Origin: Verrucomicrobiales bacterium
GTDB taxonomy: Bacteria > Verrucomicrobiota > Verrucomicrobiia > Limisphaerales > JAQGOV01
Assembly (NCBI GenBank): GCA_028293425.1
Contig: JAQGOV010000180.1
Location: 1-37,273, forward strand
DNA: 37,273 nt
Direction of reading: 5' to 3'
Of this stretch, positions 1-37,273 are shown piece after piece. The notes beneath the pieces are model-generated. The model was given only the letters and a program-made list of their open reading frames with translations, was not told the DNA's origin and searched no databases. Both the position numbers and the translations under genes were made by a program. How positions within the stretch are numbered: the first letter of the stretch is position 1; each line of letters opens with the position of its first letter.

Positions 1-1458
1 GATGGCTTTGGCGAAATCATGATCGTCATTGTTGGTCTTCCCGACGCGGCGGTGAAGGAGTCGCGCGACCGGGTGACCACCGCCATGGGAACCTCGGGTT
101 TCAAGTTCCCGATGAGCCGCATCACCATCAATCTCGCTCCCGCCGACGTAAAGAAAGAAGGCCCGAGCTTCGACCTCCCCATTGCCGTCGGCATGCTCGC
201 CGCCACCGAGCAAATCGAAACCGATCAACTCGAAAACTTCGCCTTGGTCGGCGAACTAGCGCTCACAGGCGCGGTCCGTCCGGTGAAAGGAGTGCTGACC
301 ATGGCCCTGCGAGCACGTGCCGATGGCAAAGTAGGATTCCTCGTTCCGGTGGAGAATGCCGCTGAAGCCGCCGTGGTGCAGGGCCTCAACGTCATCCCAG
401 TGCAGAACCTGCGCGAAGCCACCAACTTTCTGGAAGGTTCGCTCACACTCAAGCCGACCAAAGTCGACATCGAGGCCTTGTTTGAAGAACGCGACGAAGA
501 CGAACTGGATTTTTCGGAAGTCAAAGGCCAGGAGTCAGTAAAGCGAGCGCTGGAAATCGCCGCCGCCGGTGGCCACAACGTCCTTCTGATCGGTCCTCCC
601 GGAACCGGCAAGTCCATGCTCGCCAAACGCCTCCCCACCATTCTTCCCCCGCTCACCCTGGAAGAGGCGCTGGAAACAACCAAGATTCACAGCATCGTCG
701 GCCTCCTCAAGCCGGGCCAGGCCCTCGTCACCAAACGCCCATTCCGCTCCCCGCATCATACCGCAAGCGACGCGGGCCTATTGGGCGGCAACGCCAATCC
801 CACGCCCGGCGAAATCTCCCTGGCCCATCACGGGGTGCTGTTCCTCGATGAGTTGCCCGAGTTCAAGCGCAGCGTTCTGGAAACCATGCGACAGCCTTTG
901 GAGGAAGGGCATGTCACGATCTCCCGCGCCGCAGGCACCATGACATTCCCCTCTCAGTTCATGCTGGTGGCCGCGATGAATCCCACGCCCGACGGCAAAA
1001 TGCCCTCCGAGTCGAAGTCATCACCGAAAGAAATCCAAAACTACCTCGGCAGAATCTCAGGCCCATTGCTGGACAGAATCGACCTCCACGTCGAAGTGCC
1101 GCCGGTGAAGTTTCGTGAGATCACCAGCGAACGCACCGGAGAAACCTCCCAGGAAATACGGGTGCGCGTGATCGCCGCGCGGCAGCGGCAGCAGCGCCGG
1201 TTTGGCCCCAAGTCCCGCATCACCTGCAATGCCCGCATGGGCAGCAAAGAGCTGAAAGCCTATTGCCAAATCGATGAGTCCACTCTCGAACTGCTGAAGA
1301 ATGCGATGAGCGAAATGAACTTCAGCGCCCGCGCCTACGACCGCATTCTCAAAGTAGCCCGCACCATCGCCGACCTCGCAGGCAGCGAACGAATCCTCCC
1401 CGACCATGTTTCGGAGGCAATCGGCCTGCGCTCGCTCGACCGACAGTTGTGGACCTGA
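1..1458 (+). CDS. comM: YifB/ComM family Mg-chelatase-like AAA+ ATPase (5' end outside window)
   Basis: This is a AAA+ ATPase of the ComM/YifB family; characterised ComM is a helicase promoting branch migration of incoming DNA during natural transformation. The reading frame is open from base 1, and the in-frame ATG at 19 sits inside the conserved N-terminal domain (VGLPDAAVKESRDRV), so the true start lies upstream and roughly 25-30 residues are missing compared with the usual 500-510. Visible elements are the N-terminal ChlI domain, a Walker A motif GPPGTGKS (about bases 592-615), Walker B VLFLDELPEF, the sensor segment AAMNPTPDG, the arginine-finger region SGPLLDRIDLHVEV and the C-terminal Mg_chelatase_C domain. 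In most homologues the sensor segment reads NPCPCG with further cysteines, probably a metal site; here these cysteines are absent. The gene ends in DRQLWT and is followed by a second, degenerate copy of its own 3' end. Confidence 0.95.
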   Translation, partial: DGFGEIMIVIVGLPDAAVKESRDRVTTAMGTSGFKFPMSRITINLAPADVKKEGPSFDLPIAVGMLAATEQIETDQLENFALVGELALTGAVRPVKGVLTMALRARADGKVGFLVPVENAAEAAVVQGLNVIPVQNLREATNFLEGSLTLKPTKVDIEALFEERDEDELDFSEVKGQESVKRALEIAAAGGHNVLLIGPPGTGKSMLAKRLPTILPPLTLEEALETTKIHSIVGLLKPGQALVTKRPFRSPHHTASDAGLLGGNANPTPGEISLAHHGVLFLDELPEFKRSVLETMRQPLEEGHVTISRAAGTMTFPSQFMLVAAMNPTPDGKMPSESKSSPKEIQNYLGRISGPLLDRIDLHVEVPPVKFREITSERTGETSQEIRVRVIAARQRQQRRFGPKSRITCNARMGSKELKAYCQIDESTLELLKNAMSEMNFSARAYDRILKVARTIADLAGSERILPDHVSEAIGLRSLDRQLWT

Positions 1459-1490
1459 AGCATGGACCCCTCCTTGACTCGGCGGTCCTA

Positions 1491-1625
1491 GAACCCCAAC
1501 GCGGGTTCCGTCCTCCAGCCCAGGGTTGGACCTTGCGCTCAATTGTCTTCTTCCCGCAAGGTCCTACCCTGGGAAAGCCATCCCAAACATAACCCTCACT
1601 TTAGAGCGGAGCGAGGCGACTCCGC
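1491..1625. repeat. Cluster of three palindromes (REP-like element)
   Basis: Three inverted repeats lie in tandem just after comM. The first is GAACCC (1491-1496) with GGGTTC (1503-1508). The second is the largest: 1519-1537 pairs with 1555-1573 over 19 bases with one mismatch around a 17-base loop. The third is GCGGAG (1606-1611) with CTCCGC (1620-1625). No T-run follows the large hairpin, so a simple intrinsic terminator is not an obvious reading, although it could still end comM transcription. The compactness and the location between an intact and a broken comM 3' end suggest a dispersed palindromic repeat unit. Only this one copy was seen in the window. Confidence 0.6.
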
Positions 1626-1631
1626 GAGCAT

Positions 1632-1718
1632 CTCCTCTCTGGTAGACATCGCATTCAGGCGCATCATGTCTCGAAGGCGATCGGTCTACGCTCCATCGAT
1701 CGGCAGTCGTGGATTTAG
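1632..1718 (+). pseudogene. Degenerate second copy of the comM 3' end
   Basis: Read from 1632 in frame to the TAG at 1716-1718, the sequence gives LLSGRHRIQAHHVSKAIGLR followed by SIDRQSWI and a stop. The intact comM gene ends LAGSERILPDHVSEAIGLRS LDRQLWT in the corresponding place. The shared HVS-AIGLRS-DRQ-W core and matching stop position make homology clear, while many third-position differences show the two copies are not a recent tandem duplication. It has no start and no upstream comM domains, so it is a remnant. It could mark an old insertion or recombination that brought in the neighbouring toxin-antitoxin genes. Confidence 0.75.
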
Positions 1719-1734
1719 AAATGTTGGAAACAAT

Positions 1735-1854
1735 TCATGGGAGGGTTGGGGGCAAGACGAGTTCTACGGCTGCATGTACGATATGCTCGTCAAATGTCGC
1801 GAGCTTGTGTCCATGGATAATTAGCAAGACATTCACGTCCAGCAAGTGCTTCAT
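1735..1854 (-). pseudogene. VapC-like PIN-domain toxin with internal deletion
   Basis: This 39-codon frame starts MKHLLDVNVLL, the typical opening of a PIN-domain RNase toxin including its first catalytic aspartate, and jumps directly to HGHKLATFDEHIVHAAVELV, the typical end of the same family including a late aspartate. Intact relatives have about 130-140 residues, so roughly 90-100 central residues, with the middle acidic active-site positions, are gone while the frame is kept. The ATG (1854-1852) overlaps the TGA of the upstream antitoxin gene (1853-1851) as ATGA, the usual coupling of such operons. I infer an inactive toxin. A functional mini-protein is unlikely but not excluded. Confidence 0.75.
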
Positions 1855-2147
1855 GGAAAATCGTCAAGAGCTTGCTTTAACACTTCTTCATCGATTGGTT
1901 GATCTAAAACTCCCACTGAGAAACCATTCCGCAATTCCACCTTTACGACTGCTGGCATCGAAGGGGCCTGGGCTAACCTGAATAGCATGAGGGTTCCGTC
2001 AGGCGCAACACGAAGGTCAAAAGAGTCTCCCGGCTGCGCGACGGGCAGAAGCACCCGCTTTTCAGAATCTGCCACTACTGTCATCAACGAACTCTTTCGC
2101 CCTTTTGCCTTTATTTCAAGTTGTTTCACCCGTTTGAAGCCGCGCAA
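1851..2147 (-). CDS. AbrB/MazE-like antitoxin (VapB-type) of a broken toxin-antitoxin pair
   Basis: A 98-residue protein whose central part (KRVLLPVAQPGDSFDLRVAP, then DGTLMLFRLAQAP) has the pattern of an AbrB/SpoVT swapped-hairpin DNA-binding fold: LP, GD and a dG-l-l-r strand. The acidic C-terminal tail ending EEVLKQALDDFP resembles toxin-binding tails of VapB-type antitoxins. The start is TTG at 2147, preceded by AAGGA at a 7-base spacing; a GTG at 2129 is an alternative. It overlaps the start of the PIN-toxin remnant by ATGA, which is the main support for an antitoxin role. In this family the antitoxin neutralises the RNase and represses its own promoter. Here the toxin is truncated, so only the DNA-binding role could remain. 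The sequence similarity alone is weak; the neighbour makes the call. Confidence 0.65.
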   Translation of the reverse strand: MRGFKRVKQLEIKAKGRKSSLMTVVADSEKRVLLPVAQPGDSFDLRVAPDGTLMLFRLAQAPSMPAVVKVELRNGFSVGVLDQPIDEEVLKQALDDFP

Positions 2148-2222
2148 TAATGGATCCTTCTCACACTGTCGTGTTCTACTTCTCGAGACTCTGCATGGCC
2201 ACCGACGGTTTAAGCTGCTCGG

Positions 2223-2753
2223 TCATAATAGATACTCCCATCTCAACCCTGTGCGGACTATCGGATGTGATGCGGCCACTCGCTCAACTAAACGAGGAAA
2301 CGAGGCTGCATCCGCCCACGGCACCGTAATCCAGAAAATGTGATGACCACTGCCCGTGCGAAGCGTGGCACCAGCCACTCCAAAAGCGACGATGCAGTCC
2401 GGCAACTCGTCCCACTCCATCGGCAGCTCAATCTGTTCGCGCAAATCATATACTTCAGGGTTTCCAAATAGTCGGCAATACCAAGGCTGATGCCGCTCCA
2501 CTGGCGCACTGACGAGGTGGGCTGGACCGTAGCGGCTCAAGTCGTCAAGCAAACGGGTGAGCACGTCATTGGCGTTTCCTTCCCAGTTCTCGTCCCCATC
2601 CCCAAAATCGGTAAAACCTGCCTCGCGAAAGCAGACATCATCGTTCACTGGGGATGGCCATAGCGCGAACATCTCCATGCCAGGCGCCGCGCCCGGAACT
2701 GGCGACCAAAGAATTCTGAATGGCTCCATATCGTGAGGATGGCCCCGTATCAT
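2223..2753 (-). CDS. Conserved-looking protein of unknown function
   Basis: A 176-residue soluble protein that I do not recognise. It has no signal peptide or membrane segment, is rich in tryptophan, proline and acidic residues, and contains a histidine pair in TGSGHHIFWITVPWAD near residue 140. The ATG at 2753 overlaps the stop of the upstream hydrolase gene as TGATG, and a GTG three bases earlier is also possible, so translation is probably coupled to that gene. It is the third member of a minus-strand operon: ABM monooxygenase, hydrolase, this gene. Coding status rests on length, coupling and the lack of a better frame; function is unknown. Confidence 0.7.
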   Translation of the reverse strand: MIRGHPHDMEPFRILWSPVPGAAPGMEMFALWPSPVNDDVCFREAGFTDFGDGDENWEGNANDVLTRLLDDLSRYGPAHLVSAPVERHQPWYCRLFGNPEVYDLREQIELPMEWDELPDCIVAFGVAGATLRTGSGHHIFWITVPWADAASFPRLVERVAASHPIVRTGLRWEYLL

Positions 2754-3484
2754 CACTGTTCTTTCTGAACTGCCTCATTTAGCACCCGCGCCATCAGTTC
2801 CGGCTGCTCGAGCATCGGATAGTGGCAGGTGTCGAGTGAGACAAGCCGCACCTCCGATCCCAGATTCGCGGCCATTACCTCCTGATACTTTGGCGACAAG
2901 GGCCCCCGGTCCCGGAGGCAGTGGATATAAGTGCAGGGCTCAGGCGGACGCCCACTCCAATGCAACGGCTCCAACACCAACGACCTGGACTCCTTGGTAA
3001 ATCTTGAGCACGCCAGGCGCACCCGCTCTGGGCTCACGCCATTCAGGTACCTTTGTTCCGCCATCCGGGCTGATTGGCTGAACTCCTCGCCGCTGCACCA
3101 CAGCACCAGCCGGCTCGCCAGCCTCATGAAGAAGGGGAACGCTCCTGTAATCGAAGTGCCAGGCCGGGGCACTGGCCCAGCTACAACCACGAGATGCGCC
3201 ACCCGCTCCCGGAGTTCCTCTGCCAAAGCCAGCACCACCGCTGCGCCCAGCGAGTGTCCAACCAAAATCAATCTCGGCTCCTTCGGCAACTCGGATTGAA
3301 TACTGCGGACGCACTCCGCCATGCTCAATGAACGCAAGTTACCCGGCCGCTGGCCATGACCCGGCAAATCGACCGCAAGGGAAGGCAACCGCAGATGCGG
3401 CCGCACCTCATCCCAAACCCAAGCCCCTGCATGCCCCCCATGCACCAGAACAAACATGACCTGCTTTGCGCTCAATGGCTGCAT
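2753..3484 (-). CDS. Alpha/beta-fold hydrolase
   Basis: A 243-residue cytosolic alpha/beta hydrolase. Residues 13-18 give the oxyanion-hole motif LVHGGH, residues 76-80 give the nucleophile elbow GHSLG with Ser78, and CHYPMLEQPE near the C-terminus supplies the catalytic histidine. The overall pattern (short N-terminal strand, VDLPGHG loop, small cap) matches the esterase/salicylate-esterase-like group, but the substrate cannot be read from the sequence. It begins 19 bases after the monooxygenase-like gene and overlaps the next gene, so all three are probably co-transcribed. An ester or lactone formed by a neighbouring oxidation is a possible substrate; this is inference. Confidence 0.9.
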   Translation of the reverse strand: MQPLSAKQVMFVLVHGGHAGAWVWDEVRPHLRLPSLAVDLPGHGQRPGNLRSLSMAECVRSIQSELPKEPRLILVGHSLGAAVVLALAEELRERVAHLVVVAGPVPRPGTSITGAFPFFMRLASRLVLWCSGEEFSQSARMAEQRYLNGVSPERVRLACSRFTKESRSLVLEPLHWSGRPPEPCTYIHCLRDRGPLSPKYQEVMAANLGSEVRLVSLDTCHYPMLEQPELMARVLNEAVQKEQ

Positions 3485-3503
3485 ACGACAACATTCTCAC
3501 GGG

Positions 3504-3869
3504 TCACCCTGCATGGTGCCCAGACCGCATTCGCACCGGAAAATAATTCCAGAACCCGGCGATCCTCCGCCCCTTCTTCAGCTCGTTTTTGCCACTAAAT
3601 AGTCGCCCCTGGGCGGCTTCTCCAAAATACTGCATCACGGACATGATCTGCTCTTTCGGAATCATACCTGCAGCTTTTTGGTGCGCTTCAACGCTTTCCC
3701 AAGATTCGAGAATCACGAACTCAAGGGGGTTTGCATAGTCGCACAAGAGACGACACGAGAGGCAACCTTCTGCGTTGATGACCACCTGAATCTCATCAAA
3801 CAAAAATCTGGCCAAAGCTTCGCGCTGCTCAGCCTTTGCAGCAAAATAGTTTAATCGTGTCACCGCCAT
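3504..3869 (-). CDS. ABM-domain (antibiotic biosynthesis monooxygenase-like) protein
   Basis: A 121-residue protein of the dimeric ferredoxin-like ABM/YgiN fold. Typical features are LNYFAAKAEQREALARFLFD at the N-terminus, the EGCLSCRLLCD strand, and FVILESWESVEAHQKAA in the second half. Family members oxidise quinols without cofactors or remove small reactive compounds. The ATG at 3869 is chosen because AAAGGA lies 7 bases upstream; an in-frame ATG nine codons earlier lacks this. The C-terminal 30 residues (basic, ending SGHHAG) extend past the usual domain. It is the first gene of a three-gene operon. Confidence 0.82.
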   Translation of the reverse strand: MAVTRLNYFAAKAEQREALARFLFDEIQVVINAEGCLSCRLLCDYANPLEFVILESWESVEAHQKAAGMIPKEQIMSVMQYFGEAAQGRLFSGKNELKKGRRIAGFWNYFPVRMRSGHHAG

Positions 3870-4047
3870 AATTAGTCCTTTGTTTAAAAGGAACACCTCT
3901 TCCGCACCAGCTCTTTCTCAGTCCTGAACGCCCAACGTTGGCGAAGAACTCTCGCACGTGTCCACGACAAGCCAAGCCGCGGCCAGTTTCGTCATAACGC
4001 TGATGTTCATCTTTTCATGCGGGTGTGGAAATGCGCGCCGCAGAGCA

Positions 4048-4434
4048 TTAGACGGCCTCGTTGTCAGTGGAAATAGGCTCGCCGAACATAATTCGGTGAC
4101 CGTCCACCGTCACGATACCAAACTCCCGCATCTGCCAGGGCTCATTACGCAGCGGCTTGGAAATCTGAGCGCCCGCCTTGCGAACAGACTCATACAGTGA
4201 ATCAATCTCCTGCACCTGGAGGTAAGCGAAATAGGAGTGGTCTCCCAGCTCGGCAGGAGGTATCGCCTTGGGACACTCCCCGGCCAGAATGGTACAATTG
4301 CCGTAGTGATAGTAGAGCCAGCCTGGGTCCGGAATTGTCTGAATCGTGAAGCCGAGGGCGTCGCGGTAGAAAGCCGCCGACTTTTGCAAGTCCGGGACCG
4401 CGATCACAAAGCAAGATCTGGTGATTTTAGGCAT
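4048..4434 (-). CDS. VOC (glyoxalase/bleomycin-resistance) superfamily protein
   Basis: A 128-residue protein with the paired beta-alpha-beta-beta-beta modules of the VOC superfamily. CFVIAVPDLQKSAAFYRDAL opens the first module, and FAYLQVQEIDSLYESVRKAG opens the second, which ends in GHRIMFGEP. Members are metal-dependent dioxygenases, glyoxalases, or binding proteins for small hydrophobic compounds, and the substrate here is unknown. The ATG at 4434 fits the family's start; an upstream extension of 35 codons in the same frame has no domain support. No good ribosome binding site is visible. It stands alone, 178 bases upstream of the ABM gene on the same strand. Confidence 0.85.
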   Translation of the reverse strand: MPKITRSCFVIAVPDLQKSAAFYRDALGFTIQTIPDPGWLYYHYGNCTILAGECPKAIPPAELGDHSYFAYLQVQEIDSLYESVRKAGAQISKPLRNEPWQMREFGIVTVDGHRIMFGEPISTDNEAV

Positions 4435-4611
4435 ATGACAGGAGTTCTCAACCAAGCTGCCGCCCTTCCACTTTGGAGCAAGTCTAGTTTCTCCCAAGTA
4501 CCTATGCTTATTGCGTTGTCTTGCGAACCATCTAAGCAACCGTCGGATTGTGCCTCAAAGCCGAGCCCTCTCGCAACATGCCAAAAATCCGTTGAGGGAA
4601 AATGTAGGGAC

Positions 4612-4845
4612 TCAAAACCCCGTCTGGTTGGAGGATGAACCCTGTGGACTGGATGCGGGCCTTTTTGCAACCGGAACCGTCGTCACCTGCCCATCGGAAT
4701 CGTCGTCCTTCGAAGTGTCCTTTTCCGAACCGTTGATAATCACAAGGTATTGGTCGTTGTGCACAACGCTGTAACGGTTGACCGTGCAGCCGGTGGTGAA
4801 GAGTCCTGTCAGGACCAGGACGATGGCGCAGAACTTGCAAATCAT
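4612..4845 (-). CDS. Small putative lipoprotein
   Basis: A 77-residue protein with a short hydrophobic signal and a lipobox FTTGC, so Cys20 would be lipidated. The mature part begins TVNRYSVVHNDQYLVIING and ends in a low-complexity acidic and Ser/Pro/Gln-rich tail. I do not recognise a family. It lies between the YihY gene and the VOC gene on the same strand, with about 107 bases separating it from YihY. No strong ribosome binding site is seen. The clear lipobox argues for a real gene. Confidence 0.65.
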   Translation of the reverse strand: MICKFCAIVLVLTGLFTTGCTVNRYSVVHNDQYLVIINGSEKDTSKDDDSDGQVTTVPVAKRPASSPQGSSSNQTGF

Positions 4846-4952
4846 GCCGTAGTGTGGTCTCGACTCCGAAAGTTTGCAATCCCGCCCGTGGTCAAAATGG
4901 TTTGGTAATTTTCCATGCCGTGCGCATCGACGATCAGGGATCTATCTCCTGC

Positions 4953-6377
4953 TCAGGAAGCCTTCTTTCTCCAGAAGGCAGTTCCAGTTGGAGTTGGCTC
5001 CACAGCACCCACTGGAAATGGGATTTTATCCACCAACTCCTTCAAAGTGACACTCTCAGCCGCGTGCCGCTCGGCGGCCCTGATGCGGTCAAACTCAGCG
5101 CAAACGATGGAGCGGGCCGGCTCATCTTTCGTGGCGAGGTCGCGGCCATTTTTAATTCGCAGCACTTCAATAACATCTTCACAGGTGATTGTTTCAATTG
5201 GCCGGGCGGGCGCATAAGCTACCTCCTTGCCTCCAATCTCGACGGCAAGTTGAGCCTCAATCAAAGGCTGGACGATGCGGCCCACCAGCCGCGTGGGAAC
5301 ACCGAGCTCCGTGCCAATTTCCAGGAGCGTGGGGGGCTTGAACCCCCCGCCAAACCGTTGGGCGAGCAGTGTCATGATCCGGAGCGCCACATACTCCCGT
5401 GCTTTTTGGCTCACGTTCTCAGCTTGCTTCTCTTGAACGTAAACTTGCCGGTTTTGATAGGCGTAGGAAACTTGCGCGCCAAAGAGCAGGATCAGCCAAG
5501 AGAAATAAAGACCGAGGAGAAAGATTGGCAACACGGCCAGGGCGCTGCCGTAGATGGCGCTCATGCTAACGACTCGCGACATGTTCAGCGCATTGGCAAT
5601 GTTCAAAAGCAACCACAGGGAACCACCGACCAGACCGCCGACCGCGGCTGCATTCCAATGCACCTCCGTGTTCGGCATGAGCTTGTAAAAAAGGGCAAAA
5701 GCACAACTCACCACAAAAAATGGGAGAATTTTTTGTCCAATATACGGAACGACGCTCAACTCGCTGGTGTTTAAATTGGCGACGAGAACAATAATGACGG
5801 TGAGCACGATGGGGCCGAGGGAAATGGTAGCCCAATATTGCACCACCCGCTTGAACCAGGAGCGACCTTGCGTGATGCCCCAAATGTCATTGAAGGTGTT
5901 TTCAATATTAGTGAGCAGGAGAATGGCAACGATGATCAATCCAACCATGCCGGTAATTCCCAGGGTTTTTGGTTGTACGTTATTGATAAATTTATCAACG
6001 TTATCGACCAACTGCTGGCGCAGGTCCATTTCCTGTCCGGCCGGCTTGGGCATCAGTTGCAATTGGGGAGCGACCGTATCGACCAATCGATACAAGAGCT
6101 GTTTAGTGGTACCCGTTTCCTTGAGTACTGTGGCAGTAACACCGGCAGCGATGGCCAGAATGGGAACCAGCGAGAACAAGGTGGTATAAGCTAATGCGGT
6201 GGCTCGCAGGGGCCCCTTGTTCCGATAAAAACTTTTGATCGCGAGTAACCAGAACTGGGCAAACCGTTGTATCTTGCTCGTCGTGGCTTCGCCCTCAGAC
6301 TCAATGCCCTTTTCCGTGATAAACTCGTAAGCGGTAGTATAAAGCTTTCGCACTCTGGAGCCAGATTTTTCAGCCAT
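4953..6377 (-). CDS. YihY/BrkB family inner-membrane protein with C-terminal winged-helix-like domain
   Basis: A 474-residue polytopic membrane protein of the YihY/BrkB family (once misnamed RNase BN). The family signature is visible in RATALAYTTLFSLVPILAIA near the N-terminus, NIENTFNDIWG, and LPIFLLGLYFSWLILLFGAQ, with about six membrane segments. Behind these comes a soluble part: LLEIGTELGVPTRLVGRIVQ followed by a conserved hydrophobic helix looks like a winged helix-turn-helix, as seen fused to some YihY proteins. The cellular role of the family is unsettled. ATG at 6377 is preferred; a TTG eight codons upstream (6401) is possible. The gene diverges from the rodZ-like gene across about 145 bases that must hold both promoters. 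Confidence 0.9.
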   Translation of the reverse strand: MAEKSGSRVRKLYTTAYEFITEKGIESEGEATTSKIQRFAQFWLLAIKSFYRNKGPLRATALAYTTLFSLVPILAIAAGVTATVLKETGTTKQLLYRLVDTVAPQLQLMPKPAGQEMDLRQQLVDNVDKFINNVQPKTLGITGMVGLIIVAILLLTNIENTFNDIWGITQGRSWFKRVVQYWATISLGPIVLTVIIVLVANLNTSELSVVPYIGQKILPFFVVSCAFALFYKLMPNTEVHWNAAAVGGLVGGSLWLLLNIANALNMSRVVSMSAIYGSALAVLPIFLLGLYFSWLILLFGAQVSYAYQNRQVYVQEKQAENVSQKAREYVALRIMTLLAQRFGGGFKPPTLLEIGTELGVPTRLVGRIVQPLIEAQLAVEIGGKEVAYAPARPIETITCEDVIEVLRIKNGRDLATKDEPARSIVCAEFDRIRAAERHAAESVTLKELVDKIPFPVGAVEPTPTGTAFWRKKAS

Positions 6378-6521
6378 ACTTCGGAAACTTAACAGGTTCA
6401 ATTTTTTCTTTCAAAGCGCAAAAGGCCCCACTTTCACGGGATCCTGCGTTTGGAGGAGCCATTTCTGCGCCAAAACTCAGCAAACTCCATTATTGCCAAT
6501 CGATCCTAAAATGAGGAACTT

Positions 6522-7037
6522 ATGCCCTCAATGCCGACCGTTGCGGAACAGCTTCGCAGAGCGCGCGAAGAGCAAAATCTGAATATTTATCAGATTGCCG
6601 AGATCACGAAGATCAAAACCGATCACATCCGCGCGTTGGAAGAAGGGTCTTATGACACCTTCTCCGCCCCCGTTTATATTCGTGGCTTCGTCCGAACCTA
6701 CGCCAAAGCCCTGAAGTTGGACATCAGCCGGGTGACGGCTGACCTGGAAGGGGAGTTGAGCAAGACCAAGCGCTTCTGCGAACCTCCTCCGCTGACCCAA
6801 AAGCCCCGGACAATCGTCGATTTCCTCACATTGCAGCTTTCCAAGCTGAACTGGCGGATCCTGGCGGGCGCGATTGTGGGAATTCTGCTCATTGCTGGGC
6901 TCGGGATTTGGCTGCGGAGTTGCCACAGCCGGGCCAAAAAGGATCCTTTGCGTAAACTGGGCCCTGGCATTTACCAACCAAAACAGGACGGCGAAACCTT
7001 GCCTGTGCCACCACCCAGCGCCCCTCGGCGTAACTAA
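6522..7037 (+). CDS. RodZ-like helix-turn-helix membrane protein, short form
   Basis: A 171-residue protein with an N-terminal Xre/HTH_25 domain (residues 5-70; LRRAREEQNLNIYQIAEITK, then YIRGFVRTYAKAL), a basic linker, and one membrane segment at about residues 112-131. This is the layout of RodZ, the cytoskeletal partner of MreB that guides cell-wall elongation, whose HTH binds MreB. The periplasmic part is only about 40 residues and Pro-rich, lacking the usual RodZ C-terminal beta domain (DUF4115). AGGA five bases before ATG 6522 supports the start. It lies 67 bases upstream of rimO; a rodZ-rimO-pgsA order is a familiar arrangement in several phyla. Confidence 0.85.
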   Translation: MPSMPTVAEQLRRAREEQNLNIYQIAEITKIKTDHIRALEEGSYDTFSAPVYIRGFVRTYAKALKLDISRVTADLEGELSKTKRFCEPPPLTQKPRTIVDFLTLQLSKLNWRILAGAIVGILLIAGLGIWLRSCHSRAKKDPLRKLGPGIYQPKQDGETLPVPPPSAPRRN

Positions 7038-7104
7038 AAATAGATCGGTTCGGCGGTTGCGCCGTCCCCTTCCCCTGCTTACTTTGAGCGATCCTTTTTG
7101 AGGA

Positions 7105-8793
7105 ATGAAACACGAAGCTCCAAAACGTCCTATCCGAGTCGGTCTTATCTCCCTGGGTTGCGCTAAAAACCTGGTGGATGCGGAGATCATGCTTGGCTCT
7201 TTGATGAAGGACGGCGTCGAGATCACAAATGACGCCACCCAGGCCGATGTGGTGATCGTAAACACCTGCTCTTTTATTGACTCCGCGCAGGAAGAAAGCG
7301 TGGACACCATCCTCGAATCCGCCCAGGTGCGCGAGGCGAACAACCGGGGCCAGGGCCTGATCGTTTCAGGTTGTTTGCCGCAGCGGTTCCGCGATGAACT
7401 GCCCAAGCTGCTCCCCGAAGTGGATGCCTTCATGGGCATCGACCAGGTTTCCCAAGTCACTGAGATCGTGCAGAAGGCCATGGCCCATCGCGCGGAGCGC
7501 CTGGCTTCCCAGCCCGCCAAAAAACCCGAGCGCGCCAAGAGCAAAGAGAAGATCGTGAACCGCTTCGCGGAGCTGGACAAGACCGGCGCCGAAAAGCACG
7601 ACCATGAGGAAGGTCTGCGCGGAACGGACAAGTTCGGCAAGACCAGGATGGTCATCGCCCCATCGCAACTCGCGCCTGCTGCTCCGCTGGTGGATGTGAA
7701 CGTCCGCCCGAATTACATCCAGGATTTCGGCACCCCACGGTTTCGCCTGACGCCCAAACATTTTGCCTACGTAAAGATCGCTGAAGGGTGTAATCATCCG
7801 TGCTCATTCTGCATTATTCCGCGCATGCGCGGCACGCATCGCAGCCGTGGCCAATCCGACATCGTGCAGGAGGTGCGACAACTCGTGGCGGACGGAGTCA
7901 AAGAGATAAACCTGATCTCGCAAGACACCACTTATTACGGTCTGGATTTGCGGCCTGAGCGAACCGGTTCCATCGCCTCCCCCGAGAAATTCAACGCCGC
8001 TGCCAAGGCGCTGCCAGTTAATGCCACAACCCTTTGCACGTTGATTCGGGAGTTGAATACCGTCCCTGGAGATTTTTGGATCCGCCTGCTCTATACGCAC
8101 CCGGCGCACTGGACTGATGAACTCATCCAAACCATTGCTCAATCGCCCAAGGTAGCGCGTTATATCGATATGCCCTTGCAGCACATCGACCACAACATGC
8201 TCGAAAGGATGCGGCGGGAAACGACTCAGCAATATATCGTGGACCTCGTGCGAAAGATTCGCGCGGGCATTCCCGGAATCGCGCTGCGCACGACTTTCAT
8301 CGTCGGTTTCCCTGGTGAGACCGAGGAATATTTTGAAACGTTGCTAAAGTTTATCCGCGAAACCAGGTTTGAACGGCTGGGAGTGTTTACCTATTCGCAG
8401 GAAGAAGGCACCCGCGCCGGCAAAATGGAAGGCCAGCTTCCCGATAAGCTCCGGAAGAAGCGCCGGGATTTGGCCATGGCCGAGCAGCACAAGGTGGCGG
8501 TGGCTGTTTCCGAATCGTTTGTCGGCCGCACGATGAAGGTACTGGTGGAGAGCGAGGCGAGCGCTAAGGACCTGAACAAAGCCAACGTCCAATCCTGGGA
8601 GCACGGTTTGATTCGGAACAACGCCAACGCTTCCCTGCCCGGCAATCGCAACTACCTGGTTGCCCGCGGCGAAGCGGACGCGCCGGACATCGATGGCCGA
8701 GTTTATATCCGGGGCAAGCTGCCGGTGAGCGAGTTCGCGCAGGTGAAGATTATCGGCCACACCGACTACGACCTCATTGCGGAACCCGCATAG
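7105..8793 (+). CDS. rimO: Ribosomal protein S12 methylthiotransferase RimO
   Basis: A radical SAM methylthiotransferase that modifies the conserved aspartate of ribosomal protein S12. The N-terminal UPF0004 domain has the second-cluster cysteines Cys19 (ISLGCAKN), Cys55 (NTCSF) and Cys90 (SGCLPQR). The radical SAM motif is CNHPCSFC at residues 229-236, and a TRAM domain closes the protein. RimO is usually about 440 residues; this one has 562. One extra stretch lies between the two cluster domains (about residues 128-205, charged, low complexity), another within the radical SAM domain (about residues 290-315). The ATG has AGGA directly adjacent, closer than ideal, but the first conserved residues follow within ten codons so no later start fits. 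Confidence 0.95.
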   Translation: MKHEAPKRPIRVGLISLGCAKNLVDAEIMLGSLMKDGVEITNDATQADVVIVNTCSFIDSAQEESVDTILESAQVREANNRGQGLIVSGCLPQRFRDELPKLLPEVDAFMGIDQVSQVTEIVQKAMAHRAERLASQPAKKPERAKSKEKIVNRFAELDKTGAEKHDHEEGLRGTDKFGKTRMVIAPSQLAPAAPLVDVNVRPNYIQDFGTPRFRLTPKHFAYVKIAEGCNHPCSFCIIPRMRGTHRSRGQSDIVQEVRQLVADGVKEINLISQDTTYYGLDLRPERTGSIASPEKFNAAAKALPVNATTLCTLIRELNTVPGDFWIRLLYTHPAHWTDELIQTIAQSPKVARYIDMPLQHIDHNMLERMRRETTQQYIVDLVRKIRAGIPGIALRTTFIVGFPGETEEYFETLLKFIRETRFERLGVFTYSQEEGTRAGKMEGQLPDKLRKKRRDLAMAEQHKVAVAVSESFVGRTMKVLVESEASAKDLNKANVQSWEHGLIRNNANASLPGNRNYLVARGEADAPDIDGRVYIRGKLPVSEFAQVKIIGHTDYDLIAEPA

Positions 8794-8873
8794 AACGCTC
8801 CTGGAAGCGTTGCTCCAACCAAGCCTATCCCGCCTTTACTGGTTAATTTTTTTGCCCCATGTTTCTGTCATGT

Positions 8874-8899
8874 GAACTCAGTGCCCCCGGCTTGAGTTC
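8874..8899. repeat. Inverted repeat downstream of rimO
   Basis: GAACTCA (8874-8880) and TGAGTTC (8893-8899) form a perfect 7-base inverted repeat around a 12-base C/G-rich loop. It lies in the 228-base gap between rimO and pgsA. No T-run follows, so it is a weak terminator at best; it could be an operator for the promoter-like sequence 33 bases further on. Confidence 0.4.
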
Positions 8900-8931
8900 G
8901 CGACACATCCGCTAAATCATCCGTTCGGGCT

Positions 8932-8959
8932 TTGACAGATTCAGCAAATAGACCAGAAT
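8932..8959 (+). promoter_or_regulatory. Possible sigma-70-type promoter for pgsA
   Basis: TTGACA at 8932-8937 matches the -35 consensus exactly. CAGAAT at 8954-8959, after a 16-base spacer, matches four of six -10 positions. It precedes the pgsA start by about 60 bases. Assigned by eye only. Confidence 0.4.
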
Positions 8960-9021
8960 ACGACTACGAATGAGCTGTCCTTATTGTTTGCACATAATTG
9001 GGTGGGGCGAGTATTGAGGCG

Positions 9022-9612
9022 ATGAACCTTCCGAACAAGCTGACGCTCTCGCGATTCGTTTTTACGATTGCGTTCCTCATTTTCATGTTCTCCGAGATGC
9101 CTTATCACGAGAGCCTGGGCCTGCTCTTTTTCTGCCTCGGAAGCATCACGGATTTTCTCGACGGTAAAATTGCAAGATCTCGCAACCTGATTACGAATTT
9201 TGGGATCCTGATGGATCCACTGGCGGACAAAATCCTGGTTTGCTCCGCGTTTATTGCCTTTGTGGAACGTTCCTGGATGCCGGCATGGATGGTAGTAATT
9301 GTCGTCGCTCGAGAACTGGCTATCACAGGCCTGCGCCTTCTCGCCGCATCAAAGAACGTGGTCCTTGCTGCCGAGGGCTACGGCAAGCACAAGACCATCT
9401 CGCAAATCACGGCCATTATCGCGATCCTGGTGCTGCATAGCTACAAGCAGATGGGGGTTGTCGGTGAAGGGGTGTTTGGCTTTTTCATCGCGGGCAAACC
9501 GTGGGTGGCATGGTTCACTCCCCTGGCAATTTGGCTTTCGGTGGTGCTGACGTTTGTTTCAGGGTGGCTTTATCTTTGGCGCAACCGCCAGCTCTATTTA
9601 CAGGACATGTGA
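9022..9612 (+). CDS. pgsA: CDP-diacylglycerol--glycerol-3-phosphate 3-phosphatidyltransferase
   Basis: A 196-residue inner-membrane enzyme that makes phosphatidylglycerol phosphate from CDP-diacylglycerol and glycerol 3-phosphate. The CDP-alcohol phosphotransferase motif DxxDGxxAR-x8-GxxxDxxxD is complete, running from Asp44 to Asp69 (DFLDGKIAR, then GILMDPLAD). The N-terminal NLPNKLTLSR is typical of PgsA. ATG 9022 is chosen with a nearby GAGG; a longer frame from TTG 8998 adds eight residues without family support. The stop overlaps the start of pgpA, the next enzyme of the same pathway. Confidence 0.95.
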   Translation: MNLPNKLTLSRFVFTIAFLIFMFSEMPYHESLGLLFFCLGSITDFLDGKIARSRNLITNFGILMDPLADKILVCSAFIAFVERSWMPAWMVVIVVARELAITGLRLLAASKNVVLAAEGYGKHKTISQITAIIAILVLHSYKQMGVVGEGVFGFFIAGKPWVAWFTPLAIWLSVVLTFVSGWLYLWRNRQLYLQDM

Positions 9613-10133
9613 TGCAAGGCTTCATTCTTTGGCTGGCACAAGGGTTCGGAATCGGGCGCATTCGCGTCATGCCGGGCACCTTCGGTTCATTGGTGGGAAT
9701 CCTCTGGGTGATGCTCCTGCTCGTGCCCCGAAATTTCTGGGTCTATGTGGCTGGAACCATTTTTGGCGTAGGCATCTCCATTTGGATTTGTGGCGCTGGC
9801 GAAAGGATTTTGAAGCAACGTGATCCCTCTTCAGTGGTGATGGACGAAATCACCGCGATGCCGATCTGCTTCATGGCTTTGTTCGCAAAGGATTGGTTCA
9901 AAAACGGCCACCTACCTGAACCACAAAGTCTGGTGCTGACCCCTTATTGGAAAATGGTTCTGGTGGTGTTTGTTTTGTTTCGCATTTTCGACATCGCCAA
10001 GCCCTGGCCCGTGCGCCAAAGCCAGGACCTGCATGGAGGCTGGGGAGTGACGGTAGATGATGTTTTAGCGGCATTTTATGTGGCGGCTCTTTCTCTGATT
10101 GCAGCCATGTGGCCTTTTTATAAGGCGGTTTGA
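9612..10133 (+). CDS. pgpA: Phosphatidylglycerophosphatase A
   Basis: A 173-residue membrane phosphatase that removes phosphate from phosphatidylglycerol phosphate, completing phosphatidylglycerol synthesis. Family hallmarks are RVMPGTFGSLVGI near residue 20, VMDEITAMP, FRIFDIAKPWPVRQ and GVTVDDVLAAFY, together with several hydrophobic segments. The ATG at 9612 overlaps the pgsA TGA as TGATG, so the two enzymes are translationally coupled. A longer open frame upstream lies within pgsA and is not used. Confidence 0.93.
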   Translation: MQGFILWLAQGFGIGRIRVMPGTFGSLVGILWVMLLLVPRNFWVYVAGTIFGVGISIWICGAGERILKQRDPSSVVMDEITAMPICFMALFAKDWFKNGHLPEPQSLVLTPYWKMVLVVFVLFRIFDIAKPWPVRQSQDLHGGWGVTVDDVLAAFYVAALSLIAAMWPFYKAV

Positions 10134-10191
10134 GTTTCGCCTCAGAAAAAGGTTTTCATCCCGATCCCAAAGTGCTATCGGTGAGACTATC

Positions 10192-11655
10192 ATGACCACG
10201 CGCCAGTATCAGAATTTCATCGGTGGGGAATGGGTGCCCGCCAAATCCGGAAAAACGTTCGAAAACGTGAATCCTGCGGACATCCGGGAAAAAGTCACTC
10301 AATACCCGCAGTCTGGAACAGAAGAAGCCCAGGCGGCCATTGAAGCGGCGAAACGGGCCTATGCAGGTTGGAGTGGGATGACCTCCGTTGCGCGCGGTCG
10401 CGTCCTCAGCAAAGCGTCACAAATCCTTGAGTCACGCAAAGCTGAGCTCTCGGAACTTTTGACCCGCGAAGAAGGCAAAACGCTGACGGAAAGCCAAGGC
10501 GAGGTGCAGCGAGCCATCGATATCTTCCGGTTCTTCGGCGGGCTAAGTTACACGCTCGGAGGCCAAACCATTCCCCACGATTTGCCGGGCAACCTGCTAT
10601 ACACCACTCGTCAGCCGCTGGGTGTTGTGGGACTCATTACACCATGGAACTTTCCGATTGCCATTCCAGCCTGGAAGTTGGCGCCAGCCCTGGTTTCTGG
10701 AAACACGGTGGTGATTAAGCCTGCTTCCCAAGCCCCAGCCATGACGCTGGAATTGGCCAAGGCCTTGGATGAAGCCGGTCTGCCAAAGGGCGCCCTCAAT
10801 GTGGTGGTCGGAGACGGACGCTCCGTCGGCGGTGAACTGGCCAAGAACCCGCAAGTCGTGGCGCTTTCTTTTACCGGCTCCTATTCGGTAGGCCACCAGA
10901 TTTACGGCCAACTCGCTGCGCGCATGGCGCGTTCACAAATGGAGATGGGCGGCAAGAACCCCACTATTGTGCTCGGGGACGCAGACCTCGACCTCGCTGC
11001 CACATTGGTCGCGAAGGCGGGGTTCGGCCTCACCGGCCAGGCCTGCACCGCGACCAGCCGAGCCATTGTGGAGCGAAGTGTTGTCGAAGCTTTCACGGAA
11101 AAGTTGGTGGCCAAAGCAAAAGCCCTGAAGGTCGGGAATGGCCTCACTCCCGGTATTGAGATGGGACCAGCCGTGAACCAACAGGAGTTCGAAGGGAACT
11201 TTCAATTTGTGGAAAAGGCGGTGAAGGACGGCGCCAAGCTGGCTTATGGCGGGCAGCGTATCTCGGATGGAGAGCTCCAGCACGGCTACTTCATGCAGCC
11301 AACCGTGTTGACGAACGTAAAACCAGAAATGCAAATTGCCCGCGAGGAAGTGTTTGGCCCGGTGGTCGCAGTCCTGGCGGTGGATAACTTCGACGAAGCT
11401 CTGCAGTTGGCGAACAGCCTTGATGTGGGCTTATCAGCTTCAATCGTCACAAGGGATTTCAAAAAGGCGATGCAGTATGCCGAAAAAATCGAAGCAGGCG
11501 TGGTGAAGGTAAACCAGATTTCCACCGGGCTGGCTTTGCAGGCTCCTTTCGGCGGGGTTAAGAAATCCAGCACCGATTCCTTCAGAGAGCAGGGAGCAGG
11601 CGCTGTCGATTTTTACACCAAGCTGAAAACGGTTTACCTGGACTACTCGGCTTAA
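10192..11655 (+). CDS. NAD(P)-dependent aldehyde dehydrogenase, probably 2-oxoglutarate semialdehyde dehydrogenase
   Basis: A 487-residue aldehyde dehydrogenase of full family length. ITPWNFPIAIP (residues 149-159) forms the cofactor and oxyanion region, Glu251 in EMGGKNP is the general base and Cys285 in GQACTATSR the nucleophile. The TGQ-C-TATSR context resembles 2-oxoglutarate (alpha-ketoglutaric) semialdehyde dehydrogenases of sugar-acid degradation more than betaine or succinate-semialdehyde enzymes. The next gene is a FAH-family protein resembling 2-keto-3-deoxy-pentonate dehydratase, which makes exactly that semialdehyde. GGTGAG lies 7 bases before ATG 10192. Substrate assignment is inference from motif and context. 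Confidence 0.9.
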   Translation: MTTRQYQNFIGGEWVPAKSGKTFENVNPADIREKVTQYPQSGTEEAQAAIEAAKRAYAGWSGMTSVARGRVLSKASQILESRKAELSELLTREEGKTLTESQGEVQRAIDIFRFFGGLSYTLGGQTIPHDLPGNLLYTTRQPLGVVGLITPWNFPIAIPAWKLAPALVSGNTVVIKPASQAPAMTLELAKALDEAGLPKGALNVVVGDGRSVGGELAKNPQVVALSFTGSYSVGHQIYGQLAARMARSQMEMGGKNPTIVLGDADLDLAATLVAKAGFGLTGQACTATSRAIVERSVVEAFTEKLVAKAKALKVGNGLTPGIEMGPAVNQQEFEGNFQFVEKAVKDGAKLAYGGQRISDGELQHGYFMQPTVLTNVKPEMQIAREEVFGPVVAVLAVDNFDEALQLANSLDVGLSASIVTRDFKKAMQYAEKIEAGVVKVNQISTGLALQAPFGGVKKSSTDSFREQGAGAVDFYTKLKTVYLDYSA

Positions 11656-11701
11656 CGGGCAACCATCCCGCATTGAACCTGAGACGTGGAGATAACTTCA
11701 T

Positions 11702-12553
11702 ATGAAATTATGTCGATTTGAGACCGGCGGAGAAGCTCGTGTCGGTTTAATGCTGGACGGCGACATTCTCGATCTATCCGCTGAGGGGATTGATCGACTG
11801 TCCTCGCTATTGGAGTTCGAAGGGCTCGTCGCGCAGCTCAACAACCTTGCGCAGCAGAATCTACCCAGGCACAAACTCGCCCAGGTAAAGCTCCTGTCGC
11901 CATTGGACAAGCAGGAAGTATGGGCTGCCGGGGTAACATATTTGCGCAGCAAAAAAGCGCGCATGGAGGAATCGGATTTCAGTGCGACTGCTTACGACCG
12001 CGTCTACGAAGCTCCTCGGCCGGAAATTTTCTTCAAGTCTGTTCCTGAAAAAGTCGTGCCGATGGGTGACGCTGTCGGCATCCGCAAAGATGCCAAATGG
12101 AACGTCCCAGAACCTGAGTTGGTGTTGATTCTGAATTCGCGTGGCCATCTTGTGGGCTACTCCATCGGCAACGACATGAGTTCCCGGGATATCGAGGGCG
12201 AAAATCTATTGTATTTGCCGCAGGCTAAAATCTACGACCGCTCCTGCGCCATGGGCCCTTTCATTCGGGTTGGAGCCTCGGAAGCGGAAGCTCGTACCTG
12301 GACCATTCAGGTGCAGATTCTCCGACAAGGAAATCTTGTATTCAGAGGCGACACCTCTGTGAGCCAGATCAAGAGAAGCTTTGATGAATTGGCCGGATAT
12401 TTATTGCGCTCTCAAACGTTTCCGCACGGCGTAGCCTTGTTAACAGGCACCGGTGTCGTTCCGCCGAATGACTTCACGCTCCAAGTGGGTGATCGCATTA
12501 CAATAGCGATTAGCGGAATCGGAGAACTGGAAAACGAAGTCCGGGAAGTTTGA
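11702..12553 (+). CDS. Fumarylacetoacetate hydrolase family protein, probable 2-keto-3-deoxy-pentonate dehydratase
   Basis: A 283-residue protein of the FAH superfamily. The metal site is visible as Glu137 and Glu139 in NVPEPELVLI and Asp158 in IGNDMSSRDIEGEN. The sequence VWAAGVTYLRSKKARMEES and the long loop ending in FFKSVPEKVV match the branch that contains 2-keto-3-deoxy-D-arabinonate dehydratase (KdaD), rather than true fumarylacetoacetase. That enzyme converts 2-keto-3-deoxy-pentonate to 2-oxoglutarate semialdehyde, the substrate proposed for the upstream aldehyde dehydrogenase. GGAG lies 10 bases before ATG 11702, and 46 bases separate the two genes. The earlier steps (dehydrogenase, lactonase, pentonate dehydratase) are not in the window. 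Confidence 0.85.
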   Translation: MKLCRFETGGEARVGLMLDGDILDLSAEGIDRLSSLLEFEGLVAQLNNLAQQNLPRHKLAQVKLLSPLDKQEVWAAGVTYLRSKKARMEESDFSATAYDRVYEAPRPEIFFKSVPEKVVPMGDAVGIRKDAKWNVPEPELVLILNSRGHLVGYSIGNDMSSRDIEGENLLYLPQAKIYDRSCAMGPFIRVGASEAEARTWTIQVQILRQGNLVFRGDTSVSQIKRSFDELAGYLLRSQTFPHGVALLTGTGVVPPNDFTLQVGDRITIAISGIGELENEVREV

Positions 12554-12566
12554 TCCGGAAAAGCAA

Positions 12567-12592
12567 AAGCTGGTGTAATGATCCACCAGCTT
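12567..12592 (-). terminator. Intrinsic terminator of the respiratory operon
   Basis: AAGCTGGTG (12567-12575) and CACCAGCTT (12584-12592) form a perfect 9-base stem with an 8-base loop. On the minus strand it is followed by TTGCTTTT, giving a T-rich tail, and it lies 23 bases after the stop of the last cytochrome gene. On the plus strand no T-run follows the stem, so it serves mainly the minus-strand operon while possibly insulating the convergent plus-strand gene. Confidence 0.75.
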
Positions 12593-12614
12593 CGCGAAAT
12601 CAGTTTCGGAGAAC

Positions 12615-13307
12615 TTAATCCTTCTCCGGAGTATTTTGAAGCTCACCGGCGTTCATGGGCTCTCCACGGGTGCCATCCTTATCACGCCATTTCTTCACTT
12701 GGTCCGGGGTCACAGGACCCGCTTTGTTACCCCATTCGCTACGAACATAGGTGATCACCGCGGCGATCTGCGCGTCGGTGAAACTTTCCTTCCAGGGGGG
12801 CATGGCGTTGTTGAAGTCTGCACCCTTTACATTCAAAGGCCCGGCAACACCATTTAAGACAATACGAATAATCCGGTTCGGGCCTTCCGCCAAAACCCAT
12901 TCCGATCCAGCAAGGGGTGGAAATTGGCCAGCCAAACCTTGGCCGTTCCCCTGATGACACGCCACGCAAGCAGTGTTGAAAACCTTTGCTCCTTCGTTTC
13001 GAACGGCTTGGATCGGATCAACCGGGTTCGCTCCCTGTACATCAGCAATTGTGTAATAAGGATCGTAAACTTCGGCGGGAAAAGCGCCTGCCTTGTTCAT
13101 GACGTCTCCGCCGCGATCAAGAATATACAAATCGGCAAAATACAGCAGAACCAACGTCAGGATAATAAAGACAATCGGGATGGGCCGGCTTTCTGCGGTT
13201 GGCTCCGCAGTGTCCGCGAAAACCGCAGCTCTGGATCCGCGAGATTCTCCACGAACCGGGGACGCTGCCGAAGAGTAAGGCTGATTCTTTTTGTTCTTCT
13301 TGCTCAT
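12615..13307 (-). CDS. Membrane-anchored monohaem cytochrome c (CcoP/c-type cytochrome-like)
   Basis: A 230-residue cytochrome c with a basic N-terminus, one membrane segment at about residues 44-63, and a periplasmic domain carrying a single haem site CVACH (residues 114-118). NAMPPWKESF probably supplies the axial methionine. The position, last of the operon after CcoN- and CcoO-like genes, is that of CcoP in cbb3 oxidases, but true CcoP has two haems and a different membrane topology, so this is at best an analogue. Its ATG overlaps the preceding stop as ATGA. It probably passes electrons between the ACIII module and a terminal oxidase. Confidence 0.85.
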   Translation of the reverse strand: MSKKNKKNQPYSSAASPVRGESRGSRAAVFADTAEPTAESRPIPIVFIILTLVLLYFADLYILDRGGDVMNKAGAFPAEVYDPYYTIADVQGANPVDPIQAVRNEGAKVFNTACVACHQGNGQGLAGQFPPLAGSEWVLAEGPNRIIRIVLNGVAGPLNVKGADFNNAMPPWKESFTDAQIAAVITYVRSEWGNKAGPVTPDQVKKWRDKDGTRGEPMNAGELQNTPEKD

Positions 13308-14035
13308 TTCGCAGGATTGGCTGAAGGGGCGGGAGCACTCGCGGCTGGGGCTCCACCCGCAGGCTGCGCGTTCGTGGCTGAAGCCGGGGCGGCATTAGTA
13401 TCCTGGCCAGCAGGCTTCGGCTTGGGAGGCAGGGGCGCTTCAAACAAACTGACGTCTGAACGCAGGCTCAGGATGTAGGCTGCCAGCGCCCGGGCATTTT
13501 CGCTCGGAATGATTTCCCAATCCGCAGGTTCTCCTTCAACTTTCAAGGCATCCGCCGAAGGCTGTTGACCTTGTGTCAGGTGATTGCGCTGAAATAGAAA
13601 AGGGTAACCAGGCATGCCGCCCATATTCACGGACTGCGGCTTGTAGAGGAGCTTCAGCAATTCAATTTCGTTCGTGTGGCGGACGCCAGCATTGGCCAAA
13701 TCGGGTCCCACCCGGAGATCACCCAGCAGCACTGGATAATCTTTAAGATAATCCTGCGCTACCGAACGGCGGTTGCCCCAGCCTCGCGCAATGTCGCCGC
13801 CGAGATTCCTCGGACGAACCTGGCGAGTATGGCATTCCACACAGCCGAGGGATCGATAAACCTCCGCACCCTGTCCGGCCATTCCAGAGTGGCCGATCGG
13901 ATAAAGTTGGCCTGTTTCGGCAATTTCTGTGACCTGCTGGTTGCCCATTTTCATTTGCGGCATCAACAGAAAGCCCCAAAAGGAACTCGCCAACGTCAGG
14001 AAAATGCCAAAGAAAATCAGGGGACCAGAGTTCAT
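13304..14035 (-). CDS. CcoO-like monohaem cytochrome c (cbb3 oxidase subunit II-like)
   Basis: A 243-residue protein with an N-terminal membrane anchor (residues 5-25) and a haem c motif CVECH at residues 65-69 in the context GAEVYRSLGCVECHTRQVRP. The following DLRVGPDLANAG and RGWGNRRSVAQDYL segments are characteristic of CcoO. In cbb3 oxidase this subunit passes electrons to subunit I. The last 40 residues are a low-complexity Ala/Pro tail absent from classical CcoO. It overlaps the CcoN-like gene by ATGA and the downstream cytochrome gene likewise, so the three should be made in fixed ratio. The partner subunit I lacks catalytic ligands, so the usual oxidase role is doubtful. Confidence 0.88.
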   Translation of the reverse strand: MNSGPLIFFGIFLTLASSFWGFLLMPQMKMGNQQVTEIAETGQLYPIGHSGMAGQGAEVYRSLGCVECHTRQVRPRNLGGDIARGWGNRRSVAQDYLKDYPVLLGDLRVGPDLANAGVRHTNEIELLKLLYKPQSVNMGGMPGYPFLFQRNHLTQGQQPSADALKVEGEPADWEIIPSENARALAAYILSLRSDVSLFEAPLPPKPKPAGQDTNAAPASATNAQPAGGAPAASAPAPSANPAK

Positions 14036-15519
14036 CGTTTCACCCCCGCAATCGGAGCATCATTACCCGTCACAAAAGCAATCGCAGAGCGCCTGAAAGG
14101 CTCGGAATGGGTGCGCGCCAGTTTGAGCAGATTCAAAAGGAAGGCGACTTGGCCAGCCGCTATCAACGCGCCACCCAGCGCAGCGAGAATTAACCAGATA
14201 TTTGTGGAGCGAAGGACATCATGAAAGGTCACGTTCGGATTATTGATTCCCTGCCCTTGGACAATGCCGGCGATGAGAAGACCAATTCCCGCTAAAAGCG
14301 TGCCGCCCGCTGTGGCCCCGAAATGTAGCTTGATCAGTTGTTCGGAAGGCCAAGCGATATTCGTCAAGCGCGGAACCGCATAATAAATTGCAGCGAACAC
14401 CGCCAGTGCGAAGAAACCGAAGATGAAAAAGGTATGATAAGCGCCCCAGGCATAAGTAAACGAGGTAACCATGCTCACGCTTCGGAAACTCAGGAGAATC
14501 TGCAGAACGTTGGCGAGCAAGAAGAAAGCGGCGCTTGCGACCGTAAAATTCAAGAGTGGCGTGCGCTTTATTGTATCCATGTCGCCATCGATTGTCTGAT
14601 ACCAGTTCAATGCCATCCCAACCAGCGGCAAGAGGAGCATCAGATTCGCCCCGATGCTCGTGCTAATCATCCAAGCTGGGAAAGGCCCCCCCACCAGCGC
14701 ACCAAAGCAAGTCCAGTTCGCGAAAAAGGCGTAAGCCCAGAAGCTGAACACAGCCAGGCCCCGGCTATAAAGCGGCCGACCCAGCAGCTTGGGCAGAAAG
14801 TAATAAATGCTCGCCAGGCCAATGGAGCCAAGCCACAGCATCAGGAAATTGTTCATGTACCAGGCATTCACCACCCCCTGCAGCACGCCACGGACCTGGA
14901 CCGAATTCAGCAGGAGATACGAGGCGGAATAGATCCATGCAAACCAAAACAAACCGCCTACCAGATACCATTGGGAAACGTAAACATTGCGTTCGCGGCG
15001 TGAATGAAAGCTCACCAACGCAGCCACCGCGATCACCATGTGCGCAATGAATAAGATCGGTCCGGCCAGCCTTGGGAATTCGAGCCATTTAAAGCTCGTC
15101 GACATCCCGGCAAAGATGCCAATCACACCGAGGGTGACTCCAATGTTCCAAAAGGCCCCAGCAACTAAATAGGGAAATTGGCAGCAAAGCGTCACCCGAC
15201 CCAGCCGGCAAAGCATCCAAATCAAAACGCCATACGCCGCCTGCGAAGCAAAACCATAAAGCAGCGCATTCTCAGCCACAGGTCGTAAACGGCCAAAAGT
15301 GAGGACTGGGCAACCTGACAAAAACTGCGGTGCGACGAGTTGTATCGAAGCCAACAACCCAAGCACGGTCGCGAGGACCAGCCAAACACCGGCACTGGTA
15401 AAGAAGAACAAAACCGGGGGACGACAAGAGGCATCGATCTCGGCGGCAGTCGCTCCCATTTCCACCGGCGTGACGGACGTCGCGGTTTCCACAGGGGTCG
15501 ATGTTGTTGTTACGCTCAT
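14032..15519 (-). CDS. CcoN-like haem-copper oxidase subunit I homologue lacking haem and copper ligands
   Basis: A 495-residue polytopic protein clearly homologous to cbb3 oxidase subunit I: FGRLRP (75-80), IYYFLPKLLGRPLYSRGLAV (238-257) and IYYAVPRL (378-385) line up with CcoN. The ligand positions do not. The low-spin haem histidine in CcoN's RLRPLHTN is Ala82 here; the first copper ligand in WWYGHN is Asn223; the HH pair and the cross-linked tyrosine fall in a segment (258-283) with no histidine; of the HVH pair at most His362 (AYHTFF) remains. Oxygen reduction therefore looks impossible, and a structural or electron-transfer role within an ACIII assembly is one explanation. Alignment was by eye from memory. 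The N-terminal 30 residues are Thr/Val-rich and extra. Confidence 0.85.
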   Translation of the reverse strand: MSVTTTSTPVETATSVTPVEMGATAAEIDASCRPPVLFFFTSAGVWLVLATVLGLLASIQLVAPQFLSGCPVLTFGRLRPVAENALLYGFASQAAYGVLIWMLCRLGRVTLCCQFPYLVAGAFWNIGVTLGVIGIFAGMSTSFKWLEFPRLAGPILFIAHMVIAVAALVSFHSRRERNVYVSQWYLVGGLFWFAWIYSASYLLLNSVQVRGVLQGVVNAWYMNNFLMLWLGSIGLASIYYFLPKLLGRPLYSRGLAVFSFWAYAFFANWTCFGALVGGPFPAWMISTSIGANLMLLLPLVGMALNWYQTIDGDMDTIKRTPLLNFTVASAAFFLLANVLQILLSFRSVSMVTSFTYAWGAYHTFFIFGFFALAVFAAIYYAVPRLTNIAWPSEQLIKLHFGATAGGTLLAGIGLLIAGIVQGQGINNPNVTFHDVLRSTNIWLILAALGGALIAAGQVAFLLNLLKLARTHSEPFRRSAIAFVTGNDAPIAGVKR

Positions 15520-15554
15520 TTAGCTGGATGCTGGCGGTAAATCTCTGCCGGGGG

Positions 15555-15917
15555 TTACTCGTATTGGCTCGGCTTTTCCGGCGCTTTGGGCGGAACAAAA
15601 TTGGCTTTATCAGCCCGGGTAATCATCGTCTTCCGCGCGGCCTCAGGGTTTTTGTAATCTTGGAGCGTGAGTTCTTTCGCGCGAGCGATTGGAAGACTCA
15701 CAATTCCTTTCCCTTGATCCACCCAGCCGTATTCGTTCAGGCCTTTCGCCTCTGCCTGGTGGATGTCAGCCAATGCTTTCCTTCGCTCCTCAACCCGGGC
15801 CTGGTTCACTGGAGTTGGTTGATTATAGCGCTGCATGGCCTTCACCAGCAGAGCCACAACCAGCAAGCTGCCAACGACTCCGACTATGTAAGCTAAAGCT
15901 GATGTCCTGTTTCTCAT
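15555..15917 (-). CDS. Small single-span membrane protein of the ACIII operon
   Basis: A 120-residue protein with one N-terminal membrane segment (about residues 8-26) and a charged periplasmic or cytosolic tail containing NEYGWVDQGKGIVSLPIARA. It has no cysteine, so it binds no haem c. AGGAGA seven bases before the ATG supports the start, and it begins only 9 bases after actF. I do not recognise a named family; the position suggests an accessory subunit linking ACIII with the oxidase-like module. The IVSLPIARAKEL segment resembles a motif found in small proteins next to oxidase genes, but this is only an impression. Confidence 0.8.
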   Translation of the reverse strand: MRNRTSALAYIVGVVGSLLVVALLVKAMQRYNQPTPVNQARVEERRKALADIHQAEAKGLNEYGWVDQGKGIVSLPIARAKELTLQDYKNPEAARKTMITRADKANFVPPKAPEKPSQYE

Positions 15918-15926
15918 GGTTTCTCC

Positions 15927-17153
15927 TTAATCCGCAGCCGCGATCGGCGGACGTCCACCACTGTGATGCACACCTAAAGCCTCGTCCATGCGAGGGTCCT
16001 TCAGGGGATACGGCGGATGTTTCTTGAAATAAAGGATGAATACAAAGGATAGCACCCCACCAATAAAAGCCATGCAGGCGATGTCCAGCCAATGAATGAT
16101 AAAGCCGTCCGGGTGTATCACGGGCATGATGTTGAAAGACATATCGCAGAAATGCATCATCCAGGCCCAGATGCACAAAGGGATCATGACCGGCAGGGTC
16201 AGCTTGGCATCAATGCGAAGCATCGTCAGAAACGGCAGCAGGAAATGGCCGAAAATCATCAGCATTCCAACTTGCCACCAGGATCCCTTTTCGCGCTGCA
16301 CATACCAGAATGTTTCCTCAGGCATCGCCGCGTTCCAAATCAGGAAATATTGGGAGAAAGCAATATACGCGTAGAACACAGTAAACGCGAAGAACAGAAC
16401 GCCGGTGTCATGGAAAGTTCGGTTATGCACTACCCCGTTCAGCGGACCGGTTCGCTGCAACACCACCGTTATCACATATAATGTCGCCAGCGTGGTCCAG
16501 ACACTGCCGGCAAAGTAGTAAACGCCATACATGGTGGAGAACCATTGGTACTCCAGGGACTTCATCCACATGATGGCGCCAAGCGTCAATGAGAACGCAA
16601 AAACGAAGATCCCGTAAGCTGCGTGCTTCCGTAACGCATAGGTGCATTTAGGATCACCCGTTTTGTCCTGGAGCAACGACCAATGCCGCATCCGAAAGGA
16701 CAACCAGAACCAGGCCGCAAAAATCACCAGCGCCGAAATATAAAAACCTTTCAGCGTGAACAAAGGCTGCTTGGCGGCCAGCGCTGCATCAGGATGGCTG
16801 AGATTCTGCATCCAGGAGTAGATGTGCGTCGGCGCAAGGATGGCGATCGGCAGGAAAAGCAGGCCCATGATGGGTAGCAAACAGGCCAGATGCTCGCAAA
16901 CCCGGCGGATTGGCATCGTCCAGTTCGCATCAAACAAATGATGGATGATGGAGAAGAACAATCCTCCCAGGCAAATGCTCAGGAAGAACATGTAGGCAAC
17001 CAGATACGAATAACCGAACTGCCTTGGGTTGGACGCCCACCCAATGGCGCCCAGCAGGCCACCCACAGCGAGCAATATCAAGGGCAGCTTGCCCCATTTG
17101 GCGCCGATGGCTATCGGGGCCGAAGGATTGGTTGCAATGGCAGGGGAACTCAT
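15927..17153 (-). CDS. actF: Alternative complex III subunit ActF (NrfD-like quinone-interacting membrane subunit)
   Basis: A 408-residue polytopic protein with about ten membrane segments, the second NrfD-like subunit of ACIII. Typical stretches are YMFFLSICLGGLFFSIIHHL, the AILAPTHIYSW loop, and FCDMSFNIMPVIHPDG towards the C-terminus. ACIII takes electrons from menaquinol or ubiquinol and gives them to cytochrome c or directly to an oxidase; ActF is the smaller partner of ActC. ATG 17153 lies 2 bases after the actE stop; a 44-codon upward extension of the frame overlaps actE and lacks membrane-protein character. The C-terminal tail is short and cytoplasmic. Confidence 0.92.
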   Translation of the reverse strand: MSSPAIATNPSAPIAIGAKWGKLPLILLAVGGLLGAIGWASNPRQFGYSYLVAYMFFLSICLGGLFFSIIHHLFDANWTMPIRRVCEHLACLLPIMGLLFLPIAILAPTHIYSWMQNLSHPDAALAAKQPLFTLKGFYISALVIFAAWFWLSFRMRHWSLLQDKTGDPKCTYALRKHAAYGIFVFAFSLTLGAIMWMKSLEYQWFSTMYGVYYFAGSVWTTLATLYVITVVLQRTGPLNGVVHNRTFHDTGVLFFAFTVFYAYIAFSQYFLIWNAAMPEETFWYVQREKGSWWQVGMLMIFGHFLLPFLTMLRIDAKLTLPVMIPLCIWAWMMHFCDMSFNIMPVIHPDGFIIHWLDIACMAFIGGVLSFVFILYFKKHPPYPLKDPRMDEALGVHHSGGRPPIAAAD

Positions 17154-17155
17154 AA

Positions 17156-17812
17156 TTATTTCTTTTGAACGCCAGCGCGAGGAGCCACAGGCCCTAATAA
17201 AGTGGGCAGCACATCTGCCGGGACGTCCTGTTCGATACCCAACCGGCTGCGCTGCAAAGCACGCAGATAGGCGATGATCGCCCAACGATCTTCAATACTG
17301 ACCAGCCCACCATAAGGGCCCATCAGATTCTTGCCGTAAGTGATCGTGTTGAAAATTTCGCCATCGGACTGCTGGACGACTTTCCGAGTCTTCGAATCGT
17401 GCAGGTCTGCAATCACGGCCATGCCGAATTTTGTGGTAATGCCTTTTCCATCGCCCATTCGGCCATGACAAGGGGAGCAACTGATGTTGAACCGTTGCTC
17501 GCCTCGTTCCATCAACTGCGCCGTTACCGGCATCGGAATGGTGGCAACATAATTGGTCGTGCCAGCCACTTTTCCAGTGTTCACCGGAGAATCTTCAAAC
17601 GCTGAACCGCGTGCCACTGTGCCATCCACCGGCAGTTGAGAACTCAGCCCATTCGCGAAAACTTCACCACGAGTTTGGGGACGCAGCTTGGGCTGTTTGT
17701 CCATGTCCGGGAAAATTTCCAGGGGCGGCTTTCGGGAAATTGAGCCGCGCTTGCCAGCGGTGGCAACCACCACCACAACCAGAATTACAAAGGTTAGAAA
17801 GAAGTAGCGCAT
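17156..17812 (-). CDS. actE: Alternative complex III monohaem cytochrome subunit ActE
   Basis: A 218-residue cytochrome c with an N-terminal hydrophobic anchor (residues 3-18), the family-typical EIFPDMDKQPKLRPQ stretch, and one haem motif CSPCH at residues 112-116 in RFNISCSPCHGRMGDGKG. MGPYG or a nearby methionine should give the sixth ligand. In ACIII this subunit receives electrons from the pentahaem ActA and hands them on to the oxidase or soluble carriers. There is no lipobox. It overlaps actD by one base and precedes actF by two. Confidence 0.92.
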   Translation of the reverse strand: MRYFFLTFVILVVVVVATAGKRGSISRKPPLEIFPDMDKQPKLRPQTRGEVFANGLSSQLPVDGTVARGSAFEDSPVNTGKVAGTTNYVATIPMPVTAQLMERGEQRFNISCSPCHGRMGDGKGITTKFGMAVIADLHDSKTRKVVQQSDGEIFNTITYGKNLMGPYGGLVSIEDRWAIIAYLRALQRSRLGIEQDVPADVLPTLLGPVAPRAGVQKK

Positions 17813-18396
17813 TAATCTCTCACTTCCTCGATGTGCAAGCCGCCGGCTGATTCCAGCAGCTTGCGTGTTTCGATGTCGGAGAATTTCGGGTCAGCCGCCT
17901 CGATCGCGATAAAGAAGCGGTCGTGCGTAACCTTTGAAAAACGATCGCTCTTAAAGAGCGGATGATGGAAGCGCGGGAGGCGATTCAGGAACAGCATTCC
18001 AAACAGTGACCCAAAAGAGCCCAGTAGAATCGTCAATTCATAGCAGACCGGGAATGAATAGATAGGGCTGAACAACGGCTTACCGCCCACCACTATGGGG
18101 TAATCGTAAGCGTTCATCCACCAAATCATGAGCATGCCCGCCGTGAATCCAGTCAAGCCGCCGCAGAAGGCGAACCAACCCACGGGCGATTTACCCAGGC
18201 CCATTGCTTCATCCATCCCATGCACCGGGAAGGGAGTATAAACATCCCAACGCCGGTAACCGGCGTCGCGCACCATCGATGCGGCGTGCAACGCACCACC
18301 TGCCGATTCAAATTCAGCGAGCAGCCCGTATTTGACGGTTGGCACCATGGGACGTGTTTGAACAACTGGAATCGCGGTTGCAGTTGGAGCAGCCAT
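17812..18396 (-). CDS. actD: Alternative complex III subunit ActD (DUF3341)
   Basis: A 194-residue membrane protein with two membrane segments (around residues 75-95 and 120-145) and soluble flanks. AASMVRDAGYRRWDVYTPFP and VHGMDEAMGLGKSPVGWF are diagnostic of the DUF3341 family, which is ActD. The role is structural; no redox cofactor is expected, and no haem motif is present. The ATG overlaps the actC stop and its stop overlaps the actE start, both by one base. Confidence 0.93.
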   Translation of the reverse strand: MAAPTATAIPVVQTRPMVPTVKYGLLAEFESAGGALHAASMVRDAGYRRWDVYTPFPVHGMDEAMGLGKSPVGWFAFCGGLTGFTAGMLMIWWMNAYDYPIVVGGKPLFSPIYSFPVCYELTILLGSFGSLFGMLFLNRLPRFHHPLFKSDRFSKVTHDRFFIAIEAADPKFSDIETRKLLESAGGLHIEEVRD

Positions 18397-19865
18397 TAGT
18401 GATGTCCTCCGTGTTTGGCGCCGCCCAACGGATGATGCGGATCGGCTTGCGGGGTTACGCCTTTGACTTCAGAAATGGCGATCATAGGCAAATACCTCAT
18501 GAAAATCAGGAACAGCGTCATAAACAGCCCAAAAGTTCCAATGAACTGCCAAATATCTACCCAAGTGGGCCGGAAGTAAGCCCAGATCGCTGGGATGTAG
18601 TCACGGTGCAAGGAGGTGACGATAATCACGAACCGTTCAAACCACATCCCGATGTTCACAAAGATGGAGATAATGAATACAATCACCATGTTTCTGCGCA
18701 CTTTCTTAAACCAGAAAAGCTGTGGGCAGATGACGTTGCACGTAATCATCGACCAATAGGCCCACCAATAGGGCGCGGGTTCCACGTTCCAAAGGGGTCC
18801 GAAGATGAACGGGTCGGCTGCGCGGTTGCGCATAAACACGAACCGTTCGTAAGGATTACCGCTGTACCAGGCGATAAAGAACTCCATCCCGTAGGCGTAA
18901 CCAACGATTGAGCCGGTCGCCAGGATCACCTTGCCCATCAATTCGACGTGTCGGACGGTGATCAAATCCTGCAGCCTGCAAAGCACGCGCAACGGAATGA
19001 GCAGAGTCAGCACCATGCCGAATCCGGAGAAAATCGCGCCAGCTACGAAATAAGGTGGAAAGATGGTCGTGTGCCATCCAGGAACCTGCGACACGGCGAA
19101 GTCGAAAGACACGATCGAGTGCACGGAGAGCACCAGCGGCGTGGAAAGCCCAGCCAGCAACAAATACGCTTTCTCGTAATTGCTCCAGTGACGATTCGAA
19201 CCAGTCCAACCGAGGGCGAACAAGCCATAAGCCACCTGGCGGATGCGGGTCTTGGCGCGATCGCGCATGGTCGCGATATCAGGAATCAATCCCATGTACC
19301 AAAACAAGAGGGAGACTGTGAAATAGGTCGAAACAGCAAACACGTCCCAAAGCAGCGGAGACCGGAACTGCGGCCAGATTGAATTCGCATTTGGCAGTGG
19401 CAGCAGCCACCAGCCATACCAAATACGACCGATATGAATGAGCGGGAAAATACCCGCGCACATCACCGCGAAGATTGTCATCGCTTCAGCAGCACGATTG
19501 ATTGATGTGCGCCAGCGCTGACGGAGCAGGAACAAAATCGCGGAGATCAACGTTCCAGCGTGACCGATGCCGATCCAGAAGACGAAGTTGGTGATGTCCC
19601 ATGCCCAACCCACCGGAATCATCAAGCCCCACACACCAACGCCCGTGGACATCAGGTAGGCCACCATTGAGAAGCATACTATTGTTAGCAGCACGCTCGG
19701 AACAAAAACAAACCACCACCAGGATGGGGTCTTGCCTTCGATCACGGCTGCAACCTGGTCGGAAATCCAACCGAGGCTGCGCTCATTGCTCACCAGCGGT
19801 TGACGCTCCAACTCTTTGGGAGTATGCGCCAAGGCTGGAACACTCTTGATAATCTGCTCGGCCAT
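18396..19865 (-). CDS. actC: Alternative complex III subunit ActC (NrfD-like)
   Basis: A 489-residue polytopic protein with about ten membrane segments, homologous to NrfD/PsrC quinone-binding subunits. [20 protein letters not shown] and [20 protein letters not shown] are typical, as is [18 protein letters not shown] near the C-terminus. With ActF it forms the membrane core, where quinol is oxidised. The C-terminal tail is histidine-rich (GGAKHGGHH). Its ATG overlaps the actB stop by one base as TAATG. Confidence 0.94.
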
Positions 19866-22800
19866 TAGTGCGCTCCTTTCTCGGCAGCGTGACCGGCGGC
19901 TTCATGATGTTCGCCTCCAGCGGCCGCACCGTGGTGCGATTCAAACGGATTGCCCTGGGTCTTCATATATTCCTGCAGGTTAATCGGGAATTCGTTGAAA
20001 TCGGGCATCTTCGGATTTGGATTACGGATCCGCGCCAGGTAAGTCAGGCGCGGCCTGGTGTCCAGGAAACCGAGAACCGAATAATTGCGTTCCTGCTTCT
20101 TCATTTGGGAAACGCGACTGTCCGGATCCAATAGATTGCCGAACACGATCGCTTCCGCAGGGCAGGCCTGCTGGCAAGCGGTTTTTACCCCGCCATCCGG
20201 CACCTGCACATTGCCGCTCTGGCCCGCTTTGACCTTTTGGGAGATCTTCGCGCCTTCGATCCGTTGCACGCAGAAGGTGCACTTCTCCATCACGCCGCGT
20301 TCGCGCACGGACACGTCCGGATTCTTGGCCAGCTTCAGCAGCTGCCACTCATCCTCCGGCTTGGTATGGTAAGTGTAAGGATCCTTGGCCCAGCGGATCA
20401 GATTCCACTCACCATCGGTCCCACTCACTAGCGGGCTCTTGTAAAGATCCTTGAGCAGGTGCTTGTTATAATCGAAGAAATTAAAGCGTCGGACCTTATA
20501 CGGGCAGTTGTTGGAACAGTAACGCGTACCAACGCAGCGGTTGTAGGCCATGATATTCAGGCCCTCCTCGTCATGCACGGTCGCATTGACGGGGCAAACA
20601 CTTTCGCAAGGCGCATTTTCGCAATGCTGGCAAAGCATCGGCTGGTTCACGACCTGCGGATTATCCACCTGGTCCTTCGCAGGCTTATCCATGAGACCGC
20701 TGAAATAACGGTCGATACGCAGCCAGTGCATTTCGCGATTACGCGACACCTGATCTTTGCCGACGATCGGAACATTATTCTCACTTTGGCAGGCGAGCAC
20801 GCAGGCATTGCAACCCACGCAGGTCGTGAGGTCGATCGTCATGCCCCACTGATGAATTTTGCTATCGAGCACTATTGGCCCGAGGCTCACTCCCGACTGG
20901 CCGTTTCGCTTCTCCACCCCGCGGTAAGGGTGCTCGTAAATCATCTGCGGCAGCTTGTTGGTGCCGTAAACCTGCGCCTGCTCCGGTGTCGGATCCACCA
21001 GCACGAGATGGCCAGTGTGCGCCTCAAGGTCCATGTTTTTGGCGAAACCGGGATGTTCCTTGTACTGCTGCCAGTTGGCTTCCCGGACAATCGGGCGGCC
21101 GGACATTGATCCGTGTTCCTGCGTGCAGGAGACCTTGTAAGTCTGCCCTGTTTTCTTCAGCGCGGCGCCGGAGGCAATAAAATCAACATTCGATGTACGC
21201 AGCCGATAGGCGTTATAGATGCCAACACCGTCCCCTACTCTTCCCGAGCCGCCGCTTGCTCCCGTCTTTCGTCGTCCGTAACCGAACGAGAGTACCACGG
21301 AGAATTCAGCAATGCCTGGGGTTACCCACACAGGCGCCTGGACAGAGTTTCCATCCACGGAAATCTCGACCACATCCTCATTTTTAACATTGAACGCCTC
21401 GGCCGTGGCTCGGCTCATCTGCACCACGCCATCCCACACTGTCTTGGTGATGGGGTCAGGCAATTCCTGGAGCCAGCCGTTATTATTAAACCGGCCGTCA
21501 TCCATCTTGTAATCGCGGGCAAGAACAACCTCAATCTTGTCTTTTGACGGTGCGGGCAGCGCCTGGGCGTTGTTCAGCAGCGCAGTTGCCTTATCCGTGG
21601 CGATGTTCGGCGTGATAAATTTCGCGCCACTGCCTTCCAGGTATCCATCGTGGAGGAACTTCTTCCATTTCTCCTCCAGCAAATCACCACCGCTTAGCTT
21701 GCTAAAGGTCTCACGGACGATGTCGTGCGGTCGGGTTACCTCCAAGCCGCCAATCCGGGCCAGCACTTCCAAGTCTGTCAGCCCAGCAAACAACGGCGCG
21801 ATCAGCGGCTGAATGGGAACAAGCGTGTTATCGCTGGTCCGGGCATCGCCCCAGGATTCAAGATAATGTGCTGCCGGGATGTGGAGATCAGAAATGGCGA
21901 ATGTTTCGTCTTCGTAATAACCGAGGCGAACAATCGTTTTGACGTTTTGACGCAACGCTTTGAAATCGACATCGGCAGGCGCGTTATAAACAGGGTTGCC
22001 GCCCAGGATCACCAGCGTGTTCACTTGGCCCTGTTTCATGGACGCGCCGAGTTCCGCAATGGAACCAAAGGAACGGTTGCCTTCCACGAACTGGACGGTT
22101 TTGCCAACGTTTCCAAGGGCTGCATTAATCAGGTGCGCGAGCACGTGCACCGCTGCAGGCTGGCGATACCCAGCCATCACCAAGGTTGCTCCCTTGTTCG
22201 CTGCCAGGTCAGCAGCGCATTCTGCGATCCATTTTGGGTCAACACCCTGTGGCAACGGGAATTTACGAGCCAGACCTGAAACAGCCGCATTGTCCGGTGC
22301 GATCTGGGTTGCAATTGCGGCAGCCACAGGCAGAATCGCACTGGCAGGAACACGCAGACGATGGTCCGCATTCGCGCCTGTCAGGGTCATCATGCTCTCT
22401 ACCGAATAGAGGCGGTTCATTGCATCGCCGGGCTTCGCGACCTTCCTGCCCCATGAAAACCCGCGGCAATGACGGTAAGTATCCTCTTCGCTCCCAACAA
22501 AATCCGAATCGAGCGAGAGAATGACCTTCGCTTGGTCCAGGCGGTAGAACGGCGCGACTGGCGTGCCGGCGATATCGCTCAGAACAGCAGCGTCCTTGGC
22601 CAAGTCCACCGGTTCATATTGATACCATTTGGCCTGGGGAAATTTCTGGGCGATCGCCGCCTGCAAACGGGCCCTCGAGGGCGAACTACTTTGCTCCAGC
22701 AGGAAGGCCAGCCCTTGTCCACTCGGAGTTTGTCGCGAAATATTGGCCAGAGCGTCCAGGGCCGCGGCCTTGGTCGCGGTGTTGCCGCCTTGGGCAAAGC

Positions 22801-23293
22801 GTTGCGCGCGGTCCGGATCGTAAAGATTCAGGATCGAAGCCTGTGCGAAGGTGTCTGTCCCGCCATGACGAAAACGCGGATCTTTGCTGTTCTGAGTGTC
22901 ATGAACCGGATGCTCCGGATTGCCCTCGATCTTCGTTGGCCGTCCATCGCTCGAACGAACCAGCAGCGGAATTGCGCTTAAACGCGTGGGCATCGCTGTC
23001 GCGTAGAACTGGGGTACGCCATGGATATAATTTTCAGGCTGCTTTCCGAAAGGCAGAATCCGTTCCTCCGGTCTGCGGCAACCAGTGATGCCAATGCCCG
23101 CCAGCAAAAACGAAGCGGACATGATTTTGACGAAATGCCGCCGGGAAACAGGGTCCTTCAGCTCGCTTGCGCCGGCTGGAAACTCACGTTCCACCCATTG
23201 GTGAAATTCCGGGCTGTCAGCAAGGTCATCCATGCTGCGCCAATAGCGGATGCCGCTTTCCGGTTCGGGGCAAAGTGGGGGAATGGTTTTCAT
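19865..23293 (-). CDS. actB: Alternative complex III subunit ActB: fused molybdopterin-enzyme-like and iron-sulfur domains
   Basis: A 1142-residue extracytoplasmic subunit. The N-terminus has a twin-arginine motif SRRHFVKIM (Arg51-Arg52) followed by a hydrophobic stretch and a lipobox-like GITGC (Cys72), suggesting Tat export and lipid anchoring. Residues about 80-720 resemble molybdopterin oxidoreductases; in ACIII this domain carries no molybdenum cofactor. The C-terminal domain is ferredoxin-like, with Cys825, 828, 831 and 835, then 888, 891, 896 and 900, then 920, 926 and 930, plus CTFC and CQQACP later, enough for the three [4Fe-4S] and one [3Fe-4S] cluster of the family. ATG 23293 overlaps the actA TGA as ATGA; a 22-codon upstream extension falls inside actA. 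Confidence 0.95.
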
Positions 23294-23940
23294 CGATGAC
23301 AAGCGGAACAATTTTGAGAAGCGTTGACCTTCCAATCCTTCATTTTGTCCTTGCCCCAATCCTTGGGCAGGTTGGCATGAGGATCCCAGGCCAGATCGGT
23401 AATCTTATCAGCAGGGCGCAAATTGGGGGCTGGGTTACGATGGCATTCCAGGCAAAAGGTCATGCTTAACGGCTTCGCATGGCGCACTTCGTCCATTTTA
23501 TTGATTTCACCATGGCAATGAACGCAGCTCACACCCCGGTTCACATGCACGGAATGGTTGAAGTAAACGTAGTCGGGCAACTTGTGGATTTGGACCCATG
23601 GAATGGACTTCCCAGTGGCAGCACTTTCACGCACCAGCGCCAAACGGGAATCATCCTTCAGAACCTGGTTGTGACAGTTCATGCAGGTTGAACTGGAAGG
23701 CACATTGGAATACCAGGATTTCTCGACGTGACTGTGACAATATCGGCAATCAATTCCAAGCTGATCCACGTGGACTGAGTGAGGGAAAGCGACGGGCTGA
23801 ACAGGCTGATAACCCACGCGGGCGTACTTGGGGGACATGTAGTACCAAACGCCCGCGGTGGCTGCTCCGCCCAAAAGCAGCACGCCGACGAGGATCATCA
23901 GCGGCAGCCGGTTTGTCCACTTGGGAAATATTTCTGCCAT
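23290..23940 (-). CDS. actA: Alternative complex III pentahaem cytochrome subunit ActA
   Basis: A 216-residue cytochrome with one N-terminal membrane anchor (about residues 12-34) and five haem c motifs: CRYCH (65-69), CMNCH (86-90), CVHCH (139-143), CLECH (163-167) and CSACH (211-215). Five haems and this spacing fit ActA of ACIII. It accepts electrons released by ActB. This is the first gene of an operon of ten cistrons running to 12615. The sequence before ATG has only GAG next to the start, so the ribosome binding site is weak. Confidence 0.95.
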   Translation of the reverse strand: MAEIFPKWTNRLPLMILVGVLLLGGAATAGVWYYMSPKYARVGYQPVQPVAFPHSVHVDQLGIDCRYCHSHVEKSWYSNVPSSSTCMNCHNQVLKDDSRLALVRESAATGKSIPWVQIHKLPDYVYFNHSVHVNRGVSCVHCHGEINKMDEVRHAKPLSMTFCLECHRNPAPNLRPADKITDLAWDPHANLPKDWGKDKMKDWKVNASQNCSACHR

Positions 23941-24236
23941 CTCAGTGTATGGTTAACAGTTCAACATTCAATCCGGCCGGCTCGTGGTTTCGGTTTCTAC
24001 GGGCCCTGCGACTAAGCCCCAGGTTGTCCAAGCATTAAGAGTCATTAATAAACCGTATTTTGCTCTGACGCAGCATTAGAACCACTATTCGCCCGTAAGT
24101 GATGATTAACCGTCACCCCGATGGTGGGCAAGAAAAGTTTGTGAAATTTTTCACGATTTAGGCCAACTTAATGCAGTGAATAAGGTAATCGATTAAATGG
24201 GATCATTCTCCAAGGGACCCTTCGCTTACCATCAAC
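23941..24236. other. Intergenic region upstream of the act operon
   Basis: 296 bases between the end of the lipoprotein gene and the start of actA, both on the minus strand. It should contain the act promoter, but no convincing -35/-10 pair was found on either strand. Two small palindromes are present: GTGAAA and TTTCAC at 24141-24154, and AAGGGACCCTT near 24212. No gene or tRNA is seen. Confidence 0.5.
24141..24154. promoter_or_regulatory. Short palindrome, possible operator for the act operon
   Basis: GTGAAA and TTTCAC flank a 2-base centre in an AT-rich setting about 200 bases upstream of actA. The 14-base symmetry is what a dimeric regulator would bind. No matching regulator is encoded nearby, and chance occurrence is possible. 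Confidence 0.25.
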
Positions 24237-24935
24237 TCATTTTATTTTGCGCCGCTCGAAGGTCCAGTCGTGCTCAAATAAATTCGTCGTTGCGCCTTGA
24301 GACTCAAAGGATAACCGCATGCGTACAGGCCCCTGCTTCCAACTCCAGATGGGTGCGTCTTCGTCGTCGTAATAGTAATAATTGTGCGGCCCATAAACGG
24401 GATCATACATTCCGACCGAAGCAGCGTGCGGGTAACCCACATGGCCGAAACCAATTCCCAACCCGAACGCGGGAGCGGCACGAACGATCTTGTGCTCAGG
24501 CGGCAAGATTAAGGTCACGTAACTGCGCGGAGCAATGTTCCCCGGCTTTATGGGATGCGTTTTGCCATCCGGATCAACGACAAAACTTTTCTTCTCATTG
24601 ATGGCCACCGGGGTTTCCGTGGGATTGGACACCGCTATTGCGAGGCGATGGTCGGTCTCGGTAAATTGGTAGCTCAGCGGTTCCCGTTGGAGGCGCATGG
24701 CTTTCTCAGAGACTTGCTGAGCCAGGGTGGCCGGTTCGGTAATAAAGTAGTGGTAGCTGGCACAACCAGTCAAAAGCGTGCCAAGCAGAACTCCTGAAAA
24801 GGCGGTGCTCATCACCCTCTTGGCTCTTGAAGTTGTGTGCTGCGCTGGCCTCCAAGCAGTTCGCCTTTTTTCAGATGATTTCCCGCCTAAACACAGGAAA
24901 AGCTCGCTAAAGACCCGCATAAAACGTTTCTTCAT
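24237..24935 (-). CDS. Putative lipoprotein with a beta-rich domain
   Basis: A 232-residue protein from ATG 24935, which has GAGG eight bases upstream. A hydrophobic stretch ending in LLTGC (Cys58) looks like a lipoprotein signal, but it lies 41 residues from this ATG; an internal ATG at 24812 (MSTAFSGVLLG) would give a standard signal peptide, with GAGG close by. The mature part has HRLAIAVSNPTETPVAINEK, which recalls a beta-sandwich, then an unusual YYYYDDEDAPIW stretch. I do not recognise the family. It lies upstream of the act operon on the same strand, but the 296-base gap argues against co-transcription. Confidence 0.72.
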   Translation of the reverse strand: MKKRFMRVFSELFLCLGGKSSEKRRTAWRPAQHTTSRAKRVMSTAFSGVLLGTLLTGCASYHYFITEPATLAQQVSEKAMRLQREPLSYQFTETDHRLAIAVSNPTETPVAINEKKSFVVDPDGKTHPIKPGNIAPRSYVTLILPPEHKIVRAAPAFGLGIGFGHVGYPHAASVGMYDPVYGPHNYYYYDDEDAPIWSWKQGPVRMRLSFESQGATTNLFEHDWTFERRKIK

Positions 24936-25092
24936 CGAAGCAACCTCGCAAACGGATTGTGTTAATCTAATGGGGGGAATACCTGACACGGCCGGGAAAC
25001 CGCGACGTGATGCCAGAAAGGCTAGGCTTTGAAATGGACGGGTGTTACCAAATCGGAATTCAAAGACACACGTTACCCATCGGCAGCAAGCC

Positions 25093-25281
25093 TCACCAGG
25101 TGCTCGAACCTTTTGACAGTCCAAGAAATCCGACGACAAAAGCCATCAAACCGCCCATCTCAAGACCGGTTACACTGGCGGTGCCGGACAAAGGAAGCCC
25201 GCCACCCAATGGTGCCATCACGCTAAAAATCATCAAGAGCAAGCCACCCAGTAAAACAGCAAAGGACCTGGCCTTATTCAT
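25093..25281 (-). CDS. Small two-span membrane protein
   Basis: A 62-residue, almost entirely hydrophobic protein. It begins MNKARSFAVLLGGLLLMIF and has a second membrane stretch GLMAFVVGFLGLS, joined by a Gly/Pro/Ser loop. No family is recognised and the ribosome binding site is weak. The hydrophobic periodicity and standalone position make it plausible, not certain. Confidence 0.5.
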   Translation of the reverse strand: MNKARSFAVLLGGLLLMIFSVMAPLGGGLPLSGTASVTGLEMGGLMAFVVGFLGLSKGSSTW

Positions 25282-25582
25282 AAACGTACTCTGCCTTGAA
25301 AAGCTCCAAATCTCATCTCAGCTCTTTACCCCATAAGCACCGGAAATCCATCTGCCTGCTCCTCCGGACTAGGCGGCTGTAGCAGTTCAGCTAGTGTCAG
25401 GATCAGCAAGAATTCCAGAGACCGCCTCACAACTCACCTTCTCTTGCCTGTCCTCCAACAAAAAATACGAACTCCCATTACAGCAGCCTGCAATTCTAAG
25501 TTTTCTAGGTCCTTGTTCCCAGGCCGGAACCATTTTCCTTTCAAAACCCTAATTTTCTAGCATAGTTCGATTACCTAAGCCT
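25282..25582. other. Intergenic region before the two-component system
   Basis: 301 bases between a minus-strand membrane-protein gene and the plus-strand response-regulator gene, so it should carry divergent promoters. No convincing promoter, operator, small gene or RNA could be read in it. The base composition is more AT-rich than the neighbouring genes, and no Shine-Dalgarno precedes the regulator's ATG. Confidence 0.5.
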
Positions 25583-26260
25583 ATGCGTATCCTGGTCGCG
25601 GAAGATGTCGGAAAGGTCGCTGAGCACATCCGGCAAGGTCTGGAAGCCGAAGGTTACTCAGTTGATATAGCCGTCAACGGCGAGGAAGCACTCTGGTTGG
25701 CGGAAATTCACCCCTACGATCTACTGGTGCTGGATGTGATGATGCCAGGCAAAGATGGATTCACCGTTGTACGGCAGCTCCGGCGCAAGCAGATTGTCAC
25801 TCCCGTCATATTTCTTACCTCGCGCGGGGAAGTCGAAGATCGTATCCGGGGTCTGGACGCTGGAGGAGATGATTACCTGACCAAACCATTCTCTATGGCC
25901 GAACTCCTCGCGCGCATGCGAGCATTGCTCCGCCGCCAACGCGGTCAAGGGTGCAACGAACTACGGGTGGCAGATCTGGAGCTTAATTTGGTGGAGCATC
26001 AGGCGACGCGCGGAGGCGCGGAAATCGAGCTTACGCGTCGCGAATTTGCCCTCTTGGAGTTTCTGATGGTTTCCTCCCCGAAACCCGTGAGCAAGACCGC
26101 GATTCTGGAACACGTTTGGAACCAACAGTTCGACTCCGAAACCAACGTGGTCAGCGTTTACGTGAAACATCTCCGGCGGAAAATTGATCGCCCCGGCTGG
26201 AAACCGCTGCTCCATACCTTGCGCGGGGTTGGGTTCGCCCTCCGGGAGGAGACCGCGTGA
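25583..26260 (+). CDS. OmpR/CusR-family response regulator
   Basis: A 225-residue two-domain transcription regulator. The receiver domain has Asp51 as phosphoacceptor (VLDVMMPGKDG), Thr79 and Lys101 (LTKPFS). The C-terminal winged-helix domain is complete (IELTRREFALLEFL, then VSVYVKHLRRKID, ending GVGFAL). Closest type is the CusR/QseB group that often senses metals or envelope state. The target genes cannot be read; the following redox cluster is one candidate because it is the next transcription unit on the same strand. The stop overlaps the kinase start as GTGA. Confidence 0.94.
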   Translation: MRILVAEDVGKVAEHIRQGLEAEGYSVDIAVNGEEALWLAEIHPYDLLVLDVMMPGKDGFTVVRQLRRKQIVTPVIFLTSRGEVEDRIRGLDAGGDDYLTKPFSMAELLARMRALLRRQRGQGCNELRVADLELNLVEHQATRGGAEIELTRREFALLEFLMVSSPKPVSKTAILEHVWNQQFDSETNVVSVYVKHLRRKIDRPGWKPLLHTLRGVGFALREETA

Positions 26261-27630
26261 AATCCATTCGCAGCCGGCTCACATTGCACTTGCTGCTCGG
26301 GCTTTTTTTCCTGCTCGGCTCCGTTGGCGCGCTGATCTATTTTAATTTCCGAGGCTTGTTGCAAAAGCAATTCGATGCCGCACTCCAGGGTCAAGCCCTG
26401 GCCATGGCTGGCGCCATTAAGCAGGAAGGAGATAAGCTCGAATTCGAGTTCCGGGACAACACCAAACAGCCGCTGGGCGGCACTAACCGCACTGAGTTCT
26501 ACGAGGTCCGTTTAGCCGGGGGGGCATCTTTGCGAAAGTCCCATTCTCTTGGCACAATCAATTTGGGCTGCGAACTTGGCTCACTTGAGACTCCGAAGTT
26601 TAGCGATCTCGGGTTGCCTGGAGGAGGAAAAGGCCGCGCCATAGGCGTCAAGTTCACGCCGCGTTATGAACGACGGGGAAATAAGGAGGTAAAGGTGCCT
26701 GAACTAAGCCTGGTAGTAGCCCTGGATCGCCGGGGATTGGACCAGGCTATGCAATCTTTATTACTTTTCGTCCTCCTCGCGGGGGTAATTACCCTTGCCG
26801 CCGCCGCATCTCTGGTGGCAATCACATTGTATCGCGGTATGACCCCGCTCGATCAACTGGCGGGCGAAGCTGAGCGGATCGACGCTGGGTCCCTTGAAAA
26901 GAGGTTTCGCATCGAGGGCCTGCCTGCCGAATTGCAACCGATCTCTATTCGGCTAAACGATTTGCTTGCGAGGCTCGAGCAATCCTTCAACGAAATCAGT
27001 GAATATTCAGCCAAGGTTGCGCACGAACTGCGCACGCCATTGACCATTCTCCGCCTTAAGGTTGAACAGGCCAGCGACCGGATCCCTCACGATATCGCTG
27101 AAGAGTTGCAAACCTCCCTGCATCACCTTCACCACGTGGTTGACCAATCCCTGCTCATCGCACGCGCGGAGCAAGGCCGGTTGGCTGTGGAACCTCAGCC
27201 ATTTGATTTGGCCGCGCTCGTCGCCGACATCACCACCGACTTTTCGCTTGTTGCCGATGAAGATGGGCGCCAGGTCCACTACCAATCATCAGGTCCCAGC
27301 TGGGTCATGGCCGATCCAAAGCACGCTCGACAAATTATTCACAACCTCCTGAGCAATGCTCTCAAACATGGACGAGGAGATATCCAGGTCATGATCACCA
27401 GCTTGCCGACAGAATGCGGGCTCACTATCTCCAACTGGGTCGCCACTCATCCCGCTCCCGCGGATGAAACGCTTGGATTGGGCCTTAGAGTCGTTAATTC
27501 CCTCCTCGCACTTCAGCCAGGCGTGAGTTGTGACCGGCAACGCACGGATGACACCTACGTCGTGCACTTGATTTTCCCCGCCTTAACGGAATCCAACCTG
27601 GTTGTTCCATCATCCACAACAACGGGTTAA
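26257..27630 (+). CDS. Membrane sensor histidine kinase with shortened ATP lid
   Basis: A 457-residue kinase that pairs with the upstream regulator; its GTG start overlaps the regulator's TGA. Two membrane segments (about residues 10-30 and 166-192) frame a periplasmic sensor domain of about 135 residues. A HAMP domain follows, then the H-box VAHELRTPL with His256, and the N-box IIHNLLSNALKH with Asn363. The G2 motif LGLGLRVV (406-413) is present, but between ISNW (391-394) and it only about 11 residues remain, where most kinases have a G1/F-box lid of some 30. Such lid-less variants exist. The sensed signal is unknown. Confidence 0.92.
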   Translation: MKSIRSRLTLHLLLGLFFLLGSVGALIYFNFRGLLQKQFDAALQGQALAMAGAIKQEGDKLEFEFRDNTKQPLGGTNRTEFYEVRLAGGASLRKSHSLGTINLGCELGSLETPKFSDLGLPGGGKGRAIGVKFTPRYERRGNKEVKVPELSLVVALDRRGLDQAMQSLLLFVLLAGVITLAAAASLVAITLYRGMTPLDQLAGEAERIDAGSLEKRFRIEGLPAELQPISIRLNDLLARLEQSFNEISEYSAKVAHELRTPLTILRLKVEQASDRIPHDIAEELQTSLHHLHHVVDQSLLIARAEQGRLAVEPQPFDLAALVADITTDFSLVADEDGRQVHYQSSGPSWVMADPKHARQIIHNLLSNALKHGRGDIQVMITSLPTECGLTISNWVATHPAPADETLGLGLRVVNSLLALQPGVSCDRQRTDDTYVVHLIFPALTESNLVVPSSTTTG

Positions 27631-27748
27631 TATCCTGCGCCTTTTTTGCTATCCCAGAGCCAACGAATGGTGTCAAAAAAAGCCGGCTGCTTGCAACAGG
27701 GCCTGGTAACTTAAATTTTTTTTAATCCTGCATTCCCTATTTTGTTAC

Positions 27749-28993
27749 ATGGCCTGCCTTAGACTCTGGGCATTGATGAATCCTTTCCCGAACGAGCTCA
27801 AGAGCAATCATTATAGAGCGGGCCGTCGACACCGCATTTCCGCACTTGGCTTGGCGGCTGCATTGCAACTGCTCCCGATTTGCCGGGTTCGAGCCGAAGA
27901 TCACGTCGATTATCGTTATGAGAATTACGGGGAGGAAAACCATCGCATCAAAGTCGAGACTCACTCGCTCCTCTTCGAGACACGGTTGAAGCCTTGGCTT
28001 TCCGCCAAGGGTGAAGTTGTTTACGATGCGATCTCAGGAGCCTCACCCACCGGCGCTCCCCCGCCCTCCACCATTAATTTTGTTCCGGCCGAAGAAGGTG
28101 GACCAGCCGGCCCCTTCAGCAATCGAGTCCCGCTGTCCAAGTTGCAGGACACTCGTTACGCGGTCACTTTCGAACTGCCGGCGACTTATCAACAACATCA
28201 TCTTTCCCCTCAATTCTCTTACAGCGAGGAAGATGACTACCTTTCCCTTGCCGCGGCCCTGAACTACTCCATCGATCTGAACCAAAAGAATACTACGCTC
28301 AACACCGGCTGGGCACATAACTGGGACACTATCCGCCCAAAAGGATTTCTCTTCTCCACCGCGCATAAAGATTCTGACGACTTTCTCATCGGTGTGAACC
28401 AGTTGCTCGGGCCCGCCACGGTGATGACCGTTAACTTAAGCTACGGGCGCTCGCACGGGTATCTAAACGATCAATACAAAGGCGTCCTATTCGATAACGA
28501 TGTTCAATTGGATCCCGTCTCTCCGGCGCTTACCGCGGAGAAACGGCCAGAAACCCGGAACCGTTACATCGCATACACATCCCTCACGCAAGATATTGCA
28601 CCATTGGATGCCAGCATCGAGGGTTCCTACAGGTTTTTTCATGATTCCTACGGGATCAATGCCCACACGCTCGGGCTGGCTTGGTTTCAGAAGCTCGGCT
28701 CTGCCATTGTGCTGTCGCCCATCTTTCGATATTACTGGCAAACTGAGGCTGGCTTTTACGCGACACGCTTTCCAAATTCCGCCGCGCGACCCGAGTTTTA
28801 CTCCGCGGATTATCGACTTTCCCATTTACAAAGCCTTACTTATGGGTTTGTGGTGAGCATTAAGCCGGTGGACTGGATCACCCTGGATGCCGGTTTCAGG
28901 CGCTATACCATGAGAGGCCTGGACAATGTAACCTCACAAAGCGCCTATCCGAAGGCGAACATCTTTACCCTGGGTGCACGCGTATGGTTTTAA
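27749..28993 (+). CDS. DUF3570 family outer-membrane beta-barrel with candidate flavinylation site
   Basis: A 414-residue exported protein (a later ATG at 27776 would give 405). A basic n-region RRHR, a hydrophobic stretch and CRVRAED indicate a signal peptide. The rest alternates amphipathic strands and loops and ends LGARVWF with a terminal Phe, as expected for an outer-membrane barrel. The DUF3570 assignment rests on this layout and on the VVYDAISGASPTGAPP stretch near residues 90-105. DAISGAS (residues 93-99) resembles the D-x-x-[ST]-G-A-[ST] sites to which ApbE attaches FMN, and an ApbE gene directly follows and overlaps it. Function in the family is not established. Confidence 0.82.
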   Translation: MACLRLWALMNPFPNELKSNHYRAGRRHRISALGLAAALQLLPICRVRAEDHVDYRYENYGEENHRIKVETHSLLFETRLKPWLSAKGEVVYDAISGASPTGAPPPSTINFVPAEEGGPAGPFSNRVPLSKLQDTRYAVTFELPATYQQHHLSPQFSYSEEDDYLSLAAALNYSIDLNQKNTTLNTGWAHNWDTIRPKGFLFSTAHKDSDDFLIGVNQLLGPATVMTVNLSYGRSHGYLNDQYKGVLFDNDVQLDPVSPALTAEKRPETRNRYIAYTSLTQDIAPLDASIEGSYRFFHDSYGINAHTLGLAWFQKLGSAIVLSPIFRYYWQTEAGFYATRFPNSAARPEFYSADYRLSHLQSLTYGFVVSIKPVDWITLDAGFRRYTMRGLDNVTSQSAYPKANIFTLGARVWF

Positions 28994-29982
28994 GCTCCAC
29001 CGATTCCACCCAAATGGTTTACGAGCGCATCAAACGTTCCGCTGGCCTCGAGTGTTCAGCGGGCTACTATAAACTTACATTCACAGCCATGAGCACCATT
29101 TGCCGCGTCAATTTCAGGACCCTTGAACCGGTGCTCGCTCGTGATTTTCAAACCGAGGTCCTGCGCTGGGTGGCCTGGTTTGAGGCCCGCTACTCCCGGT
29201 TTATCGAGGACAGCCTCATCAGCCGCATCAATGCCGCCGCTGGCAAACATTGGGTGGATGTGGATGGCGAAACGGACGCGCTCCTGGATCTGTGTCAGGA
29301 AATGCTCTTTTTTACGCGCGGAGTTTTTGATCCAACCTCGCTGCCGCTGATCCGATTATGGAATTGGAAAGCAGTCCCGCCTGTCATCCCCACGGATGCT
29401 CAAATCAACGCCGCGCGCGCCATAACAGGCTGGGGCAAAGTTCAGCGGCGCAAAGGCGCAATTTTCCTGCCACGGGAAGGGATGTGCCTGGACCTCGGCG
29501 GCATCGGCAAGGAATACGCGGTGGATAGAGTCCTGACCATGGCGATGCAACGAGGCATTCAAAATGTGTTGGTGGACTTCGGCAACGACGTCCGCGTTCA
29601 TGGCCAGCCTCCTGAAAAAGGGGCATGGCACATTGGCTTGGAAGATCCCAAGCGCCCGGGCCAGTGCTGGACAGGAGTGGCCGTCACCAATCATGCGGTG
29701 GCGACCTCGGGCGATTACGTCCGGCACTTTACTCGGGATGGCCGGCGCTACGGGCATATTATCGACCCGCGATCAGGCTTGCCCGTAAATAATGGCTGCC
29801 TTGCGGTATCTGTTATTGCCCCGCACTGCACGGTGGCGGGAATTCTTTCCACGAGTGCGTTCGTTTTAGGTCCAAAGGAGGGCCTTAATTTGATCAGCCT
29901 TTGCCCGGGCGCGGAAGGCTGTGTCATCACCGAGAACGCCCGAAACCACACCCCTCGATTCCATGCTTATGCGACTTCTTAA
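28984..29982 (+). CDS. ApbE-like FAD:protein FMN transferase
   Basis: A 332-residue ApbE homologue; the family transfers FMN from FAD to a Ser/Thr of exported proteins. Conserved parts are CLDLGGIGKEYAVDRV (168-183), ATSGDY (240-245) and HIIDPRSGLP (258-267). Two oddities: no signal peptide or lipobox is seen, whereas many ApbE proteins are periplasmic lipoproteins; and the segment normally ADALSTA, with a metal-binding Asp, reads AGILSTS here (about 285-291). Some short ApbE relatives also lack this Asp, so activity cannot be ruled out. The ATG overlaps the DUF3570 stop by ten bases. A later start would cut into the conserved MSTICRVNF. Confidence 0.88.
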   Translation: MVLSSTDSTQMVYERIKRSAGLECSAGYYKLTFTAMSTICRVNFRTLEPVLARDFQTEVLRWVAWFEARYSRFIEDSLISRINAAAGKHWVDVDGETDALLDLCQEMLFFTRGVFDPTSLPLIRLWNWKAVPPVIPTDAQINAARAITGWGKVQRRKGAIFLPREGMCLDLGGIGKEYAVDRVLTMAMQRGIQNVLVDFGNDVRVHGQPPEKGAWHIGLEDPKRPGQCWTGVAVTNHAVATSGDYVRHFTRDGRRYGHIIDPRSGLPVNNGCLAVSVIAPHCTVAGILSTSAFVLGPKEGLNLISLCPGAEGCVITENARNHTPRFHAYATS

Positions 29983-30478
29983 CCTGCGCCTCACCGCTGT
30001 TGCCTTGGCGGTTGTCCTGCTCGGCGCGCTGCCCAGCCCGAGCGATGCTGCTCTCAAAACGGGAGATGCACTTCCGGATCTCAGTAGTTATAAACTTGAA
30101 GGCGCTTTGCCCGCATCTTTTAAAGACAAAGTGGTGATGCTCGATTTCTGGGCTTCCTGGTGCGATCCGTGCAAAGAATCCTTCCCAACCATGGAAGATC
30201 TCCACCAACGCTATGGCCCGAAAGGCCTTGTCGTGATCGCGGTGAATGTGGATGAGAATCGAGCGGATATGGAAGAGTTCCTGAAAAAACATCCCGCAAC
30301 TTTCTTATTGGTCCGCGACGGCTCGCAAAAGCTGGTTGAAAAAGCCGGCATTTCCACCATGCCCGGCTCGTTCCTGATCGATCGGCAGGGAAAGATCCGG
30401 TTCATCCACGCCGGCTATAAAGGCACGGAAACCAAAAAGAAATACGAACAGGAGATCGAAACCCTGCTGAAGCAATAA
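29963..30478 (+). CDS. TlpA/ResA-like periplasmic thioredoxin
   Basis: A 171-residue thioredoxin-fold protein with an N-terminal signal peptide or anchor (LTAVALAVVLLGALPSPSDA) and the active site WASWCDPCKE (Cys67, Cys70). STMPGSFLIDRQGKI includes the cis-proline loop. TlpA-type proteins reduce or isomerise disulfides and help load cytochromes or metals. ATG 29963 or 29969 is preferred over an earlier frame start at 29921 since it gives a normal signal peptide; it overlaps the end of apbE. The DsbD homologue two genes downstream is a natural source of reductant. Confidence 0.92.
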   Translation: MLMRLLNLRLTAVALAVVLLGALPSPSDAALKTGDALPDLSSYKLEGALPASFKDKVVMLDFWASWCDPCKESFPTMEDLHQRYGPKGLVVIAVNVDENRADMEEFLKKHPATFLLVRDGSQKLVEKAGISTMPGSFLIDRQGKIRFIHAGYKGTETKKKYEQEIETLLKQ

Positions 30479-30481
30479 GTC

Positions 30482-30703
30482 ATGAACACTCGATTCTTTT
30501 TTACAATGGCACTGGGTGCCGGATTAGCGGTTCTCGTTGGATGCACGCCAGTCAAGCCCTGGCAAAGGGGCAGATTGGCTGGCTACACCATGCGGGCTGA
30601 CCGTGACCCGCTCGGAGTCGCCCAGGATGAGCATATTTTCTTCTCGCGCGAGGGCGCGTCTGGCGGTCGCGGTGTCGGCGGCGGAGGATGCGGCTGCAAC
30701 TAA
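30482..30703 (+). CDS. DUF4266 small lipoprotein with GGCGCN tail
   Basis: A 73-residue protein with a lipobox LVGC (Cys21) followed by PVKPWQRGRLAGYTMRADRD and a glycine-rich end reading GVGGGGCGCN. This matches the DUF4266 family, whose members sit beside DUF3570, TlpA and ApbE genes. The two cysteines in the tail could bind metal or form a disulfide served by the TlpA and DsbD neighbours; this is inference. It starts 3 bases after the thioredoxin stop. Confidence 0.85.
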   Translation: MNTRFFFTMALGAGLAVLVGCTPVKPWQRGRLAGYTMRADRDPLGVAQDEHIFFSREGASGGRGVGGGGCGCN

Positions 30704-30711
30704 TAATCAAA

Positions 30712-32388
30712 ATGCGTAACCGACAGGCTCCAATCGTGATTCCGGGACTGCTCAAACAACTATCGGCAGCAGCCGGGATTCTCTGGATGGTGTTTGCAGC
30801 CTCAGGGGCGGACCTGCCCCGTAGTCCATTCGAAGTAAAGACGGCATGGCTGGCTCGCGGCAGCAACCCGGTGATACGGGTCAGCTTTACAGTGCCGCCA
30901 GAACATGTCCTCTACGCGGACCGTTTGAAATTTGAAATGGACGACGGCGCTGTCCTTGCACCAACCACTACCCCCGCGCCGAGCCTGAGCATCGACAAGG
31001 TGACCGGCAAAGAGAAAAAGCTGTTCGAGCGCGCATTCGTCGCCGATTTAAAACCGGGCACCAACCCAGTGGCCGTGCTCATGGTCAAATTTCAAGGCTG
31101 CAGCAATTCAGCCTGCTACTTCCCGGACAAAAGGATTTTCCGTCCAACCGAAGCCGGGACCTTTGCGGAGCAGACCACGCCCGCTCCAGATAGCGAAGAA
31201 ATGAAGGCCGGGCCCGGAAATACCAGCGCAGGCTGGCAAGTCATGGCTGAAGACTTCAAGGTAGTGGCTCGAGAAACGGGGTACCTTTCCGGGTCGGATT
31301 TTCTGGCTTTTTTAGACAACGCAGCCAAGGCCGAGGGATCCGCCGAGGCCGATCCCCTGGCCCGCTTCAAAAAGCTTGGCGCGGTAGCAACGATCTTCCT
31401 GATCATGCTTGGAGGGGCTGCATTGAACCTGACCCCTTGCGTGCTCCCGCTTATCCCGATCAATCTTGCCATTATCGGAGCCGGCTCGAGCGCGCAATCC
31501 AGGAGGCACGGCTTTTGGCACGGCGGAATTTATGGTGCCGGAATGGCTCTGGTTTACGGTGGCCTTGGGCTGGTCGCTGTGCTGACGGGTTCGAAATTCG
31601 GCACACTGAATTCCTCCATCTGGTTCAATGTGGCCATTGCCCTTGTGTTCGTTGTGTTGTCACTGGGCATGTTCGACGTTTTCCACCTCGACTTCGCACG
31701 CTTCAGCAACGGTGTGGGAAGAATGGAGAGCGATTCAAGCAACGGTTCGAAAAGCCGGTCGCTTGTCGCATTCACTCTGGGGGCGGTGGCGGCGCTGCTG
31801 GCGGGAGCCTGCGTGGCGCCAGTAGTCATTTCTGTTTTGCTTCTCTCCACCTCGCTTTACAGCAAAGGAATGATGACAGGTTTGGCCCTCCCCTTTCTGT
31901 TGGGCGTGGGAATGGCTTTGCCTTGGCCGTTCGCGGGAGCGGGCCTCGCCTGCCTCCCCAAGCCAGGCCGCTGGATGATCCGGGTAAAGCAGGGTTTTGG
32001 AGTGTTGATTTTGCTCTTCGCCTTTTATTACGGGCACCTCGCATTTGGTCTCGCGCGCACCTCGCATTTGACTCGTCTGGACGGCATTACTGCGGGTCAA
32101 GGCAGCGCCGCACCAGGTTCGGAGGATTCGTTGCGTCTTGGGTTTGCAAGGGCCAAAAACGAGCATCGTCCTCTCCTCATCGATTTTCAGGCGAGCTGGT
32201 GCAAAAATTGCGAAGCCATGGAAGAAACCGTTTTTAGCCAGAACAGAGTTCAGTCACGCCTAAAGGATTTTGTGGTGGTCAAGTACCAGGCTGAAAGGCC
32301 CAACCAATCCCCGGCCAGGGAAGTCCTGGATCGCTTCGGCGTGCTGGGCTTGCCTACCTACGTGGTTCTTAAGTCGACCGAAAAGTGA
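30712..32388 (+). CDS. DsbD-like thiol:disulfide interchange protein
   Basis: A 558-residue protein with the three parts of DsbD. The N-terminal periplasmic domain has Cys130 and Cys135 (FQGCSNSACYFP), the membrane domain of about eight segments has Cys243 (LTPCVLPLIPIN) and Cys367 (AGACVAPVV), and the C-terminal thioredoxin domain has Cys497 and Cys500 (ASWCKNC). It moves electrons from cytosolic thioredoxin across the membrane to periplasmic partners, here probably the TlpA protein. The start at 30712 gives a clear signal peptide; an earlier ATG at 30688 overlaps the DUF4266 gene and has GGAGG immediately before it. Confidence 0.93.
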   Translation: MRNRQAPIVIPGLLKQLSAAAGILWMVFAASGADLPRSPFEVKTAWLARGSNPVIRVSFTVPPEHVLYADRLKFEMDDGAVLAPTTTPAPSLSIDKVTGKEKKLFERAFVADLKPGTNPVAVLMVKFQGCSNSACYFPDKRIFRPTEAGTFAEQTTPAPDSEEMKAGPGNTSAGWQVMAEDFKVVARETGYLSGSDFLAFLDNAAKAEGSAEADPLARFKKLGAVATIFLIMLGGAALNLTPCVLPLIPINLAIIGAGSSAQSRRHGFWHGGIYGAGMALVYGGLGLVAVLTGSKFGTLNSSIWFNVAIALVFVVLSLGMFDVFHLDFARFSNGVGRMESDSSNGSKSRSLVAFTLGAVAALLAGACVAPVVISVLLLSTSLYSKGMMTGLALPFLLGVGMALPWPFAGAGLACLPKPGRWMIRVKQGFGVLILLFAFYYGHLAFGLARTSHLTRLDGITAGQGSAAPGSEDSLRLGFARAKNEHRPLLIDFQASWCKNCEAMEETVFSQNRVQSRLKDFVVVKYQAERPNQSPAREVLDRFGVLGLPTYVVLKSTEK

Positions 32389-32456
32389 AATGGGAACCGC
32401 TGCAAATTTAATGCTTTTGCGACAAAAATTGCGAATGGAATGAAAAGCTCAACATC

Positions 32457-35400
32457 ATGAATGCGAAGAAGGTATTTCCTCTGTTACTCGCGGCGGCATT
32501 GCAGTTCATGCCAATGGTCCGGGTTGCCCTGCCTGTCATGCAGTCCCACGCATCGGCCCCGGCTTGGGCCATTGTCATGCGGGTGGCTGCGGGCGCTGTT
32601 GCGCTGCTCGGCAGTTATCACGCGGTGTCTGCCGCCACTGCCATTGTGGCCCCGTACACCGTCAACGCCACAAACGGAGTGCGCTATATTCGCCAGCTTG
32701 GCACCAGCGTCAGGACCGCTTACTCCTGGACTGCCAACACGGCTCCCACGCATACCTCTGTTTACCCCCTCACTCCGGGGCTGTATCTGACCAACCTTAC
32801 GGGAAAAATAGGCGGTACTCCCACTTGGGCGGGTACTTCCAACATCACCATCAGCGCATGGGAAAACGCCGACAACAGTGGGGGGCAGGTGAGTTCTGTC
32901 TTTACGTTCACCATCGCGCCAGGATCAGGTCCGCCGGTCATCTCGGCATCGTCCGGCACTCTTTCGGTGCTACGCGGGGGCACCGCCGCCCTCACCGCGG
33001 GCGCCAGCGGGACCGATCCGCTCAGTTATCGATGGCAGTTCTTAGGCTTGGATATTCCCAATGCTACCAACAGCATCCTGACGCTTTCGAATGTTCAAGC
33101 CACCAACACGGGTGTTTACACCGTTTTTGTTACCAACGCATTCGGCTCTGCCGTCACAAATGTCAGCCTGATCGTGCTGTTGCCGCCAACCATTACGGAT
33201 GCGCCTCCCAGCCAGGCGGTCGCCCCGGGCTCCACGGTCAGCCTCACAGTGGGTGCCAGCGGCACCTCGCCGCTCCTTTACCGCTGGCAGTACAACGGGG
33301 CGAACATTCTCGGGGGCACAAACGCAACCCTCACTCTGCCCAATGCGCAGTCCACCAACTCCGGGACCTACAACGTGCTTATTTCCAATCCCTACGGCAC
33401 CGTAAGCAATTCTTTAACGCTGACCGTGACCGGCTCACCCGGCATCATTTCACAACCACAGGACAAAGCGATCGGCCAGGGAGGAAGCGCCACTTTCAGC
33501 GTTGTGGCCGGCGGGGCGACCCCCCTCAGTTATCAGTGGTTCCGGGATGGAGCGCTTTTGGCTGGAAAAACTTCGGCCACGCTCTCTATCGCCGGTGTGA
33601 AAGCATCCGATGCCGGACGCTACTCTGTGATCGTTTCAAATGCGCTCGGTTTTATTACGAGCACACAGGCATTTCTGCGCCTGTCCCCGAGCAGCGTGAA
33701 TACTTCCATCCCGCTCTTTCCGCTCTCGAAAATGTGGCAATTCAATACCAATGGTCTCGATTTGGGCACCGCTTGGCGCGATATCGACTATGACGATTCG
33801 AACTGGGCTTCAGGACCAGGAATCATAGCCAAGGAAGATTCCGGCAACCCGACGGTTTATGCTCTGATTCGGACGCCAATCAGCATCACCAGCGGTGGCC
33901 TGTTCCTCACGAACATTTATTTTCGCACCCATTTCTCCATCACCAACAAGGCTTTTGTGACCAGCCTTACCTTCTCGAACGTCATTGATGATGGATGCGT
34001 GTTCTACCTGAATGGGACCGAAATTTTCCGTTACAACATGCCATCTGGCATCATCACCGCCTCTACCTTGGCAAGCGCAAACCTTTCGGAGGGAGTGTTC
34101 ACAATCCAGTCTGTTTCCCCTGCCCTTTTGATCCAAGGGGACAATGTGCTCGCTGCCGAGGTGCATCAGGTCAACAACACCAGTTCCGACATCGTGATGG
34201 GCAGCGCCCTCTTCAACACCATCAGCATACCCAATACAGTGCCGCTCATCCTAAATAATCCAACAGGGCAGAGCGCGCCAGCCGGAAATACCGTCGCTTT
34301 GTCCGCATCGGCCGACGGCACTGCGCCGCTGACCTACCAGTGGTATAAAGGCACCTCACCCGTTCCTGGAGGCAATGGCGCAACGCTATACATCGTCGGC
34401 GCACAGGGGGGTGATTCGGGAGATTACACCTTGGTGGCTATGAACTCGTTTGGCAGCGCTACAAGCCAGGTCGCCACCGTTTCCATCGCCACCCCCAATA
34501 CGGCCCCTACCCTCGACTTTCTGGCCGATCAATTGGTCCTCTCGGGCAGCGTACTTACGCTCACCGCGCACGCTTCGGATGCAGATATTCCGGCGCAATC
34601 TTTGAGCTTTAGTCTGGATCCTGACGCCCCTGCAGGCGCCTCGATCGATCCCGTGACTGGCGTGCTTACGTGGTCATCCGCCGGCACGCCCTTGCTTGGC
34701 ACGGTCACTTTTACCGTGCGGGTGACAGACAATGGCAGCCCAGCATTGAGCCAGACTAGGACGTTTCACGCCACTGTCACCGGCAATCACCCTCCGTCGC
34801 TGGAATCCATCCCAAATCTCGTAGCGGATGTTCTATTGCCTTTGCGCTATACGAATTCCGCGGCGGACGCGGACCAGGGAATCGACAAGCTCACCTTCAG
34901 CCTGGCACCGGGTGCGCCTGCGGGGGCTCGTGTTCACCCTACTAAGGGCATCTTCTCCTGGCGCCCCTCGCGTGCACAGGCCGCCTCCACCAACCTCATC
35001 AGCGTAGTTGTCACCGATGACGGAGCCCCGGCACGAAGCGACAGCAAACCTTTCCAGGTCGTCGTGGGCGACTATGCGGAAATCAGCCTGGGTCGAGCCG
35101 TTCTCCTGGTGGGGGACTCGACCAATCTTCCCATCACTCTCGGCAGCAGCGCATTGCTCAGCAATGTGAGCTTTACGGTGGATTACCCCGGGTTATTGAC
35201 CGGATGGTCCGTCCAGCCGTCTGCTGGTTTAAATGTTCAAGCCAATGTGGACACCCAAACTCCCAACCACCTCCTCGTCACGCTTTCCGGGAATCCTTTG
35301 CCCACTGGGACCCAGCCGCTGGCCACTCTGAGCTTCACTGTGGCTCCGCAACAGGGTTCCGCGTTTCTTTACCTCACGAATGACAATCTCTCGGCCACTC

Positions 35401-35678
35401 GTATGGATGGAACCATTGTGACACGCACACTCGTCAGCAATGGCCGCGTCGTAGCTATCGCCCAGGTGCCCCTCGTGGAGGCGTTGATGGATTCTGACCA
35501 GACTCCCTCTCTGGTTCTTTATGGACACATCGGCGCAACCCACTTCATCGAAGCGTCTGCGGATTTTGGCTCCAACGCCTCCTGGAACACCAAACTGCAG
35601 CACACCCTCACCAATTTATCCAACACCATCCCGTTCACCAAAGATCCAAACCCCGCCATTTTCTATCGCCTCCGCTGA
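32457..35678 (+). CDS. Large secreted protein with Ig-like, cadherin-like and cohesin-like domains
   Basis: A 1073-residue extracellular protein. Two hydrophobic stretches lie within the first 60 residues (FPLLLAAALQFMPMV and AIVMRVAAGAVALLG), a layout that differs from a simple signal peptide. Next is a beta-module of about 100 residues, then three Ig-like repeats (roughly 160-410), marked by YRWQF, YRWQYNG and YQWFRDG, a 180-residue beta-domain with WRDIDYDDSNW, a fourth Ig-like repeat with YQWYKG, two putative Ig/cadherin-like domains with SFSLDPDAPAGA and TFSLAPGAPAGA, a cohesin-like region and a C-terminal module ending FYRLR. Such modular proteins bind polysaccharides or other surfaces in Verrucomicrobiota. 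No catalytic domain is evident. Confidence 0.85.
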   Translation: MNAKKVFPLLLAAALQFMPMVRVALPVMQSHASAPAWAIVMRVAAGAVALLGSYHAVSAATAIVAPYTVNATNGVRYIRQLGTSVRTAYSWTANTAPTHTSVYPLTPGLYLTNLTGKIGGTPTWAGTSNITISAWENADNSGGQVSSVFTFTIAPGSGPPVISASSGTLSVLRGGTAALTAGASGTDPLSYRWQFLGLDIPNATNSILTLSNVQATNTGVYTVFVTNAFGSAVTNVSLIVLLPPTITDAPPSQAVAPGSTVSLTVGASGTSPLLYRWQYNGANILGGTNATLTLPNAQSTNSGTYNVLISNPYGTVSNSLTLTVTGSPGIISQPQDKAIGQGGSATFSVVAGGATPLSYQWFRDGALLAGKTSATLSIAGVKASDAGRYSVIVSNALGFITSTQAFLRLSPSSVNTSIPLFPLSKMWQFNTNGLDLGTAWRDIDYDDSNWASGPGIIAKEDSGNPTVYALIRTPISITSGGLFLTNIYFRTHFSITNKAFVTSLTFSNVIDDGCVFYLNGTEIFRYNMPSGIITASTLASANLSEGVFTIQSVSPALLIQGDNVLAAEVHQVNNTSSDIVMGSALFNTISIPNTVPLILNNPTGQSAPAGNTVALSASADGTAPLTYQWYKGTSPVPGGNGATLYIVGAQGGDSGDYTLVAMNSFGSATSQVATVSIATPNTAPTLDFLADQLVLSGSVLTLTAHASDADIPAQSLSFSLDPDAPAGASIDPVTGVLTWSSAGTPLLGTVTFTVRVTDNGSPALSQTRTFHATVTGNHPPSLESIPNLVADVLLPLRYTNSAADADQGIDKLTFSLAPGAPAGARVHPTKGIFSWRPSRAQAASTNLISVVVTDDGAPARSDSKPFQVVVGDYAEISLGRAVLLVGDSTNLPITLGSSALLSNVSFTVDYPGLLTGWSVQPSAGLNVQANVDTQTPNHLLVTLSGNPLPTGTQPLATLSFTVAPQQGSAFLYLTNDNLSATRMDGTIVTRTLVSNGRVVAIAQVPLVEALMDSDQTPSLVLYGHIGATHFIEASADFGSNASWNTKLQHTLTNLSNTIPFTKDPNPAIFYRLR

Positions 35679-35849
35679 AGCAAAAGGGAAATTCTCCCCC
35701 GTTTCCACTAATGGGCCTCGACTGGCTTGCATAGGTATAAACCGGACAAGCGCTGCCGTTGCTTGGTGCGTTTGAGGTGGTAGTTTAGGGTTGGGTTATT
35801 GCCCGATTTGAGGCTGCCACTCTCGATCAAGCTCACCCAAAACTCCATT

Positions 35850-37130
35850 ATGAAGGCGCGATTCATTATCGTTCTTCTGGTTTTATTTTGGTCGTTGTCT
35901 ATGTCTCGCGCGGACGAACCGGTTGCCTCAATCCGCATCTCTGGCGCAATTAGCCCCGCTACGGTCGGCTATGTGGAACGCGCCATCCGTGCCGCTACGT
36001 CCCAAAGTGCCCAATGCCTCATTATCGAGCTGGATACCCCGGGTGGTTTACTCGAATCCACCAAGGAAATCATCCAGGCGTTTTATGCATCCGCCGTTCC
36101 TATTGTGGTTTACGTCTCACCTTCCGGCGCGACTGCGGCAAGCGCGGGGTGCTTCATTACCATGGCTGCAGATGTCGCCGCCATGGCACCCGACACGACC
36201 ATCGGCGCGGCGCATCCCGTCGGGCTCGGTCCGGGTGAGGCAACAAAGGGGGATGAGGTAATGAAACAGAAAATGGAAAGTTTTGCCGCCACCTATATCG
36301 AGGCTGTTGCTCAAAAACATGGCCGGAACTCCGCTTGGGCGCAGGCGGCGGTCCGACAGAGCGCCTCGCTCACCGCCCGGGCTGCCAAGGCCAGCAACGT
36401 GGTTGAAATTCTTGCCGTGGATCTACCCGATTTGCTGAAACAACTCGATGGGCACAAGGTGCGAGACCATCGATTGCGAACGGCCGGAGCTGCAATACAT
36501 CCAATTTCCATCCACATGCGCGAGCGGATGTTTCAAATGCTCTGGCGCCCCGAAATTTTAACACTGCTCATGCTCGTTGCCATTTACGGAATCATCGCCG
36601 AGTTTAGCCACCCCGGGGCAGTCTTGCCGGGCGTTGCCGGGTTTATCGCCTTGGTCTTGGCGCTTTATATGTCTTCCGTGCTGCCCATCAACCTGGCTGG
36701 CGTTGCCCTTGTTCTGTTGGCCGTCGGATTATTCCTGACCGAGGCTTTCACGGGAGCGAGCGGATGGTTAACCGTCGGCGGTATCGTCTCCTTTTTCTTT
36801 GGTCTGCTCATGCTCTTCGACAGAGCCGACCCTGTCTTCCGCCTTTCCCTTCGTTTCATACTTCCCGCCACCCTTATTACAGCCTCGTTCTTCATATTTA
36901 TTGTGGCCGCCGGGTGGAGAGCACAGCGTTTACCCGTGAAGTCAGGCCCCGAAACCATGATCGGAAAAATCATTCCAGCTATCACCCCCATTAACTCTCA
37001 AGGTGGAAAAGTCTTTGTAGAGGGTGAATATTGGAACGCTGTTAGCAAGGAACCAGCGCCGGAAGGTGCATTGGTAAAGATTTTGGCCGTCCGCGGCCTC
37101 ACACTTGACGTGACACTAAACACTCAATAA
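35850..37130 (+). CDS. NfeD-family membrane serine protease (ClpP-class)
   Basis: A 426-residue membrane protein of the long NfeD type. After a signal peptide comes a ClpP-class serine protease domain: LIIELDTPGGLLESTKEIIQ, then Ser98 in ATAASAG as nucleophile and Lys139 in the following helix as general base, the same spacing as the Ser97/Lys138 pair of the archaeal homologue. Several membrane segments follow (about 240-370), and a C-terminal OB-like NfeD domain from GKIIPAITPINSQGG. Such proteases cleave the C-terminus of stomatin-like proteins, and a stomatin-family gene begins 10 bases downstream. ATG 35850 gives a proper signal peptide. Confidence 0.93.
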   Translation: MKARFIIVLLVLFWSLSMSRADEPVASIRISGAISPATVGYVERAIRAATSQSAQCLIIELDTPGGLLESTKEIIQAFYASAVPIVVYVSPSGATAASAGCFITMAADVAAMAPDTTIGAAHPVGLGPGEATKGDEVMKQKMESFAATYIEAVAQKHGRNSAWAQAAVRQSASLTARAAKASNVVEILAVDLPDLLKQLDGHKVRDHRLRTAGAAIHPISIHMRERMFQMLWRPEILTLLMLVAIYGIIAEFSHPGAVLPGVAGFIALVLALYMSSVLPINLAGVALVLLAVGLFLTEAFTGASGWLTVGGIVSFFFGLLMLFDRADPVFRLSLRFILPATLITASFFIFIVAAGWRAQRLPVKSGPETMIGKIIPAITPINSQGGKVFVEGEYWNAVSKEPAPEGALVKILAVRGLTLDVTLNTQ

Positions 37131-37140
37131 AGGATCAATT

Positions 37141-37273
37141 ATGCCAGGTTTTGAAACTTTGATTGCCTCCATCGTGTGGCTGGTTCCGCTGCTCATCATA
37201 GGAATGATTATCCTCCGGCAGATGATCCGAATCCTCCGCGAATACGAACGGGCTGTTGTTTTCCGCCTCGGCA
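37141..37273 (+). CDS. Slipin/stomatin-like SPFH protein (3' end outside window)
   Basis: Only the first 44 codons are inside the window. After MPGFETLIASIVWLVPLLII comes a membrane segment and then REYERAVVFRLG, the opening of the SPFH/Band 7 domain of slipins. AAAGGA lies six bases before the ATG. Coupled with the upstream nfeD it forms the classic nfeD-slipin operon, which is thought to organise membrane microdomains and to be processed by the protease. Confidence 0.92.
   Translation, partial: MPGFETLIASIVWLVPLLIIGMIILRQMIRILREYERAVVFRLG

Follow-up and report, generated by a model that had tools for sequence, protein, structure and literature searches.

Repeated loss of the active site in a retained haem-copper oxidase subunit I of ACIII operons in Verrucomicrobiota

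The window analysed here, which is the whole 37,273-nucleotide stretch of contig JAQGOV010000180.1 from a Verrucomicrobiales bacterium, contains an alternative complex III (ACIII) operon that ends with CcoN-, CcoO- and cytochrome c-like genes. From ActA (23940) to the last cytochrome c gene (12615), all genes share the minus strand; several of them overlap, and no gap exceeds 35 bases. The annotated genes are listed below in the order of transcription.

23290..23940, minus strand: ActA, pentahaem cytochrome c (five CXXCH motifs)
19865..23293, minus strand: ActB, with a molybdoenzyme-like B1 and an Fe-S B2 domain (Pfam and NCBIfam search); start inferred, the mechanical ORF extending to 23359
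18396..19865, minus strand: ActC, NrfD/PsrC-like ACIII subunit (Pfam NrfD, E 8e-19)
17812..18396, minus strand: ActD, ACIII subunit (Pfam ActD, E 1e-66)
17156..17812, minus strand: ActE-like monohaem cytochrome c (profile search)
15927..17153, minus strand: ActF-like ACIII membrane subunit (position, length and conservation); start inferred, the mechanical ORF extending to 17285
15555..15917, minus strand: smX, small conserved protein between ActF and pN (ORF and position in relatives)
14032..15519, minus strand: pN, CcoN-like protein of 495 aa (COX1 Pfam, alignment and predicted fold)
13304..14035, minus strand: pO, CcoO-like monohaem cytochrome c of 243 aa (Pfam FixO, E 5e-15)
12615..13307, minus strand: pP, membrane-anchored monohaem cytochrome c (Pfam Cytochrom_C, E 1e-15)

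The window pN thus occupies its place in the order ActABCDEF-smX-pN-pO-pP. Its upstream neighbour smX matched no Pfam or NCBIfam family and is found between ActF and pN in most relatives. The pO gene overlaps pN by 4 bases, and its product carries one haem motif (CVECH, residues 65-69); a Met-Pro motif in this protein corresponds to the axial Met of CcoO. The pP protein is CcoP-like yet has a single haem motif (CVACH, residues 114-118).

The pN gene runs on the minus strand, which the preliminary description of this DNA had left unstated, from an ATG at 15519 to a stop at 14032, and it is intact and full length as that description had claimed. Its product belongs by sequence and predicted fold to subunit I of haem-copper oxidases. 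The Pfam COX1 model matches residues 36-451 with 155.8 bits (cut-off 34.8; E 2e-45), and the solved CcoN chains 3mk7, 9g6b and 8smr match over nearly the full length (E ~1e-28), in line with the CcoN alignment reported earlier for most of the protein. A single-chain structure model built from 49 family members has a mean pLDDT of 92.5, and in a Foldseek comparison it returned the CcoN fold of the cbb3 oxidase 3mk7 with TM values of 0.85/0.91. On the other hand, the protein scores only 137 bits with the NCBIfam ccoN equivalog TIGR00780, far below the cut-off of 583.

The active site of pN was scored by aligning it with CcoN of Pseudomonas stutzeri and 21 other canonical CcoN. All seven active-site residues (H60, H207, Y251, H257, H258, H345 and H347) are present in 22 of 22 canonical proteins and none in the window pN, which has A, N, A, G, A, Y and T, respectively. 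The replacements, all identified by alignment, lie at these positions.

15276-15274, minus strand: Ala82 in place of the low-spin haem ligand H60
14853-14851, minus strand: Asn223 in place of the CuB ligand H207
14721-14719, minus strand: Ala267 in place of the cross-linked Y251
14703-14698, minus strand: Gly273/Ala274 in place of the CuB ligands H257/H258
14439-14431 (Tyr361-Thr363), minus strand: Tyr361 in place of the haem b3 ligand H345 and Thr363 in place of the low-spin haem ligand H347

Consequently, the bis-His pair of the low-spin haem (Ala82, Thr363), the three CuB histidines (Asn223, Gly273, Ala274) and the haem b3 proximal His with its cross-linked Tyr (Tyr361, Ala267) are all missing. 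Since every canonical CcoN retains the complete set, this loss is not alignment noise. The protein contains six histidines in total (160, 172, 362, 399, 433 and 471), none in a ligand position; His362 aligns with the Val between two ligand histidines. The first reading of the sequence had named Ala82, Asn223, the missing HH pair and Tyr, and a single His (362) near the HVH site, and the alignment reproduces each of these; it places no His at any of the six ligand positions. Given that the active-site residues are absent, it is nearly certain, as judged from the sequence, that the window pN does not catalyse oxygen reduction.

The same operon order recurs across the sampled class with either an intact or a degenerate pN; now and then a fetched locus has additional cytochromes, is split, or gave no match for smX. 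The coupling of pN to ACIII, CcoO-like and cytochrome-like genes noted at the outset is therefore a recurrent arrangement. When 289 genomes of the phylum were searched with the window pN, 91 gave a match. Sixty-one places scored above 190 bits, and those fetched were ACIII-linked; the matches below 190 bits were mostly canonical CcoN and distant ACIII-linked forms of methanotrophs. The query matched 256 of 293 genomes from the order to which the window belongs, canonical CcoN being counted among these matches. In the class, nearly all genomes with a strong ActD match also have pN; G008 is one exception. This draft genome of a methanotroph-family relative (L286, G008:C1:228000-247000) has ctaE- and ctaC-like genes directly after ActABCDEF-smX, and pN, pO, pP and ctaD are jointly absent, as if one block was lost. 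In the two ACIII operons retrieved from other classes, ctaCDE follows and pN is absent.

Altogether 230 sampled pN were classified by their active-site residues, with sampling steered by queries so that the counts are no population frequencies. The distribution is bimodal: 112 proteins have all seven residues, 61 have none, 41 have one and 16 have two to six. Fully liganded pN occupy the same operon slot in Opitutaceae, Cerasicoccus, Coraliomargarita and others. Among the partial forms, L036 and L039 keep the low-spin His pair and have lost the binuclear site (HNSQRYH), while in two Opitutaceae MAGs only the Tyr and the CuB side are lost (L117, HHSARHH; L122, HHQRHHH). The single differing residue of L171 could be a sequence error. 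An intact and a degenerate pN occur together in one draft genome, G326 (loci L184 and L205). The interpretation given at the outset is supported in part: every ligand is lost and such loss recurs in other ACIII operons, but the intact pN of many relatives and the repeated loss with intermediates were unforeseen.

The intact pN is probably a working terminal oxidase, since it is the sole recognisable one in two genomes of Opitutia UBA7350 (G146 and G001; 1.3 and 1.7 Mb, 98-99% complete). Neither genome has a COX1-family gene besides the intact pN, and a search for cytochrome bd and COX2 found neither. Intact ACIII-linked pN (e.g. L037, L038 and L040) lack the Glu323 of canonical cbb3 oxidases and have L, Q, A or I at this position; protons may therefore take a different path in them. 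Short CcoN-like proteins of other classes (L072, L073, L076-L080 and L085) form a group apart, with all seven residues and Gln at the Glu323 position; the CcoO-like partner is ~194 aa long.

In the phylogeny, pN is monophyletic with respect to canonical CcoN (support 100/100). Constraining the degenerate pN to one group costs 59 log-likelihood units (AU p=0.0022), and intact and degenerate forms interleave on the ACIII tree; a single ancient loss is thereby rejected. The IQ-TREE phylogeny of concatenated ActABCEF requires seven state changes, six of them forced by supported branches. With partial forms included in the counts, loss-only parsimony gives at least 7 losses on the pN tree and 14-15 on a FastTree phylogeny of 105 ACIII loci. 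The number is stated as a range because the two trees conflict: the pN tree clusters many degenerate sequences, whereas the ACIII tree disagrees on several long-branched ones, a conflict that could stem from long-branch attraction or from replacement of pN alone. With denser sampling, the window pN groups with degenerate pN of its order (clade support 86/98), and other families of this order retain an intact pN. In a smaller ACIII sample lacking those degenerate neighbours, the window's operon lies beside intact ones with support of 0.91-1.0. Taken as sequence evidence, these results indicate that pN descends from a working oxidase, that Verrucomicrobiota lost its active site on several independent occasions, and that the protein was retained on each of them.

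Retention of the degenerate protein was assessed from its coding sequence. Pairs of degenerate pN show dN/dS values of 0.09-0.50, with 0.13-0.16 in a closely related set from methanotrophs, and the ORFs are full length in nearly all sampled degenerate copies; on ORF integrity and dN/dS together, a pseudogene was rejected. The preliminary claim of selection thus stands as purifying selection in the ligandless relatives, the window's lineage itself being one without a close relative for comparison. By the same figures it is very improbable that pN is a relic, a dying oxidase gene held by chance or operon position. Degenerate pN do evolve faster than intact ones, as seen in their long branches, but nearly all copies remain full length under these constraints, and many families of the order have degenerate ones.

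The partner genes are conserved as well. The CXXCH motif is kept by pO in 40 of 40 loci and by pP wherever it was found. The position of the CcoO axial Met in pO is occupied by Cys or His in some degenerate lineages (L051, L053, L059, L064; L061, L069), a point against the electron relay proposed below. Residues specific to pN that differ from canonical CcoN persist in ligandless members (e.g. G89, W101, P149, W195 and Q214), as expected for a binding surface. Such persistence would also suit a purely structural function, in which pN, with smX, would stabilise or assemble ACIII, and pO and pP would be kept since they fold with pN and would stand outside the main electron flow. This alternative is rather unlikely, because it would not require the haem c motifs that pO and pP consistently retain.

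The retained cytochromes, the retained oxidase body and the linkage to ACIII point instead to a scaffold that passes electrons onward. Our preferred reading, to which we assign a probability of about 60%, is that pN is an ACIII-linked oxidase turned into a non-catalytic anchor for pO and pP, which would relay electrons from ACIII to a separate oxidase. The ancestral pN would have been a working oxidase that took its electrons straight from ACIII. In several lineages, including that of the window, the haem and copper site would have been lost and the oxidase body retained as a membrane anchor holding pO and pP, the two monohaem cytochromes c, against ACIII. Electrons would leave ACIII through ActA/ActE and travel via pO and pP to a separate haem-copper oxidase, which in some families would be the A-type enzyme encoded next in the operon and in the window's genome the caa3 or canonical cbb3 oxidase encoded elsewhere. 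Within this scheme we infer the docking of pN to ACIII (from the operon), the electron route and the identity of the receiving oxidase.

The distribution of other oxidases bears on this relay. Among 65 surveyed genomes, degenerate pN is always accompanied by at least one other COX1-family gene, and only intact pN occurs alone. Counted over loci with enough sequence, which are not independent and for which no significance is claimed, an A-type oxidase gene follows pNOP in 13 of 30 degenerate loci (ctaD in 12, ctaC in one) versus 6 of 66 intact ones; in the remaining 17 of the 30 none was seen nearby. The recipient oxidase is accordingly not fixed across pN loci, given that the A-type gene also follows some intact pN and is absent near many degenerate ones. 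In G179, which lacks bd, the adjacent ctaD is the only other haem-copper oxidase. With an A-type gene directly following in several families and being the sole other oxidase of G179, a scaffold or electron-transfer role of pN between ACIII and a separate oxidase, as first proposed from the window, fits the gene content. In ACIII-pNOP-ctaDE operons, the fetched 5 kb showed no CtaC; the idea that pO or pP stands in for this CuA subunit was nevertheless rejected, as there is a COX2 gene another 3-5 kb downstream.

Elsewhere the window's assembly encodes a canonical CcoN-CcoO fusion and a caa3 subunit I, both with intact ligands. Its second ACIII operon (L285, G000:C260:25000-42843) is of the usual ACIII-caa3 kind, with ctaCDE downstream and no pN. 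Since the assembly is a draft of 88% completeness with 6% contamination, these other oxidases and the second ACIII could partly stem from another organism. The second operon with its own caa3, like the ACIII without pN of other classes, argues against the adaptor reading, since pNOP is not needed for ACIII-to-caa3 transfer generally.

The occurrence of ACIII without pN in other classes also weighs against pN being a proton-conducting ACIII membrane subunit that lacks redox centres and couples quinol oxidation to proton movement. The retained oxidase body, predicted with high model confidence, and the cofactor-free membrane subunits of ACIII already proposed to move protons (PMC5928083) would agree with such a function, which we nevertheless consider improbable. 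Slightly less probable still is a redox-active degenerate pN that binds haem or another cofactor through different residues. One or both low-spin histidines are present in L036, L039, L051-L054, L058 and L059, but the six histidines of the window pN all lie outside the ligand positions and the replacements vary by lineage (A, Q, S, N, G and P).

When compared with known systems, pN resembles CcoN of cbb3 oxidases (3mk7) in its predicted fold (TM 0.85, ~24% identity in the structural match), in the FGRLRP and YYFLPK landmarks and in the adjacent CcoO-like gene; it differs in lacking the six ligand histidines and the Tyr, in its ccoN score (137 versus 583) and in its ACIII operon. PMC8498564 credits Refojo et al. 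2010 with a C-type oxidase linked to ACIII in Opitutaceae and in verrucomicrobial methanotrophs, and by operon arrangement and clade the window pN belongs there. The literature consulted treats these forms as cbb3 oxidases; in the present analysis those of Opitutaceae are split into intact and ligandless, and those of pmoA-bearing genomes have at most one of seven residues.

The latter comprise five genomes with two to four pmoA copies, each with an ACIII operon in which pN has 0 or 1 of 7 residues and adjoins an A-type ctaD; pN is the only CcoN relative that the query found in them. The ACIII-adjacent genes of verrucomicrobial methanotrophs have been described as a cbb3 oxidase (PMC6688271, PMC11102522, PMC8498564), and a published review counts such a gene among their three terminal oxidases. 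Because pN is ligandless and the only CcoN relative found, the "cbb3 oxidase" of those descriptions is probably no oxidase.

The ACIII-caa3 and ACIII-aa3 supercomplexes of Rhodothermus marinus and Flavobacterium johnsoniae likewise have oxidase genes after the ACIII operon, and electrons go directly from ACIII to the oxidase; unlike for the pN operons, the descriptions consulted mention no ligandless oxidase module between the two. A precedent within ACIII itself is the ActB1 domain, a molybdoenzyme relative without a prosthetic group (PMC5928083), where the body of an enzyme was also retained after cofactor loss. The folds are unrelated, however, and the loss in pN is repeated, with intact relatives surviving in the same operon slot. 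The cofactor-poor CydA paralogues of cytochrome bd offer a possible analogy, to which we give no weight. A literature search that covered few subscription papers returned no description of a haem-copper oxidase subunit without ligands in ACIII operons. The condition of pN, an oxidase subunit I kept after its active site had repeatedly been lost, is real, widespread and undescribed in the searchable literature; the relatives and fold of pN are already known.

These results make a homology-only annotation of an ACIII-linked "cbb3 oxidase" unsafe. They also provide a natural series within one operon slot, with a working oxidase at one end, partial forms in the middle and a protein without any ligand at the other end, by which the origin of respiratory supercomplex subunits becomes directly testable. 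That the haem-copper oxidase body was repeatedly made a permanent haem-free adaptor of ACIII, a docking hub with the attached cytochromes connecting to other oxidases, stands in our judgement at even odds. If true, it would represent a general route from terminal oxidase to wiring subunit, taken at least 7 and perhaps at least 14 times in one phylum.
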